This document shows, one piece after another, positions 1 through 64,000 of a DNA stretch of 64,000 bases. The DNA lies in contig JAOZHZ010000028.1 in NCBI GenBank assembly GCA_026014615.1, positions 1 to 64,000 on the forward strand. Reading direction: 5' to 3'. Below the pieces are notes generated by a model that did not search any database, was not told where the DNA came from, and saw only the letters and a program-made list of their open reading frames with translations. Each line of letters begins with the position of its first letter. The stretch's first letter is position 1. The position numbers were made by a program, and so were the translations under genes. Origin of the DNA: Candidatus Bathyarchaeota archaeon. GTDB lineage: Archaea > Thermoproteota > Bathyarchaeia > Bathyarchaeales > Bathycorpusculaceae.

Positions 1-227
1 GTACGGTAAGTTCCACTCTTAACAAACACCGTGTCGCCAGCGTTTGCGCTATTGATGGCTTCCTGAACACTTTCGTAGTCGTCTGGAACAGTGATAGTTT
101 TAGAAGCTTTAACCTCACATACATTAACCGCCAAAACTAATCCACACAAAACAACAACTACACAGAACACCGCCAAGAACGACTTTCCCGTCACCACAAC
201 CACCAAACCAACATAACACCAATGCAT
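1..227 (-). CDS. Secreted parallel beta-helix protein, 5' part only
   Basis: The reading frame is open from an ATG at 227 to the window edge, so only about 75 N-terminal residues are present. A hydrophobic signal segment (roughly residues 13-33, Val/Leu rich) is followed by the hallmark start of archaeal surface beta-helix (NosD/PbH1-type) proteins: a TITVPDDY motif, then VQEAINSANAGDTVFV and SGTY. Proteins of this kind are exported and usually surface-bound. In-frame GTG codons at 203, 197 and 194 are alternative starts. Function beyond a secreted beta-helix cannot be judged from the fragment. Confidence 0.75.
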   Translation of the reverse strand, partial: MHWCYVGLVVVVTGKSFLAVFCVVVVLCGLVLAVNVCEVKASKTITVPDDYESVQEAINSANAGDTVFVKSGTYR

Positions 228-426
228 TTAAAACAATTTTTGTAAAGCTTTCTTGACACAAAAAAATTCGCCTCACAAACAACAATCTTTGAAAACACAG
301 CAACATAAACAAGTGCCAGTAGCTTTCGCTTAATCGTTAAAAAAAGTCGCGAGAAAATAGCCTGTGTGCAAGAGGGCGTTTATGTCTCAAGGATGCGAAA
401 AGACTTCAAGAAAAGTTTAAACACCG

Positions 427-582
427 TTAGTATGATGGTCCGAGGGGTTTTTTCCAGAACTCGTCTTCAGTCTTTTTCTTCTGGATGCTTTTGCTGGCTG
501 GGCTTCGTACTGAGCCGCATTTTTTGCAAACAGTTCGTTCTTCTGGTTGCTCCGCTCCACAATTCAAACATAACCAAACCAT
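427..582 (-). CDS. Small zinc-ribbon protein, 51 aa
   Basis: An ATG at 582 opens a 51-codon frame with two CxxC knuckles, C5-x2-C8 and C19-x2-C22 (NCGAEQPEERTVCKKCG), followed by a basic Lys/Ser tail ending in KPLGPSY. The paired CxxC spacing is that of a compact zinc ribbon of the zf-ribbon_3/RanBP type, probably binding nucleic acid or protein. A GAGGG stretch lies about 12 nt upstream. A longer open frame on the plus strand over 366-749 has no recognisable features and I treat it as a shadow. Confidence 0.6.
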   Translation of the reverse strand: MVWLCLNCGAEQPEERTVCKKCGSVRSPASKSIQKKKTEDEFWKKPLGPSY

Positions 583-755
583 CAGGCTTATTTCCCTCAG
601 AAGATAGGTGGTTACCTTCTCAGGTTACATTTTATGCGAGAAGAGTATTTGTATTTTGTGCAAATCCGCCCCAAAACGCTTTCAGTAATCAGCTAAGCAG
701 AAAAACCGTTCAAAAGCTATTTAGCACAGCACCGCAGCATCAACTATAAGGAAAA

Positions 756-2246
756 GTGGCGCGCTTGGCTAAAACAAGCATCATAATAATTGGAGCCGGC
801 ATAGGCGGCTTATCCGCGGGATGCTACGCCCAAATGAGTAACTTAAACAGCAGGATTTTTGAAATGCACAACCAACCAGGCGGACAATGCACAGCTTGGA
901 AACGAAGCGGCTACACCTTCGACGGTTGCATTCACCATCTGGCAGGATGCAAACCAGGCTACCTACTGTATTTGATGTGGGAAGAGCTGGGTGCTTTGCC
1001 GAATAAGCAAATTATTTTTCCTCAAGACATGTGCCAAGTTGAAGACGAACACGGCAAAGCCTTCACGGTTTACACGGACCTTGACAGACTGGAGCAACAC
1101 ATGAAAGAACTCGCGCCCCAAGACGCCCAAGCCATAGACGGCTACATCAAAAGCGCCCGAGACTTCACAAACGTTGACCTGCTTGAAACGCCCCTGCTAA
1201 CCCGTGGTGCCTTTGCAAAACGTTTCCCCAGTTTCTTTAAACTGGCACGACTGGGAAAACCAATGAAAACGTACGCAGAGAAATTCAAAGACCCGTTTCT
1301 ACGCAAAACATTCCCAACCATACAATACGACTGGACGGATGTGCCTGTCTTTCTGCATTTGAATATGCTGGGTAACTGTCACTCCAAGAATTATGGCGTT
1401 CCAGCAGGCGGCTCATTAGACTTCTCTAAAGCCATCGAACAAAGGTACAGGCGGCTTGGCGGCGACGTAGAGTATAATGCGTACGTTAAGGACATTTTGG
1501 TGGAAGGCAACAGGGCAGCAGGCGTGCGGCTGGCAGACGGAACCACATGCCAAGCAGACATCGTCATATCAGACGCGTACGCCTACACTACCATATTTAC
1601 TATGCTGGGTGGGCAATTCTTAAACGACAAAATCAGAAAACAGTACGCCAAGCCCTCCGACAGCGCAACCATGGGCATCCAAGTGTCTTTCGGCGTGAAC
1701 CGAGACCTATCAAAAGAACCCCGCGCCATAGTTCTTTTCCTCAAAACCCCCGTCAAAATCGCTGACCGTGAACATGACCGACTGGACCTTGAACTGTTCG
1801 GCTACGATCCTTCATTGGCGCCTGCAGGCAAATCCGTCATCAAGGTTCTGCTGAACACCAGCTACTCGTTCTGGAAGGAACTCTACTACGGCGACCACGA
1901 AAAATACCAAGCCACCAAAGCCCAAGTGGCAGAAACTCTTCTTGACGCGCTGGAAGTGCGTTTTCCTGATATCAAAAGCCAAGTTGAAGCTTCGGATGTT
2001 GCGACGCCGATGACTATGGAACGTTACACGGGAGTAGGGCAAGGATTCGAAAACAAACTGGGCTTCTTCGATAGCATGGCACTGCTAAAGGGACCACCTA
2101 AAACCCTGCCTGGACTCAGAGATTTCTATATGATTGGCGCTTCGGCGGGTGGTGCGGGAATTCCAGGATGCGCCGCTCAAGGACGTAATTTGATTCAGAA
2201 AATCTGCAAACAAAAGAAAACCGCTTTCACGCCTACGAAAAGCTAA
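756..2246 (+). CDS. FAD-dependent phytoene desaturase/isomerase-like oxidoreductase
   Basis: This 496-residue protein begins with a Rossmann dinucleotide motif (GAGIGG, residues about 13-18), followed by the acidic ribose-binding Glu in IFEMHNQPGGQC. A C-terminal FAD-contact segment reads DFYMIGASAGGAGIPGCAAQGRN. Length and order of motifs fit the CrtI/CrtISO/all-trans-retinol saturase superfamily of amine-oxidase-like flavoproteins. The substrate cannot be assigned; carotenoid or other isoprenoid redox chemistry is the usual role. GTG at 756 follows an AAGGA ribosome-binding site. It converges on the PHP gene, overlapping by 4 nt at the stop codons. Confidence 0.75.
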   Translation: MARLAKTSIIIIGAGIGGLSAGCYAQMSNLNSRIFEMHNQPGGQCTAWKRSGYTFDGCIHHLAGCKPGYLLYLMWEELGALPNKQIIFPQDMCQVEDEHGKAFTVYTDLDRLEQHMKELAPQDAQAIDGYIKSARDFTNVDLLETPLLTRGAFAKRFPSFFKLARLGKPMKTYAEKFKDPFLRKTFPTIQYDWTDVPVFLHLNMLGNCHSKNYGVPAGGSLDFSKAIEQRYRRLGGDVEYNAYVKDILVEGNRAAGVRLADGTTCQADIVISDAYAYTTIFTMLGGQFLNDKIRKQYAKPSDSATMGIQVSFGVNRDLSKEPRAIVLFLKTPVKIADREHDRLDLELFGYDPSLAPAGKSVIKVLLNTSYSFWKELYYGDHEKYQATKAQVAETLLDALEVRFPDIKSQVEASDVATPMTMERYTGVGQGFENKLGFFDSMALLKGPPKTLPGLRDFYMIGASAGGAGIPGCAAQGRNLIQKICKQKKTAFTPTKS

Positions 2247-2926
2247 AAGGCGTCTCCTGGTGCTTCACTGAACTTTCTTGTTAACCTTTTTAGCCGTTGC
2301 AATTGCTGTTGCAGGTTAAGAACCATAGGTACCGGTCCTCCTGTGGGGTAGCAGCGTCCCTTCAGGATGGCGTTGGCTATGTCCTGCACGTTTAGCGCGG
2401 CGTCTATAACTGTGTAGGCACAGCCTATTTGCGGAGCATAATGTGCGTCTGTTCCGGCCACCTTTGAAAGACCAAACGCCTTTGCCGCTTCTTCAGCCTT
2501 CTTTTTGCTTCGATGAATAGGGAAAGCGCGTGCGTTCAAAGTCTCGATGGCATCAAACTTGGCGGAAACATTCTTTCCCAAACTGCCCTTAAACAAGGCA
2601 TACGGATGACAGGCAACGGCGACGCCCCCTGCAACGTGAATTCGTTTGATGGTTTCGTCTGCAGTCAACCCCTTTGGGATAACCTCATGAACGTTAAGCC
2701 CCACGATGTGCCCGTGCATGCTGGAAACCTCAATGCCAGGGATGATTAGAAAGTCGGTGTCTTTGGCGATTTTCAGGGCACCCTCAACGCGGTTGTGGTC
2801 GGTTACGGCTACGGCGTTTAAGCCGCGTTTTTTAGCGTAGTAAACGAGCTCTTTGGGAGTTACCATCGAATCTGCGCTATAGTTAGAATGCACGTGAAGG
2901 TCAGCTTTGACAGGCATCTTAAACAC
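2243..2926 (-). CDS. PHP-domain metal-dependent phosphoesterase
   Basis: The 227-residue protein opens with the PHP motif I signature HVHSNYSADS (His11, His13), then TDHN, a PGIEVS glutamate, an ACHP motif and a late GTDAH motif. All the usual metal-binding positions of PHP phosphoesterases (trinuclear metal site) can be matched. Such stand-alone PHP proteins hydrolyse phosphate mono- or diesters; the substrate here is unknown. It lies 12 nt downstream of the MetRS gene on the same strand and is probably cotranscribed with it. Confidence 0.8.
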   Translation of the reverse strand: MFKMPVKADLHVHSNYSADSMVTPKELVYYAKKRGLNAVAVTDHNRVEGALKIAKDTDFLIIPGIEVSSMHGHIVGLNVHEVIPKGLTADETIKRIHVAGGVAVACHPYALFKGSLGKNVSAKFDAIETLNARAFPIHRSKKKAEEAAKAFGLSKVAGTDAHYAPQIGCAYTVIDAALNVQDIANAILKGRCYPTGGPVPMVLNLQQQLQRLKRLTRKFSEAPGDAF

Positions 2927-2938
2927 CGTATATTCGTT

Positions 2939-4651
2939 TCACGGTACTTTTGCTTTTGCCTCACGAACTTTCTGCAACAACTCCTCAAGCTTATCGGCGT
3001 CCGCGTCGATTTTGTGAAACAACGGCTGCGGCTTACCCACCTTATGCCCCGCCTCCAAAGGCACAACCGCTTCATCCCAACGCATCTTAGCCGCATCCTC
3101 CGAAAAACCAAGCGTCCGCCAGAGTTGCTCTGCTCTGCTAGGCATGAAGGGCGCGGAGGTTACGGCGAGGGCTTTGACGATTTGAGCTGCCCCGTAGAAG
3201 ATGGTTCCTGCCTTGGCAGAGTCGGTTTTGAGGAGTTTCCAAGGTTCCTTTTCGTTAAGGTACTGGTTGCCCAAGCGGCTGAGGCTGATGAGGGTGTTGG
3301 CTGCGGACTGCAGTTTGGCGGCTTCCAAGTCGCCTGCGATTGCGTCAACCTTTTCCCGTATGGTTGTAAGAAGCGTTTCGTCGTCAGCGTCCAGCTTAGT
3401 TGCGGCGGGGACTTCGCCGTTGAATTTGGAGTTGATGAAGCTGAGGGTGCGGTGGATGAAGTTGCCGTAGGTGTCGTTAAGGTCAGCGTTGATTTTAGAA
3501 GCGAACACTTCCCACGTGAAGTCACTGTCTTTGGTTTCAGGTCGGGTGGAGATGAGGAAGAAGCGCCAGTAATCCACAGGAAACATCTCCAAGGCTTCGT
3601 CAATCCAGATGCCGATTTTGCGGCTTTTAGACGCCTTTTCACCTCGAAACTGCAAAAATTCAGTGGCGGACACGTTCCACGGCAGATTGTAGTCCTCGCC
3701 TGAAGCCAAAAGCAAAGCAGGTAAAATAATCGTGTGAAACGGAATGTTGTCTTTACCCACAAAAAACAGCGTCTTCGCGTTTTTGTTGAACCAGAATTCC
3801 CGCCACTTCTCAGGTTCACCCAACCGCAAACACTGCTCGATAGTTGCCGAAACGTAACCCAAGACTGCTTCAACCCAAACGTAGATGGTTTTGCCTTCGG
3901 CGCCTGGAAACGGCGCAGGGATTCCCCATTCCACGTCGCGGGTGACGGCGCGGGGTTTTAAGCCTTCTTTTATCCAGTTTAAGCTAAAGTTTTTGGCGTT
4001 GCTGGAAATCTGCTGGTTCGCTTCAAGATAGCGGCAGAGGGGGTCGGCGAATTTGGAGAGGTCTATGTACCAGTGCCTGGTTTTTTTGATAACGGGCGTG
4101 TTGTGGCATATAATACAGTGCGGCTCTTCAAGCGTGGTCGGTTCCAGTAATCTGCCGCATCGGTCACATTGGTCTCCACGTGCATGCTCGTAGTCGCAGT
4201 GGGGGCAATGACCCTCCACGAAGCGGTCCGGCAAAAACCGCTTGTCGTTCTCGCAGTAGAGCATTTCGGTTTCTTTTTCAAAAATGTAGCCGTTACGGTA
4301 AACCTTCATCAAGTGCTGCTGCACGAATTCCTTGTGGACAGGGCTTTCAGTGCTGGTGTAATTATCAAAGCTGGTGTCCCAGCGCCTGAACAGGTCGGAG
4401 ACGCGGGCGTGGTTGCGGTCAGTTAATTCTTTAGGCGTGATTTTCTCCTTTATGGCTTCCACTTCTATGGGTGTGCCATGGGTGTCTGAACCGCTAACCA
4501 TCAACACGTCCTCGCCTTGTAGGCGGTAGTACCGTGCGGCAACATCCGCTGACAGAACGGAGCCGACGAGGTTGCCCAAGTGGGGGGTTACGTTGATGTA
4601 GGGCCATGCTGAGGTTACAAGAACTTTTTGCGGCGTAAATGCACTCTCCAC
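2939..4651 (-). CDS. metG: Methionyl-tRNA synthetase
   Basis: A 570-residue class I synthetase: the HIGH-type motif is HLGN (residues 24-27), the KMSKS-type motif is KASKS within the segment EKASKSRKIGIWID, and a double-knuckle zinc region lies at about 130-180 (CENDKRF, CPHC, CDRC, CIICH). The anticodon-binding alpha-helical domain fills the C-terminal third. The usual C-terminal EMAP/tRNA-binding domain is absent, as in many archaea where it is encoded separately. It charges tRNA-Met in the cytoplasm. Confidence 0.95.
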   Translation of the reverse strand: MESAFTPQKVLVTSAWPYINVTPHLGNLVGSVLSADVAARYYRLQGEDVLMVSGSDTHGTPIEVEAIKEKITPKELTDRNHARVSDLFRRWDTSFDNYTSTESPVHKEFVQQHLMKVYRNGYIFEKETEMLYCENDKRFLPDRFVEGHCPHCDYEHARGDQCDRCGRLLEPTTLEEPHCIICHNTPVIKKTRHWYIDLSKFADPLCRYLEANQQISSNAKNFSLNWIKEGLKPRAVTRDVEWGIPAPFPGAEGKTIYVWVEAVLGYVSATIEQCLRLGEPEKWREFWFNKNAKTLFFVGKDNIPFHTIILPALLLASGEDYNLPWNVSATEFLQFRGEKASKSRKIGIWIDEALEMFPVDYWRFFLISTRPETKDSDFTWEVFASKINADLNDTYGNFIHRTLSFINSKFNGEVPAATKLDADDETLLTTIREKVDAIAGDLEAAKLQSAANTLISLSRLGNQYLNEKEPWKLLKTDSAKAGTIFYGAAQIVKALAVTSAPFMPSRAEQLWRTLGFSEDAAKMRWDEAVVPLEAGHKVGKPQPLFHKIDADADKLEELLQKVREAKAKVP

Positions 4652-4789
4652 ACTGAGTGATGTGCAAGATGATATAAAGCCTATTACTTAAACGGTGCCG
4701 AAAATCGTCAGAGGAGAAAACGCCTGAAGCACCTGCTGAGCTTTTAAATTAAGTCAGAAAGTAGAAGCGCCTTTTTAGGTTTAAACTGG

Positions 4790-4828
4790 ATATGTCTTAT
4801 ATAGAACGCTAAAACCTAGATTTCACCA
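4790..4828 (+). promoter_or_regulatory. Promoter with TATA box for the 4828/4939 transcription unit
   Basis: A TTATATA box lies at about 4797-4803, some 25 nt before the ATG at 4828. That is the spacing expected if transcription starts at or next to this ATG, giving a leaderless first ORF. The neighbouring minus-strand metG gene starts at 4651, so the 170-nt gap also holds its promoter. Confidence 0.45.
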
Positions 4829-4926
4829 TGGGACATGCGTTTGGAGAAACAATGGATGTACCTCCAAGAAAAAAGGACGCCTCAGACTTACGTTTTAACT
4901 TTGCCGTTCACTTGTTGGAGGTGTAA
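4828..4926 (+). CDS. Short leader ORF, 32 aa, upstream of the radical SAM gene
   Basis: ATG at 4828, a predicted leaderless position, opens a 32-codon frame (starting MGHAFGETMD and ending VHLLEV) that stops with TAA at 4924. The last codons GAG GTG form part of the GGAGGTG ribosome-binding site that would serve the next gene, and both frames are in register. This arrangement suggests translational coupling or a leader peptide. No family is recognised; it may be non-functional as a protein. Confidence 0.35.
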   Translation: MGHAFGETMDVPPRKKDASDLRFNFAVHLLEV

Positions 4927-4938
4927 GTAACGAAGACT

Positions 4939-6411
4939 TTGCTGATTAATCCTCCCCAATCGTTCTATCCTGGCTCAGACTTGGTTACAGGTAATTTGCC
5001 GCTTGGCATACTGTACCTCGCTGCTGTGCTGGACAAAGACGGCTACCAAGTGGAGGTTCTGGACGCTTTCATGGCAGACTCCTCCTACCGAGACGCCCAA
5101 GACACGATAGAAGTTGGCATGTCCTACGAAAAAATCAAGCAAGAAATCCAAAAAAGAAAACCTGACGTCGTTGGCATAGCGAACCCTTTCTCCACGCAGA
5201 TAGAGCACGCAATGAAAGTAGCTGATATCGCCAAAGAAGTACGCCCAGAAATCTTTACTGTGGTAGGTGGTCCTCACGTCACCGTTATGCCAAAAGACTT
5301 TCTGGACGAAGCAAAAAACGTTGATGTTGCGGTTATTGGGGAAGGTGAATACACCCTTCTGGATCTTGTGAAGACATTTAGTGAACAGAAAACCCTGTCT
5401 GAAGTGGAAGGAATCGCCTACCGCCAAAACAGAACCGTAAAACTCACGCCGCCAAGACCGTTTTTGAAGAACTTAGATGAACTTCCTTATCCTGCTTATC
5501 ATCTTGTAGACATGGAGCAGTACCTAAATCCAGTCAAGATTGAGTACCGCAGTTTTAAGCCCCGCGCGTTAGCCATGATTACTAGCCGCGGCTGTCCCTA
5601 CCGCTGTTGCTTCTGTTCAGTTAATCTTCACATGGGAAAAACATTCAGAGCACATTCAGCAAAATATGTTGCAGACCACCTGCAGTATGTGGTGGAAAAG
5701 TTCCGCGTGAAGAACGTGTTCTTCGAAGACGACAACCTGACTTTTGACAAGAAACGGATGGCGGACATCTGCGACCAAATCGTAGAACGCAAACTCAAGT
5801 TCCGCTGGGAAACCCCCAACGGCGTACGGGCTGACCACTTAAACTTAGAATTGCTCAAGAAAATGAAAAAGTCAGGCTGCCGCAGCGTCTTCTTCGGCAT
5901 CGAATCAGGCGACCAACAAGTATCGGATAACATCATCCACAAGGACTTGGATTTGCAGAAAGTATTGGAAATAGCCAAACTGTGCAAGCAGATTCACATG
6001 AAAAGCGGCGCCTTCTACATCATCGGGTTCCCAGGCGAAAAAATAGAGAACATGAAGAAAACCGTAGAGTTTGCCCTGCAATTGAAACGCGACTACGATG
6101 TGGGTATGCATTTGCTGGTGGCTACGCCTTCGTTTGGTACGAAGCTCTACGATGAATGCATGAAAAAGGGGTACTTAAGGCAGGATTTGACGCCTAGGGC
6201 GTTGGCTGAGGTCAGGCAGACACAGGGCAATCCCTTGATAGAAACCGAGGATTTCACGGCGGAGGATGTGAAGGAAATTACCGCTTACGCGATGAAGGAG
6301 TATAAACGGTTGTCCATGATTAACAGCATTAAGTACCCAGGTAAGACGTTGGGTACGCTGTTTCATGAGCCGCATATCGCTGCGAAATTCATCAAAAACA
6401 TACTGTCTTAA
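4939..6411 (+). CDS. B12-binding radical SAM protein
   Basis: A 490-residue protein with an N-terminal cobalamin-binding Rossmann domain (LLINPP, then KPDVVGIANPFSTQ and VVGGPHVTV) and a central radical SAM domain carrying SRGCPYRCCFC (C-x3-C-x2-C for the 4Fe-4S cluster). It belongs to the BchE/hopanoid-methylase-like class of B12-dependent radical SAM enzymes, which usually methylate or cyclise unactivated carbons; the substrate is unknown. The start is uncertain. The first standard codon is TTG at 4939, but the GGAGGTG site at 4917-4923 is 15 nt away, and family proteins normally carry three or four more residues (VTKT in frame from GTA 4927 or ACG 4930). Confidence 0.85.
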   Translation: MLINPPQSFYPGSDLVTGNLPLGILYLAAVLDKDGYQVEVLDAFMADSSYRDAQDTIEVGMSYEKIKQEIQKRKPDVVGIANPFSTQIEHAMKVADIAKEVRPEIFTVVGGPHVTVMPKDFLDEAKNVDVAVIGEGEYTLLDLVKTFSEQKTLSEVEGIAYRQNRTVKLTPPRPFLKNLDELPYPAYHLVDMEQYLNPVKIEYRSFKPRALAMITSRGCPYRCCFCSVNLHMGKTFRAHSAKYVADHLQYVVEKFRVKNVFFEDDNLTFDKKRMADICDQIVERKLKFRWETPNGVRADHLNLELLKKMKKSGCRSVFFGIESGDQQVSDNIIHKDLDLQKVLEIAKLCKQIHMKSGAFYIIGFPGEKIENMKKTVEFALQLKRDYDVGMHLLVATPSFGTKLYDECMKKGYLRQDLTPRALAEVRQTQGNPLIETEDFTAEDVKEITAYAMKEYKRLSMINSIKYPGKTLGTLFHEPHIAAKFIKNILS

Positions 6412-6464
6412 GCAATGCAACCTATTGGTTAACTTCAAATCAAAACAAATCAGTACTGTCTAAA

Positions 6465-8786
6465 ATGAAAAACACAAACACAAGAAAATTCGTCTTCTGC
6501 GTAGCCGCCATAACGGCTTTACTGATTGTGGCTTTTGCAACAAACGCTTTCTTTAACACCCCAATCCTGATGACGCCCTCCAGATGGCAAGACGACTCCA
6601 CAAAAGCGTGGCCCATGCTTCACCATGACCCTGCTCACTCTGGTGCTACTGAAACGGCGGGTCCAAAGACTAACCAGACGCTTTGGCAGTTCAACACTGG
6701 TGGACCTGTGGATTCTCCTGTTGTTTTTGGTGACTTGGTTTATGTGGGTTCGTTTGACGACAAGTTCTACGCCCTGAATGTGTCCAACGGGACTGTTGTG
6801 TGGAATTTCACGACTGGAGCCAACGTTTTGTCGCCCGCTGCCGTCGGCGACGGCTTGGTGTATTTTGGTTCAGAAGACTTCAACGTCTACGCCTTAAACG
6901 CTGTAACTGGCGACTACGTTTGGAGCTTTAAAACAGGTTATTTTGTTGACTCCGCCATCGCTTACTCGGACGGCGTAGTTTATGCAGCGTCAGAAGACTT
7001 CAACGTCTACGCCCTAAACGCTTCCAACGGGGCGATGTTGTGGAGCTACCAAACGGGCGCACAGATTATGCTTTCTTCACCAGCAGTGGCAAACGGCGCA
7101 GTCTACATCGGCTCACAGGACAACAAAGTCTACGCCTTAAACCAAACCACGGGGGCTCTTCTTTGGAGCTACACCACTGGCGACGATGTAGTTTCTTCAC
7201 CTGCCGTAGCTGAAGCCACCGTGTACATAGGCTCGGACGACGGTAACATATATGCCTTAAACGCGTCCAACGGCGCAGAAAAGTGGGTTTTTGGAACGGG
7301 CGGCCCAGTCTTTTCGTCTCCCGTTGTCAACGACGGCGTGGTTTATGTCGGCTCGCAGGACGCCACGCTTTACGCTCTAAACGCCGTTGATGGCAGTGTT
7401 GCGTGGAGTTACGTGACTGACGGAGGTATTTCTGGTGCCGCTGCGGTTTCAGAAGGCGCGATTTACGTGGGCTCGATGGATAGCAACGTTTACGCTTTAG
7501 ATGCACATTTAGGCGCTTACAAATGGAGCTACTCCACCCAAGACATGATAATTTCTACACCCGCAGTCACCAACGGAACCGTCTTTTTGGGTGGGTGGGA
7601 CGGAAAAACCTACGCCCTAAACGCCAACGACGGATCACTAAAATGGATGTTCACGACAGGCGGCATGGTTGACTCTTCCCCCACGGTCGCTGACGGCGTA
7701 GTCTACGTGGGGTCATTTGATGGAAACGTTTACGCCTTGAATGCTTCAACGGGTACGGTTGCGTTTGACGAGTTCAGCAGCAAAGTCATCTGGCAATACC
7801 ACACAGAAAACATGATTATGTTCTCGTCCCCCGCCGTCCTCGAGGGAGTCGTTTACGTGGGCTCCTACGACGGAACCGTCTACGCTCTAAACGCTTCAAA
7901 CGGAAAGCAAATTTGGAATTACACCACGGGTTACGCGGTGGTTTCCTCCCCAAGCGTTGCAAACGGTGTTGTTTATGTAGGCTCTGAGGACAACAGCCTG
8001 TACGCCTTGAATGCTTCTACAGGGAAGCTTGTTTGGGAGTACGTTACAGGCGGACAAATCCACGTCTCCTCCGCAGCGGTTGTTGGGGACATGGTGTATT
8101 TTGGCTCAAACGACCACAACGTCTACGCTTTGAAAGCTTCTGATGGCGGTCTTGTTTGGAATTTCACCACAGGTGACGAGGTAGTTTCTTCCCCCGCTGT
8201 GGTGGCAGACACGGTTTACGTGGGCTCCTACGACGGTAATATTTATGCTTTGAACGCGGAAACGGGCGACCTCAAATGGACGTACCCGACGGGTGACACT
8301 GTGGCTAGTTCCCCCGCTGTTTCCGACGGCGTAGTCTACGTGGGTTCTGGGGACAACAAACTTTGCGCCCTAAACGCGTCGACAGGCGGGTTGATTTGGG
8401 ATTTTACAACGGGTGGGCAGGTGGCTTCTTCTCCCGCTGTAGCAGATGGTGTGGTTTATGTGGGTTCGTTTGATGGTAAACTCTATGCTTTGGAGGCGGC
8501 ATCGGGTGCTTTTATGTGGAGTTACCAAACAGGCAACATGGTGGTTTCTTCGCCAGCAATCGCGTATGGAACTTTGTACGTGGGTTCATACGACCACTTA
8601 GTTTACGCTTTCGGGTCAGCTTCAGACGCGGATGGAGCGGAGACGGTTCCTGTTGTTGGGTCTTCGGGTCAGCTTGTTTTCTACTTGCTGTTCGCGGTGT
8701 TGCTAATTGTTGTTGTGGTGTTGGCTTTTTTGTTTCAAAGAAAAACCATTAGGAAGCAGCCGACAAATGAGCTAAAAGTAGGTTAG
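6465..8786 (+). CDS. Cell-surface PQQ-type beta-propeller repeat protein
   Basis: A 773-residue protein with an N-terminal membrane/signal segment (about residues 9-30) and a C-terminal hydrophobic anchor (about 735-757) followed by a basic tail. Between them lie about 17 tandem repeats of roughly 38-40 residues with the consensus SSPAVADGVVYVGSxDGNVYALNASTGxxxWxYTTG, the PQQ_2/YVTN-like blade motif. The number of blades suggests two or more stacked propellers. A surface-exposed binding or scaffold role is inferred; no enzymatic residues are evident. The many NASNGT/NAST motifs are potential N-glycosylation sites. Confidence 0.85.
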   Translation: MKNTNTRKFVFCVAAITALLIVAFATNAFFNTPILMTPSRWQDDSTKAWPMLHHDPAHSGATETAGPKTNQTLWQFNTGGPVDSPVVFGDLVYVGSFDDKFYALNVSNGTVVWNFTTGANVLSPAAVGDGLVYFGSEDFNVYALNAVTGDYVWSFKTGYFVDSAIAYSDGVVYAASEDFNVYALNASNGAMLWSYQTGAQIMLSSPAVANGAVYIGSQDNKVYALNQTTGALLWSYTTGDDVVSSPAVAEATVYIGSDDGNIYALNASNGAEKWVFGTGGPVFSSPVVNDGVVYVGSQDATLYALNAVDGSVAWSYVTDGGISGAAAVSEGAIYVGSMDSNVYALDAHLGAYKWSYSTQDMIISTPAVTNGTVFLGGWDGKTYALNANDGSLKWMFTTGGMVDSSPTVADGVVYVGSFDGNVYALNASTGTVAFDEFSSKVIWQYHTENMIMFSSPAVLEGVVYVGSYDGTVYALNASNGKQIWNYTTGYAVVSSPSVANGVVYVGSEDNSLYALNASTGKLVWEYVTGGQIHVSSAAVVGDMVYFGSNDHNVYALKASDGGLVWNFTTGDEVVSSPAVVADTVYVGSYDGNIYALNAETGDLKWTYPTGDTVASSPAVSDGVVYVGSGDNKLCALNASTGGLIWDFTTGGQVASSPAVADGVVYVGSFDGKLYALEAASGAFMWSYQTGNMVVSSPAIAYGTLYVGSYDHLVYAFGSASDADGAETVPVVGSSGQLVFYLLFAVLLIVVVVLAFLFQRKTIRKQPTNELKVG

Positions 8787-8808
8787 TTAGTAATCCGAGA
8801 GGAACCGC

Positions 8809-9348
8809 TTAAGAGCGGCTTTCCCGAATAACCACGGTTTCGGACAGGAAATTGAAGATTCGCTGCCTCCGTTTCGGGTACAACGCCCAGCCTATGAGTA
8901 GGTCCAGAAACAGGAAGAACGCTTTACCCACGCTCTCCAGAGCCGCGTATCCTATGCCGATTTTGCTGCCATCTAACTTTACAACCCGTAGACGCATGAC
9001 CATCTTGCCAATGGATTGACCGTAGGCGCCTTCCATGAGCGTCCAGTACAGAAAGTAGATTACGCCTCCTGAGCCGAAGTTGACAAAGGGCAGCCAACTT
9101 GGCCAGAACCCGAAGGGTTCCCAAGCAAACCACGTAAATAATTCAAGCAGACCCACAAAGACGCCGATTATAATTACGTCTATGAGCCACGCCACAAAGC
9201 GTTCACCCCACAATGCCAACTTGAGATTCGATGATATGGGCGCTGCTTGCCGAGGTGCTTCAGGCTGAAAATCAACGGGTGCGCCACATTTTGGGCAGAA
9301 CTTAGCGTCTTGAGAGAGTTCCCTTCCACAGTGTTTGCAATAAGGCAA
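8809..9348 (-). CDS. Zinc-ribbon plus RDD-family membrane protein
   Basis: The 179-residue protein has an N-terminal zinc ribbon (CKHCGRELSQDAKFCPKCG) joined to an RDD domain: an Arg in GERFVAWLIDVIIIG with an Asp in the first helix, a second hydrophobic stretch around 85-105, and the conserved GQSIGKMVMRLRVV segment, then a last helix. RDD proteins are small integral membrane proteins, often proposed as transporters, of uncertain substrate. The gene converges on the propeller gene and diverges from the surface stalk protein at 9482. Confidence 0.8.
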   Translation of the reverse strand: MPYCKHCGRELSQDAKFCPKCGAPVDFQPEAPRQAAPISSNLKLALWGERFVAWLIDVIIIGVFVGLLELFTWFAWEPFGFWPSWLPFVNFGSGGVIYFLYWTLMEGAYGQSIGKMVMRLRVVKLDGSKIGIGYAALESVGKAFFLFLDLLIGWALYPKRRQRIFNFLSETVVIRESRS

Positions 9349-9481
9349 CTTGATTCCCCAAATCTAATCCGAAGCTTGTGGTATATCTGTTTTTTCACTA
9401 TCTTAACTGGTTTGTGTGTTCGGATTGCAGTTAAAAATGCTTAAATCTTTGAGATTGCTTGTTTTAACTTAGGTCTAATTT

Positions 9482-12292
9482 ATGTCGCATTGTCAAAAAT
9501 GTGGAGTTATACTAGATGAAAATGCTAGATTCTGCCAAGTATGCGGTGCCCCAGTTGAAAAAGCAACCGCCAACCCAGCCAAACCCGTTTCTACAAAAAG
9601 AAGAGCAAAAGCTCCCTACATAATACCCGTAGTCGCTTTGATAGCGGTACTAGTCGTTGCGTTAGTCTTAGCGGTGTCCGCGGTTGTACCGGTAAGACCA
9701 GTGGATTTTAGCCAGACAGAAATAGCCGCCGAAGTTCCAGGCGTGGACACAGTGAACGTGAATTTTAACGCGGACGTAGCTGAAGTACATGTGATTCCAG
9801 CGGACCTGCCGAATCAGCTTGTGAAGCTGGAGGTTTCAGCCACGGGAGGAACAGGACTTTTCAACTCAGACGAACAACCCGTTGAGGTAACTTTTAGCAA
9901 CGAAACCGCGGACAACGTTATGACCGTAACTTCAAATGTAACAAGAACTGAAATGTGGCCCATCTCTTTCAACCTCAAAGTAGACTGTGACTTGTATGTG
10001 GACTACTCCGTTGTTCTGAACATTAACGCTACAACCTCAGTTGGAGACGTAATCCTGAACAATCAAGGTCCGTTCATGGTGACCTATCAAGATTTAAACT
10101 TGCGGAGCACAACAGGAAACGTAAAAGCTAACCTGACCGACAACGTCGGTTTAACCCGTGACATTTCTGTTTCAACCACAACTGGAAGCGTTGAGCTTGT
10201 ATGGGATAATGTTAGTTTTTTCGAGAATCTCGGCGTTAATCTGCAGACAACCACTGGTTCAGTGACAACAAACGTTACCCACAACGACGGATTTGAAGGC
10301 AATGTGTCAATCAATGCTGAGACAACCACTGGAAGCGTAAACGTTAACATGAACATCAGCGGAGACGTTGGAGCTCAGATCTCTTCCCACAGTAGTACAG
10401 GAAGCATATTCGCAGAAGTGCAGGGCTTTAACGGGAATAGGTCACCCATATACTCAAGTAACTTCCCCGCAGCAATCAACTTTCTTGTCGACGCGGAAAC
10501 TACCACGGGCAGCATTCACATAGCTGCCGCCTACCAGAATGGAGACTCCGAAGTGCCAGTTCAGGAACAAGTCCGCGACGCAGTCATAACCTACATCGAA
10601 TGCTATCATCCTGAAACTGCCCAATACATGCAAAGCCTTAGCTGGAGCGGAGGCAGAGAAACACCAGAAGGACTTGACGGTGCAGAAACCTACTCCTACG
10701 TCAGCGACGGGTGGAACGTAACTATCCATTACCCTGTCATTCCCAATCCGATATACACAGTTATGGCTGTCTTTTCTGACGAAAACATTACTATACGTTG
10801 GGAAGGAACCTACCAGAACGGAGACATAACAGAAACACACTACAGTTTCACGGGTCAGATGGAAACGCCGGAACAAGTCCGCGACGCAGTCATGACCTAC
10901 ATCGAAATCAACCATGAAGAAACCGCGCCGTACATGCAGGACCTGCAGTGGACAGGCGGAAGAGTAGACACGGGTCTCATAGGTGCCGAAAAGTACGTCT
11001 ACACGACTGAACATGGCATGCTCGGAGGAGCGTGGTGGACTGTTGAAATCAACTATCCAGTTGTCCCTAACCCTATTTATACGGTGACAGTGAACTACAC
11101 TCAGATAGGCGTTTTGTCACCTTATGAGGTGTTTTGGAATGGAACTTGGCAAGATGGTGTAGTCACCGAAACTGGCTACAGTACCAACTTGCCTTCTCTT
11201 CAGGAGCAAATTCGAGACGAAGTAATGGCCTATATCAAAGCTGAACATGTTGAAACCGACCAGTATATGCAGGACTTGAATTGGACAGGCGGAAGAGTTG
11301 ACACTGGACTGTTGGGTGCAGAAAAATACGTTTACACTACACTTATGCCTATACCTGGCGGTGCAGGCTGGACCGTAACCATTGACTACCCTGTTGTTCC
11401 AAACCCAATCTACACTGTAAGCGCTAACTATACGCAAACGGGTGTACAATTTCCCGTTGAGATAACATGGAAGGGAACATGGGAAAATGGAACAATTACA
11501 GAAACAAGCTACATGTCCAACATAAACGAGGAAACTACAGAGGAACCCACACCCACTACACCAGTACCTACTACACCCACATCTACACCTACTGCTACAC
11601 CTACTACCACACCCACGCCTTCACCCACCCCACCTGAGCCTACTACACCCCCGCAAGAGCAAGTGCGAGATGACGTTATGAGTTACATTCAGGCAGTTCA
11701 TGTGGAAACCGACCAGTTCCTGCAGAACCTGCAATGGACAGGCGGAAAAGTAGACACTGGACTGCTAGGAGCAGAAGAATACGTGTACACTACTGAGCAT
11801 GGAATGATTGGCGGTGCATGGTGGACTGTTGAAATCCACAACCCTGTTGTTCCCAACCCCCTCTATACAGTGACAGCAAACTACACTCAAACAGGAGTCC
11901 AAACACCTAACGAAGTCGTCTGGGAAGGCACGTTGCAGAATGGAGTCGTTAATGAAACCAGCTACACCTCTAACATACCTGTAACTCAAGAGCAAATACG
12001 CGATTCAGTAATGAACTACATCAAAATCAACCACGAAGAAACAGCCCAATTCATGCAAAACCTAGATTGGACAGGCGGAAAAGTAGACACAGGCTTTCTC
12101 GGGTCAGAACTGTACACTTACATAAGTGGCGGCTGGAACTTCACCATGACTTACCCCGTTGTCCCCGACCCCATCTACACAATCACCGCGGATTATCAGG
12201 CACAAGGAATCGGCATCCCCTACAGGGTACTCTGGACAGGAACTTGGCAAAACGGAACAACCGTAGAGACAGACTACACCTTCGCCCAGTAA
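9482..12292 (+). CDS. Membrane-anchored surface protein: zinc ribbon, beta-solenoid, five stalk repeats
   Basis: A 936-residue mosaic. Residues 1-25 form a zinc ribbon (CQKCG, CQVCG). A single transmembrane segment follows at about 45-70 (PVVALIAVLVVALVLAVSAVV), so the ribbon is probably cytoplasmic and the rest outside. Residues about 75-355 contain repeated TTTGSV strands typical of DUF4097-type beta-solenoids. Then come five copies of a ~105-residue module starting EQ[VI]RDxVMxYI and containing QWTGGRVDTGLLGAE and YPVVPNPIYTV. A Pro/Thr-rich linker separates copies three and four. Role is likely adhesion or surface scaffold; there is no enzymatic signature. Confidence 0.8.
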   Translation: MSHCQKCGVILDENARFCQVCGAPVEKATANPAKPVSTKRRAKAPYIIPVVALIAVLVVALVLAVSAVVPVRPVDFSQTEIAAEVPGVDTVNVNFNADVAEVHVIPADLPNQLVKLEVSATGGTGLFNSDEQPVEVTFSNETADNVMTVTSNVTRTEMWPISFNLKVDCDLYVDYSVVLNINATTSVGDVILNNQGPFMVTYQDLNLRSTTGNVKANLTDNVGLTRDISVSTTTGSVELVWDNVSFFENLGVNLQTTTGSVTTNVTHNDGFEGNVSINAETTTGSVNVNMNISGDVGAQISSHSSTGSIFAEVQGFNGNRSPIYSSNFPAAINFLVDAETTTGSIHIAAAYQNGDSEVPVQEQVRDAVITYIECYHPETAQYMQSLSWSGGRETPEGLDGAETYSYVSDGWNVTIHYPVIPNPIYTVMAVFSDENITIRWEGTYQNGDITETHYSFTGQMETPEQVRDAVMTYIEINHEETAPYMQDLQWTGGRVDTGLIGAEKYVYTTEHGMLGGAWWTVEINYPVVPNPIYTVTVNYTQIGVLSPYEVFWNGTWQDGVVTETGYSTNLPSLQEQIRDEVMAYIKAEHVETDQYMQDLNWTGGRVDTGLLGAEKYVYTTLMPIPGGAGWTVTIDYPVVPNPIYTVSANYTQTGVQFPVEITWKGTWENGTITETSYMSNINEETTEEPTPTTPVPTTPTSTPTATPTTTPTPSPTPPEPTTPPQEQVRDDVMSYIQAVHVETDQFLQNLQWTGGKVDTGLLGAEEYVYTTEHGMIGGAWWTVEIHNPVVPNPLYTVTANYTQTGVQTPNEVVWEGTLQNGVVNETSYTSNIPVTQEQIRDSVMNYIKINHEETAQFMQNLDWTGGKVDTGFLGSELYTYISGGWNFTMTYPVVPDPIYTITADYQAQGIGIPYRVLWTGTWQNGTTVETDYTFAQ
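10559..12289 (+). repeat. Five tandem ~100-aa coding repeats
   Basis: Modules begin near 10559, 10868, 11199, 11651 and 11983 with the coded motif EQVRDxVMxYI, and each ends after a TETxYxxN-type strand. Copies one and five have a short form of the central segment (SDGWNVT or SGGWNFT), while copies two to four carry a longer loop with GGAWWTVEI or GGAGWTVTI. The Pro/Thr linker lies at about 11536-11650. Confidence 0.8.
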
Positions 12293-12357
12293 CCCCTCCT
12301 TCTTTTTTCCCTAAAACTATAAACAAAACTTCTCCCATCTATCAAACAGAATCGGTG

Positions 12358-12606
12358 ATGATTTTGACTGAAGAAAAAAAGTTTACACTAGAAGAACTCT
12401 CCACATTCAATGGTAAAAACGGCACCCCCGCTTATGTAGCGTTTAAAGGGAAAGTGTATGATGTGTCAGACAGCAGTTTCTGGCTGGACGGAGACCACCT
12501 AGGCGCGCATGAGGCAGGAAAAGACCTCACAGACGAAATTGACTTGGCGCCGCATGGTTCAGAAAACCTTGACAGAGTCAAAGTCGTCGGCACCCTCAGC
12601 CAATAG
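12358..12606 (+). CDS. Cytochrome b5-like heme-binding domain protein
   Basis: An 82-residue single-domain protein. The core reads YVAFKGKVYDVSDS, then GDHLGAHEAGKDLT and an APHG motif, matching the archaeal/bacterial soluble cytochrome b5 family in which the two axial histidines are drawn from the HxGxHEAG region and the later HG. It probably binds heme b and carries electrons in the cytoplasm; the partner is not visible. ATG at 12358 is chosen because it begins the domain, although the frame is open far upstream inside the preceding gene. Confidence 0.75.
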   Translation: MILTEEKKFTLEELSTFNGKNGTPAYVAFKGKVYDVSDSSFWLDGDHLGAHEAGKDLTDEIDLAPHGSENLDRVKVVGTLSQ

Positions 12607-12626
12607 CATTCGACGGTTTGCCTAGA

Positions 12627-13931
12627 CTAAAACAGCACCTGCAGCACGGCATCAATTTTTTTCAAGTCAAAAACGGCTACGTCTAATTCCTTTGTACCCA
12701 GTTTCTTCTCCATCCTAAATTCATCAAGCTTTGCAACGAGAGTACAGAGAGCGTCAAACGCATTTTTCACATCCAAATTATCATCCATGTATTTTTCGAA
12801 AGTTGGCAAGAGCATTTTGGCAGTCTTTTCAGCTTCAGAAGTCGAGGACGAAGCCACAGTTTTAGTTTCTTTCAGATTTCGGATTAAGCGTTTAATGTTG
12901 TGCAGCTTTTTGCTTGTTTCTGTAAGGTTCTGCCCTGTGAAGTTCTGGTTTTCTCGGTACGTGTCGTAAATTAAAAAGAAACGCACATCAGCAGGAGTGT
13001 AGCCTTCGTCGGTTAAGTCGTTCAGATAGAGTACGTTGCGTTTGCTTTTCGCCATCTTTTGTCCGTTGACGTATAGGTGTCTGCCGTGAAGCCAGTAACG
13101 CGCAAACGGTTTGCCTGAAACGGCTTCCGCAACAGCCAAAGTGTAATCATGATGCCGCACCAAGTTGTCGATTCCGCCGCAAACTACGTCTATGCTGAAC
13201 CCTAAATGCTTGGTTACCATGGCGGCGTCCTGCACGTTCCACGCTGGTCTGCCCCTGCCAAGACTGTTTTCCCAGCAGACCTTATCTCGTTCTTTGCAGC
13301 CATGCCACAGAATAAAATCACCCATATTCCAAGGGGTACCCGAGTAAGTGTCTAAGTGGAAGCGACGCTTCTTTTTAGGCCACTTCTTCATGTCCAAATG
13401 TGCCAGTTTGCCAAAGTCCTTGAATTTTAGGGGGTCATAGTACACGTTTTGGGCGCCGTTATGAGTGTACCTGTAGGCAACGCCCCTCTGAAGCAGAGCA
13501 TTGATGAGTGCTTCCGCTTGATCCACAATGGTTGAGGCTCGAACACTATATTGTGGACGTTTGATGCGTAGCTGCTCGAATTCTTCGAAGAATATGGCTT
13601 CGTTGCGGTTGGTGAGTTCGTCCACAGAAATGTTTGCCGTTTCCGCGCGGTCTATGGCTTTGTCCTCGATGTTTGTAAGCGTAATTAGCCGCTCAACAGA
13701 GTAGCCCAAATACTCCAAATAACGCTGCAATACATCTTCGAAAAGGAAAGTGCGGTAGTTCCCGATGTGTGGATGCTGATAAGTCGAAGGGCCACAAGTG
13801 TACATCTTGACAGTTTTGTTTTCTGTGGCTTGGAACGGCTCCATCTTTCGCGTTAAGGTGTTGTACAGGTTTAGCAGTTTTTCACGTCCTTGAAGCCCCT
13901 GACTGCGTTTGAGCGTTTTCTTCTGCGTCAA
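12627..13931 (-). CDS. cysS: Cysteinyl-tRNA synthetase, divergent zinc site
   Basis: The 434-residue protein has the CysRS layout: TCGPSTYQHPHIGNY (HIGH motif, zinc ligand C46), a KMAKS motif at about 292-296 and the LTNIEDKAI segment. The usual WHIECSAM motif reads WNVQDAAM, so the second zinc Cys is Asp235. The usual HHENE motif reads HHDYT, so the Glu ligand is lost. Two of four canonical ligands are therefore changed, and the enzyme may be zinc-free or a paralogue with another cysteine-activating role. TTG at 13931 overlaps the preceding peroxiredoxin remnant by 50 nt. Confidence 0.8.
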   Translation of the reverse strand: MTQKKTLKRSQGLQGREKLLNLYNTLTRKMEPFQATENKTVKMYTCGPSTYQHPHIGNYRTFLFEDVLQRYLEYLGYSVERLITLTNIEDKAIDRAETANISVDELTNRNEAIFFEEFEQLRIKRPQYSVRASTIVDQAEALINALLQRGVAYRYTHNGAQNVYYDPLKFKDFGKLAHLDMKKWPKKKRRFHLDTYSGTPWNMGDFILWHGCKERDKVCWENSLGRGRPAWNVQDAAMVTKHLGFSIDVVCGGIDNLVRHHDYTLAVAEAVSGKPFARYWLHGRHLYVNGQKMAKSKRNVLYLNDLTDEGYTPADVRFFLIYDTYRENQNFTGQNLTETSKKLHNIKRLIRNLKETKTVASSSTSEAEKTAKMLLPTFEKYMDDNLDVKNAFDALCTLVAKLDEFRMEKKLGTKELDVAVFDLKKIDAVLQVLF

Positions 13932-14379
13932 GTTTCTTGAGCACTTTCTGGGCTTCCTCTATATGTTTGACAGGGTGATACTGCGAGTTAAAAACATGTC
14001 GTACCACGCCTTTTTTGTCAATTATGTACGTAACCCTGCCCGGAATGATACCCATAGACGCGGGAACCCCATATAACTCCCTTACCTTGTTGCCTTCGTC
14101 ACTTAACAGTAGGAAAGGCAAGCCGTAGTGTGACGCAAACGACTTATGTGACTGTACGCTTTGTCCGCTTACGCCTATACTTCGGCGCCTAAACTGGTGA
14201 AGACGTCGTAGCTGTCGCGGAAGGCGCAGGCTTCTTTGGTGCAGCCGGTGGTTTCGTCTTTAGGGTAAAAATAAAGCACTACGTTCTTTTTTCCAAAGTA
14301 CTCGGAAAGCGTTACGTTGTCGCCCATTTGGGAGGGTAAAGGTAAAATCTGGGGCTTTGTCGCCGACTTTAACTGCCAT
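13882..14379 (-). pseudogene. Peroxiredoxin (Bcp/PrxQ type) with two frameshifts
   Basis: Three minus-strand segments together give a full-length Bcp-like peroxiredoxin: MAVKVGDKAPDFT (start 14379), then MGDNVTLSEYF through the catalytic-Cys region FYPKDETTGCTKEACAFRDSY, then GLPFLLLSDEGNKVRELYG to the end. The middle piece is in another frame. Removing one T from the ACCTTTACC near 14340 and adding one base in GAAGTATAGG near 14182 restores one continuous frame. The peroxidatic Cys context is intact. Either this is a recent pseudogene or both indels are assembly errors. Confidence 0.75.
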
Positions 14380-14506
14380 AAAAACACCATTAATCATTGT
14401 AGGCGAAAAACTATTATCCTTTTCTACAGCGGAGTTCACCATGTCACAGGCTGTTTTAAACCAGCTTTTTTGAGGGCAAAGCTAATACGGGAAGTTTGCC
14501 ACACAG

Positions 14507-15010
14507 TTGAATGTTAAAGAAGGCTCAGAATGGGGTGGCATCGTGACTAACGACGAAAAGCTGGAGCTTGAAGGCATCACCTTAAACGTTTACTGGTACG
14601 TCGTTAAAGAAGGCAAACCCGTTGGTCCCCGAGACACCATGAAAGGCGTTAACCTGAGTAGCCCAAGCGTCGCCTACAGGCACTTGCAGAAGCTGGAAGA
14701 TTTGGGGTTGCTGCAGAAAGACGAGTACGGCGAATACGTCGTGAAGCGGAAACTGAACATGAGAGGTTTCGTTTGGGTTGGGCGCCGATTCGTGTCCAAA
14801 ATGTTTCTTTACGCCCTTATTTTCATGAGTGTTTTGATTTTGGAAATTGTTATTCTTGTCATCCACTTCGGAGTTGAAGACTACCAATTCAAAGTTTTGT
14901 TCACGTTGCTGATTATTGTAACGGGGGTTGCTATGGGGTTGTTTGTCGCTGAGGGTTTTATGCAGCGTCGAAGACTCCTGCGAGGTGTCCAGAATAGCTC
15001 ACACAAGTAG
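14507..15010 (+). CDS. Winged-helix regulator with C-terminal membrane anchor
   Basis: The 167-residue protein has an N-terminal winged-helix fold (residues about 20-85: SSPSVAYRHLQKLEDLGLLQKDEYGEYVV is the recognition helix and wing) followed by two hydrophobic segments at about 99-120 and 129-149. This is the build of archaeal membrane-bound transcription regulators. A start at a downstream GTG in frame (VTNDEKLELEG) is equally possible. No target is suggested by context. Confidence 0.7.
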   Translation: MNVKEGSEWGGIVTNDEKLELEGITLNVYWYVVKEGKPVGPRDTMKGVNLSSPSVAYRHLQKLEDLGLLQKDEYGEYVVKRKLNMRGFVWVGRRFVSKMFLYALIFMSVLILEIVILVIHFGVEDYQFKVLFTLLIIVTGVAMGLFVAEGFMQRRRLLRGVQNSSHK

Positions 15011-15067
15011 CGGGTAAGCCGTTTCCGTTATAAGCCTGTCTGTAATTTATTGTTGTGAGGCAGCCGT

Positions 15068-15676
15068 TTGAACGAAAAAACCCTCAAAGCAGCAGGTTAT
15101 CAATGTAAAGCCTTAATCAGCCAAGGAACAGGAGTTCCGGTTGTTTTTCTGCATGGTTTCTCGTACACAAGCGACATTTGGCAACGCATAAGCGTCACTC
15201 AACTGTTAGAAGAGAAAAAAGTGCCTTTCATGGCTCTTGATATGCCTTACGGAAGCAAAAGCGACTGCACGCCTAAAACGCATGACCCCGAGGCAAACGT
15301 TGCAGTTGCAAAAGAAGCAATTGAAAGCGTTTTCAATTCGGAAGTTCCTGTGTTGGTGGGTGCGAGTTTAGGTGGTAACATAGCATTGAGGTACGCGGAA
15401 CGGTTCCCCGTTAGAGGGTTGCTGTTGACTGCTCCTGCGTGTGCTCTTGAGCAGTCGCTTCTTCAAGCGTACAGCAACTGGAGTTTTCCTGTGCGGGTAA
15501 TCTGGGGCTCCGAAGACAACATCATCTCAGGTGAGGAAATGCGTACCTTGGCTCAGAAACTGCCGAACGGTAAACTGGTCACCTACGAAGGTGCAGATCA
15601 CTCCGCCTACAAAAACGATCCTGACAGGTTCAAACGTGACCTATTTGAGTTGTACGTCGCCGCCGAACAAATGTAG
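15068..15676 (+). CDS. Alpha/beta-hydrolase fold protein
   Basis: A 202-residue hydrolase: the oxyanion segment is VVFLHGFSYTSDIW, the nucleophile elbow is VGASLGGN (Ser in GxSxG), a late Asp lies in WGSEDNIIS and the catalytic His in GADHSAY. The complete Ser-Asp-His triad argues for an active esterase or related enzyme; the substrate is unknown. TTG at 15068 is the chosen start. Confidence 0.8.
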   Translation: MNEKTLKAAGYQCKALISQGTGVPVVFLHGFSYTSDIWQRISVTQLLEEKKVPFMALDMPYGSKSDCTPKTHDPEANVAVAKEAIESVFNSEVPVLVGASLGGNIALRYAERFPVRGLLLTAPACALEQSLLQAYSNWSFPVRVIWGSEDNIISGEEMRTLAQKLPNGKLVTYEGADHSAYKNDPDRFKRDLFELYVAAEQM

Positions 15677-15689
15677 GGAAAAGGTTGCT

Positions 15690-16250
15690 TTAGGGTTTTC
15701 CTAAAACGAGATAGTGATGTGGTCCTGCGTCGGCTATGTTTTCTACGGTAAAGCCTGCGTGTATCATGAGCTCAGCGGCTGTTTTTGCGCTGAAGCGGAT
15801 GCTTTCGGGTGGACCAAATGACATAGGCTTTTTTTTCCAATCCAAATTGGCAACTTTTCCAGAGGGCTTCAACATTTTCCGGGCATTATCCAAAACTTTT
15901 GAGGCGTCAGCAAAATCGTGAAGCACCATGCTGAAGAAGACGATGTCAGCGCAGGCGGTGCAGAAAACGGTTTCCTCCGCAGACCCAGCTATCGCGTGGA
16001 TATTTGTGACACCCTTTTCTGCGGCTCTTGCTTTTAGGCGTTCAATAGCTTGGGCGTCGGTATCAACAGCATAAACGACCCCATTTTCCCCCACGACTTT
16101 GGCAGCCAGCAGACTGAAGAAGCCCTGTCCGCAGCCGATGTCCATGAACACCATGCCTTCACGTAAACCGATGTTTCTGAGGATTCCTTCGGGGTCGTAC
16201 CATGCCCGCCGCTTTTCTTCATCTAGAGAGAACCCGCCGTGGCAAACCAT
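15690..16250 (-). CDS. Class I SAM-dependent methyltransferase
   Basis: A 186-residue protein with motif I MDIGCGQGFFSLLAA, motif II acidic residue in VVYAVDTD, and motif IV region DIVFFSMVLHDF. This is a Methyltransf_11/UbiE-like Rossmann methyltransferase. It is separated by 10 nt from the upstream 101-aa gene on the same strand, suggesting an operon. The acceptor substrate is not predictable. Confidence 0.8.
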   Translation of the reverse strand: MVCHGGFSLDEEKRRAWYDPEGILRNIGLREGMVFMDIGCGQGFFSLLAAKVVGENGVVYAVDTDAQAIERLKARAAEKGVTNIHAIAGSAEETVFCTACADIVFFSMVLHDFADASKVLDNARKMLKPSGKVANLDWKKKPMSFGPPESIRFSAKTAAELMIHAGFTVENIADAGPHHYLVLGKP

Positions 16251-16260
16251 GACTTTGTGC

Positions 16261-16566
16261 CTACTGTTGCAGGATTTTGCGGATTCGTGCTTCGTGGTTC
16301 TCGCGGGTAATCAGCGGATAAACTTCGCGGTCCATGTAGAAGAACATGGGGTCTTCGCCTACGACGCGTGAAAGAGCGTCGTCTGAATCCACGTTAACCA
16401 CCCGCATGCTTCCCTGTTGACCAATAAGGTGATAGGTTACCTCAATGATGCTTTCCTTTTCCAAGTCATCAAAATATTTGAACTGAAGCGGAAGAAGTTT
16501 AGCCCATTTCTCCATGGGAACCTCAAGTTTGATTTTCTGAATTATCAAAAACTTCACGCTAACCAC
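16261..16566 (-). CDS. Muconolactone-isomerase-like small protein
   Basis: The 101-residue protein resembles the ferredoxin-like muconolactone delta-isomerase fold: the C-terminal half VVNVDSDDALSRVVGEDPMFFYMDREVYPLI parallels that family's 'dveSxdeLhexlxxxPlfpymdxevxPL' pattern. It is unlikely to act on muconolactone in this context; related proteins are oligomeric with unknown roles. GTG at 16566; a later start at MEKWAK is possible. It sits directly upstream of the methyltransferase. Confidence 0.5.
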   Translation of the reverse strand: MVSVKFLIIQKIKLEVPMEKWAKLLPLQFKYFDDLEKESIIEVTYHLIGQQGSMRVVNVDSDDALSRVVGEDPMFFYMDREVYPLITRENHEARIRKILQQ

Positions 16567-16669
16567 ACCTAATAGGACAACAGAGCCTCGTATGTTAAAA
16601 TGTTTCTGAATTCCTTTCGGTGAGAAAGAAAAAAAGAATACGGATCAAAAGTAGAGGAAAAATGTTTGT

Positions 16670-16819
16670 TTACTTGCTGCCTTCTTCGTGTTTCATCATT
16701 TCTGGCATCTTCCAGTGCATTTTGGTCATGCCCTCCTTGATGACGCCCATGAGTTCCTCGTTGATTTCTACTTCGACGGTGAGCTTCACTTTGCCCTTTT
16801 TCTCTTCAGTCATAGTCAT
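16670..16819 (-). CDS. Small charged protein, 49 aa
   Basis: ATG at 16819 is preceded by a strong GGAGGTG ribosome-binding site with 5-nt spacing. The 49 codons give a Lys/Glu-rich strand-helix protein (KVKLTVEVEINEELMGVIKE, then a Met-rich MHWKMPEMMKH tail). It overlaps the end of the upstream 99-aa gene by 14 nt, so the two are likely translated together. No family is recognised. Confidence 0.65.
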   Translation of the reverse strand: MTMTEEKKGKVKLTVEVEINEELMGVIKEGMTKMHWKMPEMMKHEEGSK

Positions 16820-17105
16820 TTAACCACCTCCCGTAAGTTTTAGAGTACTTGGGTAATATGTGAGCGAAAAAGTGGTGCGTTTGGTTAGCGTTAACGTCCA
16901 TGTCAACATTAACTTTGTAGTGAAATTTGCCCAGCCGTTTCGAGTGGATTTCGTAGTCAAGAATTAACCCTTTCTGTTTCCATTCTCGAAGGAGGTTCCG
17001 CGACAAAAAGAACGATATCGCTGTCGGTGCAAGGGGTTCAAAAACCAACGCTACCCTAAACAGTAAACCCATAAGACGAGGACTAATAGCAACCGCGATA
17101 GGCAT
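16806..17105 (-). CDS. Conserved-looking hypothetical protein, 99 aa
   Basis: The frame starts at ATG 17105 with a GGAGGT immediately before it, so close that a start a few codons later may be used. The N-terminal half is hydrophobic; the C-terminal half (LLREWKQKGLILDYEIHSKRLGKFHYKVNVDMDVN) has a regular helix-strand pattern. It overlaps the 49-aa gene downstream. Function unknown. Confidence 0.55.
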   Translation of the reverse strand: MPIAVAISPRLMGLLFRVALVFEPLAPTAISFFLSRNLLREWKQKGLILDYEIHSKRLGKFHYKVNVDMDVNANQTHHFFAHILPKYSKTYGRWLNDYD

Positions 17106-17214
17106 ACCTCCAACCCAACATAAGCTACCTAAATAAGCGATACGTCATACCTATGACGGGCGATTTTCTTAAATCCTTGTGACTGTCAATACCCAACAAC
17201 AAGGTTGACCAGAC

Positions 17215-17709
17215 TTGACGCAGGAAGACTTGGACAGGCAAATAGTGAACTGCAGAAAATGCCGCCTTTGGCAAGAAGCAAAACACGCTGTCCTCGGAGA
17301 AGGCCCGCAAGACGCCGAAGTCATGTTGGTGGGGCAAAACCCGGGGGCGGAAGAAGACAAAGCTGGCAGACCATTCATTGGACGCGCGGGAAAATTCCTT
17401 AACAAAATGCTCTCGGCTAACGGCATAGACCGCGAAAAAATCTTTGTAACAAACATTGTCAAGCATGTTACGCCGCAGAACAGAAAACCGTCGGCTGACG
17501 AGATTGAGGCTTGTGTACCTTATTTAGTTGAACAAATCAAGCGGGGAAAGCCGCGGATTGTGGTTTTGATGGGGGCGGTCGCGTGGCAGGCGCCTCGCGT
17601 GGAGGGTGTGGAGTATGTTGAGACGGTTCATCCTTCGGCGGCGATGCGGTTTACGAAGATGCGACGAAGATTTGAAGATGACTTTGCGTTGCTTGCAAAA
17701 CGCCTGTAA
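17215..17709 (+). CDS. Uracil-DNA glycosylase, family 4-like, with altered cluster ligand
   Basis: The 164-residue protein has C13-x2-C16, then VGQNPGAEEDKAGRPFIGRAGK (family 4 motif I, where the usual GEAPG reads GQNPG), the PQNRKP region, C100 and a closing HPSAAMR motif. In family 4 UDGs four cysteines hold a 4Fe-4S cluster; here the third, normally in KCRPPxNR, is His84 (KHVTPQNR). The VKH context recalls UdgX-like enzymes. It would excise uracil from DNA. TTG at 17215. Confidence 0.8.
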   Translation: MTQEDLDRQIVNCRKCRLWQEAKHAVLGEGPQDAEVMLVGQNPGAEEDKAGRPFIGRAGKFLNKMLSANGIDREKIFVTNIVKHVTPQNRKPSADEIEACVPYLVEQIKRGKPRIVVLMGAVAWQAPRVEGVEYVETVHPSAAMRFTKMRRRFEDDFALLAKRL

Positions 17710-17858
17710 CCTGTGGGGAACCTCTTTTTGTTGCGGCTTTTTTGTCGCGTGTTGTTTCTTTGCTGAGACAACTATCGTTTTAATTGATGTTTCGAGTAGT
17801 GCATGTTGGGTAGGCCAGAGCGTTATGTTGTGAATGGCATTCCATTCTAACTGTCCTT

Positions 17859-18050
17859 ATGTGTGCGCTCTGTGGCTTACCCGTGGATTGCGAAAACTTT
17901 TTAGACTCTTTCAAAAGGGTTTTTTCAACCAGTTTTCTTCTGAGGGGAACTATGGATTTTGAAGTCGTAAGTTCTTTATTACAAAGCCAACATCTCAGAC
18001 AATTGTGCAAGCCATGCGAAGGTCCAAACTTGAACTCTGCGAAAACGTAA
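17859..18050 (+). CDS. Possible small zinc-binding protein, 63 aa
   Basis: ATG at 17859 starts MCALCGLPVD and the frame later carries a second CKPC knuckle, consistent with a two-knuckle zinc site about 45 residues apart. It overlaps the following winged-helix gene by 46 nt, which weakens the case. The gap 17710-17858 holds nothing else I can name. Confidence 0.35.
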   Translation: MCALCGLPVDCENFLDSFKRVFSTSFLLRGTMDFEVVSSLLQSQHLRQLCKPCEGPNLNSAKT

Positions 18051-18334
18051 TCTGCGCGTTAGCCAAAAACGCCTTAACCCTCGACAGCTTAGCTTTTGAA
18101 TGCAGCACAAACTGCGTTTCGCTTCAGGAACAACTGGACTTTCTGGTAAACAACGACATTGTTAGCATTGAAATCAGCCGCGACAACAGGGCTTTCTATG
18201 TTTTATCTCGCAGAGGTTTGGCGATTTCCAGAACCCTTAAAGTGGCTAAACGGCTGGAAAAGCTTCAAACCGACTTGGAAACAGCGCATACACTTAAGAT
18301 CATTCCCGCCTTTTCAGACAAAGAAAAAGTCTAA
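18005..18334 (+). CDS. Winged-helix DNA-binding protein
   Basis: A 109-residue protein: helices ELCENVICALAKNALTLDSLAFEC and SLQEQLDFLVNNDIVSIEI, then wing strands DNRAFYVLSRRGLAI and a basic C-terminal helix. This is the archaeal ArnR1/HTH_45-like regulator layout. GTG 18005 and ATG 18014 are both plausible starts. Target unknown. Confidence 0.65.
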   Translation: MQAMRRSKLELCENVICALAKNALTLDSLAFECSTNCVSLQEQLDFLVNNDIVSIEISRDNRAFYVLSRRGLAISRTLKVAKRLEKLQTDLETAHTLKIIPAFSDKEKV

Positions 18335-18352
18335 AGCAAGAAAGGGACGCGC

Positions 18353-18808
18353 CTAAAATCCAACGTCGTTTGGATTCAGTTTAAGTTTTTCACCGAAAAT
18401 TGGCGTGATAACTATGCTTGCGGGCTCAGTTTTCACGTTTACAGCTGTCACTTTTCGGTAGTGCTGCATTTCTTGTGTTCGTACCCACGCTTTTGGGACT
18501 TTCACCACTCGGTAAACGTTGCGTCCCTTCGGTATCTCCCGAAGCTTAATTGTCAAACTGCCTTGCTTCAGAAGCTGAGCTGCATTGCCTGATGCCCCCT
18601 TACGGGAAGCAGTTTTTGGTTCCCCGAACGTTGGAGTCAGTTTGAGCGCGTCACCTTCAGATTTTAAAACAAAGCCCTTGATTTTTCTGTTTTCGGCGCT
18701 TTCAACTGCGTCCAGCCAGTTGCGTGGAGGCAACAAAAAGTATCCTGAATCTTTGCCGATGGTCATTTGCCGTAGTTTTCGGATTGTTGTCCCACTCATA
18801 CATGTCAC
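18353..18808 (-). CDS. Protein with two AbrB-like repeats
   Basis: The 151-residue protein contains an internal duplication. Repeat one (about residues 10-62) runs from RKLRQMTIGKDSGYFLLPPRNWL to LKLTPTFGE; repeat two (about 88-145) runs from IKLREIPKGRNVYRVVKVPKAWV to IVITPIFGE. Each has the strand-loop-strand order and P[PK]xxW turn of SpoVT-AbrB-type DNA-binding swapped hairpins, joined by a basic linker. A transcription-regulator role is inferred. Confidence 0.55.
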   Translation of the reverse strand: MTCMSGTTIRKLRQMTIGKDSGYFLLPPRNWLDAVESAENRKIKGFVLKSEGDALKLTPTFGEPKTASRKGASGNAAQLLKQGSLTIKLREIPKGRNVYRVVKVPKAWVRTQEMQHYRKVTAVNVKTEPASIVITPIFGEKLKLNPNDVGF

Positions 18809-18899
18809 CTATGCGTTCTGTGTTTAAGGCTGTTGAAGTTGCATAAATATGCGTTGATTAGAAACAAAACAGTTAAACAAACCCAACGCACGTTTTTGC

Positions 18900-19901
18900 G
18901 TGATAAAAATGTGCTCACTTTCCGCCGAAGCCATCTGGAACGCAAGCCAACCTGAACTTGAACAGTTACTAAACTCAGGCAGCCTTGTATCGGAACCCAA
19001 AAAAATCCGTTTCTACGCCCCAAGCTTTACCTACTACAAAACCGCCAGCTTCTGCAACTCCAACAAAGAGTTCCCAACCATATCCGTAACAGGCAACGGC
19101 TGCGCATTAAACTGCAAGCACTGCGGCGGAAAAGTTCTGGAAACCATGCATCCCGCAGATACACCAGAGAAACTGCTGCAACTTTGTGCTGACCTGAAGC
19201 GGGAGGGGGCGTTGGGTGTTCTGGTCAGCGGGGGATGCTTGCCTGATGGTTCGGTTCCACTTGGTGAGTTCATGCCTGCTTTGGCTAAGGTTAAGCGGGA
19301 TTTAGGGTTAACGGTTTTTGTGCATACAGGCATCGTGGATGAAGAAACTGCGCGGCAACTGAAGTCTGCGGGTGTTGATGCTGCGTTAATTGACGTTATC
19401 GGCAGCGACGAAACCATAAAGGAAATCTATAACCTAAACGTCACCGCCAAACAGTACGAGGATTCGCTAAAAGCCTTGCACGAGGCGGGAATTGCTTTTG
19501 TTCCCCACGTGATTGCTGGCTTGCACCACGGCGAGCTCAAAGGCGAACTCGCAGCATTACAGATGATTAAGCCGTATGAGCCCGCAGCGGTTGTCATAAT
19601 TAGCTTCATGCCCATTCACGGAACCGCCATGGCACAAACCAAGCCGCCAACGCCGCAGGGCATCGCCCGAACAGCCGCAACCGCACGCGTCATGTTCCCC
19701 GAAACACCTCTTGTTTTGGGTTGTATGCGTCCCAAAGGCAAGCACCGCGCAGAAACAGATGTGTTGGCTTTGAAGGCAGGTGCGGACGGTGTCGCGTTTC
19801 CAAGTGAAGCTGCCATTCAGTACGCAAAGACCAGCGGCTTCGAAGTTGATTTTTCGGCGTTTTGTTGTGCCCAAATCTACCAAGCTTTAGCAGGCAAATA
19901 G
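18900..19901 (+). CDS. Radical SAM protein
   Basis: The 333-residue enzyme carries GNGCALNCKHCGG, i.e. C-x3-C-x2-C for the 4Fe-4S cluster, followed by a TIM-barrel-like pattern (LVSGGC, VFVHTGIVD, VIAGLHHG). A Cys pair FCCAQ near the end may bind an extra cluster. It resembles BioB/lipoyl-synthase-like archaeal radical SAM proteins, but I cannot fix the reaction. Start GTG/ATG near 18900 follows an AT-rich promoter. Confidence 0.8.
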   Translation: MIKMCSLSAEAIWNASQPELEQLLNSGSLVSEPKKIRFYAPSFTYYKTASFCNSNKEFPTISVTGNGCALNCKHCGGKVLETMHPADTPEKLLQLCADLKREGALGVLVSGGCLPDGSVPLGEFMPALAKVKRDLGLTVFVHTGIVDEETARQLKSAGVDAALIDVIGSDETIKEIYNLNVTAKQYEDSLKALHEAGIAFVPHVIAGLHHGELKGELAALQMIKPYEPAAVVIISFMPIHGTAMAQTKPPTPQGIARTAATARVMFPETPLVLGCMRPKGKHRAETDVLALKAGADGVAFPSEAAIQYAKTSGFEVDFSAFCCAQIYQALAGK

Positions 19902-19947
19902 GCTTCGAAGAGTCGAACAACACTTTTTCACAAAAAATTTGTTGGGT

Positions 19948-20535
19948 TTAGGGTTGCTTGGCTTTTTTGAGCATCAGCCAGCTTAACACGAAAACCCATG
20001 CTGCACCCGCCAAGCCAGAAACCGCTTCAGGAATTGCCACGTTGGGAAAGTAGTGCACCGTGTACTGGAGTACCCAGACTGCGGCGGCAACCAAAGCGGA
20101 AGCCACCGTGTATATGCTGAGTTTGTGTTTGCCTTCAAGCCAGAATGCACCCGTGAAAACCAGCATCGCGATGGGCAGGAACACGAACAGCATGACAGAT
20201 ACGATGAAGTGTGTGGGTCGGAAGTTTTCGTTGAAAATGCCAATGCAGATTAGCGAGATGCACGCCAAAACCAGAAGCGCTGATGCTGTTTTTCCCACCA
20301 CGGTTTTGCCTGCGAAGGTGAACATGCCTGTGGCGAATATGGTGAAGAGGACGCCGCCGACGATTAATCCGCCGTTGAAGACGGGCGCGGTTATACCGCT
20401 TTGTACGCCTAAATCGCTTAGGGCGTTGTTTGTCCAACTGAACGACTGCCAAGAGGCAATCGCCACGGCGATACATGTAAACGTGAAGAAAGGAGCCACT
20501 AAACCAGTGACTGCCGCGATTCCTTGCCTTTTCAT
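19948..20535 (-). CDS. DUF998-family membrane protein
   Basis: The 195-residue protein has six hydrophobic segments; the first two bracket SWTNNALSDLGV, the diagnostic DUF998 signature (NxxSDLG). These are integral membrane proteins of unknown function. It is the last of two minus-strand genes, 34 nt after the DUF763 gene. Confidence 0.8.
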   Translation of the reverse strand: MKRQGIAAVTGLVAPFFTFTCIAVAIASWQSFSWTNNALSDLGVQSGITAPVFNGGLIVGGVLFTIFATGMFTFAGKTVVGKTASALLVLACISLICIGIFNENFRPTHFIVSVMLFVFLPIAMLVFTGAFWLEGKHKLSIYTVASALVAAAVWVLQYTVHYFPNVAIPEAVSGLAGAAWVFVLSWLMLKKAKQP

Positions 20536-20569
20536 CTCCCAACCTCAAGCAAAATCTGTAACTTTGAGC

Positions 20570-21706
20570 TTAAGAGGCTTTTGCGTCCAACGGAACAAAC
20601 CTACGTAAACCTTGCAGTGCGCGGCTTTTTTCTTTGTCGCCGACTTTGGCTGCCTGCACAGCTTCTTGCAGAATTTGGATGGATTGGTCCATGCTTTGAC
20701 GGTTTACGGGGTAGGGCACGCCGTCTTTTCCGCCGTAGGCGAAGCTGTATTTAACGGGGTCTTGCCAGCTGGGTTTTTCGCCGTAAACAAGCTCCGCGAT
20801 GAGCGCGAGTCCTCTTACGGTTGCGGGTCCTACACCTTTGACAGCTAGGAGTTCCTCGTAGTTTGTGGGTTGCTTGTCGTAGGCTTCTGCGAGTGCATTC
20901 CAGTTGATGTTTCGGGGCATGTCCAAGAAGGCAAACTGCGGCTTAGCAGAGGCGTCTGGGAGCCATTGGCTAAGCAGTTTCTGCTGCTTGTCTACGGGCA
21001 GGGTTGCGTCTTGAGCTAGGCGTTTGAGTTTTCGCGTGGGTTCTTTAGCTAAATCCACGGAGGCTTTGCGGCTTTTCCTGCTTGATTTGGCGGTCATGTT
21101 CAGCACGACTGGGTGTTTGGTGTCGCAGACGATGGCGTTGTGTGGTTCCACCACGAAGCTGTGGGTGTTTTCGCTGAGCCAGTGGTATCTGCGCGCCGTT
21201 TTTGCTTGTGCACTCATGCCTTGCTGGACAACTGCCCACTTGCCAGTTTCCGCGACGAAGAAGGCGGGGTGGTATAGTTGGTATCCTGCTTGGATGGCGG
21301 TGTTGTCAACTTTCGCCGTCATTTTACTCGTGTACGTCAGCGTTTCCATTTCCTCTTCGGAGAATCCGAACCGCCCAGATGCTTGTTCGATGTCGTTGGG
21401 GGTTTTGCGTGAGGTTTTGCCTTTTCCGCCGCAAACTACGATGCCGTGCTCTTGGGCTGTCAAGGCGGTTTTGAGGACTCCCGTCACTACGGTTGTGACT
21501 CCGCTGCTGTGCCAGTCGTAGCCTAAAACGCAGCCTAACGCCTGAAACCAGTAAGGGTCACTTACGCGTGCCAGAAACCGTTCTGTGCCGTACTCGTCGA
21601 TGATGATGGAGCTTATTTCTTTGGCAAGCCGACGCATTCTACCCGTTAACCAACTGGGGGCTTTTCCGCCGTGAAGAGGCAAACTCGCATAACCAGTCCG
21701 TTGCAT
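20570..21706 (-). CDS. DUF763-family protein
   Basis: The 378-residue protein starts RTGYASLPLHGGKAPSWL, the highly conserved DUF763 N-terminus, and continues with the GCVLGYDWHSSGVTTVV segment and a helix-hairpin-helix-like stretch (LLAVKGVGPATVRGLALIAE). The family occurs in archaea and some bacteria; the HhH-like stretch suggests DNA contact. Function is not established. Confidence 0.85.
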   Translation of the reverse strand: MQRTGYASLPLHGGKAPSWLTGRMRRLAKEISSIIIDEYGTERFLARVSDPYWFQALGCVLGYDWHSSGVTTVVTGVLKTALTAQEHGIVVCGGKGKTSRKTPNDIEQASGRFGFSEEEMETLTYTSKMTAKVDNTAIQAGYQLYHPAFFVAETGKWAVVQQGMSAQAKTARRYHWLSENTHSFVVEPHNAIVCDTKHPVVLNMTAKSSRKSRKASVDLAKEPTRKLKRLAQDATLPVDKQQKLLSQWLPDASAKPQFAFLDMPRNINWNALAEAYDKQPTNYEELLAVKGVGPATVRGLALIAELVYGEKPSWQDPVKYSFAYGGKDGVPYPVNRQSMDQSIQILQEAVQAAKVGDKEKSRALQGLRRFVPLDAKAS

Positions 21707-22135
21707 AACTTCCTCAAGTTTTGAAGGAAGGCGGGGTTATTTCTACGTTATTGACATGTCTGTTGCGATTTTTACTCTACCCTCCCTATTCTGTGAAGTG
21801 CCCGTTTTGGGGTGGTTTTTTGTTTCTGCGTTTGTTTTGGGCTTAGTCCACGGCTGGGAAAGGCTAGAAACGGCTGGAAAAGGCGGAAATTGGCGCAAAA
21901 AGGCAATTCAGCTTCTCTTTTTCGTTTTGCCTAACGCAAACGTATGTCTGGTTATGCCTGAGTCTTTAAATTATACTCGGATGTTACCCCTTGTTACCCT
22001 TGTTCTCCTTACAGCAAACAGTGTCCACGGAAATAACGTCACAAGTATTTTCTTTGTAACTAGTGTATGTTGTTAACTTTGAGTAGTCACACACTCTTAA
22101 TAGGACTTTTTAACCTTTAGTTTTTGGTGATTTTC
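21707..22135 (+). other. Intergenic region with imperfect 10-bp tandem repeat
   Basis: An open frame at 21756-22076 (106 codons) shows no recognisable motif and poor ribosome-binding context, so I do not call it a gene. Within it, about 21850-21905, five imperfect copies of GGCTGGAAAA stand in tandem. Promoter-like AT-rich sequence precedes the ORF at 22136. Confidence 0.35.
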
Positions 22136-22345
22136 ATGCAATCCGTAAATTTAACCGACGAGCAAGCTGAGGAACTCTGTGACCAGATAGGCCGAATGCT
22201 CACTGAACAACTTGATTCCGAAGAGGTCAGCGACAGAATAAACGATGTGGTTTCTGATTACTTAGAACTCAATGACATTGACGCGGACGCAGACGAGTTA
22301 GCCCAAAAGTTTTCTTGGTCAGTGAAAGTTGAGCTAACCCAATAA
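22136..22345 (+). CDS. Small acidic protein, 69 aa
   Basis: From ATG 22136 the protein is short, helical and strongly acidic (LTDEQAEELCDQIGRMLTEQL, then DYLELNDIDADADELAQKF). It has an amphipathic-helix pattern but no family is recognised. A start at 22124 would add four residues. Confidence 0.55.
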   Translation: MQSVNLTDEQAEELCDQIGRMLTEQLDSEEVSDRINDVVSDYLELNDIDADADELAQKFSWSVKVELTQ

Positions 22346-22392
22346 CCGCTTTTTCTTTTTGGTCTTTCAGAAGCCTCTTTGGAAAGACATAG

Positions 22393-23004
22393 CTAAGTTA
22401 TTTTCCATTTTTTCATGAACTCAACTGCTTCTTTCTTTGCTTTTCCGCCTTTTTTCTGCAACTCTTCAGCCAAGTTTATCACTTTGTCTTTATCGCTGAC
22501 TTTATCAAAGTAAGCCGAGATTGATTTTAGAGCGTTGGCTTGAACCAACTCCCTATGCTTGTATGTTGCTCCCTCAAGGGTAAGCAATTTTTCTGTTACC
22601 CTGTCGGTCAGTTCAGGTTTAGCCTCGACGATTTTATGGGAAACATACGCAACGTGGGACGCAGGAATCAACTCGTCACCGTTCAGGAAAACGTAGAAGG
22701 CGTCAAATAGTTTTTCAAATTTGTGTTCTGCATCGATTCTTGAAAGGTTAGCCAGTATGTGAATGGCATAAAAGCTGACCATAGAGTTACCAGACTTAAG
22801 CATGTCCTCAAAAAGGCTCCATTTTGGATACAGCGCCTCTGGTTTGTCCTCGCTGATAAGGTAAACCGTCTTGAAGCAATCATACCTGACAGTGCGATTT
22901 TTGGATTGCATGCCCTCTAACAAATCCGAAAATGCCTTTGGAGTCTTCAGGGCGTTTTCAGCGGCTTTCTCTTGCTCAGGTGTTCTCTTCTCCATATCCA
23001 ACAT
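22393..23004 (-). CDS. HEAT/ARM-like alpha-helical repeat protein
   Basis: A 203-residue all-helical protein in which paired helices recur (KNRTVRYDCFKTVYLISEDKPEALYP, then GNSMVSFYAIHILANLSRID, then YKHRELVQANALKSISAYF), the pattern of HEAT-like repeats. It probably acts as a binding scaffold. The C-terminus is Lys-rich. Partner unknown; it converges on the acidic 69-aa gene. Confidence 0.6.
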   Translation of the reverse strand: MLDMEKRTPEQEKAAENALKTPKAFSDLLEGMQSKNRTVRYDCFKTVYLISEDKPEALYPKWSLFEDMLKSGNSMVSFYAIHILANLSRIDAEHKFEKLFDAFYVFLNGDELIPASHVAYVSHKIVEAKPELTDRVTEKLLTLEGATYKHRELVQANALKSISAYFDKVSDKDKVINLAEELQKKGGKAKKEAVEFMKKWKIT

Positions 23005-23176
23005 GATCGTTTTTCAGCAAGTTCCTTCTGATAATGTTTTCTTTTTTAACGAAGACCCTTTCTTCACCCAAGAAACGCAAATAAATACAGGTTTATTTCC
23101 ATCTCTTCCTCGTAACCCTGGATAAGTCTTTTATTTGAAACGACTCATATTTCTCTCGTAAGGAGTACGATTGTGT

Positions 23177-23437
23177 ATGGCTGAAGAGGCGGTTCTTGAA
23201 ATTGGAACTGTGAAGCATTTTTTCTCTAAAATCAGCGTTGCCATAGTTGACTTGACAGCGCCCTTATCAGTGGGAGACCGCATACTCGTTAAAGGTCCCT
23301 CAACAGACTTCGACATGACCGTGGAATCAATACAGGTAGAGCACCAAAGCATCCAACGTGCCGAAGCAGGAAAAAGCGTAGGCTTAAAAACTATGCAGCC
23401 CGCAAAAGAGCGGGACGTAGTCTACAAGAAACTCTAG
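23177..23437 (+). CDS. Stand-alone EF-Tu domain-2-like beta-barrel protein
   Basis: The 86-residue protein matches the second domain of translation GTPases: EIGTVKHFFSKISVAIVDLTAPLSVGDRILVKG, then FDMTVESIQVEHQSIQRAEAGKSVGLK. Short proteins of this type occur in archaea beside or apart from U32 peptidases. Role unknown; RNA or protein binding is plausible. An AAGGAG site precedes the start region. Confidence 0.75.
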   Translation: MAEEAVLEIGTVKHFFSKISVAIVDLTAPLSVGDRILVKGPSTDFDMTVESIQVEHQSIQRAEAGKSVGLKTMQPAKERDVVYKKL

Positions 23438-23474
23438 TTTTCTTGTTTGTCACAGCGCGGGCGCGCTTTAGTTT

Positions 23475-24605
23475 TTAAGTGGCTTCAGTTGAAGCATCTA
23501 CAATGCTCTTGATTTCAGTATTCAACGCGTCAGGTAAACCCAAGATGCCCACATCCATGAAGCCCCGAATGATAAGCGAAACAGCTTGGTCCCGCGTTAA
23601 CTTGCGGGTCATCAAGTAAACAATTTCTTTCTCGCTTATCTTTCCCACTGCTGCTTCATGTGTAAGCTCTACGCCCTTCTTTTTGACGATTAACTCTGGA
23701 ATCGCTTGTAGGAACGAATAATCATCCAAAATCAAACTGCGACATTCTAAGTGTCCTTTGCAATCAGTGTTGTCGCCTTCGATCAGGCCCCTGATTATCA
23801 TCTCAGAGCCTTCACGAGCAATGGCGCGGCTAACCATCTCCGCTTTGCTACCTCTGCCTGTTAGAATCGCCTTGGAGCCTATATCCAGATGGCTGTTTTT
23901 GTGACCGTAAAGGATGCTGTTAAAGCTGGCTCGGGAATCAACGCCTTTGCAGTATGCTACAGGATACATCTGTGTGTCCTGAACTGGACGCATACATACA
24001 TAATTGGAAACGAATGTGCCGTTGTCTTCAATTTCTGTCGCGCTCCGTGGACGCACAATAGTTTTTTCGCTCCATTGATGAATCATGGTGAAGTTAAGCA
24101 ACGCGTTTTTCTTCACGTAAATCTCGCTTATGCCTAAATGTGTCGCGTCAGCAACTCCTGAATGCTGCATGCAACTTGTGATTATGTGCACCTTGCTGTT
24201 TTCTTCAGCAATTATGACGTTGTGTACGCGCTGCTCCAAATTCTTCTGACTAATCATAAGGCACGACTGCAAAGGAAACGTGATTTCTGCGCCCGGAAGC
24301 ACGCGTATGAAGTAGCCTCCGCTGTAATCCTCTGCAACCTTCCGTGTGTATTTATCCTTGTCTTTATCCACAAGTTTCCACATGTAATCTTCAAGCCACG
24401 AGTACTTCTTCTGTGCAGCTTTAATGTCCATGAGCTCAAGTTTTCCCTCGTAGAGCTCGTTAACTGTTGACGCCACGGTTTCTTGGTCTAAATGCATGAA
24501 GGTACCTGCACGGTTCTGGTCCTGAGCTAAGCCTACTTTTGCGGCTTCTTCCAGAATCCGATGTGGAACCTTAGTTAATTTACTGGTTTTGTCCGTTTCG
24601 CTCAC
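23475..24605 (-). CDS. sufB: SufB/SufD-family Fe-S scaffold protein
   Basis: The 376-residue protein has the SufBD beta-helix core: HNVIIAEENSKVHIITSC, a GISEIYVKKNALLNFTMIHQW segment and the C-terminal HEAAVGKISEKEIVYLMTRKLTRDQA signature containing the conserved His and Glu. It is shorter than bacterial SufB, as is common in archaea. It works with SufC to assemble Fe-S clusters in the cytoplasm. The gene overlaps sufC by 26 nt, indicating tight coupling. Confidence 0.9.
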   Translation of the reverse strand: MSETDKTSKLTKVPHRILEEAAKVGLAQDQNRAGTFMHLDQETVASTVNELYEGKLELMDIKAAQKKYSWLEDYMWKLVDKDKDKYTRKVAEDYSGGYFIRVLPGAEITFPLQSCLMISQKNLEQRVHNVIIAEENSKVHIITSCMQHSGVADATHLGISEIYVKKNALLNFTMIHQWSEKTIVRPRSATEIEDNGTFVSNYVCMRPVQDTQMYPVAYCKGVDSRASFNSILYGHKNSHLDIGSKAILTGRGSKAEMVSRAIAREGSEMIIRGLIEGDNTDCKGHLECRSLILDDYSFLQAIPELIVKKKGVELTHEAAVGKISEKEIVYLMTRKLTRDQAVSLIIRGFMDVGILGLPDALNTEIKSIVDASTEAT

Positions 24606-25356
24606 TTTTCCATCCCTCTATTTTTCTTACTCTGCACGCTACGCACCCCTCATAACCAAGCTTCTTTATGTCCTTATAGATGCTTGTAGGCTCCGTGAAG
24701 CAGTGGAACTGCCCTTCGAGCAGAATACAGCCGTAACCAGCATTCACATGCTCCAAAATGTCCCCTTTATGCGTAATAATTAAAGCGCTCGCGCCCGAAG
24801 ACTCAGTATAACGTTGAATCTCGTCGGCAATTAACCGCAAACTCTCCACGTCCACGCCGCTGTCAGGTTCATCAAGCAAAAGCAGTTTCGGCTTAAGGAA
24901 AATTAACTGAAGAATCTCACTGCGCTTTTTCTCACCACCCGAGAAACCAACATTGATGTCTCTATCCAAAAAACTTGTAAGCCTAAACGCTTCGATTTGC
25001 CTTTTCTCTTCCGACGTGAATTCATAGGATGCATCTTTGCCAAGGCAAAGCTTAAGCAGTTCCCCAAGCTTTACCCCCGTGATTTCTGGAGGATTCTGGA
25101 AGCTCACAACTATGCCCAGATTGGCTCGTTCCTCCACGGTTGTGTTTGTAATGTCTTTGCCCATGAAGAAAACTTGACCCGAGATGACTTCGTATCCTGG
25201 AAGCCCCATGAGAGCACTTATGAGAGTGGTTTTTCCTGACCCGTTAGGTCCGAAAAGGATGTGGCTTACGCCCTGTTTTAGGCTGAACGAAATGTTCTTC
25301 AAAATAAGCTTGCCTTCAACTTTAACCGACAAGTTTTTGACTTCAAGCGCATCCAT
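24580..25356 (-). CDS. sufC: SufC ATPase of the Suf Fe-S assembly system
   Basis: A 258-residue ABC ATPase from the ATG at 25356 (an upstream ATG at 25368 would add four residues). Walker A is GPNGSGKTT, the signature is FSGGEKKRSEI and Walker B is LLLLDEPDSGVD, with the switch His in IITHKGD. The Q-loop segment (VVSFQNPPEITGV) is the SufC type. It binds SufB and drives scaffold remodelling. First gene of the sufCB unit. Confidence 0.9.
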   Translation of the reverse strand: MDALEVKNLSVKVEGKLILKNISFSLKQGVSHILFGPNGSGKTTLISALMGLPGYEVISGQVFFMGKDITNTTVEERANLGIVVSFQNPPEITGVKLGELLKLCLGKDASYEFTSEEKRQIEAFRLTSFLDRDINVGFSGGEKKRSEILQLIFLKPKLLLLDEPDSGVDVESLRLIADEIQRYTESSGASALIITHKGDILEHVNAGYGCILLEGQFHCFTEPTSIYKDIKKLGYEGCVACRVRKIEGWKSERNGQNQ

Positions 25357-25395
25357 AACAATCAACAAGCATTGGCTGGGGGAAAAAATAAACGT

Positions 25396-25725
25396 TTAGC
25401 TTACAAATCCCAAAATTAGTTCATCTACAGCCTGCAAAAACGAATCCTCCAAAACTACCCCTTGACTTTCTGCCAAAATAAACATGGAAAACAGCAGGTG
25501 CGAAAGATGTTTCCCAAACTCCTCCTTGTCCGCTGGTGTCTGCGGGGCTTTGGTTTTTAGTTTTTCTGCCAGTTCACATGCCTTTTTAGCTAATTCATCT
25601 GCGGAGTTGAAGTTAGCTGCTTGAGGAGCCCACATTTTTTCGAATTTCTTAAAGGTTTTCCATGAAAGATGCTGAGCATCGCGTAATGTTAAAGACAAAG
25701 CTTTCACCTGACCGGAATAGAACAA
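25396..25725 (-). CDS. MazG-like helical protein
   Basis: The 109-residue all-alpha protein has the MazG/dUTPase-like pattern of two helix pairs (ADELAKKACELAEKLK and HLLFSMFILAESQGVVLEDSF). The canonical EExxE metal motif is weak, so pyrophosphohydrolase activity is uncertain. It is upstream of sufC on the same strand with 27 nt between the genes. Confidence 0.5.
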   Translation of the reverse strand: MFYSGQVKALSLTLRDAQHLSWKTFKKFEKMWAPQAANFNSADELAKKACELAEKLKTKAPQTPADKEEFGKHLSHLLFSMFILAESQGVVLEDSFLQAVDELILGFVS

Positions 25726-25875
25726 GTTCGAATCGAGATAAAATAATTTTTGGAGCCGACTTCCCTTTTGTGTTTAGTTGATTAGTGATTCATAAGGCTT
25801 TATTTCAACATTCAAAGTTATTTCATCTACGTTAACCTGCCCCGCGGAGTTGACCTGCGCAAGTCGGGAAGTAAG

Positions 25876-28800
25876 ATGCAAGACGCAACCAAAAAATTAA
25901 CTAAACAGGCTTTCGATGAGCTTCTCATAGCGGTAATCGACGAAGCACTATTCTCCTTAGGTGAAAGCGCAAAAACCGCCATCTACTTCCATTTAGAACA
26001 AAAATTTAACATAAAAAGGCAAGAAATCCCTCATAAAATTGAACATTTTAATCAAGCACTGGATACCATATTTGGCTCAGGCAGCAAACCCTTAGAGCTT
26101 ATTTTCACGAAAAGGCTGCACGAAAAAATCAAAGCCTACGGTGCCATCAAACCTGAAGATTTCTCTTTTCTAAAATACGTAAATGAAGTTAAACGACAAG
26201 TAGTTACTGACAGCGAAGCAGACCCTTCTGGTCAGCCAAACATTCAGACCAATTTAAAAAATCAATTCCGAGAGGACAACAACTTCATCGCCCTCTTAAA
26301 CATGATTGCTGATCCCGTAGTCATTGTAGACAACAAAGGAAATTTTCTGTTAATGAATAATTCCTTTGAGACAGCAACAGGTGCCTCCAGCAAGGAGTGG
26401 CTTGGCAAACCCTTTTTGGATCTTCCCAACTTTCCAGAAGATAGCAAAGCCATTGCAGTGAAGAATCTCAAACGTAGATATGGAAACTATCAAGTTGAAC
26501 CCTACGAATTAGAAATTTTTAACCCTGACGGAAGTCTTCACCAGTTCGAAATAAACGGAAAAAGAATAGAATTTTCAGGGCAGACAGCCGATCTAGTCAT
26601 TTGTCATGATGTTACCCAAAGAAACAAGTTAAAACAGCAACTTAGCGACTACGCGGAAAACTTGGAGAGCTTGGTTGAAGAAAAAGCCGGTGAAATTAAA
26701 GAAAAAGAAGCAAAAATGCGCTCAGTGTTTAATTCTTCACCTGACGCGTTAATGGTGATAGATTGCAACCAAACAGTAATTGACTGCAACCAAGCAGCCG
26801 CACTGATGTTTGGGTATTCATCGAAAGAGGATATAATCGGAAAAAACGGATTAAATTTTGCTTCAGCTAGAGATAGACAAAAAATTTTAGAAGTAGCTCA
26901 AAAACTGAAAAAAGATTATCCCTTTTCCGAAACCATTGAGTATGATTATGTGACTAAGGACAGTCGTGAGTTTCCTGGCGAATTATCCTTAAGCGTAATC
27001 AACGATGGTCAAACATGCTGCTTTTTTGCAGTAACCAAAGACATCAGCGAACGTAAAGAAGCTCAAGAAAAGCTTGTGACTTCCGAAAAGAAATACCGAA
27101 AACTATCTCAGCAGTTGGAGCTTGCGCATGAACGGATATTGCATGAAAGAGACCGCGCTCAAAATTACCTAGATGTCGCCGATGTTCTTTTGTTGGCTTT
27201 GGACTTAGATGGGACTATAACTTTGCTTAACCGGAAAGGTTGTACCATTCTAGGCTGCAAAACAGAGGATGTGCTTGGAAAGAACTGGTTTGACCTTTTT
27301 GTTCCTGAGGCGGAGCGTATGCAAAGACTCAGGGATTACACGCTTAGACTCAAAGGAAAAACGTCACGTCCAGACCACCGGGACGACGTTGTTCTTTGTG
27401 TGAATGGGGAACGACGTATGATTTCTTGGCGACACACGCTTGTAAGAGATTCAAACGGTGAGGTTGTAGGTACACTTAGTTCGGGAGAAGACGTGACAGA
27501 GCAGAAACAAATCCAACAAGCCTTGATTGATAGCGAAGAAAAATTCCGAGGTATCGTTGAAAACTTCAGCGACGTGATAATGCTTACAAGACCAGACGCC
27601 TCAATATCTTACATAAGCCCTGCAATTTACAAGTTAGTAGGCTACGCACCTGAAGAATTTTATGGAAAGGTTCCGCCGATTTTTCATCCCGATGACGTCA
27701 AACGAATTCTCGCAACCCACGCCAAGTCTTTGCAGGGTGAAAGCGGCTCTGACTATCACTATCGAGTCATCACCAAAGACGGCGTGACCAAATGGGTTTC
27801 TCATACATGGTCTCCAATAATGGAAAGCGGAAAAGTCAAACTAATTGTCAGCACAGTCAGAGACATAACTGAACGTAAGCATCTCCTTGACGAATTGCAA
27901 GCAAGTGAAGAACGATTCCGCGCCATAAGCACTTCAGCCAAAGACGCCATTATACTCGTGGAGAAAGACGAATGCAAAATTGTTTACTGGAATCCCGCGT
28001 CAGAAAAGATTTTTGGTTACAGCGAAAAAGATGCCTTGGGTAAGAAATTACTGGGCATCTTAATTCCGCAACACGGCTCTGACAATGATGCATCGCTTAA
28101 GAAAATATTTGCTGCTTTGTTTTCACATACGAGTTTGGAGCTTAATGTGTATAATCGTGATGGCTCGGAGTTGCTAATAGAACTTTCTTTGTCGTCCGTG
28201 CGGCTTGAAGACAAGAAATGCTTGCTGGCGGTTGCGAGGGACATTTCTGAACGTAAACGGATGGAGGACGCCCTAAAACAGGAACGAGATATGCTGGAAA
28301 GCATTACACAAAATATTGGCGCTGGACTTGCAATAATCGACAGGAATTACCGCATCGTGTGGCAAAACAAGTACTTGAAAGACATACGTCCTCACTCTGC
28401 TGTAGAGAACAGATTATGCTATGCAACTTACAATAGATTAGATTCCATTTGTCCTGACTGTGGCGTTAAAAAAGTGTTTGAAGGCTCACCAAGTGATGCC
28501 CACGAGTACAGTTTCACAAGGGCTAACGGAACTGAAGTTTGGACACAGCTTGTAGTTACCCCTATTAGAGACAAAGACGGCGTGGTACGAAAAGCCTTAG
28601 AGCTTGCAGTCGACATAACCGAGAAAAAAGAAATGCAGAAAAAACTGGCTGAATACTCTCTAAGACTTGAACAGCTAGTTGAGGCACGAACACAACAGCT
28701 AAAGAAAACCCAATCAAGACTTGTTAAGTCTGAGAGGCTTGCCGCAATCGGGGAATTGGCAGGTATGGTTGGGCACGACTTGCGGAACCCCCTAACAAGC

Positions 28801-29466
28801 ATCAAAGGCGCAGCCTACTTCCTTAAAACCCGTTACACTAAAGAGCTGGACACGATAGGTAAAGAAATGCTTGCAACCATTGACAACAGCATAGATTATT
28901 CCAACAAAATAGTCAACGACCTGCTTGACTATTCCCGCAACTTGAAACTGGACCTCTCCGAGATAACTCCGAAGAAACTTTTGGAAAACACTCTATCGTT
29001 TGCTCAAGTACCTGACGGCATAAACATTATTGACGAAACTTTAGACACATTTACGGTTAAAGTTGATGCGGCTAAAATGAGCAGAGTCTTCTTAAATTTA
29101 ATGAAAAACGCGTTTGATGCTATGCCCAAAGGCGGAACTTTAACCGTAACAAGCCACAAACGAAAGGAGATGTGGGAAATCACCTTTAAGGACACTGGAG
29201 CAGGCATGGAAAAGGAAACGTTACGTAAGCTTTGGACACCGCTTTTCACCACGAAAGCGAGAGGCATGGGTTTCGGTTTACCCATTTGCAAACGAATTGT
29301 GAATACTCACGGCGGAAGAATCAGAGTTGAAAGCACCTTTGAACAAGGCACTAAATTCATCATTACAATTCCTGTTGACCCAAAAATCGAGGACTTTGAA
29401 AACTGGCTAGTTACTCCTTCATCACCGAGTGAAGCAGCAGATTCGATTTATCCCGAAACTCCATGA
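25876..29466 (+). CDS. Soluble multi-PAS sensor histidine kinase
   Basis: A 1196-residue kinase without transmembrane helices. Residues 1-100 form a domain seen in archaeal kinases (DELLIAVIDEALFSLGESAK). About six PAS/PAC modules follow between 135 and 910, each ending in a DIT/DIS-ER linker; one contains a Cys pair in SICPDCGVKK. The H-box GMVGHDLRNPL gives phospho-acceptor His967. The ATPase domain has the N box NLMKNAFDAMP, the G1 box DTGAGM and the G2 segment GMGFGLPICKRIV. No response regulator is adjacent. Confidence 0.9.
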   Translation: MQDATKKLTKQAFDELLIAVIDEALFSLGESAKTAIYFHLEQKFNIKRQEIPHKIEHFNQALDTIFGSGSKPLELIFTKRLHEKIKAYGAIKPEDFSFLKYVNEVKRQVVTDSEADPSGQPNIQTNLKNQFREDNNFIALLNMIADPVVIVDNKGNFLLMNNSFETATGASSKEWLGKPFLDLPNFPEDSKAIAVKNLKRRYGNYQVEPYELEIFNPDGSLHQFEINGKRIEFSGQTADLVICHDVTQRNKLKQQLSDYAENLESLVEEKAGEIKEKEAKMRSVFNSSPDALMVIDCNQTVIDCNQAAALMFGYSSKEDIIGKNGLNFASARDRQKILEVAQKLKKDYPFSETIEYDYVTKDSREFPGELSLSVINDGQTCCFFAVTKDISERKEAQEKLVTSEKKYRKLSQQLELAHERILHERDRAQNYLDVADVLLLALDLDGTITLLNRKGCTILGCKTEDVLGKNWFDLFVPEAERMQRLRDYTLRLKGKTSRPDHRDDVVLCVNGERRMISWRHTLVRDSNGEVVGTLSSGEDVTEQKQIQQALIDSEEKFRGIVENFSDVIMLTRPDASISYISPAIYKLVGYAPEEFYGKVPPIFHPDDVKRILATHAKSLQGESGSDYHYRVITKDGVTKWVSHTWSPIMESGKVKLIVSTVRDITERKHLLDELQASEERFRAISTSAKDAIILVEKDECKIVYWNPASEKIFGYSEKDALGKKLLGILIPQHGSDNDASLKKIFAALFSHTSLELNVYNRDGSELLIELSLSSVRLEDKKCLLAVARDISERKRMEDALKQERDMLESITQNIGAGLAIIDRNYRIVWQNKYLKDIRPHSAVENRLCYATYNRLDSICPDCGVKKVFEGSPSDAHEYSFTRANGTEVWTQLVVTPIRDKDGVVRKALELAVDITEKKEMQKKLAEYSLRLEQLVEARTQQLKKTQSRLVKSERLAAIGELAGMVGHDLRNPLTSIKGAAYFLKTRYTKELDTIGKEMLATIDNSIDYSNKIVNDLLDYSRNLKLDLSEITPKKLLENTLSFAQVPDGINIIDETLDTFTVKVDAAKMSRVFLNLMKNAFDAMPKGGTLTVTSHKRKEMWEITFKDTGAGMEKETLRKLWTPLFTTKARGMGFGLPICKRIVNTHGGRIRVESTFEQGTKFIITIPVDPKIEDFENWLVTPSSPSEAADSIYPETP

Positions 29467-29628
29467 GGGCACAATTTCTTTAACGCCCTTCCAAAACATG
29501 CCCCCATCAAGCATTCTTTGCGGTTCGATTTTGTTAGATTTTGATGCTTCCTTTGGTTTTTGCCGTTACGCTCGGTTTACTTAACTCTTATATTCGGCAT
29601 TACGTATGTGTAGATTGCGGTTTTAGGA

Positions 29629-29811
29629 ATGCGCAAGGAAACCAAATGTTTGATTGAATATTGCGTTTGCCCTCACTGCAAAAAAGAATTAGAGCTCGTT
29701 GTAGAATCTGACATGCGTTACGGCATTCATGTCTCAGCGAGAAAAGTTACCGCCAAACTGGTTCACTGCCAGCGTACAATAATTGGCGGCAAACAAAATG
29801 AACTTCCCTAA
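29629..29811 (+). CDS. Small zinc-binding protein, 60 aa
   Basis: ATG at 29629; the protein has CVCPHCKKELELVVESD, a single CxxC knuckle with a further Cys upstream (C8) and one near the end (HCQRT). Likely zinc-stabilised. Family unknown. Confidence 0.5.
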   Translation: MRKETKCLIEYCVCPHCKKELELVVESDMRYGIHVSARKVTAKLVHCQRTIIGGKQNELP

Positions 29812-30087
29812 ATCAAACGGTCACATAGCTCGACAAACGCTGAGTCTAACAATACGCCCTGTGGCAAAAGAAAACGGGTGATTGCTCAATAGGGAAACGT
29901 GTCCGTATAAGACAGGTTATTTATGTGGCTGTCGGTCTTTGAATCTTGTTCTTGCAAAAACACACGCACAAAACACGCTCGCCACAATGAGAAAAGTGGA
30001 GTTAACAAAAGCTGTTTCTTCCTCAAAGCGCGTCTCTTAGTTATTTTGTCATTCTCTAGAGTGTGAAGTTTTTGGAAGAAAACATGA
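29812..30087. other. Intergenic region, no confident gene
   Basis: A minus-strand open frame covers most of it, but its composition looks random. Nothing else is recognised here. Confidence 0.3.
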
Positions 30088-30213
30088 ATGCAGAGTTTTG
30101 GGTTGCGGTTTTTTCCAAAAAAGAAAATCGCCCCAGACTTGAACCTGCGCGAAGAAAATGTTAAGCGTATCATCCAGAAATTGAAAACCGAGTTTAAAGC
30201 GGAATACTTCTAG
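30088..30213 (+). CDS. Small basic ORF, 41 aa, beside the attachment site
   Basis: ATG at 30088 opens 41 codons (MQSFGLRFFPKKK, then a charged helix LREENVKRIIQKLKTEF). It ends 34 nt before the left att core and so would be the chromosomal neighbour, convergent with the radical SAM gene, before the element inserted. It could be a genuine small protein or the tail of an older gene. Confidence 0.35.
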   Translation: MQSFGLRFFPKKKIAPDLNLREENVKRIIQKLKTEFKAEYF

Positions 30214-30246
30214 AGTTCAGCGGCGGAATCCAAAATTTACGGAATT

Positions 30247-30266
30247 ATCACGGGATTATCTCGCAG
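30247..30266. other. Left attachment core (attL)
   Basis: ATCACGGGATTATCTCGCAG, identical to the copy at 46034-46053. Read on the minus strand it encodes CEIIP and the stop codon, as in the radical SAM gene. The next nine bases inward (GTCGCTTAA, sharing the core's last G) also match that gene, but 24 nt further inside it. Confidence 0.9.
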
Positions 30267-30671
30267 TCGCTTAAAGTGGTGATGTCACCAACTCCGCGCC
30301 AACCTTCTCTTTTTTCGTATAGTACCACGCAGTTTTCATTACCCTCTCCCCTTGTTGTCTGTTTCTATTATTTCTCTTTTGAGGTCGGTGGGTTGTTTCG
30401 CGTGGTTCAGGGAAGTTCTCGTTACCTAACTCACGTCTTAGGAGACATGAAAGGTTGGAAAGTGGCGTGTTTTGGGCATGAAAGCAAAGGCAAAGACGAT
30501 TCCAGAATCAACAATAAAATAAGAGGTAGTCTTAGCAGGAATCGAATTACTGTCTCAATGCAGTATTTATCGAAGCCAGCATTTAATCTGCTATCGCAAG
30601 AAAATTAACAAAAGTTTCATCTACTCTTAAAGTACATATACGCTATAGAAAGAGCAGGAAGGTATCGTTCA
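30267..30671. other. Left end of the element, no confident gene
   Basis: A 110-codon plus-strand frame at 30276-30608 has an unconvincing composition and no motif. A short palindrome GGTGATGTCACC lies at 30277-30288, just inside attL, and could be a recombinase or accessory-protein site. Confidence 0.35.
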
Positions 30672-31520
30672 GTGGGATTAAATGATAATATAGAAAAAGG
30701 GTATACATCAATCCTGAAATTGGCTGAATCGTTCGATGCTTGTCTAGGAACTCAACAAGGCACTTGGGGCCGAAATTATGAAATAAAGCCTGAAAAAACG
30801 GATGAATATTGGAAAGTTCGGGAGCAGCTTGAGGTTGAAATCACGGATTGGATGGCCAATATTAGAAAGTCGTTAGCTGCGCTTCCCGCCAATGTTCGCA
30901 AATTTGTTAGAGAAGAAAAAACGGATTATACTACTGGCGAGATAAGATCATACATAAGATATGATAATAGCGATTATAAAGCCATAGTTGGGTTTTTCGA
31001 AAAAGTTGAAAGCGCAATTGAAGGTTATCACAGCGTTTTGGAACTAATCAAGAGACCTAGCCCTATTTTGGAATCATTAAAAGGAATAAGGGGGCTTGTT
31101 TTGTCTCTGTATAAGACTCTTGATGTATTCGCCCCTGAACTAATAGTCGCAATCGACAGACAAGTGAAACTTGTGTTTCGATTAAGGGAAAAAGGCTTAG
31201 CAGAACCAGCATTATTAATCGAGGAATTGGACCAAATTGACGATAACCTTAAGAAATGCCTAAACTCAAGAACTGCCCTTGAAAAGTTTGTTGAAGCGTA
31301 CTGCAAAGGGAAAACAATAGACGTAAAGAAGGGTTTTTACACCAACCTTGATAATGCGATAAATGCTGGGATGACCGAAAAGACAAAAAGAGATGCTATT
31401 GCGGCCCATTATTCCTTTGTTTCAAAGGTTATCCATGGTGATATAGAGAGCAATTTGAGAAACACACAATTTGCTGTAAATGGCATCATTAACATACTTG
31501 ATTCACTTCAATTTGCATGA
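30672..31520 (+). CDS. Element protein of unknown function, 282 aa, possibly HEPN-like
   Basis: A mostly alpha-helical 282-residue protein that I do not recognise. The C-terminal part holds KRDAIAAHYSFVSKVIHGD, where R-x5-H fits the RX4-6H pattern of HEPN ribonuclease/defence domains, followed by a second His-Gly. That resemblance is weak evidence. As the first gene inside attL it occupies a typical cargo position; a defence or toxin role is a guess. Confidence 0.6.
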   Translation: MGLNDNIEKGYTSILKLAESFDACLGTQQGTWGRNYEIKPEKTDEYWKVREQLEVEITDWMANIRKSLAALPANVRKFVREEKTDYTTGEIRSYIRYDNSDYKAIVGFFEKVESAIEGYHSVLELIKRPSPILESLKGIRGLVLSLYKTLDVFAPELIVAIDRQVKLVFRLREKGLAEPALLIEELDQIDDNLKKCLNSRTALEKFVEAYCKGKTIDVKKGFYTNLDNAINAGMTEKTKRDAIAAHYSFVSKVIHGDIESNLRNTQFAVNGIINILDSLQFA

Positions 31521-32030
31521 TATGGAGACAGCGGAATATTCCAAGAAAAGAGAGCAAGATTGCTGATTACTATCACATTCTTCTTTCAAGGATTTAATTT
31601 TTTAATACTCGGTTTTTGCCCTGCAAGCAAGGAATTGGCCAAGACTCGTGTTAAACAGTTAGCAGATAGTTTGAAGGTGTTAGATGAAAACGGAAGGACA
31701 AAAGACAAGGAAACTTCAACCAATCTACTTTGCTGGGAGCATAGAAAACTTAGTTTTTTTGGCATTACAGGTTTAGGCCCGTTTCATTTTTCTACTTGAT
31801 TTGCCGTTCAAGGTCTGTTGTTTAGCCAATGTCAATCCCCTCATACAAGTTTAAACCTTATTTATGCGCTCTATGCAAATAAGACTGGGTTTTCTAGTTG
31901 AGGCAATGCCTATATTATTGAGGAGGACCCAGCACTTGCTGACAAAATAATTATCATGCCGTTTTCGGTTTTCACGTTATGGGCAGAATGCGTCCAAGAT
32001 GAAATAGTTCATTTCCTTTTTTCTTTCAGT
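31521..32030. other. Long leader/intergenic region
   Basis: A 79-codon plus-strand frame at 31560-31799 (TTG start) has no motif. The sequence TTGAGGAGGA at about 31917-31926 looks like a strong ribosome-binding site without a good ORF after it. At 32017-32029 lies a copy of the element leader motif TTTTTTCTTTCAG. Confidence 0.35.
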
Positions 32031-32039
32031 GTGATAAAT

Positions 32040-32501
32040 TTGGCTAACCTTAAAGAAAATCTAAATCAGCTTATGGAAGCAACTGAACCATTCACTGAAA
32101 CTATAACTGAGGATAATGGAAAGGTAATTATCAAGCTGAAACGCGAAGCATGGGACACGGCAAAACACTTTATAGCGTTTCGTGATGGATTTTACTCGTT
32201 GCTAAAGGAGTTGCGGCTTGAAAGTTATGTTACAACATTTTTTGATAGCGACAAAGATAGCAAAGACGAAATCCCACCGTTAGAAACTATCCGATATCAA
32301 ATTGACAAGGGTGCCATTTTTTCGGACCAGCTTAAAGGATACTTCAGAAAGGATACTTCTAGAGAAGATGTTTCTGAGTTGCTTAACTTCTTGGCATCTA
32401 TCGGCTGGACTGAGGACAAATTTCAATCTGAAATAGGGATAAGTAAAATTACTCTCTACCGATATCAGACTGAAAAGCCCTCACTGTCCGAGATACCATA
32501 G
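32040..32501 (+). CDS. Element helix-turn-helix protein, paralogue A
   Basis: A protein of 153 residues counted from TTG 32040, homologous along its length to the product at 39204-39674. Shared blocks are the N-terminus (NLKENL), GYFRKDTS and EIGISKITLYRYQ. The last is a helix-turn-helix recognition helix in the style of small plasmid or phage regulators. The start is set by alignment to the paralogue and by the leader motif ending 10 nt upstream. GTG 32031 is an alternative. A copy-control or repressor role is inferred. Confidence 0.75.
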   Translation: MANLKENLNQLMEATEPFTETITEDNGKVIIKLKREAWDTAKHFIAFRDGFYSLLKELRLESYVTTFFDSDKDSKDEIPPLETIRYQIDKGAIFSDQLKGYFRKDTSREDVSELLNFLASIGWTEDKFQSEIGISKITLYRYQTEKPSLSEIP

Positions 32502-32523
32502 ACTATTTCACAGTGAAACAGTC
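32501..32523. terminator. Hairpin between convergent genes
   Basis: GACTATTTCAC and GTGAAACAGTC form an 11-bp stem with one G-U type mismatch and a minimal loop. It sits exactly where the plus-strand HTH gene and the minus-strand 88-aa ORF end. Confidence 0.45.
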
Positions 32524-32774
32524 TGGGACGCTTTCACTATCAGGTTGATATGGAAATAAAGGTAGTATTTCAAACTGATATTGCCCCTTTTTGATTGTTG
32601 ATTGACCATTCTTAAGGACTCGACGGCGAACTTGGATTTTTCTGCGGCAAGCCCCCTTTTATGCACATTTTTCCCATTAATACACACAGACAAAAACATA
32701 ACATGATTCCCTACCTTTTCTATATACAAATACTCTAACTTGTCAAAAAACTTTTTTCGCGCAAGCGCGCACAC
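32508..32774 (-). CDS. Hypothetical element protein, 88 aa
   Basis: The minus-strand frame from GTG 32774 has a plausible protein composition (KLEYLYIEKVGNHVMFLSVC, then a Lys-rich middle) and ends within the hairpin shared with the convergent gene. No motif is recognised. Confidence 0.35.
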   Translation of the reverse strand: MCALARKKFFDKLEYLYIEKVGNHVMFLSVCINGKNVHKRGLAAEKSKFAVESLRMVNQQSKRGNISLKYYLYFHINLIVKASQTVSL

Positions 32775-33107
32775 ACAAAATCCCCCCTCAACCTTTCTTA
32801 TCCATAGCGTTAACTAATAGATAAACGCGAAGCCCGAAGTGTGGGGTAGCACCTTTTTAAAAAAACAAGAAAAAAATTTTCCATATATGATGTTGAACTT
32901 AACCGAAAAGACCATCAAGTTAGAACCAACCTAATCACTCTCAGACTCAAACAGAAACTTAGAAGAATAACCAACAAACCATCATGGGAAAAGGGTTTGT
33001 TTAATCAATATTAAACCCATCATTGGAAAGGTAAGTACAGATTGTTGAAAACAAAAAACAAAGATAAGCTATTCCCAGACGGGAACAGAACTTAACGCGG
33101 TAACGCT
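32775..33107. other. AT-rich noncoding region with palindrome, possible origin or operator
   Basis: About 330 nt with no convincing gene: A-tracts around 32860-32885, GC-rich CGCGCGCACACAC just before it, and an imperfect palindrome at 32991-33016 (GGGTTTG near the left end, AAACCC at the right). A similar GGGTTTG..AAACCC palindrome lies before the topoisomerase gene. This is the longest noncoding stretch in the element core and a candidate replication origin. Confidence 0.35.
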
Positions 33108-33707
33108 TTAGTCAACGTCTGCCTCGGTGTCCTCGGAATCGTCCGTTTCTTGGTCCTCGGAATACTCAGTTTTAGACAGAAAATCAACGGTCACGTTTTT
33201 GCGTACTTCTTTAAGTTTCTGCATAACACTGTGCTTTTCAAGTTGCTTCTCATAAGCCCTAATTAGTCTGCTCCAATCGCTTTCGCTGAAAACGTCAGCT
33301 TCGGGGTCGGGAACGTAATTATAAAGATTGTTGAAGATTTCAGGCGTTGGCTTCTTGTTACATGCGTATTCATCCCAATGCTTAGTTACAATTTTGTGGT
33401 ATGCTCCGAGCTCCTCAGCTTTGGCAAAAATCGCTTTCTCTATTTCCTCATCAGCAAACAAAGCCTTCTCTAAACGCGCAATTTCCTTACTAAGTTTGAT
33501 TTCTCTGTTTTCCAGTTGCTCATATTCAGCCTTAGATAGAGACTCAGATTTTCCATTGTACGCTTTCATTTCAGTGGAGATTAAATCACAAACTCCTTCA
33601 CTGAAGGATTTACCTTCTGCATTGCATTTCTTGGTAAACTTGGAAAACTCGGCAGCATTCCTAACGTAAATGTTCTTGCGCTTTTTCTTTTCCTCTGGAG
33701 TTGTCAA
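33108..33707 (-). CDS. Putative ribbon-helix-helix/coiled-coil element protein
   Basis: The 199-residue protein has a basic N-terminus with a ribbon-helix-helix-like segment (KKRKNIYVRNAAEFSKFTKK, then SFSEGVCDLI), a long charged coiled coil (about residues 55-100) and an Asp/Glu-rich tail. Such proteins on archaeal plasmids are often partition or regulatory factors. TTG 33707 is preceded by the element leader motif (TTTTTTCTATTAGGTG). Confidence 0.6.
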   Translation of the reverse strand: MTTPEEKKKRKNIYVRNAAEFSKFTKKCNAEGKSFSEGVCDLISTEMKAYNGKSESLSKAEYEQLENREIKLSKEIARLEKALFADEEIEKAIFAKAEELGAYHKIVTKHWDEYACNKKPTPEIFNNLYNYVPDPEADVFSESDWSRLIRAYEKQLEKHSVMQKLKEVRKNVTVDFLSKTEYSEDQETDDSEDTEADVD

Positions 33708-33829
33708 AGGCTTTCACACCTAATAGAAAAAACAAGACGCCCGATTTTCAATTCAAAAAAGGGGGGTATTTGACTGCAAATATCTATCTATTGAATGTTG
33801 AAAAGAAAAAGAAGGGGTGAAGTAGAACG

Positions 33830-33979
33830 TTATAATAGCCGAGGGCGAGGTTTCTTTTTAGAGCCTTTACAGTTTTTGTATTGCGCTGTTACGCATTTCA
33901 TCGCGGGTGCATCAGCGTTAAATTCTTTGCATTCTCCGCGAAGGGCTACTGGACAAATTTCTGCTTTTGCCAATTTCAT
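33830..33979 (-). CDS. Cys-rich small element protein, 49 aa
   Basis: ATG 33979 opens a 49-codon frame with four spaced cysteines (C9, C17, C29, C37) and a basic tail KKKPRPRLL. The leader motif ATTTTTCTTTCAG ends 2 nt before the ATG; TTG 33973 is an alternative start that restores the usual spacing. A CKEF block also occurs in the 82-aa ORF at 39752. Zinc binding is likely; function unknown. Confidence 0.6.
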   Translation of the reverse strand: MKLAKAEICPVALRGECKEFNADAPAMKCVTAQYKNCKGSKKKPRPRLL

Positions 33980-34014
33980 CACTGAAAGAAAAATAAAGAA
34001 AAGAAAAACAGAGG

Positions 34015-34746
34015 TTAGAAGTACGGGTTGTCTGTTCCAGAAACGGGAGCATCAAGCGGAACAACAGTGAACCCTATATTTTCCAGTTCGGCTTTCAAAC
34101 TGCCCACATACGCCATAACTGACCTCTCAGCAGCACCACCTTCAATAGTCATTAACTCAATCTGCGCAGTTCTCAAATAATTTTGACCTTCCTCACGTAG
34201 CTCCGCTTCTGTGGGGTCAGCATTGAACTGGAACTGAGGATTATCTTCTCGCCACAACTCTATAGCTCGCTCCACAATCTCCGCATGAGTAGGCAAATGC
34301 TTATTACCCAACAGTGGCGAATTCCGAGTAGCCTTAGCCTCTTCGCTATCCGTAGAAACAACTTTGTACTTTTTCATAGCTTCCTTTGTGTTAGGCTCCT
34401 TAAGTTCAAGCTCCACCGATTTCCGTTTCTTAGCCAGCCCCGCAATTACGGGAGCGTCATGTTTCGCGTTTTCAGGGCTAAGTTTAACATTGATAGTATC
34501 AATTCCCGCAATGTCCAAGTTCGCAGGAGACCGAAGCCAGCACTCTAAGTTCTCTGCTAGCGGCGCGTTTCTCACTAAATCCTGAGCCTTAGACTGAATG
34601 CTCCTGCCACTAAAAGCAGCTTCAGCAAGTCGTATATCACGCTTAGAAAAATGTGGACTTACCTCAAACTTTTTAGAACGGGAAAATTGCTTCTTTTTAG
34701 ATTGATTTCCAAAATTGCCTTTTGAACGAGCCTTTCCGAATCCCAT
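34015..34746 (-). CDS. Element protein of unknown function, 243 aa
   Basis: The 243-residue protein has a very basic N-terminus (KARSKGNFGNQSKKKQFSRSKK), suggesting nucleic-acid binding, then mixed alpha/beta sequence with no motif I know. ATG 34746 is preceded by leader motif TTTTTCTATTAGTG. It belongs to a run of four minus-strand genes (35104 to 33108). Confidence 0.65.
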   Translation of the reverse strand: MGFGKARSKGNFGNQSKKKQFSRSKKFEVSPHFSKRDIRLAEAAFSGRSIQSKAQDLVRNAPLAENLECWLRSPANLDIAGIDTINVKLSPENAKHDAPVIAGLAKKRKSVELELKEPNTKEAMKKYKVVSTDSEEAKATRNSPLLGNKHLPTHAEIVERAIELWREDNPQFQFNADPTEAELREEGQNYLRTAQIELMTIEGGAAERSVMAYVGSLKAELENIGFTVVPLDAPVSGTDNPYF

Positions 34747-34795
34747 CTTGAAACACTAATAGAAAAAAAGAAAAAGGCTTGGGGTGGTTTGAGGT

Positions 34796-35104
34796 TTAAG
34801 TGTTCGTTTTTGCTTGCTTCTGGGTTAATAGTTCTTCGCGGAGAGCCATTGTGTCTATTGCTGGCTGTAAACTGAAAAGTTCCATCCAGTCATCAGGCGT
34901 CCTGTTTTTGATGTCTGTCTCGAGGTTTCTGGTTAAGTCGAAGGCAATAGTTGATTCCACCAAATCATGTCCTTCCATGTGTGCTATAAAACGGTAAAAA
35001 TCGACAATTGGTTTAGGTAACGCAATGGTTACCTTCTCATATGTGTTACCTTTTTCTTCAAAGGTTATAGGTTTGTGTTGTTTGTTTGTGTTTTGTTTCT
35101 CCAT
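34796..35104 (-). CDS. Ribbon-helix-helix (CopG-like) regulator, 102 aa
   Basis: The central YEKVTIALPKPIVDFYRFIAH segment followed by a helix (GHDLVESTIAFDLTRNLE) fits a ribbon-helix-helix DNA-binding fold. ATG 35104 has a GGAGGA ribosome-binding site. It is divergent from the 50-aa RHH-like gene at 35228, an arrangement typical of autoregulated plasmid genes. Confidence 0.65.
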   Translation of the reverse strand: MEKQNTNKQHKPITFEEKGNTYEKVTIALPKPIVDFYRFIAHMEGHDLVESTIAFDLTRNLETDIKNRTPDDWMELFSLQPAIDTMALREELLTQKQAKTNT

Positions 35105-35227
35105 TTCAACTTCCTCCAGTTTGTTGTCTTTAGGTAGCTCTGGATATATTCAGAAACCTTTTTAAATCTTTCCATAAGTAGCCACAGATAGAATTAAGTA
35201 TATCCCGAAATAGAATAGAGGTGAAAA
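35105..35227. promoter_or_regulatory. Divergent promoter region
   Basis: AT-rich gap between two divergent RHH-type genes. A TTTTTAAATC box at about 35159-35167 and AAGTATATCC at about 35197-35206 are candidate TATA elements for the minus and plus genes respectively. Confidence 0.4.
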
Positions 35228-35380
35228 GTGAAATTGACCATGCCAAAATTCATGCAAACACTCGAAGAAGAAATCCATAACAAACTTATAGAAATCGCGA
35301 AGCAAAGAGGCATAACCGTTCAAGAACTAATTAGAGCCGTAATTATTCCAGAGTGGCTACAAAAAGAAAAGAAGACCTAA
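35228..35380 (+). CDS. Minimal ribbon-helix-helix protein, 50 aa
   Basis: GTG 35228, four nt after a GAGGTG site, starts a 50-residue protein beginning MKLTMPKFMQTLEEEIHNKL and continuing IEIAKQRGITVQELIRAVI. That is one beta strand and two helices with the inter-helix GITVQELIR, as in Arc/MetJ-type repressors of plasmids. ATG 35240 is a later possible start. Probably dimeric and DNA-binding. Confidence 0.65.
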   Translation: MKLTMPKFMQTLEEEIHNKLIEIAKQRGITVQELIRAVIIPEWLQKEKKT

Positions 35381-35485
35381 ACAATAAGCTGTCTTTTAGC
35401 ACTACCCGCCACTTAATAGAACTGGCTATAAACTCATTCAAAGAGAAAAAAACTAATCAGCCTATACTTTGCTTTCTATTGGTTT

Positions 35486-35659
35486 TTACTTTTTACGTTT
35501 TATTTTTTCATGTGCCTTTTCTAGACGCGAAAAAAAGTCATCTCTGTATGCTTGGTCCTCATGTAATCGAACCAAAAACTCCATACCTATCCACTCTTTT
35601 TCAGGTATTAATTTAAAAACCTCTTCAGCATCTGCATCAACCATCTTCTCTTTCTTCAT
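35486..35659 (-). CDS. Small charged element protein, 57 aa
   Basis: ATG 35659 follows a GAGG site and encodes 57 residues (starting MKKEKMVDADAEEVFKLIPE, ending in a Lys/Arg-rich helix). Plus-strand open frames over the same stretch are shadows. Function unknown. Confidence 0.55.
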   Translation of the reverse strand: MKKEKMVDADAEEVFKLIPEKEWIGMEFLVRLHEDQAYRDDFFSRLEKAHEKIKRKK

Positions 35660-35884
35660 TCATTCAACCTCAGAGTTTGTGAGCCATCAAGGCAAAAAGG
35701 TTTTTCTGAAATTTTCCAACCCCGTAGACTCTGAAGCAAAGAGGCTTTTTTTGGAAAAACATACTAACTTACACCAATTTTTTGCCAAAACGTCTTCTGT
35801 CAAATTTCGGTTATTATAATCCTGTCCCCGTTTATTTTAAAAGCAAACCGGTTCATAACAGTTGTTGGTGTTTGCACGATACGA
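35660..35884. other. Intergenic region
   Basis: AT-rich; contains TTATTATAATCC at about 35811-35822, a possible TATA region for the membrane-protein gene. No gene recognised. Confidence 0.3.
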
Positions 35885-36298
35885 ATGGAACCTTTGATCT
35901 TGCTGTTCTTGGTTGTTCTAGGCTTCGCTCTTTTTCTTTTTGGTCTCTATGCGTCACCCTTCGCAAGTTATCAACCAACAACCGAACACAAGATTGATGC
36001 TGAATATACCAATGGACTACTAACGATTTCGGGTATTATGTTTGGACTCTGGGGTTTCTTGCTGAGTAAAAAACCAAAACGCCAAAAAAACTGGGCGGGG
36101 TGGGTTATTTTTAATATTGTTACCGTTAGTTCATTTTATCTTTGTTTTGGTCTCTTAATTCTTTCAATCTTAACCATAGCTTTGACTGGTGTGGGTTTGT
36201 ATTCTCCAACTTACACTCTTATCCTCTGTACGACATGTTGCATTTACAGTGCTGTCGCGGTTGCAAGTTTTGTTCACTTTTATGCTATAAGCGATTGA
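35885..36298 (+). CDS. Four-helix integral membrane protein, 137 aa
   Basis: Four hydrophobic segments (about 3-24, 47-61, 71-100, 108-133) separated by short polar loops; a basic KKPKRQK loop follows the second. No family is recognised. Small membrane proteins are common in archaeal plasmids. Function unknown. Confidence 0.6.
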   Translation: MEPLILLFLVVLGFALFLFGLYASPFASYQPTTEHKIDAEYTNGLLTISGIMFGLWGFLLSKKPKRQKNWAGWVIFNIVTVSSFYLCFGLLILSILTIALTGVGLYSPTYTLILCTTCCIYSAVAVASFVHFYAISD

Positions 36299-36496
36299 AA
36301 ATAACCGAAAGTTTACGTGGGGAATTTATAACCGAGGACTTTACAGAGCCCGTAAAACACCAATAAAAAGGGGAGTCCCGCAGGATCACATCGGAGGATT
36401 GCGCCCCGTTGATCTTTGCTTTGCTGATTGATTCAACAGAAAAATAGTACAGATTTACTTTTTTCTTATGAGGCCGTTTTCCACGGACCGCCGTTT

Positions 36497-36540
36497 GGGC
36501 TTAACATGCCTCATTATTGGGGGTTTGGTGTGTTAAGCCC
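36497..36540. terminator. 10-bp inverted repeat followed by T-run
   Basis: GGGCTTAACA (36497-36506) and TGTTAAGCCC (36531-36540) are perfect inverted repeats with a 24-nt loop, followed on the plus strand by CTTTTTTCTT. It could terminate the membrane-protein transcript; its right arm overlaps the end of the minus-strand 48-aa gene. Confidence 0.4.
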
Positions 36541-36660
36541 CTTTTTTCTTCTATCAATTGGAATTCCAGCTTTCCTTTTTGCTTCATGGATTAGTTCTGT
36601 TTTTCGCTTGGAATACTTTTTCTGGTATTCTTGTTGTTTGCGTTTGTCCTTGAACGGCAT
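36514..36660 (-). CDS. Highly basic small element protein, 48 aa
   Basis: ATG 36660 opens a 48-codon frame starting MPFKDKRKQQEYQKKYSKRK and ending RKKGLNTPNPQ, with about one third Lys/Arg. This resembles phage and plasmid basic HNH-leader or DNA-binding snippets; no catalytic motif is present. It is divergent from the topoisomerase gene. Confidence 0.55.
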   Translation of the reverse strand: MPFKDKRKQQEYQKKYSKRKTELIHEAKRKAGIPIDRRKKGLNTPNPQ

Positions 36661-36682
36661 ATATATTCACTTCACATAACAT

Positions 36683-36699
36683 AGGGTTTGCCAAACCCT
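36683..36699. promoter_or_regulatory. Palindromic operator candidate before the topoisomerase gene
   Basis: AGGGTTTGCCAAACCCT is a perfect 7-3-7 inverted repeat. It lies between divergent genes and abuts a TTAAATAT box, so a bound repressor would overlap the promoter. Confidence 0.5.
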
Positions 36700-36782
36700 T
36701 AAATATTTCGCCCCTTTATAACCTAAGCAAGAAGTGCTTCCTTGAAGAGGGGTGCAAGAAAGCACAAAAAGGAGGAAAACAC

Positions 36783-39089
36783 GTGGAATCAATATCAGAA
36801 GAAACCCCAATTATAGAAACACCCCCAAAAAAACAGTTTTTTGACCAAAAACGTGATCTAACACAAAACATAAATCTCGAACGTGAAATAAGTGACCGTT
36901 TGAGGGAGAACGTTAAGTACGCGGAAATTACGGGTTTACAAGAGCTAAGCGGTTGCGAAATAAAGGATTTTTTAACATTCATAGTTAAAGAAACTGTCGA
37001 TAATGCCCTAGACAAAAAAGGGACCAACATCATCAACGTCATTATTGAAAAGAGAGGCATAGAATGGAACATAAAAATAACAGATAATGGTACGGAACAA
37101 CTTGACGCAGATAAGGTCTCTAGGCTTTTAGACTTCACCAAAGCACCCAGCTCAAAAAGAGGAATACACGCCGTAAAACGTGGAATTCTAGGGAATGCTT
37201 TGCAAACTTGCGTAGCTATGTCCCACGTTTTGTGGAACTTAGTAAAGTACCCCTGTCGACCTGAATGCACTTTTGAGGTGCACAGTTCCGCAAAGAATCA
37301 CAAAATAAAGGTAATTCTTGATGAAGAAAAGGGCATTTCAGCGAAGATAGTTGATGTCAGCCCTCTTGAGAATAATAAATGCACAACTCTAATTTTTAAA
37401 GTTCCAGAGTATGAATATGACTGGCGCACTTTAAAGAAAACCTTGCTTGCAATTTGTGAGGTTAATCCAAGTGTTGATTTCAACGTAAACATAAATGATG
37501 AGTTACGCTTTATCCAAGAAGCGGAAAAGAGAAATGAGCTATTTTTAGAGCAGTATTGCGCAGGAGCAGAAGGCTATCGTTTTGATGAGTTTCAGTCGTT
37601 GCTGAAAGAGGAACGGACGCTTTTGGGCTTTGTCACTCGTTTTAAAAGATATACCAATCGCAGTGTTGCAGGTGCTGTTTTAGATAAGGTAGGAATTTCG
37701 AGAGACCAAAAACCTGCATCTTTATCTTTAGAAGTGGATAAAGCTTGGAAACTATTCTCGGAAATGAGGAAAAAGCCAACGAAAAATGTAGTTTTGCCTC
37801 ACGTATGGGACGAAAAAGAATTGGAAAAACAAGGGGGCAAGTACGCCTCAAAAACTGGGGTTTATAGGGGAGAGGGAAAGAATGCCAAGACTATTCACTT
37901 TCTGGTAGAGGCAGCAGCTTTTCCATGCAGTAGCCAAGATGGTGAATTATTTGAATGCGTCAACTTTACAGCAAATTTTCATAGTATATTCTCAAGGTAT
38001 TCGTATTCTTATCGAGGAAAAGAAAATCAAGTTACACTCCAAAACCTCATGAGTGGAAAGCGACAAAACATATATCTTCATTTGGTATGTCCGAACATCA
38101 CATGGCTTCATTCCGCAAAAACAGAACTTTGTATTTCGCCTTTTATTGAAGCAATAATCTCAGTTGTAAAAAAGGTTTCAGCAGCAAACTCTAAGTCTGA
38201 GCTGTCATCTTTCAGTAAAGATTATTTAGTTCGTTCAGTGACGAAAATACTTCAAGGAGGGCAGTCAGATTTTTCTGTCCGACAACTTTTCTATCGGTTA
38301 GTTGCTACTAAAGGGTATCCAAATACATTAAATGCATATAACAAACTGGGCAGAGCGGTACGGTTTGGGCGTGAAGAAAGATTAATTGACCCTAATAGGA
38401 TACTGGACTTTACGAGGCCTGAGCATATTAACAATTTGAAATACAGCAGCCTTGAAGAATATGAAGGAGAAGAATTAAAAAGGTTGGTCGAAGAATTTGA
38501 CTTAGATCGATGGGAAAATCAACCTGTAGCGATTGAAGTATGGATTGAAAAGGAAGCATTATCGAGAACGATTCTACCTATTTGCAAAATGTACAGGGTT
38601 AACCTCATAGTTGGGAAAGGCTATTCTTCGTACAGCCAAGTTTATTTTGCGACCAAAAATCGGTTTCCTAAGGATGGAAAGAAACTGGTGATTCTTTATT
38701 TGGGTGATCATGACCCGTCAGGACAACATATTAAAGAATGCCTTGAAGAAAGGTTACAAGCTGAAGCAATTAGACAGAAAATTTTTAATTTAAACTTAAC
38801 TGTTTTACCCCTTGCGCTGACCGATAAACAAATAGGCTGGAGATCAAAGGAAGATTTCGATTTAACCGATTCACAATTAAAGAAACAAGGTCAAAAAAAG
38901 AAGGCATACGAAGAAAAATATGGTTCACATGTTTGGGAATTGGACGCTTTAGAGCCGAGCCAATTGATTGACGTAGTTGAGGAAGCAATTTGGCGTTTTA
39001 TTGATTGGAGGGGGTGGTTTGAAAAAGAAAGAGAAGTCGAGCGCCTTAGGGCGCTTCTGAAAAGTAAATTGTTAAAAACCACAAATTAA
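36783..39089 (+). CDS. Topo VIII-like single-chain type IIB DNA topoisomerase
   Basis: A 768-residue fusion of Topo VI B-like and A-like parts. The N-terminal Bergerat ATPase has E70 and N74 (KETVDNA), the DNG box 101-103 and a KRGIHAVKRGILGNAL lid at 125-140. The C-terminal part has SVRQLFYRL with candidate catalytic Tyr504, and a Toprim fold with Glu589 (IEKEAL) and D642-x-D644 (GDHDPSG). Residues 200-480 are divergent and replace the usual H2TH/transducer. Topo VIII enzymes are known from archaeal and bacterial plasmids. GTG 36783 follows an AAGGAGG site. Confidence 0.85.
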   Translation: MESISEETPIIETPPKKQFFDQKRDLTQNINLEREISDRLRENVKYAEITGLQELSGCEIKDFLTFIVKETVDNALDKKGTNIINVIIEKRGIEWNIKITDNGTEQLDADKVSRLLDFTKAPSSKRGIHAVKRGILGNALQTCVAMSHVLWNLVKYPCRPECTFEVHSSAKNHKIKVILDEEKGISAKIVDVSPLENNKCTTLIFKVPEYEYDWRTLKKTLLAICEVNPSVDFNVNINDELRFIQEAEKRNELFLEQYCAGAEGYRFDEFQSLLKEERTLLGFVTRFKRYTNRSVAGAVLDKVGISRDQKPASLSLEVDKAWKLFSEMRKKPTKNVVLPHVWDEKELEKQGGKYASKTGVYRGEGKNAKTIHFLVEAAAFPCSSQDGELFECVNFTANFHSIFSRYSYSYRGKENQVTLQNLMSGKRQNIYLHLVCPNITWLHSAKTELCISPFIEAIISVVKKVSAANSKSELSSFSKDYLVRSVTKILQGGQSDFSVRQLFYRLVATKGYPNTLNAYNKLGRAVRFGREERLIDPNRILDFTRPEHINNLKYSSLEEYEGEELKRLVEEFDLDRWENQPVAIEVWIEKEALSRTILPICKMYRVNLIVGKGYSSYSQVYFATKNRFPKDGKKLVILYLGDHDPSGQHIKECLEERLQAEAIRQKIFNLNLTVLPLALTDKQIGWRSKEDFDLTDSQLKKQGQKKKAYEEKYGSHVWELDALEPSQLIDVVEEAIWRFIDWRGWFEKEREVERLRALLKSKLLKTTN

Positions 39090-39203
39090 ATCATGACTAA
39101 AAATTTTTTTCTTAACAAAATTTTAACATTAACATCCATAGTGGCACTGTTGCTTGCAGGTTAGTAAACACCAACACCATCCTTTTTCTTTTAGTGAAAC
39201 AAC

Positions 39204-39674
39204 ATGGTTAATCTCAAAGAGAACCTTACTGTATTTCTTGCAAGGATAGCTCCTTTTTCGGATGGTATAACGGAGCAAGGTGGAAATATTATCATCACCC
39301 TGAAAAAAGAGGTTTTATTTGATCCTGAGCGTTTTGTTCCGTTTAATTCTGATTTCAGCACTTTGAAACATGAACTTATGCTCGATAACTATGTTAGGTT
39401 GGTTTTCAAGACGGAACCCTATAAGAAAGATGACATAGTTTACGACTTTGAGGCTTTGAAAGGGGCTTTCTTTCAGGTTGATAAGGTGAAAATGTTTGTG
39501 GACCAACTAAGGGGGTACTTCAGGAAGGACACATCAAAAGAAGACGTTGCTGAGTTGCTTAAGTTTCTGCAAACTCAAGGCTGGACCGCGCAGAGATTGC
39601 AAAGTGAAATAGGCATCTCTAAGATAACGCTATATCGGTATCAATCTGAAAAGCAGTTTGTTTTCGTCTCTTAG
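39204..39674 (+). CDS. Element helix-turn-helix protein, paralogue B
   Basis: A 156-residue homologue of the product at 32040-32501, sharing NLKENL at the N-terminus, the GYFRKDTSKEDVAELLKFL block and QSEIGISKITLYRYQSEK at the C-terminus. It lies 114 nt after the topoisomerase gene. The leader motif TTTTTCTTTTAG at 39183-39194 precedes the ATG by 9 nt, almost the same spacing as in paralogue A. Confidence 0.75.
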   Translation: MVNLKENLTVFLARIAPFSDGITEQGGNIIITLKKEVLFDPERFVPFNSDFSTLKHELMLDNYVRLVFKTEPYKKDDIVYDFEALKGAFFQVDKVKMFVDQLRGYFRKDTSKEDVAELLKFLQTQGWTAQRLQSEIGISKITLYRYQSEKQFVFVS

Positions 39675-39751
39675 CTGGAGTTGGTAAAAATGACACGCAA
39701 CAAGTTAAACATTTTTTATTTTTCTTATGGAGCAGCCAAAAACAACCAAAC

Positions 39752-40000
39752 ATGACCCAAGATTCACTGCTCTCCCTTGCATCGAACCGACCACGGCGAA
39801 CAGAAAAATCCTCCCTCTGTAACCCTAAAACGGGTCGGTGTAAGGAATTTTTTTGTTTCAATTCTAAGTACACTCGTCGTTCGGTCATTCAGCTTTTCGG
39901 AGGATTTTCATTTTTGCTCTTTTCTGTTAAGGTGCATGTAAGAAGGGAAGCAGAAAATGAGTCAATAAAAAACCTCTCAAAAGGAATTGGTTTTTTATGA
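39752..40000 (+). CDS. Possible Cys-containing element protein, 82 aa
   Basis: ATG 39752; contains SLCNPKTGRCKEFFCF, whose Cys-x7-Cys-Lys-Glu-Phe pattern parallels the 49-aa Cys-rich protein at 33830-33979. A hydrophobic stretch follows. A 31-codon alternative frame starts at 39727. Uncertain. Confidence 0.35.
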   Translation: MTQDSLLSLASNRPRRTEKSSLCNPKTGRCKEFFCFNSKYTRRSVIQLFGGFSFLLFSVKVHVRREAENESIKNLSKGIGFL

Positions 40001-40064
40001 ATAAACTCCAAAAAATCTTTAAAGAGAAACTAAGCTATAATCCAATTGAGGTGTTTGCTGATAA

Positions 40065-40451
40065 ATGACTGAGGAAAAAATAGAATTTAAACGAATTAGC
40101 GCAAAAGCAAGTGATTTAGACCAGAACGGAGCCTTTAAATTAGAAATCGAGTTAGATGGCACTCCGACATCAAGCTGGTTTGAGTGTTTTAAGCAACCAT
40201 CAGACCTTAAATATCCAGATATCTACCCAAAGAACGCTGAATTAGCAGGCAATACCATTCTATACTATGGAATAACTCAAGACAAATTGAAAGAGAAAAT
40301 TGAATGGATTGACAAGTATATCCAACAAGCGAATAAAAGATACAGTCAGGAAGTTGTAAAACGTCAGGAAATGCAGAAGAAGGCTGAAGAAAAAGAAAAA
40401 AAAAGAGAAGCTACTCTTCAACGAATAAATGAGACCTTGAAAGGAATCTGA
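40065..40451 (+). CDS. Element protein with C-terminal coiled coil, 128 aa
   Basis: ATG 40065 follows a GAGGTG site 14 nt upstream. Residues 1-75 look like a compact beta-rich domain (FKLEIELDGTPTSSWFECF, NTILYYGI); residues 76-128 form a strongly charged coiled coil. No family recognised. Confidence 0.6.
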   Translation: MTEEKIEFKRISAKASDLDQNGAFKLEIELDGTPTSSWFECFKQPSDLKYPDIYPKNAELAGNTILYYGITQDKLKEKIEWIDKYIQQANKRYSQEVVKRQEMQKKAEEKEKKREATLQRINETLKGI

Positions 40452-40601
40452 CATCTTTACCGCGTTGGCTAACTTAACAGTATTCCCAGTACCATGAGTC
40501 ATAATCGCCGTAAATAGCGCGAATAGTCTCTCAAAAACTTGAAAATGCCTGCCCAAAGCTCCGCTAAAATTAAGACCTAAAAAGAAGGGATAGAGTTGTT
40601 T

Positions 40602-40802
40602 TCAGTTCAAAGCGTACAGATTTGACCGCGTAGTTTCTATTTTCTTCAGTTTTTTCTTCTCAGCAATTTCCCCCAAAAGCAACCTCGCAGTTGCCCAGCT
40701 TACTCCGAGATTTTTAGCGACCCAACCAACAGAAACGAGTTTAGCTTCGGCTGCAATAATTTCGATTATTTTTGGTTCGACTTGTTCGATTCGATAAGTC
40801 AT
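40602..40802 (-). CDS. Small winged-helix regulator, 66 aa (divergent pair, left)
   Basis: The 66-residue protein has IIEIIAAEAKLVSVGWVAKNLGVSWATARLLLGEIAEKKKLKKIE, a helix-turn-helix with wing. It is homologous to the divergently transcribed 91-aa protein at 40886. The leader motif lies 8 nt upstream of ATG 40802. Probably autoregulatory. Confidence 0.7.
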   Translation of the reverse strand: MTYRIEQVEPKIIEIIAAEAKLVSVGWVAKNLGVSWATARLLLGEIAEKKKLKKIETTRSNLYALN

Positions 40803-40810
40803 TGTGTACC

Positions 40811-40875
40811 CTAATAGAAAAATGAATTTCCTGATTTTTGAGACACTCTCTAAACATTTTTTATTTTTCTATTAG
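40811..40875. promoter_or_regulatory. Divergent control region with 13-bp perfect inverted repeat
   Basis: CTAATAGAAAAAT (40811-40823) and ATTTTTCTATTAG (40863-40875) are perfect inverted repeats 39 nt apart, each next to the start of one of two divergent winged-helix genes. They may be operators, promoter elements or both. Confidence 0.55.
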
Positions 40876-40885
40876 GTGATTTGAA

Positions 40886-41161
40886 GTGATTGCACAGAAA
40901 GACAACGAAAAACGCATTATAGAACTGTTAAGTTCTGGGAAATACGCGACGGTCGGATGGATTGCTGGAAAACTTGGGGTCTGTTGGAGCACCGCAAAAA
41001 TAATTCTTTTAGACATGGCGGCACAGGGAAAACTCAACGTGACCCGCACTTCATTCGGCTACATATTTACCATAAAAATTGAAGTGGATGAGGTAGCCCT
41101 AGGCTCCACCGCAGACTACCCCAACACACAAACCCACCATAACGGGGGCTCCATAAAGTGA
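40886..41161 (+). CDS. Small winged-helix regulator, 91 aa (divergent pair, right)
   Basis: The first 60 residues (RIIELLSSGKYATVGWIAGKLGVCWSTAKIILLDMAAQGKL) match the divergent 66-aa protein; the C-terminal tail is extra. GTG 40886 begins what looks like the long rightward operon: its stop overlaps the next start by 4 nt (GTGA), and the following genes are nearly gapless up to the integrase. Confidence 0.7.
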   Translation: MIAQKDNEKRIIELLSSGKYATVGWIAGKLGVCWSTAKIILLDMAAQGKLNVTRTSFGYIFTIKIEVDEVALGSTADYPNTQTHHNGGSIK

Positions 41162-41430
41162 TTAGGAATTTTCCCCATAAAGGTTTTGTGGGCTTTGAAC
41201 TGCACCATGAAATAATTTCTGGTGCTTTAGTGCTGTGTGACGGCTCCCGCTATGGGCACAGAGACAGAAATACCCTCAATGGGTATCTGCCGAAAACTAA
41301 AAAGTTAGAAGTCTGCGCCGATTGCAACCACTTCACACATTATAGGTGCTCACTTGGATACCGCACAACAGCTAGAACACCAGTTTGTTCTCAAGCACTA
41401 CAGAAAGATGAAGCGCGAAGGAGCTGGTAA
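41158..41430 (+). CDS. Cys/His-containing element protein, 90 aa
   Basis: GTG 41158 overlaps the upstream stop. The C-terminal half has CADCNHFTHYRC and a later Cys, suggesting a zinc site. No family recognised. It is translationally coupled between the winged-helix and replication genes. Confidence 0.55.
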   Translation: MIRNFPHKGFVGFELHHEIISGALVLCDGSRYGHRDRNTLNGYLPKTKKLEVCADCNHFTHYRCSLGYRTTARTPVCSQALQKDEARRSW

Positions 41431-41432
41431 CG

Positions 41433-44400
41433 TTGCAGAGCGGAGCCCCAGCTGATGGAGGCTATGAACTCTTAGCTGCAGCAGAAGCCTACCATGAACT
41501 AGGAATTTCAGTATTGCCGTTCATTATCGGCATAGACGGCAAGAAGTGCCCAGACTGCAAAAACTGTCCTGAACAAAAATGGCAACAATGGCAGACCAGA
41601 CCACAGACAAAAGAAGAATTTGAAGCCTTACATATCGAAAACTATCAAATTTTTGGCCTTGTCTGTGGCACAGAGATAACATTAGATGACGAAAAAGTGT
41701 ACTTAGCTGGAATTGACCGCGACATAAAAGACCCCAAAATATCAGACGAAATCAAAGCCTTAACAAAAACAGCCCTTAACGAAATGAAGCCTTACACTTA
41801 CCGAGAAGAAACACGTAGTCAAGGACAACACTTGCTTTATTTCTCAAGAAAAAAAGTTGTAGGCAAAAAACTAAACGCTATAGGCATGGAACTCCTTGGC
41901 GAAGGCAACTTAGTTATTGTCGCTCCAAGTAGAGGCTATAGATCAGAAAATGATAACACAATAGCAATCGTTAATGATGTTGACGAAATTTTCTACAACG
42001 CATTAACCAAAGTTGGGTTATACAAGAAAGACAATCCGACATCTGGGGAAGTAATAGCCAAAAGTAAACCACAGCAAATGCGACCATGCTTTAAAAAACT
42101 GATGGAAAAAGATCACCTTGAACACCTAGAAAAAGTGTCGTTAATATATGAAATGTACTACAGCGGTATGTCAATAGCTGAAGTAGCTGATGCATTTCAA
42201 CAGAACTTAGCATGGGAACCACCACCAGAACACACATTCAACCCAAAAGAAACAGCCAGCCAAATCAGCTACACCTACAAAAAAGCGGCAGAAGGAAACT
42301 ACAGGTACAAACGTGAAACCCTACAAAGCTTAGGCTTATGCTTCTCAGAATGTCCACTATACGAAACTAAAGACTGCCGCAAACGCCACCCAACGATAGA
42401 AGAGATCACGAAACTAAACCCAAAAGCTCAACGCATAAGCCAAGGTGACTTAGACGATTTTACCAACCCAAAAGAGGCTTTGGAATACTATGCAAAACTT
42501 CTCTATCTTCACGGCTTTTCTACACGGGAAGTAAGAGGCGAATTAGAACAAATCAGCAAATACAAAGAGAGCACAAACGCATTTAAGGGAAGAATATTAA
42601 CCAACGCTAACCGAGCGAAAGAGGCAGAGCAGAAACCCGACATAGACGAACCAATTGAAAGCCAAGCAGATCGATTAGTTAAGCTATGCGAAAAAGAGCA
42701 AGTTGAACTATTCCACGACCAACACCAAACTGCCTATTCCCGGTTTGCGATACCTTGCGATATTGCTATAAATTGCGATAAAAACGATGTTTGTAGTCTT
42801 TTATCTGGCTCCCAAAAACATTTTTGTACGCATACCAATCTGGAAAACAAACAAATACAAGAACATTTAGCTGAAAAAATAGTTGAACAGCCAGATAAGA
42901 AACCACAAGTTGCGCAAATATCACAATACCGCAATCCTAAACAGCAATTCAAGATTATGACTTTTCCCCTAAGTAGTAGCCACTTTAAGAATTGGTTAGC
43001 TCTGTTAATGTGGAAAAAAGAACAAAAAACCCCAGGCAGCGAAGGCTTAAACAGCGCCTTAAACGTGCTGAAAGGCAAAGCGGTTTTGGAAGGAAAAGAA
43101 CATCAGCTTTATAACCGAGTAGCACCCGCACCTGATGGCTTTTGGTTAGACATGGCAGACGATACTTGGCGAGCCATTCACATAACAGCACAAGGCTGGG
43201 AGATTGTTGAAAACCCGCCAATTCTGTTTAAACGGTACAGCCACCAAAAACCCATAGCAGAACCTTCGGAAATGACCGAAACAGAAGCCGCACAAAAAGC
43301 CTTAAGATTCTTGGATTTTGTCAACATAAACCCACAAGATGACAGCACCAAATTAGCCCTATTAATTACTGTCATAAGCTACTTCATCCCGTTAATTGCG
43401 CACCCAGCGATAGTTGCACACGGACCTCAAGGCACAGCAAAGTCATATCTGTTTAAGGTAATTCGGCGAATTGTTGACCCTTCAAGCCTTGAATTGTTAC
43501 CTTTAAGCCGAGACAGTAAAGAGTTAATCCAAAATTTAGACCACCATTACTGTGCGATGTTTGATAATGTTTCTTACTTGACTGGTGAAGCAAGCGATAC
43601 GTTATGTCGAGCGGTGACAGGAGGGGGAAATAGTAAACGTGAACTGTTTACTAATAACGAAGATATCATATACAACTTTAAACGATGCATCGGATTAAAT
43701 GGTATTAACATAGCGGCACAACGCGGAGATTTACTCGATAGGTCTTTGCTTGTCGCTTTAGTTAAGATTATTACACGAAAAACTGAAGCTGAATTAGACG
43801 CAGAACTGACTCAAGTATTACCAGAAATTTTAGGCGCTTTTCTTACGATACTTTCAGCGGCAATAAGAATTAAAGTAGATATGCCTAAGCCTTCTAAATA
43901 TTTTAGGTTAGCAGACTGGACAGAATGGTCTTGTGCAATAGCTTTAGCACTTGGTAGAAAACAAGATGACTTTATAGAGGCATACACTGGCAAAGTTCAG
44001 TTACAGAACGAAGAAGCATTGAACGCAAGCCCGTTAGCATTGGCGCTTTTAAGCTACTGTAAAAAATACATTAACACACCGATTAATCTAAGCAGACCAA
44101 AATGGCAAGGTACAGCTACAGAACTTCTGAAAGCCTTAGAATCCCATGCTATACTTAACGGAATTATTGACACACAAAGCAAAAAGAAGTCTAACTTTCC
44201 CACAGCACCCAACGCATTAAGCAGAGCCATAAACCGTGTAACCGACGCTTTAGCCGCTGTTGGTTGTATTGTAGAAACCAAAGAAGGCACACCACGTAGA
44301 GTTATTATCGATGCGGAAGGAGTCGAGCCAGAGCCAACGCAGCCAGTGAAAGAAATCCCAAAAATGAGCCGCGACACAATGGAAGGTCACACTTGCTCTA

Positions 44401-44570
44401 AGGATTGTGGAACCTTTAGAAAAGCAGGTTGCCCAGCGCCAAGTTTTCAATACAGAGCAGAAACAGAACCAAGACCGCTAAAATGTGACGGATTCAAAGA
44501 GAAAGTAAAATCAGTTCCAAAACAGCCTGATCTTTCATTGGATTACCCGCCAATAGGGGAGGGCTTCTAA
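41433..44570 (+). CDS. Replication protein: prim-pol with C-terminal helicase-like ATPase
   Basis: A 1045-residue protein. The N-terminus (AYHELGISVLPF, a CPDCKNC insert, GIDRD at about 93, HLLYF near 133) fits an archaeo-eukaryotic prim-pol domain. A middle region has Cys/His clusters (CFSECPLYETKDC). The C-terminal ATPase has Walker A GPQGTAKS (about 663-670), Walker B AMFDN (about 707), a GLNGIN sensor and DLLDRSLLV, as in D5/SF3-like plasmid helicases. It should prime and unwind the element's replication fork. A last Cys cluster is at about 987-1000. TTG 41433. Confidence 0.85.
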   Translation: MQSGAPADGGYELLAAAEAYHELGISVLPFIIGIDGKKCPDCKNCPEQKWQQWQTRPQTKEEFEALHIENYQIFGLVCGTEITLDDEKVYLAGIDRDIKDPKISDEIKALTKTALNEMKPYTYREETRSQGQHLLYFSRKKVVGKKLNAIGMELLGEGNLVIVAPSRGYRSENDNTIAIVNDVDEIFYNALTKVGLYKKDNPTSGEVIAKSKPQQMRPCFKKLMEKDHLEHLEKVSLIYEMYYSGMSIAEVADAFQQNLAWEPPPEHTFNPKETASQISYTYKKAAEGNYRYKRETLQSLGLCFSECPLYETKDCRKRHPTIEEITKLNPKAQRISQGDLDDFTNPKEALEYYAKLLYLHGFSTREVRGELEQISKYKESTNAFKGRILTNANRAKEAEQKPDIDEPIESQADRLVKLCEKEQVELFHDQHQTAYSRFAIPCDIAINCDKNDVCSLLSGSQKHFCTHTNLENKQIQEHLAEKIVEQPDKKPQVAQISQYRNPKQQFKIMTFPLSSSHFKNWLALLMWKKEQKTPGSEGLNSALNVLKGKAVLEGKEHQLYNRVAPAPDGFWLDMADDTWRAIHITAQGWEIVENPPILFKRYSHQKPIAEPSEMTETEAAQKALRFLDFVNINPQDDSTKLALLITVISYFIPLIAHPAIVAHGPQGTAKSYLFKVIRRIVDPSSLELLPLSRDSKELIQNLDHHYCAMFDNVSYLTGEASDTLCRAVTGGGNSKRELFTNNEDIIYNFKRCIGLNGINIAAQRGDLLDRSLLVALVKIITRKTEAELDAELTQVLPEILGAFLTILSAAIRIKVDMPKPSKYFRLADWTEWSCAIALALGRKQDDFIEAYTGKVQLQNEEALNASPLALALLSYCKKYINTPINLSRPKWQGTATELLKALESHAILNGIIDTQSKKKSNFPTAPNALSRAINRVTDALAAVGCIVETKEGTPRRVIIDAEGVEPEPTQPVKEIPKMSRDTMEGHTCSKDCGTFRKAGCPAPSFQYRAETEPRPLKCDGFKEKVKSVPKQPDLSLDYPPIGEGF

Positions 44571-44801
44571 TTGGTTTTGCCTTTTGAGCCAAAATGGAGC
44601 TATAACTGCAAATATGATTTGGTTTGCAGTCGGTTTAAGTCTAAAACGGCATGTACTGACGGCGGCGGTGTCGGTTGTTATATTTGGCGGGAGTTTACCA
44701 ATCTAGAGCTCGACCCGTTTCGGAACATTAAGGATAGCCCGCATTTCCGCGTTAACAGTCCAGTTAAAGACAATTGGGCAGGTAGGAGGCGGTTTAAGTA
44801 A
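44571..44801 (+). CDS. Cys-containing element protein, 76 aa
   Basis: TTG 44571 directly follows the replication gene's stop. Four cysteines (NCKYDLVCSRF, TACTDGGGVGCYIW) suggest a zinc or disulfide-stabilised fold. Its final codons overlap the ribosome-binding region (AGGAGG) for the integrase frame. Function unknown. Confidence 0.5.
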   Translation: MVLPFEPKWSYNCKYDLVCSRFKSKTACTDGGGVGCYIWREFTNLELDPFRNIKDSPHFRVNSPVKDNWAGRRRFK

Positions 44802-44878
44802 CGGCGCAGGCTCAGGTTTCACCGCTGAAATGCCCCGAATGTGGCAGTACGCGGATTTTCAAAGATGGCTTTAGGTCT

Positions 44879-45991
44879 TTGCCTACAGGTGAAAGGGTCC
44901 AGCGTTACCGATGCGCCGATTATGGGCACCGATTCAGCAAGCACTTTCCTCAGAAAAAACTATATTCTACTAATGCCCACTTAGCCCCCGACCAAGTAGG
45001 CGCACTTGGTGCACAAGGTGCGAAAAACTTGGATAAACAAGCGCAAGAGATACGACTTGCGCGGAGAAAACAGGTACATACACCAACAGAAAACGAAATC
45101 AAAGCAGCCCCGCAAATCGAGAAACTATTGGTCCAGCTAAAGAATGACGGCAAAAACGTTGGAACAGTAAGGAATTACCGCAAAACCTTCAATCGACTAT
45201 TACGAGCAGGAGCAGACCTATTTGAACCTGAAAACGTTAAAGCTATTCTTGCCGACTTGCCAAATAAGCCGAGAGCTAAAAAGAACATGGTTGCTCAGTT
45301 GTCGGTTTGGTTTGACTTCAACGAAATAAACTGGCGCCCCCCAAAATATACGGGTGAAAGCGAAATTCCGTATATTCCGACAGAAGCCCAACTGGACTTA
45401 CTGATAGCCGCTTTAGGAAAGATAGCCGCCACGTTCTGCCAAATTCTTAAAGAAACAGGAGCAAGACCCGGTGAAATAAGCGCGGTAACGTGGGAAAGCA
45501 TAAACTTTGAAGCTAAAACACTCCGTATCGGTGCAGAAAAAGGCAGCAATAGCATGATATTACCCCTTTCAGACAAAGCCATAAAGATGATTGGGAACTT
45601 ACCACAGGGAACAACTTACATATTCAAAAAAGCAGATTCAATGAGGTCCAACCTGTACCGACAAAGACGCATAATTGCACAGCGGTTAGCAGCTCCTTCA
45701 CTGAACCAGATTAGCTTTAAGACGTTTAGGCATTGGAAAGGCACAACTGAGCAGCATAAAACTAAGGACCCTTGGCATGTTAAGCTGATATTGGGGCATA
45801 AGTCGATAACGTCAACTGAAACCTACATTCACATTGAGAAAATGCTTTACCAAAACGAAGAAAACGACAATTACATAGTCAAAGTTGCCGATACGCTGGA
45901 AGAAACTATTAAGCTTATGGAAGTAGGCTTCGAGTTTCATACAGAAGCTGAAGGACACAAACTGTACAGAAAAAGGAAGCCACGACAATGA
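44879..45991 (+). CDS. Tyrosine recombinase (integrase) with degenerate N-terminal zinc ribbon
   Basis: The 370-residue core has the tyrosine-recombinase residues: R196 (GARPGE), a Lys in AEKGSN, R284-H285 (TFRHW), H307 (LGHKS) and nucleophile Tyr316 (TYIHI). A SAM-like core-binding domain lies at about 75-150. The frame is open back to 44798 and encodes a zinc-ribbon start (KCPECGSTRIFKDGF) upstream of the first standard start, TTG 44879; the matching second knuckle reads CADYGH, with Tyr for Cys. It lies 42 nt from the right att core and should catalyse integration and excision. Confidence 0.9.
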   Translation: MPTGERVQRYRCADYGHRFSKHFPQKKLYSTNAHLAPDQVGALGAQGAKNLDKQAQEIRLARRKQVHTPTENEIKAAPQIEKLLVQLKNDGKNVGTVRNYRKTFNRLLRAGADLFEPENVKAILADLPNKPRAKKNMVAQLSVWFDFNEINWRPPKYTGESEIPYIPTEAQLDLLIAALGKIAATFCQILKETGARPGEISAVTWESINFEAKTLRIGAEKGSNSMILPLSDKAIKMIGNLPQGTTYIFKKADSMRSNLYRQRRIIAQRLAAPSLNQISFKTFRHWKGTTEQHKTKDPWHVKLILGHKSITSTETYIHIEKMLYQNEENDNYIVKVADTLEETIKLMEVGFEFHTEAEGHKLYRKRKPRQ

Positions 45992-46033
45992 CAGCCGCAA
46001 AGTCAACGGATTATTCAAGGGTATATAAAGAGA

Positions 46034-46053
46034 ATCACGGGATTATCTCGCAG
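46034..46053. other. Right attachment core (attR)
   Basis: Identical 20-bp copy of the sequence at 30247-30266. It covers the last codons and TGA of the minus-strand radical SAM gene, so integration leaves the protein unchanged. Confidence 0.9.
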
Positions 46054-47162
46054 CCGTTGTACTTGAGGTACTCGAAGTCGCTTAACCTTATTTTTCCTTC
46101 TGTGATGAGGTGTTTGATTCTTGGTAGCTCTGTTTCTACAGCGTTAATTAGACCCTTGACGGTGAGGCAGACTTCTGCGTAGGCTTCGTCGTTCCAGCGT
46201 TTGGTTATGTTTGCGTACAGGCAGCGTCCCCCGCAGAGACCCAGAATGTCGCAGTCTTTGCAGGGCGCGTTCTGTACCAAAACTTTGTCCAGTGTCAGCG
46301 GGTTCGAGTTTGCTATGTGTCCTAAGTAGTACTGTTTCATTCCCCACATGGTTGGGCACGGAATGATGTAGCCGTCGGTTTGTATGGCGTAGTTTATCCA
46401 TCCGCTGCCGCAACGCATCAAACTGGGCTGCTTGTCTAAAAGCAGCGAGTTGGCGATGCCCAGCAGCGGGTAAAGCCGCAGTACCCTGCCGTTTTGCTGC
46501 ATCTGATCCACCCAGAACCGCACCAGCCTCTCAACTCCTGGTATGTAGCTTTTTTGACTCCACCGTTTGAAGTCGCGTCGGGGGTAGTCGTTTCCCCAGA
46601 ACCCCGCGTTCAGCTGCCAATGCACGCTTGAAAACGAGAACTCGTCGTTGTTTAGGAGCCATGTGATTTGTTTGTAGATGTCGGTTTGCTCCATGGCGGT
46701 GACGCGGGCGATGAGTTCTCCGCTGAAGCCGTTTTGTTTGATGAGTTTAAGGTTGTTTATGGCTTTGCGGAAGGTGTCTTCTCCGCGGTAATAATCCGTT
46801 AGAGCTTCTTCGCCGTCGACTGAAACTAAGATCGTGTGGAAACGGTTAACGTACTCTGCTGGCAAACGGTCGAGTAACTGTCCGTTGGTTTGAATCATGA
46901 AGTGCCGCGCAGGAACCTGATCCATTATTTGCTTGAGCATGTCGATGTTGAGAAGGGGTTCGCCACCATAAAATGTCACCACACAGTCAGGGTCTTTTTT
47001 GCAGAACTCGGCAAGGTACCTAACGTCGTAATCTGCTTTTCTGGGCAACGAATAATCCAACTCAAAATCTCCAAAATCCTCATCGAAGTCATCCATGGTT
47101 TAACCAAAGCAATAGCGACACTGCAGGTTGCAGTCGGTGGTAAGCACCACATGAAAGAACAT
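46035..47162 (-). pseudogene. Peptide-modifying radical SAM enzyme (SPASM type), in-frame stop
   Basis: From ATG 47162 the frame reads MFFHVVLTTDCNLQCRYCFG, a radical SAM CxxxCxxC (C11, C15, C18), then TAA as codon 21, then 354 more in-frame codons: VVTFYGGEPL, ISVDG-like VSVDGEE, and a C-terminal SPASM-like cluster region (RCGSG, IPCPTMWG, CKDCDILGLCGGRC). The layout resembles the AF1577-type group of putative peptide modifiers. A single base change (AAA to TAA) would explain the stop. If real, restart at ATG 47096 would lack the cluster motif and be inactive. It lies 26 nt after the MFS gene. Confidence 0.8.
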
Positions 47163-47188
47163 AATTTAAGCCTAAGCAGCAATCTAAC

Positions 47189-48526
47189 TTAATAGTATTC
47201 TTCCGCCAATCTTAGTGCTTCCTCATATTCCCCATTATTTTCCCGTAGCGGTCGTTCGTCTTTTCTGTCGCCGCTTTTTTGTTTTTCTTTTTTCTTTGCT
47301 TTCTCTTTTTCTTTCTGCACTTTCTTTTGTGCTTTCTCAACGTAGTTTTTAAGGTCGCGGTCCTTAAGGACTTTATCAGGCAAAGTTTCAGGTGCATAAA
47401 CCAAGGGCAACACCGCTAGAAATAGGAAGACGCTTGCAAAAGAGAAAATTGCTGTCGGCTCAATTTCTAAATAGGGTGTAAAAAATGTCTTCATAAAACT
47501 TGACATCACAAATGGTACTGAGCCCAAGAAATAGATTTTATCACTTCTTCGATTTTGTGATATGTCTCCCCATATAGTAATAAGAAAAATTACGTAGAAC
47601 ATTCCCCATGCTACTCCGTCTGCAAAGAAATAGAAGTATACTGCTTGTGAGCCAAAGAGACCCAACGCAGCGTAGCCAATGCCTATCATAACAAAACCAA
47701 TTACTGCTAACCTTTTGCGTCCCATTATGTCTGCTAAAAACCCGCCGATTACAGCGAAAACTGCAATTACAACATTCTCAAAAACACTTGTAAGAAAAAG
47801 CCACTCAGCTTCAGAATTAAATAGTTTGTTTTGGATGGGGACAGTTAAGTAGTTAACTAGTGAGAACATGCACCATGATGCAAAATATAGAAGAAACGGC
47901 TTGTATGTTACTATTTGCTTAAACGATGTGTCTTTTATGTGTATATCTGTTTTCTTCCTTTCTTCATATGACAATGGGTAAAAAAGTACTGCTCCTGCAA
48001 GCCGAATAGCCGCCAATATCGCGCAAGCTATAACAATGCTTTCAACTGCGAAAGCGCTAAGTACGGACGACAATAAACCAATTAAGAGGAACGTGATCCC
48101 CCCTATCTTTGCCCGATTTTGAATTTGGGTGTTTTCAGCATAATAGCCCATGCTACCTGGCATACCAACGCCGAAATAAGCACCGAAGAACAACGAAACA
48201 ACGATGACCCCATAGAAACTCGTGGTGTTTAATGCAAGTGGTGTTAGAGATATTAGAATTCCTACGACGATCCATACATTAAGGAATTTTACGCGGTTTT
48301 TGTATTTGCTACTAAAAATCGAACCTATGAACGCTGAGGCAACAATCGCTACCGCATTGAGTCCTAAGACAAGAAGCGTTTGTTCTGTTGAACAGTTTAT
48401 TTGATCTATTAACGATTTTAAAGCGAAAAACGCAAGTAAATACCAAACGAAAGCATTTGCTACTAATGTTACGCTTGCCACTGCCGTTTTTAAGTTCGAA
48501 TTGGCAACAGGTTTTTTAAAGCGCAC
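47189..48526 (-). CDS. MFS-type transporter with charged cytoplasmic tail
   Basis: The 445-residue protein has about 12 hydrophobic segments and the MFS inter-helix motif GGFLADIMGRKRLAVIG. The C-terminal 60 residues are a Lys/Glu-rich helix (KKVQKEKEKAKKKEKQKSG). GTG 48526. It is followed closely by the radical SAM gene, so the pair probably forms one operon; exporting the modified peptide is the natural hypothesis. Substrate not determined. Confidence 0.8.
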   Translation of the reverse strand: MRFKKPVANSNLKTAVASVTLVANAFVWYLLAFFALKSLIDQINCSTEQTLLVLGLNAVAIVASAFIGSIFSSKYKNRVKFLNVWIVVGILISLTPLALNTTSFYGVIVVSLFFGAYFGVGMPGSMGYYAENTQIQNRAKIGGITFLLIGLLSSVLSAFAVESIVIACAILAAIRLAGAVLFYPLSYEERKKTDIHIKDTSFKQIVTYKPFLLYFASWCMFSLVNYLTVPIQNKLFNSEAEWLFLTSVFENVVIAVFAVIGGFLADIMGRKRLAVIGFVMIGIGYAALGLFGSQAVYFYFFADGVAWGMFYVIFLITIWGDISQNRRSDKIYFLGSVPFVMSSFMKTFFTPYLEIEPTAIFSFASVFLFLAVLPLVYAPETLPDKVLKDRDLKNYVEKAQKKVQKEKEKAKKKEKQKSGDRKDERPLRENNGEYEEALRLAEEYY

Positions 48527-48680
48527 TTGTAAACACCTGTTAATTGATGTACCTGACTATTTTTGGCGTTTGATAGATAAGCGTTAGGTATGTGTAAAGT
48601 GAATTCTCAATTCTTAGTATTTATTCTTACGAAAATCTTTTATGAATATGTGTGCAACGCTAATACAGGAGAAAGGATAA

Positions 48681-48725
48681 ATGAAGAAAAACAATAAAAT
48701 TATCCGATCAGCTGGTTGGATGTAA
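48681..48725 (+). CDS. Candidate precursor peptide A, 14 aa, ending SAGWM
   Basis: ATG 48681 lies 3 nt after a strong purine-rich site (AGGAGAAAGGA, 48667-48677). The peptide is MKKNNKIIRSAGWM. Its last five residues equal those of the peptide at 49865-49921, with codons differing only in synonymous third positions. Its last 18 nt overlap, antisense, the end of the prenyl-synthase gene. It is divergent from the MFS/radical SAM operon. The Trp near the C-terminus is a plausible modification site. Confidence 0.6.
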   Translation: MKKNNKIIRSAGWM

Positions 48726-49820
48726 ATCCAAATCTTTTTCGAAATAAATAAGGGGCGCTGATAATAGCTTCTCAAGTTCCTCTCGTATTTTTGGTTCTAT
48801 CTTATACATTTTGACTTCTTCTAGTTCATCTGATAACAAGGTAATTACTTTTTGTGTAAGCATAGTTACCCCATCAGACCCCAAAACATTGTTAATCAAT
48901 TTCTCATGATCTTCTTCGGAAGCGAAATCAGTCTCCAACGGCAACATGGTTTTTCTCAGTTCTTGATCCTGAAGTGCATAAATTAGCGGCAAGGGGGGGC
49001 ATTCATTTTTTAACCGATTTTGCATTTCAGTTAAATCAAAAAGATCAGCAAATTCTTCCGCTATGATAGAAACGATTCCGTATGTTCTACCAAAATGTCC
49101 GAGTTGGTCGACATGTTTTTTATTTCCATCACCAATAATTGCACCTATTTTCATGCAGAGTTCAGGTACGACTGCTTTGAGATTGATTATTTTGTCGCAA
49201 TCATCGATTTGTATGTCATATTGTTGCTTCTTTAGTTGACTCTCGCATATTTCAGCATTTGATATTTCGAAAATCGCTTGAGTGACCAAGTTTTTTACTA
49301 TTTCACCTTTCTCTTGTGAGACTGTTTCGCAGGCTTGGCTTAATCGATTTAAGCCTTGAATAAGCAAAGCGTCACCAGCAAGTATTGCGGACGCAACACC
49401 GAATTTTCCATACACGGTATGTTTAGGCCCCTTTGATGGGGACCTGTCGATTATGTCATCATGAATATCCGCAGCTCCACTGATAAGAATGATAGCCTCG
49501 CCAAACGGTTCTGCTTTCTGTGGTTGGCCTCCAACTGCCTCGCAAGAAATCGAAATTAAGGCTGGAAAAACTGGCAGGACATTGCGAAGAGTGACCTTTG
49601 AAAAATGTTGTACTGCCTCAGAAAGTCGCGTGTTTTCTTTGAAATTAAGGCGTAGCGTCCTTTTTGCGTTCCTTAAGGAGATCCTTCCTCTTTCCTCAAA
49701 GATTTTTCTCATTGCTTTTAGCTGCTGATCTGAAGCCATCGTTATCTGGTTAATAAAAGTTGGAGTTGTATTAGTGTTTTGGGATCCTTCTATTGGCAAT
49801 CCACAAGCGAAAAGCATCAC
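48708..49820 (-). CDS. ComQ-like polyprenyl synthase homologue
   Basis: A 370-residue all-helical isoprenyl-diphosphate-synthase fold. The first Asp-rich motif is intact (DDIID, 121-125, within AADIHDDIIDRSP), followed by a YGKFGVASAILAGDALL segment. The second motif is altered to EEFAD (255-259), and the usual FQxxDD context is lost. Altered second motifs are found in protein-modifying members such as ComQ, which prenylates a Trp of the ComX pheromone. Its position between two Trp-containing micro-peptides favours a similar role. GTG 49820; a start at ATG 49739 is possible. Confidence 0.75.
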   Translation of the reverse strand: MMLFACGLPIEGSQNTNTTPTFINQITMASDQQLKAMRKIFEERGRISLRNAKRTLRLNFKENTRLSEAVQHFSKVTLRNVLPVFPALISISCEAVGGQPQKAEPFGEAIILISGAADIHDDIIDRSPSKGPKHTVYGKFGVASAILAGDALLIQGLNRLSQACETVSQEKGEIVKNLVTQAIFEISNAEICESQLKKQQYDIQIDDCDKIINLKAVVPELCMKIGAIIGDGNKKHVDQLGHFGRTYGIVSIIAEEFADLFDLTEMQNRLKNECPPLPLIYALQDQELRKTMLPLETDFASEEDHEKLINNVLGSDGVTMLTQKVITLLSDELEEVKMYKIEPKIREELEKLLSAPLIYFEKDLDLHPTS

Positions 49821-49864
49821 GAGATGTAGTTACTGGTTTAGAAAAAATTTTGGTAGTTTTTAGT

Positions 49865-49921
49865 TTACATCCAGCCTGCAGACATTGGTTTCAATGATCT
49901 TTTCATTTTCTGATTTTTCAT
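49865..49921 (-). CDS. Candidate precursor peptide B, 18 aa, ending SAGWM
   Basis: ATG 49921 is preceded by AAAAAAGGAGG with 9-nt spacing. The peptide is MKNQKMKRSLKPMSAGWM: a basic leader and the same SAGWM end as peptide A. It lies 44 nt upstream of the prenyl-synthase gene on the same strand, so the two are probably cotranscribed. Confidence 0.65.
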   Translation of the reverse strand: MKNQKMKRSLKPMSAGWM

Positions 49922-50151
49922 TTAATATCGCCTCCTTTTTTCTCTTAAATTGCGCAATTGATCAGTTCACAACCTGCTGATCCCACTTAGGCTAGCGGTT
50001 GGTCGTGCTTGAGTATGTGCTGAGCTTAAAATCGCAAATCTTGTTATATAAGTATATGTTTGTGTCGTTGTGCCTTAGGCTTTTGTACAACACGGCTACA
50101 GTTGGGTCTAAGCGTAACTCTTAATAGGTTACTGGGTGCTTCCTCAGTTTT
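49922..50151. other. Intergenic region with promoters
   Basis: Holds the ribosome-binding site and promoter of peptide B (minus strand) and, towards the right, GTTATATAAGTATATG at about 50042-50057, a TATA region for LeuRS. No other gene seen. Confidence 0.4.
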
Positions 50152-53034
50152 ATGAGTTCCCACAAACAAATCGAGGACAAATGGCGCAGCCGCTGGGAAA
50201 CCAGCCACGTATTCGAAGCCGACCCTGACCCCAATCGTCCAAAAATGCTTGTCACTTTTCCCTACCCCTACATGAATGGACCTCTTCACGTAGGACACGC
50301 TTTCACCGCCTCGCGCGTGGACGCATACGCCCGTTTTCGTCGCATGCAAGGCTACAATGTTTTGTGGCCCTGGGGTTGGCATTGGACAGGGCAACCCTTG
50401 TTGGGTGCAAGCCAGCGTGTAGCAAAAGGTGATGAGGCGTACATTCGGGTGCTGCGGGAAGTTGACGGTGTCCCCGAGGAGGAGCTCAAACGGTTTGTAG
50501 ACCCCCTTTACATGGCTCAGTACTACACTACTGAAGGACAAAAAATTGCTCGGTGGATTGGTTTTTCGGTGGACTGGAGGCGCGAGTTCACGACAGTTTG
50601 GTCGACTTACCAGAAATTCATTGAATGGCAGTATGCGAACCTGCACGAAAAAGGCTACGTAACTAAGGGCACGCATCCCGTGGTTTGGTGTCCTAAAGAT
50701 AAAAGTCCCACTGGTGACCATGACAGGCAAGTCGGCGAAGGCGTCACCCCTGAAGAATACACATTAATCAAATACAAGTTGGACGAGAAAACCTACCTGC
50801 CAGCAGCAACTTTCCGCCCCGAAACCATCTTCGGCGTAACCAACATGTGGATCAACCCAGACGCTGACTACGTGGAAGCCTTGGTGAATGGGGAAACTTG
50901 GATAATCAGCCAAGAAGCCGCCGAGAAACTAAAAGAACAAGAACGCACAGTCACAGTAAAGCGAGTTTTCAAAGGCAAAGAACTCATCGGAAAAACCTTT
51001 GAGAACCCCCTTACCCACAAACGATTTCCAATATTGCCAGGTTGGTTCGTAGACGCAAAGACGGCAACAGGCGTTGTTTACAGTGTGCCTGCGCATGCTC
51101 CGCTTGACTGGTTAGCGCTAAGGGATGTGCAGCAGAAACCCGAAGTCCTTGCTGATTTTGGCGTGGACGCTGAGGTGGTTAAGGCGATTAAGCCGATATC
51201 GTTAATCAAGGTCGAGGGGTTTGGTGATTTTCCAGCAGTGGAAATTGTTGACGAGTTGGGAGTTAAGAACCAGCAGGACCCTAAGGCAGAGGAAGCCACA
51301 AAAGCTCGTTACAAGAAAGAGTTTCACGGCGGGGTTCTCAAAGAAAACTGTGGCGCCTACGCTGGTAAGTCGGTGCGGGAAGTCAAAGACATGCTTACCC
51401 ACGACTTCAAGCAGATGGGCGTGGCGGATAGCATGTACGATTTGCCTGAACCCGTGGTTTGCCGTTGCATGACCCCCTGCTTGGTTAAGGTTCTTAGTGA
51501 CCAGTGGTTTTTGAACTACTCCGATGCTGAATGGAAGGCAAAAGCCAAAGAGGTGGTGGCTCAGATGCGGGTTTACCCTGAAGCCGCCAAACCCTGGTTC
51601 AACACTGTTATTGACTGGCTCAAAGAATGGGCTTGTGCGCGGACAACTGGTTTTGGTACGCCGTTGCCGTGGGGCAAAGGCTGGATAATCGAAACCCTTA
51701 GCGACAGCACCGTTTACATGGCCTTCTACACCATAAACAAGCACATCCGCCAAAATGACATCCAACCTGAATCACTCACCCGAGAAGTCTTCGACTATAT
51801 TTTCTTGGGCAAAGGCAACCCCGCAGAACTCGGCCAACCCTCGGGTATAACCGCAGAGTTACTTGAGGCGATGCGTCAAGAGTTCCTTTACTGGTACCCG
51901 CTGGACCTGCGTAACAGCGCCAAAGAACTAGTGCCCAACCACTTATCTTTCTGCATTTTTCACCACGCAGCTCTGTTCCCTCCTGAGCATTGGCCCCGAG
52001 GAATCGGCGTGAACGGTATGCTCATGATTGAAGGCAAACAGATGCATAAATCCAAAGGCAACTTCATCACCATGAAAGGAGCAGTTGACAAATACGGCGC
52101 CGATGCAACCCGATGTGCCCTCATGTTGGGTGCAGAAGGCATGGATGACCCCGACTGGCGAGCAGAAAACGTCAAGGATATTCAAGGCAAATTTGAAGGA
52201 CTGCTGGGTTTTGCAGGCGGCATACTTGTGAACGCCAAAGACCCTGAAGTTACTTCGCTGGAACGTTGGTTGACGACTCGAGTTCAACGGCGTATAGCTG
52301 AGACGACGGCTGGACTTGAAGAGTTGAAGACTCGGACGGCTTTGCAGGCGGCGCTGTTTGACACTTGGAACGACATCCGTTACTATATTCAAAGAAAGGG
52401 CAAAGCCGATACTGTTGTTTTGAAGGAGGCGGTTGAGGTTTGGCTTAGGTTACTTGCGCCTTTTGCACCGTACGTGTGCGAGGAACTCTGGAGCCAAACA
52501 GGCAAAGAAGGCTTCGTGAGCGTGGCGCCTTGGCCAAAAGTTGACGAAACCCAGATCGACTTGGCGGCAGAGGAGCAGGAGAATTTCATAGCTGACATAA
52601 TTGAAGATACCTTAAACATTTTGAGGGCAACAAAGATGGAGCCTAAACGAGTTTACTTCTATACCGCTGTGTTGTGGAAGTGGCAGGTGTACACGAAGGT
52701 TCTGGAGAAGGCAGCGGCTGGAGAAGCGAAAATGAACGAAATCATGAAGGCGCTTGCCTCTGACCCCGCTCTGAAGCCTCATATGAAGGAAACCGCCAGT
52801 TTAGTGCCAAGAATTATAAAAGCTCTTACGAAACTGTCCGGAGAGCGAAAAACGAATTTGATGAAAATTGGTGTCCTTGGTGAAAAGGAAATTTTGCAGG
52901 GTGCAGCTGTTTTTCTTAAGGACAGGTTTAATGCGGAGGTCTCAGTTTTCAGTGAAGACGATGCAGAGCGCGTTGACCCTAAGCAGAAAGCGCAGATGGC
53001 AATGCCCAACCAGCCCGCCATATTCATAGAATAG
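50152..53034 (+). CDS. leuS: Leucyl-tRNA synthetase, archaeal type
   Basis: A 960-residue class Ia synthetase: HIGH motif HVGH (46-49, in PYPYMNGPLHVGH), the CP1 editing domain from about 210 to 420, the KMSKS motif MHKSKGN (about 632-637) and the archaeal/eukaryotic-type C-terminal extension. Full length. It charges tRNA-Leu. ATG 50152. Confidence 0.95.
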   Translation: MSSHKQIEDKWRSRWETSHVFEADPDPNRPKMLVTFPYPYMNGPLHVGHAFTASRVDAYARFRRMQGYNVLWPWGWHWTGQPLLGASQRVAKGDEAYIRVLREVDGVPEEELKRFVDPLYMAQYYTTEGQKIARWIGFSVDWRREFTTVWSTYQKFIEWQYANLHEKGYVTKGTHPVVWCPKDKSPTGDHDRQVGEGVTPEEYTLIKYKLDEKTYLPAATFRPETIFGVTNMWINPDADYVEALVNGETWIISQEAAEKLKEQERTVTVKRVFKGKELIGKTFENPLTHKRFPILPGWFVDAKTATGVVYSVPAHAPLDWLALRDVQQKPEVLADFGVDAEVVKAIKPISLIKVEGFGDFPAVEIVDELGVKNQQDPKAEEATKARYKKEFHGGVLKENCGAYAGKSVREVKDMLTHDFKQMGVADSMYDLPEPVVCRCMTPCLVKVLSDQWFLNYSDAEWKAKAKEVVAQMRVYPEAAKPWFNTVIDWLKEWACARTTGFGTPLPWGKGWIIETLSDSTVYMAFYTINKHIRQNDIQPESLTREVFDYIFLGKGNPAELGQPSGITAELLEAMRQEFLYWYPLDLRNSAKELVPNHLSFCIFHHAALFPPEHWPRGIGVNGMLMIEGKQMHKSKGNFITMKGAVDKYGADATRCALMLGAEGMDDPDWRAENVKDIQGKFEGLLGFAGGILVNAKDPEVTSLERWLTTRVQRRIAETTAGLEELKTRTALQAALFDTWNDIRYYIQRKGKADTVVLKEAVEVWLRLLAPFAPYVCEELWSQTGKEGFVSVAPWPKVDETQIDLAAEEQENFIADIIEDTLNILRATKMEPKRVYFYTAVLWKWQVYTKVLEKAAAGEAKMNEIMKALASDPALKPHMKETASLVPRIIKALTKLSGERKTNLMKIGVLGEKEILQGAAVFLKDRFNAEVSVFSEDDAERVDPKQKAQMAMPNQPAIFIE

Positions 53035-53097
53035 GCACTTGGCGCCTTTTTTCTTAATTTTTGGTTTTTTAGAATTGAGAAAGAGTTGAGGCTTGGT

Positions 53098-53568
53098 TTA
53101 TGCTGTGTCTGTTACGCGTATGTTGAAGCTGAACGATGTTATGGTGCTGTCTATTGATTCTGAGACTGTAAGCGTTAATGTTGCCTGAACTACTTCTTTG
53201 GGTGATAAGGTTCTGCCTTCTTGGTTCCACGACAGGTCTATAGCGGGGTCTGCGTTGGCGGGTACCCAATCGGTTGCGGATATGTTGAGCGTGGCGTCCG
53301 TGTTGCCTGCGTTCTTTATCCAGATGACTTTGGTTGTGCTTTCGCCTGCTTCTAAGGCTCCCCAATCTACAAAGGATGCGTTTTGGGTGCATGCGGCGTT
53401 AGTGTAGATGCCCAAGTTTACGCTTGCTTCAACAGAAGTTAAGGTTCCGCCTGAGGGAACAGTTTGTGACGTGCTGGGTGCACTAAGGACTCCTAAGGTA
53501 GCGATTGCAAGGACAATTGCGCTTACTATAAGGGTTACAAGTATTGCTGAGGATTTTTTGAATGCCAT
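53098..53568 (-). CDS. Secreted small beta-rich protein
   Basis: From ATG 53568 the protein begins MAFKKSSAILVTLIVSAIVL, a signal/anchor segment, followed by a beta-rich extracytoplasmic domain with NISATDW and a Ser/Thr-rich surface. It resembles archaeal proteins of the TasA/pilin-like 'SipW-dependent' style only loosely. Function unknown. An earlier start at 53601 would add 11 residues. Confidence 0.6.
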   Translation of the reverse strand: MAFKKSSAILVTLIVSAIVLAIATLGVLSAPSTSQTVPSGGTLTSVEASVNLGIYTNAACTQNASFVDWGALEAGESTTKVIWIKNAGNTDATLNISATDWVPANADPAIDLSWNQEGRTLSPKEVVQATLTLTVSESIDSTITSFSFNIRVTDTA

Positions 53569-53785
53569 TTTGGACGTTTCCCCTATGGAAATCCAAGGCA
53601 TCTGAACTATTGAGTGTTAATAAATATTGTTTGCTGCGTGCACAACACAAATACACGTCAACAGAGCCTTCAAAAATGCCCAATTACGTTAACACCTCAA
53701 CGAATTCTCCTAATAAGTTACCTCCTGATTTTGCATTCACAACGACAAAAATGCTGACGGAAATTTGGGGAAAGGCGTTATAGGC

Positions 53786-55075
53786 TTATTCTTGGGGTTT
53801 GCGTTTGTTTTTGCCTAACTTGAATTTGGCTGTCAAGATTTTCTCTGTCGCAAAAAGTCGTGAAGCAACGTACATTATGACTACGGTGAGCACGGCAACG
53901 TAGACTATGCCGAAGGCTGCGGTTGCGTAGTCTCCCAGAACCACCGCTTTTGATGCGATGATGGGGTGGCTGTAGGGAATGGCGTAGAAAACCGCTTTTA
54001 TGACATCTGGTAGCGTATTTATGTCCACATAGATGAGGGCAAGCGACGGAATGAATATCAGTGGGTACAGGTAGCCAACTAAGGCTTGGGCGCCGCGTAC
54101 ATCTTCCGAGAACGCGGACATGATGACTGCCAAAGCAAGAGCCGAAAGCAACGTGACAAACAAGGAAACCCCCAAAAGTAGGTAACCCAAAGGTGACGGA
54201 ACCAGCCCCAACTGCACCAAATCAATGGAGGTGCCTGCCTGAATTGAACTTGTCAAGGAGCTAAACATAAAGTTGTATCCTACAAGGATGGCTACTGCTG
54301 CGGCGCCTGCGACGATTATGGTACTGCTGAGTTTACCCATTAGAATGGCAAAACGGTCCACAGGCACTGTCAGGAGTGTTTCAAGGGTTTTTTCTTCTTT
54401 TTCTTGGGCGACGCTGGTGGCGGCGATTTGCATAGCGTAAGTCAATAGGATCATTATGGTTACTGGCAAAGCTATTGACTGTATGTACAGTACGGACGAG
54501 AGCTGGGCTGGGTCTACGCCTTGCTCGATTTGTCCTCTGACTATGGTGGACTGTTCTGTTTGAAGCACATCTGGTGAGACGATGCGGTTGAAGCTGTAAG
54601 TGAGTCCAGTTATGCCGCCTGCGCCGACGTTGCTGAATATGCCGCCTTCCTGAAAGACACTGTATATGTCTACAGTGGCAGTTAGGCTTGCGTTGGTTGC
54701 AAAGTGGTCGTCTATGGCTTCTGAGAAGTTTTGGGGAATTAGTATGAATTCAGTTCGGTTATACTGCTCCAGCAACCCTTGGTCAAGCACCTCCTGCGGG
54801 GACGTATTGTTTATGACGGCCACGCTGGTGTATTCGCTGAGGTTGCCGATGAGTTGCCTGCTCCAGTAGCCCCTATCGTTGTCTACGATTAAGAGGAGTT
54901 CAGCTGATTTCTGTGCTTGCTCTTGAGCGGTTTCCTGTGCATAACCTAACACTATGCCGAGAACGGGAAGCATGACAAGGGGTAGCACAATCATGCCCAC
55001 GAGGATTTTGGGGTCACGTATGAGCTCCTTCAACTCTTTGACGAGGATTGTTCTAAAGCCCTTAAGCATAGCCAA
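53786..55075 (-). CDS. ABC-2 type permease
   Basis: The 429-residue protein has an N-terminal helix, a large extracytoplasmic loop (about residues 45-200) and five or six C-terminal hydrophobic helices, with the EKEEKTLETLLTVPV motif typical of ABC-2/NatB permeases. Start overlaps the end of the ATPase gene by 14 nt. It forms an export system with it; substrate unknown. Confidence 0.85.
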   Translation of the reverse strand: MAMLKGFRTILVKELKELIRDPKILVGMIVLPLVMLPVLGIVLGYAQETAQEQAQKSAELLLIVDNDRGYWSRQLIGNLSEYTSVAVINNTSPQEVLDQGLLEQYNRTEFILIPQNFSEAIDDHFATNASLTATVDIYSVFQEGGIFSNVGAGGITGLTYSFNRIVSPDVLQTEQSTIVRGQIEQGVDPAQLSSVLYIQSIALPVTIMILLTYAMQIAATSVAQEKEEKTLETLLTVPVDRFAILMGKLSSTIIVAGAAAVAILVGYNFMFSSLTSSIQAGTSIDLVQLGLVPSPLGYLLLGVSLFVTLLSALALAVIMSAFSEDVRGAQALVGYLYPLIFIPSLALIYVDINTLPDVIKAVFYAIPYSHPIIASKAVVLGDYATAAFGIVYVAVLTVVIMYVASRLFATEKILTAKFKLGKNKRKPQE

Positions 55076-55784
55076 TCACCTTTGCAAAAACCTCTTCCAA
55101 ATTTTCGCTGCCATACTGCGTTTTCAAATAGTCAGGTTTGCCTTCCAGAACAATTCTGCCCTTGTTAACCAAAGCAACTCGGTCACAAAGAAATTCCACT
55201 TCAAGCATGTTGTGGCTGCTTAGCAGAACGGTTAAGCCGTGCTGTTTAACATAGTTCTTAATGATTTGTCGAATATGGTACGCATGAAGAACGTCTAAGC
55301 CGCTTGCAGGCTCGTCCAGAATCGCGAACTTGGGCTTAGTCATCAGGGTACGCGCCAGCAGAAGCCTGCGTTTCATGCCTTTGCTGTACGTTTTAGCTTT
55401 ATCTTTCAAGCGGTCGCCTAACCCGCTTATTGCAACCGCTTCCTGAATGGCTTCCTTAGTGTCCTGAACAGTGAATTTCGCCATGAACTCGAGATACTCA
55501 TAACCGCTGAGATTACGGTAAGCTCCTGCTTCTTCAGGAAGATAGCTGAGAATCTCGCGTACTTGGTCAGGTTGGCTGACTACGTCGCGTCCGAAAACAC
55601 TAACTGAACCGCTGGTAGGCAGAATGAGGGTGCTGATTATGCGAAGTGTAGTCGTTTTTCCCGCACCGTTGGGTCCAATTAAACCGTACACTTCGCCTTC
55701 TTTAATACTAAAGGAGATATCATTGAGGGCTTGGATGCTGCCGAAAGTTTTACTCAGGTTTTTAACGTTAATTGCTATGCTCAA
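55062..55784 (-). CDS. ABC transporter ATPase, NatA/CcmA type
   Basis: The 240-residue ATPase has Walker A GPNGAGKTT, signature YSKGMKRRLLLA, Walker B FAILDEPASGLD and a switch His in LLSSHNM. It is the partner of the overlapping ABC-2 permease; the pair likely exports a drug, lipid or ion. Confidence 0.9.
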   Translation of the reverse strand: MSIAINVKNLSKTFGSIQALNDISFSIKEGEVYGLIGPNGAGKTTTLRIISTLILPTSGSVSVFGRDVVSQPDQVREILSYLPEEAGAYRNLSGYEYLEFMAKFTVQDTKEAIQEAVAISGLGDRLKDKAKTYSKGMKRRLLLARTLMTKPKFAILDEPASGLDVLHAYHIRQIIKNYVKQHGLTVLLSSHNMLEVEFLCDRVALVNKGRIVLEGKPDYLKTQYGSENLEEVFAKVIGYA

Positions 55785-55914
55785 ACCTTAGCCCCTCGTA
55801 ATGCCTTGTTGATGTTCTGAAAGAGTATAAAGCCTTATGGTACACGAATTTACAGACCTAAACACGGCAAATTTTTTCTTTTTTCTGTCTTTTGCCCCTT
55901 TTTTATAGAAAAAA

Positions 55915-57576
55915 TTAATTGCTGCTGGTTTTTGGTGGGGGATACGCGTTTGTCGCTTTTTCTATGACGTTATGGTTTTTTCGACTGCGTGCAGCAAGCG
56001 GAATTTCCACAAACCGTAGCGGAATTTCCAAAATCTTTGAAACAGTGCCTAACCCTGAAAACATGGTCCGCAGATTATCCACATCCGCCTGATTGACGGC
56101 TCCAATTAACGGCGCAGTTCCCAAGTATATTACAAGAAACAAAAAGAAGCCAGTTACGAGCCCAATGATTGGTGAAAAGCTGAACACTTCCAGAAACAGG
56201 AAAGTCACGACTGAGGCAAGGGTTGATGCTGCAAATATTTTGGCTGATGACCCAAAATCCGCCTTCGCTCGGTAGCGTTTCCATATCCAGCTAAGACCCC
56301 ATATCATGCCTGGAACGTTGGACAGCAGAATACCCACGATGCCTAAAAGCGCCCCCGCCAAGGGACTCATCATGCTTGGAAACAGCAACATGAACAGCAC
56401 TATCGGCATGCTTAGAACCAGTGACAACAGGCTTTGAATCATTAGCCATCTTGTGTCTCCTAAGCCAATCATTAAGGTTCCCAAGCTGACGTAGCCAACT
56501 GCGGCGTATAAGTTGAGTATGACGGAAAGCGCCAGAAACAGCGGAGCAAAGGGGAACTTTCCAGGCCACAAAGTGTTTACAAGCGGATTTGCCAAGGTCA
56601 TCAATATCATTGTCGCGGGTACGATGATTACTGAGGTGTACTTGACAGATGATGTAAAAACTTTCTTTAGCAGTCCAGGTTCTGTTTTGGGGTTAACTTT
56701 TGCGAAAGTGGGAACCAGCGCTGTGGTAATCGGTACAGTGATGAATGTTAAGACGACGGTGAAGTATGTTGCTGCATAGTAGTCACCCATCAAAGCTGTC
56801 CCCGCGATGGGTGCCATCAAAAAGGCAAAAACCAACGGCAGAAGACCTACCACCATGTTGGATACCATGAGAGGTGCCCCATAAGATAGCATACCTTTGA
56901 TGTTTTGCCCGATTTCAGATTTGCCCGTTTTTAACCTGCGAATGGGTCTAAACAAGACAAAGTAAACGATGGCTATGCTTATGGCTGCTCCTGCAATAAG
57001 TGACAGCACGGTGCCCATTATGGCTCCAAACACTCCGAATCCTAAAACCACCAGAACAGGGCCCATCGCTGTTTTGACAACTGCTTGAAGTATAGTGGTT
57101 AAGCTGTTGAGTTTCATTCTTTCAAAGCCGACGAAGATGGAGCCAGTAGCTGCGATAACGGCGCTAGCAAATACCGACAAAGACATGACGGCAATCAGAG
57201 TCCCCGCTTCGGGCATCTTTAGGAACTGAGCTAAGAGGCCTGATAGCCCAAAACTTGCCAAGGCTAAAATTGCGCCGCTGATTAACTCAAACACTGTCCC
57301 CGAAACTATGACGTCGTGTATCTCCGTTTCTTTTCCAGCAACTCTTAGGCTGGCTATCTGTTTTGTCATGGCGGAGTTAACGCCCCAGTCTCGGAAGTAG
57401 TTAATCATGGAGGCTGGAATCAAAGCCACGCTGTATAAGCCGAGTTGGTCGCGGGTTAGTATCCAGCTTAAAATGAGTGTTCCTAAAGCCAGTACAACGG
57501 TGGACCCCACTACACCGATGAGCAACTGAAAACGTCCCGTTGCAGACGACTTGCCCATGTCCCGAGCTTTGTCCAT
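55915..57576 (-). CDS. Polysaccharide/lipid flippase (MATE/Wzx-like)
   Basis: A 553-residue membrane protein with about 14 hydrophobic helices and the oligosaccharide-flippase pattern (YFRDWGVNSAMTKQIASLR near the start, MLSYGAPLMVSNMVVGLLPLVF in the middle). It probably flips lipid-linked glycans for surface glycosylation, fitting nearby envelope genes. Confidence 0.8.
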   Translation of the reverse strand: MDKARDMGKSSATGRFQLLIGVVGSTVVLALGTLILSWILTRDQLGLYSVALIPASMINYFRDWGVNSAMTKQIASLRVAGKETEIHDVIVSGTVFELISGAILALASFGLSGLLAQFLKMPEAGTLIAVMSLSVFASAVIAATGSIFVGFERMKLNSLTTILQAVVKTAMGPVLVVLGFGVFGAIMGTVLSLIAGAAISIAIVYFVLFRPIRRLKTGKSEIGQNIKGMLSYGAPLMVSNMVVGLLPLVFAFLMAPIAGTALMGDYYAATYFTVVLTFITVPITTALVPTFAKVNPKTEPGLLKKVFTSSVKYTSVIIVPATMILMTLANPLVNTLWPGKFPFAPLFLALSVILNLYAAVGYVSLGTLMIGLGDTRWLMIQSLLSLVLSMPIVLFMLLFPSMMSPLAGALLGIVGILLSNVPGMIWGLSWIWKRYRAKADFGSSAKIFAASTLASVVTFLFLEVFSFSPIIGLVTGFFLFLVIYLGTAPLIGAVNQADVDNLRTMFSGLGTVSKILEIPLRFVEIPLAARSRKNHNVIEKATNAYPPPKTSSN

Positions 57577-57726
57577 GGATGTACTTCAATGCTTAATGGT
57601 TATTTAACCTATTTTATTCGGTGTGTTTTCGTGAGTGGAATTTTTGCTAGTGCAATTATGGCATTGTGTAGCCTCCGCAATGAAACTGCTGGCTGGGCTA
57701 ATACCTGCGGAAAAAATGTTCAGTTG

Positions 57727-58326
57727 CTAGCTGATCTCGCCCTCTTTTAACATGTTCAGGACGAGGTTTACTGAGCGTCCATGGTTCTCAAACGCTTTTG
57801 TGGCGGAATTGTAGACCCATAGTTCAAAAACTAAGTAACCGAAGTAACCTTCTCGCTTTGAATCTCGAAACAGCATTGTTGGTCCGGCGTTTGCTGTTGC
57901 TCCGTTTACGGTTATTTGGTTGACGTTTACTTGCGTGAGGTTTTGGTTATATGTGTAGTTTAATGAGAAAACAATAGGCAATTCCCACGACTGTTCGTCT
58001 TCTACAAAAAACGTTTCATTAAACAAACACGGCTTTGGAGTGCTGGAATTGAATTGGGTTTGGTTAAACAACTTTACTTGAATCATGTAGTAAGCCGAGT
58101 GCCCAAGATGGTTCCCGACGTACAAGAAAACCGTGTAGTTCGTTGCCGGAGTAATGTTTGAGGGGTAATTGGCGGCTGTATGTTGGGAATTTAGAAGCCC
58201 AAGTTCACTAACCGAATCAGGTTGCGGCAGAACCACGAACTGTTCAATCGCAGGCGATGCAACAAGCAAAGCCACCGCTATGGTCACAATTAAAATCAAA
58301 ATTTTAGATTGGTTGAGATTGATCAT
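57727..58326 (-). CDS. DUF1616-like extracytoplasmic protein
   Basis: The 199-residue protein has an N-terminal membrane segment (about 9-28) and a beta-sandwich part with SELGLLNSQHTAANYPSNIT and YTVFLYVGNHLGHSAYY, resembling the DUF1616 extracellular domain. Many N-x-S/T glycosylation sites. Start overlaps the upstream gene by 23 nt. Confidence 0.7.
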   Translation of the reverse strand: MINLNQSKILILIVTIAVALLVASPAIEQFVVLPQPDSVSELGLLNSQHTAANYPSNITPATNYTVFLYVGNHLGHSAYYMIQVKLFNQTQFNSSTPKPCLFNETFFVEDEQSWELPIVFSLNYTYNQNLTQVNVNQITVNGATANAGPTMLFRDSKREGYFGYLVFELWVYNSATKAFENHGRSVNLVLNMLKEGEIS

Positions 58327-58804
58327 TTTGCTCTCCTAAAAATTTGTTTTTCTTATCCATATAGACCCATCCGTAAATACCAAGAATTATTACGGTAAAA
58401 CTCCCCGCAAGAGAAATCACTACAATCCAAAAGGACTGGTCTTTCTGGGCTTCAACTGTGTCCATTGCATAGTCCACTTGTGAAGCGAAGGTGCTGAGTT
58501 GACTTTGGCTCTGACCCGCTAACTCGTACGCAGAGGCGGAATCGTTTCTGGCGTATGCTAACTCAGCGGCGTACAACAACGAATTTGCTTCATTCAAGGT
58601 GTTCAACAAAGAGGTCATGTCGGCACCCATTTTTTCTGCGTTCTGAGCCTGTAAATAGCAGCTAAGTAGCCGGCTTTTGGCTGACGCAATTGCAGTTTCC
58701 ACATTCGATACTTCCCCGTATGCGAAAGATATAGAAACAGCCGTCGCAACAACCACGAAAAGAAACGCTTTGCCAAGTTTTCTTCTTAAGAACACCGTAG
58801 TCAT
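58304..58804 (-). CDS. Membrane-anchored helical surface protein, 166 aa
   Basis: N-terminal signal segment (about 13-29), a helical extracytoplasmic part (about 30-125, heptad-like with NAEKMGADMTSLLNTL) and a C-terminal transmembrane helix (about 128-148) with a short polar tail. Probably works with the overlapping DUF1616-like protein. Confidence 0.65.
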   Translation of the reverse strand: MTTVFLRRKLGKAFLFVVVATAVSISFAYGEVSNVETAIASAKSRLLSCYLQAQNAEKMGADMTSLLNTLNEANSLLYAAELAYARNDSASAYELAGQSQSQLSTFASQVDYAMDTVEAQKDQSFWIVVISLAGSFTVIILGIYGWVYMDKKNKFLGEQNDQSQPI

Positions 58805-58840
58805 TCTCGTTTTATGCTTCGCAGGCTAAAAGCCTGAGGA

Positions 58841-59182
58841 TTACGCTGACTCTATGGTCAAGCTGTCCAGTTTCTGACTTTTACATAACTCTTCTAAATC
58901 ATGCTTCTTCTTGCGAACGTAATCGAGGCGTTTTTCTACGCCTTTATTGCTCTTCACGTACTCCCTATAAACAACCAAAAATTTTTTGCCCTTCTCTGTC
59001 AACCGGTAGCATTGTTGTTCATGTTCAAAAGAAATCAGAGAAGAAGCAACTACCTCATTCAAGTATCTTACAAGCACCTTGTAGCTTAGGTTAGCTTGAT
59101 ACATTATCTGCGTTCTCTTGGCATCCCGACGAGCAACAGCTAATATGTCCGCGATAATGTCCAACTTGGTTCTGTAATTCAT
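58841..59182 (-). CDS. Archaeal winged-helix regulator (ArnR1/HTH_45-like)
   Basis: From ATG 59182 (MNYRTKLDIIADILAVARR) the 113-residue protein has the typical QIMYQANLSYKVLVRYLNEVVASSLI recognition helix and YRLTEKGKKFL wing. It is located upstream of the two envelope genes on the same strand and may regulate them. Confidence 0.8.
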   Translation of the reverse strand: MNYRTKLDIIADILAVARRDAKRTQIMYQANLSYKVLVRYLNEVVASSLISFEHEQQCYRLTEKGKKFLVVYREYVKSNKGVEKRLDYVRKKKHDLEELCKSQKLDSLTIESA

Positions 59183-59218
59183 ATAGCCAAGCTCCAAAAG
59201 AGCAACTTTATCCTAATG

Positions 59219-59602
59219 CTACCTGTGCAGCCAACCGCGTCCGCCCTTCTTAGGTTGCTGAGGTTCTTTCTTCTCTGGACGGTATGCTTCAGCACGTTTT
59301 TTCCTGTTCGGCTTTTGGTTTGTTATTTCTTTTCTTATGAATTTGTTCCATCCACCGACGTGGGGGTCTGGCTGAATGAAGCGTTCCGCGTTATCGATTT
59401 GGTGGCGTTCCAAGATTTCTTTAAAGTTTAAGGCTTTGAAGTCTCTGGTAGCGTGAATTATTGTTCCTTGATCCACAAACAGCGATGAATAGTCCGCGAC
59501 TGCTATACCTTCGGCACGTTCGCGGTCATCAAAACGTTCCTTCCAAAGTTTTTTCCACGCCGTCTTTAGTTCCTCGACGGTTTCTTTCGGAGACTCCACC
59601 AT
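59219..59602 (-). CDS. Hypothetical protein with basic C-terminus, 127 aa
   Basis: A helical, charged N-terminal half (TVEELKTAWKKLWKERF), a central segment VFIHATRDF-like region, and a Lys/Arg/Pro-rich tail. No family recognised; nucleic-acid binding is a guess. Confidence 0.55.
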   Translation of the reverse strand: MVESPKETVEELKTAWKKLWKERFDDRERAEGIAVADYSSLFVDQGTIIHATRDFKALNFKEILERHQIDNAERFIQPDPHVGGWNKFIRKEITNQKPNRKKRAEAYRPEKKEPQQPKKGGRGWLHR

Positions 59603-59896
59603 ATCACGTAGACTCCTTAAACAGATCTAAAAATAGTAATTCGACGTTTTTCAAATTTCACTTCTCCCTTCAAACTAGTTTGAGCTAATAGACCTCAAAT
59701 CGTGATACAAGCTACACTGGTGGTCTGGAACAAAGATAAGTTTTTCTATAATCTGACTTGGGGTAATCATGTGCTTGCTTAATAAACGAATCTCTGTTCT
59801 TAATCGATATAACACTTTATTGTTACATCATGAAACAACAACTCATTTGTAGGGTAGGTTTGCAACGTTTAAATTCTACTTTTTCCAAATACCGAG
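59603..59896. other. Intergenic region, nothing recognised
   Basis: About 290 nt, AT-rich, with a possible TATA stretch AACGTTTAAATTC at about 59865-59877 ahead of the CBS gene. No ORF or RNA structure seen. Confidence 0.3.
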
Positions 59897-61096
59897 ATGG
59901 AGTACTTTGTTATGATGAGTCCAGTTTCTGTAAAAGATGTCTACTCAACAACTTTTAACACCGTCAACGAAAACGACACCCTTTCTATGTGTTTAGACTT
60001 ATTCAAAAAGGAAACCCCTCCTGTCTTGGCTGTGCTTGACGAGAAAGGCAAATACTCAGGCGTTATTTCAAGAAGATGGATTGTTCGGGCAAGACTTGAC
60101 CCGGCAACAACAAAAGTGCGCTCACTTATGCGTGCGGCACCCAAAGTGGAGCCTAACCTGTCTTTGAGCAAAGCCGCAAAATTCATGATTCAAAGCGGGG
60201 TTCGTCAGTTACCTGTTTTTGAGAAAGCGAAACTTTTGGGCTTTGTTACAGACGAGGACATAATTCACGGCGCAGTCACTCAAGAGTGGGGCAACGCTCC
60301 TGTGGAGCAGATTATGACTAAAGCTCCACACTCTATCGAAGTGGCAAGGTCTGTTGGGGCAGTGCTTAGCTTGTTCCGTGAACACGACATCAGCCACGTT
60401 CCCGTGATGGAAGAAGGAAAAGTTGTGGGCATGATAAGCACCCAAGACATCATTGAAAAAATCTTTCAACCCAACCAACGCCAAACGCTAGGTGACATTA
60501 AAGGCGAAAAAATCCAGGTCCTAAGTATCCCCGCTAAAGGCGTTATGAATAGTCCCGTAATCACAGTTGCGCCCGAGACCAGTTTGAAGGACGCAGAGGA
60601 TAAAATGCACCGATTCAACGTTCACTGCCTTGTCGTTTTAGTCAAGGAACGGCTGGTGGGTGTAGTCACTAAACTGGATTTTCTTGAACCTATTAGCCAG
60701 ATGGAAGACCTTGACCGACGACTGACGATTCAGTTTGCCTCCAAAGGTGCAGTGATTGACGAGAATGCACAGGGTTTCATGATGGGCGAATTCGACAGCT
60801 TCGCACGTAAATACAAGGAATTGCTGGAGTCAGGCACCCTGTTTGTTTACATGAAGCTTCACGGAACCAACCACAAGGGACAACCACTTATCCACTGCCG
60901 CCTGCAACTACGCACCGTAAAGGGCATAAGGGGCTTCTTTTTTGCTTCCGCAGAGGGCTTTGGCGTTGAACCAACCTTCCGAGTGGCTTTAGATAGGTTG
61001 GATAAACGGATTTTGCGAAGCAAGGAGCTTTCGTTTGACCCAACGTATGCACGGGAGTATTTGCGGAAGTATGGGTTCCCCTCCGAGGAACTCTAA
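59897..61096 (+). CDS. Four-CBS-domain protein with C-terminal accessory domain
   Basis: The 399-residue protein has four CBS repeats up to about residue 280 (e.g. VIRSLM-like VRSLMRAAPKVEP, QIMTKAPHSIEV, GVMNSPVITVAPE, each followed by an LxGxVT/IS strand), forming two Bateman modules that usually bind adenosyl nucleotides. The last ~110 residues (LFVYMKLHGTNHKGQPLIHC) look like a small beta-alpha-beta domain, possibly HPF/S30AE-like; that is only a resemblance. A role in nucleotide-dependent regulation is inferred. ATG 59897; 59912 is an alternative. Confidence 0.75.
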   Translation: MEYFVMMSPVSVKDVYSTTFNTVNENDTLSMCLDLFKKETPPVLAVLDEKGKYSGVISRRWIVRARLDPATTKVRSLMRAAPKVEPNLSLSKAAKFMIQSGVRQLPVFEKAKLLGFVTDEDIIHGAVTQEWGNAPVEQIMTKAPHSIEVARSVGAVLSLFREHDISHVPVMEEGKVVGMISTQDIIEKIFQPNQRQTLGDIKGEKIQVLSIPAKGVMNSPVITVAPETSLKDAEDKMHRFNVHCLVVLVKERLVGVVTKLDFLEPISQMEDLDRRLTIQFASKGAVIDENAQGFMMGEFDSFARKYKELLESGTLFVYMKLHGTNHKGQPLIHCRLQLRTVKGIRGFFFASAEGFGVEPTFRVALDRLDKRILRSKELSFDPTYAREYLRKYGFPSEEL

Positions 61097-61146
61097 CCCG
61101 CATTCCTTTTTATTTGAATCTACTACACTTGCAGCTGAGGTTACTT

Positions 61147-61560
61147 ATGAGGACGGTTCTTTTTGTTTGCGTGGAAAACGCGGGAAGAAGCCAAATGGCA
61201 GAAGCATTCGCAAATCATTACGGAAAAGGAAAAGTGGTCGCTTCCAGCGGAGGTATCCAACTGGCAGAAAAAGTTAACCCCGTCGTGGTGGAAGCAATGA
61301 AAGAAACTGGTATTGATATATCCGCCAACAAGCCTAAAATGGTTACCCAGCAAATGGCAAACGAAGCTGACCTAATCGTGACCATGGGGTGTGGTGCCGC
61401 GGATATTTGTCCCGGTCCCTTTTTTACGGCTACGGTTGATTGGGAGCTCGAAGACCCGAAAGGGCAACTGATTGAGAAGGTTAAGGTTATTCGGGATGAA
61501 ATTGAAAAAAGAGTTAAAGCGTTAATCGACGACTTGGATTCTGCGTCCGCGCCTCAATGA
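61147..61560 (+). CDS. Low-molecular-weight phosphatase/arsenate reductase family protein
   Basis: From ATG 61147 the 137-residue protein has the P-loop C8-x5-R14 (CVENAGRSQ, usually CxxNxxRS) and the late general-acid Asp-Pro (VDWELEDPKG). Distal Cys residues (MGCGAADICPG) fit an ArsC-type thiol relay, so arsenate reduction is plausible; a protein tyrosine phosphatase is the alternative. A GAGG site precedes the ATG. Confidence 0.8.
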   Translation: MRTVLFVCVENAGRSQMAEAFANHYGKGKVVASSGGIQLAEKVNPVVVEAMKETGIDISANKPKMVTQQMANEADLIVTMGCGAADICPGPFFTATVDWELEDPKGQLIEKVKVIRDEIEKRVKALIDDLDSASAPQ

Positions 61561-61583
61561 TTACTTAGTACAGTTTTTGTTGT

Positions 61584-62402
61584 TTAGATGTCGATTCTGC
61601 TGCCATCAAAGCCAAGTCGTGATATGCCTAGTTCGTTTTTCATCTCGCTGAGTTGTGCCATCGTGAATACTGGTCCATCTTTGCAGACTCGGTATTTGCC
61701 TATCATGCAACTGCCGCATAAGCCAATGCCGCAACGCATCAATCTTTCTAAGCTGGCTTCCATGGTGACTTTGCGTTTTTCGGCTATGTCCTAGATTTTG
61801 CGGACCATACGTTCGGGACCACAGGTGTAAATCATGTTGAATTTCTGGCGGTCCACCAGTTTGTCGATTGGTTCGGTGGCGAGACACTGAAGTCCGTAGC
61901 TTCCGTCTTCGGTGGTGGAGATTGCACTTTCGTCAGTGCACAAAGGATCCAACTGGTCTAGGTAGATGAGTTCGTTTTTGGTTTTAGCACCGACAATGAA
62001 GCTTAAGCGGTCAGCTTTAACGGCGAGGCGTTTAGCCAAGAAAAGTAGCGGCGCGGTCCCTGTGCCTCCTCCGACTAAAAGGACTCTACCACGGCTTTCG
62101 GTGAAGTTGGTTCCGAAGGGACCCCGCACACCCAGTCGGTCGCCTGTTCTCATTTTGTGCAGGTGTCTTGTGGCGTCGCCCACGGCTTTCACGCTGAACT
62201 GAACCTGTCCGTTTCCTGTGTTCAAAATGCTCAGGGGTATCTCGTCAATTCCTGGTATCCAGAGCATCAGGAATTGTCCTGGTTTTGCCTTAGCGCATAA
62301 GTTATCGTGTAGGGTGTAGGTTTTCACAGTTGGACTTTCGTCTTTAACGTTTAATATCGGTGTGGTCCTTACGGTGTTAAGCTTGGTGACATAAGCCGAC
62401 AA
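61584..62402 (-). pseudogene. pyrK: PyrK-like dihydroorotate dehydrogenase electron-transfer subunit with in-frame TAG
   Basis: Codons 1-203 encode the ferredoxin-reductase-like FAD/NAD domains (RGPFGTNF, LVGGGTGTAPLLFLAKRL, IYTCGPERM). Codon 204 is TAG (61791-61793). The same frame continues for 68 codons with the C-terminal 2Fe-2S motif: RCGIGLCGSC and VCKDGPVF (C-x4-C-x2-C-x8-C). Without readthrough the protein lacks its cluster. TAG is a normal terminator for several other genes here. Overlaps pyrD by 26 nt. Confidence 0.85.
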
Positions 62403-63294
62403 TTTCTTTCACGCTCCCATATCCTTTTCTTTTAAGGTAACTGGTAACTCCACGGTTAATGGCTTGAAAAACCGTCGGGTCCTCAAAGCCCATCGCAGTA
62501 CCCACCTGAATTGCTGAGGCGCCCGCGAGGAAAAACTCCACGGCGTCACGCCAGCTAGTGATGCCTCCGCAGCCGAAAACTGGAATCTTGACGGCTTCGA
62601 AAACGTCGTAGACGCATCGTAACCCGATGGGTTTAATTGCGGGTCCTGAAAGACCCCCTCGGACATTGCTTAGTATTGATGATTGGGTTTCTACGTCGAT
62701 GGCTAAGGCTCGGACGGTGTTTATGACTGTTAAGGCGTCAGCTCCTGCTTTTTCTGCAGCCTTGGCGATTTCAGTTATGTCTGTCACGTTAGGGGAAAGC
62801 TTGACAATGACGGGTTTTTGGATGTCTGCTTTGACTCTGCGGATGACATCCGTGAGCAGTTTGGGGTTCTGCCCAATTTCTGACCCCGTGAACTTCACGT
62901 GAGGGCAAGAAACGTTCAGTTCCAAAGCGTCCGCTCCCGCCTCAACCGCCTTCCGCGACACCAAAGCATACTCCTCAGCAGTGTAGCCGAAAACACTCAC
63001 AATCAAAGGAACTTTCACAATGGTTTTAGCAAAGGTAAGCTCATTGACGTATTCGTCTATTCCAGAATTAGGCAAACCAACGGCATTTATCAGCCCACTG
63101 CTCGCTTGCACCACGGTCGGGTTTGGGTATCCTGGTCGCGGAGCAACTCCGACGGATTTAGTGACCACGGCTCCAGCACCGCCTTTTTCCACCCGCTTTA
63201 AGGACTCTGAAGTGTACCCTAAAATGCCTGACGCTAAAGCGGTTGGGCTATGCAGCTTCAACCCCGCTATGTTTACTGTTAATAACTTATTCAA
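62377..63294 (-). CDS. pyrD: Dihydroorotate dehydrogenase, class 1B catalytic subunit
   Basis: The protein has the FMN TIM-barrel motifs ALASGILGYTSE, NVSCPHVKFTG (catalytic Cys of class 1B), VIVKLSPNVTD, TVINTVRAL, FGCGGITSW and GASAIQVGTA. TTG 63294 is preferred because it places LLTVNIAGLK at the N-terminus, as in the family; the open frame extends to 63396. It oxidises dihydroorotate in pyrimidine synthesis with PyrK as electron partner. Confidence 0.9.
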   Translation of the reverse strand: MNKLLTVNIAGLKLHSPTALASGILGYTSESLKRVEKGGAGAVVTKSVGVAPRPGYPNPTVVQASSGLINAVGLPNSGIDEYVNELTFAKTIVKVPLIVSVFGYTAEEYALVSRKAVEAGADALELNVSCPHVKFTGSEIGQNPKLLTDVIRRVKADIQKPVIVKLSPNVTDITEIAKAAEKAGADALTVINTVRALAIDVETQSSILSNVRGGLSGPAIKPIGLRCVYDVFEAVKIPVFGCGGITSWRDAVEFFLAGASAIQVGTAMGFEDPTVFQAINRGVTSYLKRKGYGSVKEIVGLCHQA

Positions 63295-63713
63295 GGGTGT
63301 CTCGCACCTGAAACGTTCCTGAATAGTGTAGCTGTTAATCAGAGATAAACCTTGTTTTACATGGTTCGCTTTCTTTCTTGTAGTTTTGCCGTTCATCCAC
63401 TGAAAAGTCAGACCAATCCGTGTTTTGTGTCCATTATGTGAACAGCTTTCCCAGCAGCCTATGATGATAAAGCTTTAACAACGGGAGCAGTTTACGGTTT
63501 TAGTGGTAAATGTTAATCGGAAGCATAACGTGAGAGCCTCCTTTTGATCGTGTTGCTTGGTGGGAAAACTCAGTTTTTTGTGGAATCCGCCGTTTAGATA
63601 CATGGAAACGCTAGTCATGTGTTCATTTTCGGTGTTTGAGTTGTTCTTTCAACCATAATTATTAATAAGCCCGTGCGACAACCAAGATAATTCACTCACA
63701 GATGTGAACTCAG
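63295..63713. other. Divergent promoter region
   Basis: Between the divergent pyrD and 63714 genes. TTATTAATAAGC at about 63660-63671 is a TATA-like box about 45 nt before the ATG at 63714. No further gene seen; the 63295-63396 part is open in the pyrD frame but unlike the family. Confidence 0.35.
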
Positions 63714-64000
63714 ATGGCGAACCCTGCAATAGGCACCAAAGTAGTGTTAACCGCGTCAGCCACAGAGATGAGTGAATATGGCAACAGTCAGTTTACGGCG
63801 TTTGTCGGCGGTTTTGCAAGTGGACCAGTTCCGCGTTGGGTATGCAAGAAGCTTGTGTATCCGCCTGTTGAACGAACTGTTGATGGACGTGCAAATGTTG
63901 CTCCTTACGGGCTGCGTAAGGTTGAAGCGTTGCTTTTGGCGAATGGTTTTTCTACGTCTGAGGTTGCTGTGGTTCACCCTGACGATTTAAGTCAGTTCAT
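63714..64000 (+). CDS. Radical SAM-type (B12-like N-terminus) protein, 5' part
   Basis: ATG 63714 opens a frame to the window end (95 codons): TKVVLTASATEMSEYGNSQF, then VPRWVCKKLVYPP, APYGLRKVEALLLANGF and VAVVHPDDL. This N-terminal pattern is that of archaeal radical SAM proteins with a B12-binding-like first domain. The CxxxCxxC motif would lie beyond the window, so the call is by N-terminal resemblance only. Confidence 0.55.
   Translation, partial: MANPAIGTKVVLTASATEMSEYGNSQFTAFVGGFASGPVPRWVCKKLVYPPVERTVDGRANVAPYGLRKVEALLLANGFSTSEVAVVHPDDLSQF

What the first reader, a model, noticed from the sequence alone, without database searches (positions are those of the whole stretch)
46035..49921. 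Candidate peptide-modification/signalling cluster with two SAGWM micro-peptides
A ComQ-like prenyl synthase, an MFS transporter and a SPASM-type radical SAM enzyme are grouped with two minute ORFs (14 and 18 codons) that lie on opposite strands and end identically in SAGWM-stop. Seen directly: both ORFs, their strong ribosome-binding sites, and a shared pentapeptide with synonymous-only codon differences. Known: ComQ prenylates a Trp of ComX, and SPASM radical SAM enzymes modify peptides. Inference: a prenylated and/or radical-SAM-modified archaeal signal or antimicrobial peptide, in the order radical SAM < MFS < | pepA > | < prenylase < pepB.
Basis: partly seen in the sequence, partly recalled or inferred. 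Interest (0 to 1): 0.93.

Follow-up and report, generated by a model that had tools for sequence, protein, structure and literature searches.

The report
Archaeal prenyl-peptide cassette with tiny precursors
Many uncultured archaea carry a prenyl-synthase-like gene paired with a tiny 10-23-codon gene whose peptide mostly ends in or near tryptophan, plus a transporter gene, and together they likely make and export a lipid-tagged peptide predicted to act as a signal or an antimicrobial.

Summary
Convergent with the 3' end of this synthase's relatives lies a 10-23-codon ORF with a Lys/Arg-rich start, a P-[IV]-R-like motif and usually a Trp near the end: 74 of 85 synthase genes against 3.6% of control zones. 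With the score frozen it recurred in 17 of 20 unseen family genes of the class and in Methanomethylicota, and in 0 of 15 canonical synthases. An MFS gene lies in 80 of 82 loci. TGTNNNACA precedes 81 of 91 peptide genes. The enzymes keep the donor-binding DDxxD but lack the IPP-binding GGKRxR (0 of 104). In a sister subfamily the slot holds 55-87-aa ORFs; in 120 of 120 listed homologues of one, Lys-Trp-Pro is invariant and the last residues hypervariable, as in ComX. Best reading: a Trp-prenylated, exported peptide, probably a signal. Corrections: the radical SAM gene is separable and here interrupted by a stop; pepB has no counterpart found; SAGWM itself varies; 21 of 91 peptides lack Trp and the enzymes lack the indole-binding Gln, so the acceptor is not settled.

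The parts
48681..48725 (+). pepA, 14-codon precursor peptide MKKNNKIIRSAGWM
   Evidence: sequence; same slot and motif in relatives
48667..48677 (+). ribosome-binding site of pepA (AGGAGAAAGGA)
   Evidence: sequence
48651..48659 (+). TGTGCAACG: one-mismatch copy of the TGTNNNACA element that precedes 81 of 91 peptide genes; TATA-like stretch just upstream and AATACAG (48662-48668) just downstream
48708..49739 (-). trans-isoprenyl-diphosphate-synthase-like enzyme, 343 aa from ATG (start not certain), predicted peptide prenyltransferase; DDxxD kept, GGKRxR absent
   Evidence: PF00348; motifs; AF2 fold
49865..49921 (-). pepB, 18-codon peptide MKNQKMKRSLKPMSAGWM, second copy of the SAGWM tail; no TGTNNNACA within 90 nt upstream
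   Evidence: no counterpart found in relatives
47189..48526 (-). MFS transporter, predicted exporter of the peptide; an MFS gene lies in 80 of 82 loci, in 77 downstream on the synthase's strand
   Evidence: PF07690
46035..47162 (-). TIGR04084 radical SAM/SPASM gene, interrupted by TAA at 47100-47102; neighbour, probably not part of the core cassette

Best explanation
This is a conserved archaeal cassette of a prenyl-synthase-like enzyme, a 10-23-codon peptide gene convergent with it and an MFS transporter gene, which likely makes and exports a short prenylated peptide, with the prenyl group predicted to go on the tryptophan near the peptide's C-terminus. Shown: the pairing, the MFS neighbour, the recurring peptide pattern, the enzyme's intact donor motif and missing IPP site, the upstream element, and ComX-sized ORFs with a Trp near the end in the same slot of a sister subfamily. 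Inferred: the enzyme binds an allylic diphosphate (FPP or GGPP) at DDxxD and, instead of IPP, binds the peptide, whose Lys/Arg-rich N-terminus and P-[IV]-R act as recognition part; the indole of Trp attacks the prenyl cation; the product leaves through the MFS protein, in some loci after cutting by a secreted trypsin-like protease; PadR proteins at the TGTNNNACA sites set expression. The variable tails suggest a strain-specific signal rather than a fixed toxin. Untested: all chemistry, export, processing and the receptor.
For: Micro-ORF at score >=9 for 74 of 85 synthase genes against 191 of 5346 control zones and 22 of 681 3' ends of other genes; >=11 for 67 of 85 against 19 of 5346 and 3 of 681. 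Frozen score on unseen genes: 17 of 20 family members, 0 of 15 canonical synthases; 11 of 13 in other classes of the phylum, one of the 11 doubtful. MFS in 80 of 82 loci, in 17 of 17 new peptide-bearing loci and 0 of 15 canonical. Trp in 70 of 91 peptides, in the last 5 residues of 67. TGTNNNACA upstream of 81 of 91 peptides, 0 of 83 synthases, shuffle mean 2.0; PadR genes in 43 of 82 loci. Same-genome copies differ only synonymously: pepA/pepB tail, L050/L236 (apart from the start codon) and L101. Sister subfamily: 10 of 11 loci have a 55-87-aa ORF in the slot with Trp in its last 5 residues (which listed only ORFs with a late Trp); K, W, P invariant in 120 of 120 listed homologues of one, with hypervariable ends. 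FARM kept in 103 of 104 (one gap), GGKRxR 0 of 104. Closest solved folds are trans-IDSs and include Ord1, a Trp farnesyltransferase.
Against: No chemistry is shown. 21 of 91 peptides have no Trp and 9 have no aromatic residue after the last Arg, so Trp cannot be the acceptor in all, or those lineages have changed target. The Gln thought to hold the indole in ComQ, PalQ and Ord1 is absent in 104 of 104 family and 11 of 11 sister enzymes. 11 of 85 synthase genes miss the score: three (L082, L083, L086) keep enzyme and MFS with no recognisable peptide, three are variant layouts, three are first copies of tandem synthases, and L088 and L141 have only doubtful candidates. The motif score was made by hand after seeing the first loci and it requires an Arg; only searches are out-of-sample, and there the split between family (17 of 20) and sister or canonical-like genes (0 of 13) was drawn afterwards, by tblastn score and motifs. 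pepA's own TGTNNNACA has one mismatch.
Confidence: 0.68

Rival explanations
1. The enzyme prenylates the peptide, but not on Trp: the recurring Arg of P-[IV]-R (or a Lys, or the new terminus after cleavage at Arg) is the acceptor, and the aromatic tail is only a binding handle.
For: Arg motif present in the 91 scored peptides while 21 lack Trp and 9 lack any aromatic after it; no Gln at the indole-binding position in 104 of 104.
Against: The score itself required an Arg; pepB lacks the motif; one variant peptide reads KIQAK instead (L196) while the five variant peptides all end in WW; sister precursors keep K-W-P in 120 of 120 listed, with no such Arg motif before it.
Confidence: 0.15
2. The micropeptide is not a substrate: it is a small regulator that binds the enzyme or the MFS pump, and the enzyme makes a small terpenoid that the pump exports.
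For: Peptides are as short as known small regulators of transporters (recalled, from no call); some lineages lack Trp; MFS is nearly always beside it.
Against: Sister precursors have an invariant K-W-P and hypervariable ends, the pattern of a modified secreted peptide; peptide genes are duplicated or in tandem with the same amino acids; the enzyme lacks the IPP site.
Confidence: 0.12
3. The micro-ORF is an RNA element or antisense regulator at the 3' end of the synthase and is not translated.
For: It overlaps or abuts the 3' end of the synthase on the opposite strand in most loci.
Against: Amino acids recur with all synonymous codons in use (six for Arg, four for Pro), ribosome-binding sites precede it, and in five loci the same kind of peptide lies elsewhere, behind a protease gene.
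Confidence: 0.03

Closest known systems
ComQ/ComX (ComQXPA quorum sensing, Bacillus; PMC4008528, passages)
   Same: trans-IDS-like enzyme next to a peptide with Trp near the C-terminus and variable sequence; sister ORFs (55-87 aa) are close in size to ComX (52-73 aa) with Trp close to the end; a few bacterial loci also have the putative comX on the opposite strand
   Different: archaeal; the window's precursors are only 10-23 codons; PadR and MFS genes recur beside them, and no histidine kinase was recognised among the neighbour clusters I annotated; the 2014 census reports none outside Firmicutes
PalQ/PalX (Paenibacillus C-terminal Trp prenyltransferase, PMC10853753)
   Same: C-terminal Trp; core DNVRRFFW resembles the archaeal ...PVR..W; IDS-like enzyme with FARM
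   Different: NHLP leader and histidine kinase there; Gln next to SARM not found in the archaeal family (0 of 104)
Ord1, farnesyltransferase of free Trp (PDB 9v4g-9v4j)
   Same: same fold, profile E about 1e-29
   Different: acts on free Trp (PMC13290415, section 9); its Gln is absent here
Archaeal GGPP synthase (PDB 1wy0)
   Different: the archaeal family lacks GGKRxR and the Gln of the second motif
Cyanobactin prenyltransferases
   Same: prenylate ribosomal peptides, some on Trp (PMC10853753, part 1)
   Different: different fold (alpha+beta barrel), C5/C10 donors, typically cyclic substrates; not tested here

Membership tests
ComQXPA quorum-sensing system | IDS-like prenyltransferase with FARM | tested here: met
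   DDxxD aspartates in 103 of 104 family rows, one gap
ComQXPA quorum-sensing system | precursor of 52-73 aa with Trp within 5-10 residues of the C-terminus | tested here: inconclusive
   Trp position met in 67 of 91; length not met in the window family (10-23 aa), close in the sister subfamily (55-87 aa)
ComQXPA quorum-sensing system | adjacent ComP histidine kinase and ComA response regulator | tested here: inconclusive
   recurring neighbour clusters named so far are MFS, PadR, rSAM, ABC, amidohydrolase, leuS, MinD; not all clusters were annotated
trans-IDS-like Trp prenyltransferases (ComQ, PalQ, ChrP) | Gln immediately upstream of the SARM position | tested here: not met
   0 of 104 in the family, 0 of 11 in the sister group; 14 of 14 canonical synthases have it
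trans-IDS-like Trp prenyltransferases (ComQ, PalQ, ChrP) | transfers a prenyl group to Trp of a peptide | not testable with these tools
   needs enzymology
canonical trans-isoprenyl diphosphate synthase | IPP site GGKRxR and QxxDDxxD | tested here: not met
   GGKRxR 0 of 104, Gln 0 of 104; SARM changed
RiPP cassette | genetically encoded precursor beside tailoring enzyme and exporter, conserved together | tested here: met
   the precursor and exporter roles are inferred
RiPP cassette | modified, processed product | not testable with these tools
   needs mass spectrometry
radical SAM peptide-modifying system (TIGR04084) | enzyme intact and linked to the peptide | tested here: not met
   in-frame TAA here; linked in 41 of 82 loci, separable

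The most novel reading that the evidence does not exclude
Archaea have their own prenyl-peptide communication system: a deep family of IDS-derived enzymes that lipidate peptides encoded by some of the smallest precursor genes known, with a leader-bearing ComX-sized sister form, pherotype-like hypervariable ends, MFS export and PadR-controlled peptide promoters, and with lineages that moved the acceptor off tryptophan.
Probability: 0.45. Interest if true: 0.92.

Novelty: new variant of a known kind. Interest (0 to 1): 0.86.

Why it matters
A 2014 census found ComQXPA-like loci only in Firmicutes (PMC4008528, abstract and passages). If this reading is right, a class of uncultured archaea talks or fights with prenylated micropeptides, the precursors (10-23 codons) are short enough to escape ordinary gene calling, and the enzymes, which pair with W-bearing or W-less tails in nature, offer a ready series for finding how an isoprenoid synthase becomes a peptide prenyltransferase and how its acceptor changes. 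The claim can be tested directly by co-expression and mass spectrometry.

Tried and rejected
Radical SAM as part of the core: rejected as necessary. TIGR04084 is over cut-off in 54 of 100 relatives, lies beside the cassette in 41 of 82 loci, and in G051 (L166) and G017 (L167) remains without synthase. SAGWM as the conserved motif: rejected. Viral carriage: 71 pattern matches, none a relative. Invariant Arg as proof of the acceptor: not claimed, since the search score required an Arg. Operator pattern as a guide to further peptides: 58 of 100 genomes match, but in the 30 loci read the only further peptide I recognised was a second copy in G089 (L236). Sister ORFs against Pfam and NCBIfam: seven tested, nothing above cut-off. 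Synonymous/nonsynonymous counts over 109 pairs (463/543, expected synonymous share 0.22) lean to purifying selection, but the pairs were picked by identity and are not independent, so I rest little on them. Tail variation before and after Arg (32 of 137 against 40 of 101) is from up to 20 hand-picked pairs. Structure searches list no ComQ or PalQ; that is no evidence of absence.

Rows dropped: A1 holds 37 of the 63 synthases (L054 failed and was left out). Frames of 200 aa or less, identical proteins and two genes cut by a contig end (L136, L139) were removed before the 85. 15 already-seen rows are left out of its counts. In one search L295 (cut), two seen loci and canonical L306 are left out of the 13. 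120 of 145 precursor homologues were examined. One search printed only ORFs with a Trp in the last eight residues. Canonical controls were picked by the GGKRxR motif, so their 14 of 14 for that motif says nothing; their 14 of 14 for Gln does.

Literature: PMC10853753 read in part (part 1 of 4 and passages), PMC13290415 (section 9 and passages), PMC4008528 (passages), PMC12144867 (a search for terms: prenyl and Bathyarchae not found). Searches that showed no report of this system in their listings. The library holds only open papers and no preprints.
Full report
Observation. Both micro-ORFs are real and placed as stated: pepA 48681-48725 (+), MKKNNKIIRSAGWM; pepB 49865-49921 (-), MKNQKMKRSLKPMSAGWM. 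They are the only SAGWM-stop frames in the window, and an AGWM-stop-like pattern finds only one further match, without a stop, in the 2.6-Mb assembly. The shared tail differs only at synonymous positions. The neighbours are a PF00348 synthase, an MFS protein and a TIGR04084 radical SAM/SPASM protein. The last is interrupted by TAA at 47100-47102, directly behind its CxxxCxxC.

Organism. The genome is taken to be Bathyarchaeia: two contigs of a same-genus genome (G003) have the lengths of records titled Candidatus Bathyarchaeota. This is an inference from lengths.

A conserved slot. I collected the synthase's relatives from 100 related genomes and from named genomes, 85 distinct complete genes in 82 loci. 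On the strand opposite to the synthase and convergent with its 3' end lies a short ORF, usually with a ribosome-binding site, in most cases. Examples: MKNRPVPVRIGGWA, MKARRKSTRFTWPPLWW, MRRKQKVPIRGWTAWGF, MKKAVKRKPVRFLAWGKS; in Hadesarchaea MRSLRESPVRIWA; in a Baldrarchaeota MAG MRKRKPRPFRFRWW; in Methanomethylicota MKKYNPTPIRIWVPPLP. A hand-made score (Lys/Arg-rich start, [P/K..][I/V..]R, tail of 1-13 residues, bonus for Trp, start codon, ribosome-binding site, TACA-like upstream letters) reaches 9 or more for 74 of 85 genes, against 191 of 5346 same-sized zones elsewhere in the same loci and 22 of 681 3' ends of other genes; 11 or more for 67 of 85 against 19 of 5346 and 3 of 681. The 11 misses: L082, L083 and L086 (no peptide recognised), L037, L060 and L066 (variant layout, below), the first copies of tandem synthases in L047, L049 and L103, and L088 and L141 (doubtful candidates only).

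Out-of-sample tests. With the score frozen, of 48 unseen synthases of the same class 17 passed; all 17 are among the 20 genes that belong to the family by tblastn score; the three misses are a 167-aa fragment and two loci of variant layout (below). None of 15 canonical synthases (GGKRxR), none of 11 sister genes (below) and neither of two further canonical-like ones passed (the grouping of the non-GGKRxR genes was drawn afterwards). In other classes of the phylum 11 of 13 new non-canonical loci passed; one of these hits (L290) looks false, and the other ten belong to one tight group, MK.Y.PT..R.W..., in the family of the Methanomethylicota records, with tandem copies in several. An MFS gene lies in 80 of 82 discovery loci, in 77 downstream on the synthase's strand and in three (variant layout) upstream; L101 and L141 have none in the stretch held. 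It is downstream in 17 of 17 new peptide-bearing loci and in 0 of 15 canonical ones.

What recurs in the peptide. Over 91 peptides the length is 10-23 aa; 70 contain Trp, 67 within the last five residues; 75 have P-x-R with x hydrophobic or small. Arg is in all, but the score demanded it. 21 have no Trp (for example MAKRVKKVPIRAGP, MKKKDVPVRVGP); nine have no aromatic after the last Arg. Within a genome, copies keep the amino acids and change only synonymous sites: the SAGWM tails of pepA/pepB (three changes), L050/L236 (three changes, and ATG against TTG at the start) and the tandem copies of L101 (one change). Between species the tail changes more than the part before Arg (hand-picked pairs). 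This is the pattern expected of a specificity-bearing end.

Promoter. TGTNNNACA (mostly TGTWSWACA) lies within 75 nt upstream of 81 of 91 peptide genes, twice in 29; a TATA-like string lies upstream of 78; mean of shuffles 2.0 and 31.5. The element is before 0 of 83 synthase, 18 of 83 MFS, 19 of 77 PadR and 17 of 446 other genes. PadR regulators stand in 43 of 82 loci, mostly upstream of the synthase. That PadR binds this element is inference. pepA has the element with one mismatch; pepB has none.

The sister subfamily. Eleven more distant, also GGKRxR-less synthases (L203-L209, L226-L229) failed the micro-ORF score; nine of the ten that could be tested have an MFS gene downstream. In ten of the eleven the convergent slot holds an ORF of 55-87 aa (longest start considered) with Trp in its last five residues...VVGGWA...GASVSW...DPGWFLK...QKWPADS. 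The script listed only ORFs with a late Trp, so the ten alone prove little; but seven of them align with each other over most of their length, and the eleventh locus, L203, has MRPLRFWF. The seven searched match no Pfam or NCBIfam model above cut-off. One of them has 145 homologues, mostly hypothetical or unnamed; in the 120 listed, K, W and P near the end are invariant, as are a few leader positions, and the following residues reach 2.8-3.8 bits of entropy. The list holds close relatives only, since the search needs shared words. ComX is 52-73 aa, extremely variable, with Trp near its end (PMC4008528). This is the strongest argument that the slot encodes a Trp-modified, specificity-bearing peptide, and that the micropeptides are its reduced form (inference).

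A variant layout. In L037, L060, L066, L182 and L196 the order is MFS, peptide, trypsin-like protease on one strand and the synthase divergent (PF00089 tested for L066 only; the others show the same GDSGG motif); the peptides (for example MAKKRAVRAKAQPAFYMWW) all end in WW. In L060 no standard start codon fits. A secreted protease that would cut after Arg/Lys beside a Lys/Arg-rich precursor fits leader removal (inference).

Radical SAM. TIGR04084 is over cut-off in 54 of 100 relatives, one such copy per genome in the list; the other over-cut-off copies show no stop inside. It adjoins the cassette in 41 of 82 loci, both beside leuS and beside PadR, but the two come apart. It may act on the peptide in some species; in this genome it is probably dead.

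Mechanism and confidence. Peptide prenylation by the synthase: about 0.8 as a whole; Trp as acceptor in the W-bearing peptides: 0.68; signal rather than antimicrobial: about 0.55. Novelty: the parts are known kinds; the archaeal lineage, the tiny precursors, the convergent layout with MFS, the promoter element with PadR genes nearby and the missing Gln make it a new variant. Searches of the open literature showed no report of it.

Noticed in passing
47100-47102: In-frame TAA in the TIGR04084 radical SAM gene right after its CxxxCxxC; the other over-cut-off copies show no stop inside. Pseudogene or assembly error not distinguished.
   Followed up: partly
41433-45991: A 1045-aa protein without Pfam match and a tyrosine recombinase (PF00589) end directly beside the cassette: probably an integrated element.
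   Followed up: no
L204-L209, L226-L229: Sister synthase loci, mostly with MFS, with 55-87-aa convergent ORFs bearing a Trp near the C-terminus; one has 145 homologues.
   Followed up: yes
L037, L060, L066, L182, L196: Variant cassette with a trypsin-like protease and peptides ending in WW.
   Followed up: partly
L236 1532 (-): Orphan second copy of the peptide of L050 in the same genome, about 44 kb from the synthase, TTG start, same amino acids, synonymous changes only.
   Followed up: partly
L101 6996-7133; L292, L293, L299, L301: Tandem copies of the peptide gene; in L101 about 95-bp repeats run into the contig end.
   Followed up: partly
L232, L238, L240, L245, L256, L257: Another recurring element at operator-pattern hits: ...ATACAATATGTC followed in several loci by a GACATAT-type inverted repeat; function unknown.
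   Followed up: no
L082, L083, L086: Three loci of one genus keep synthase and MFS but show no recognisable peptide: loss, or a different precursor.
   Followed up: no
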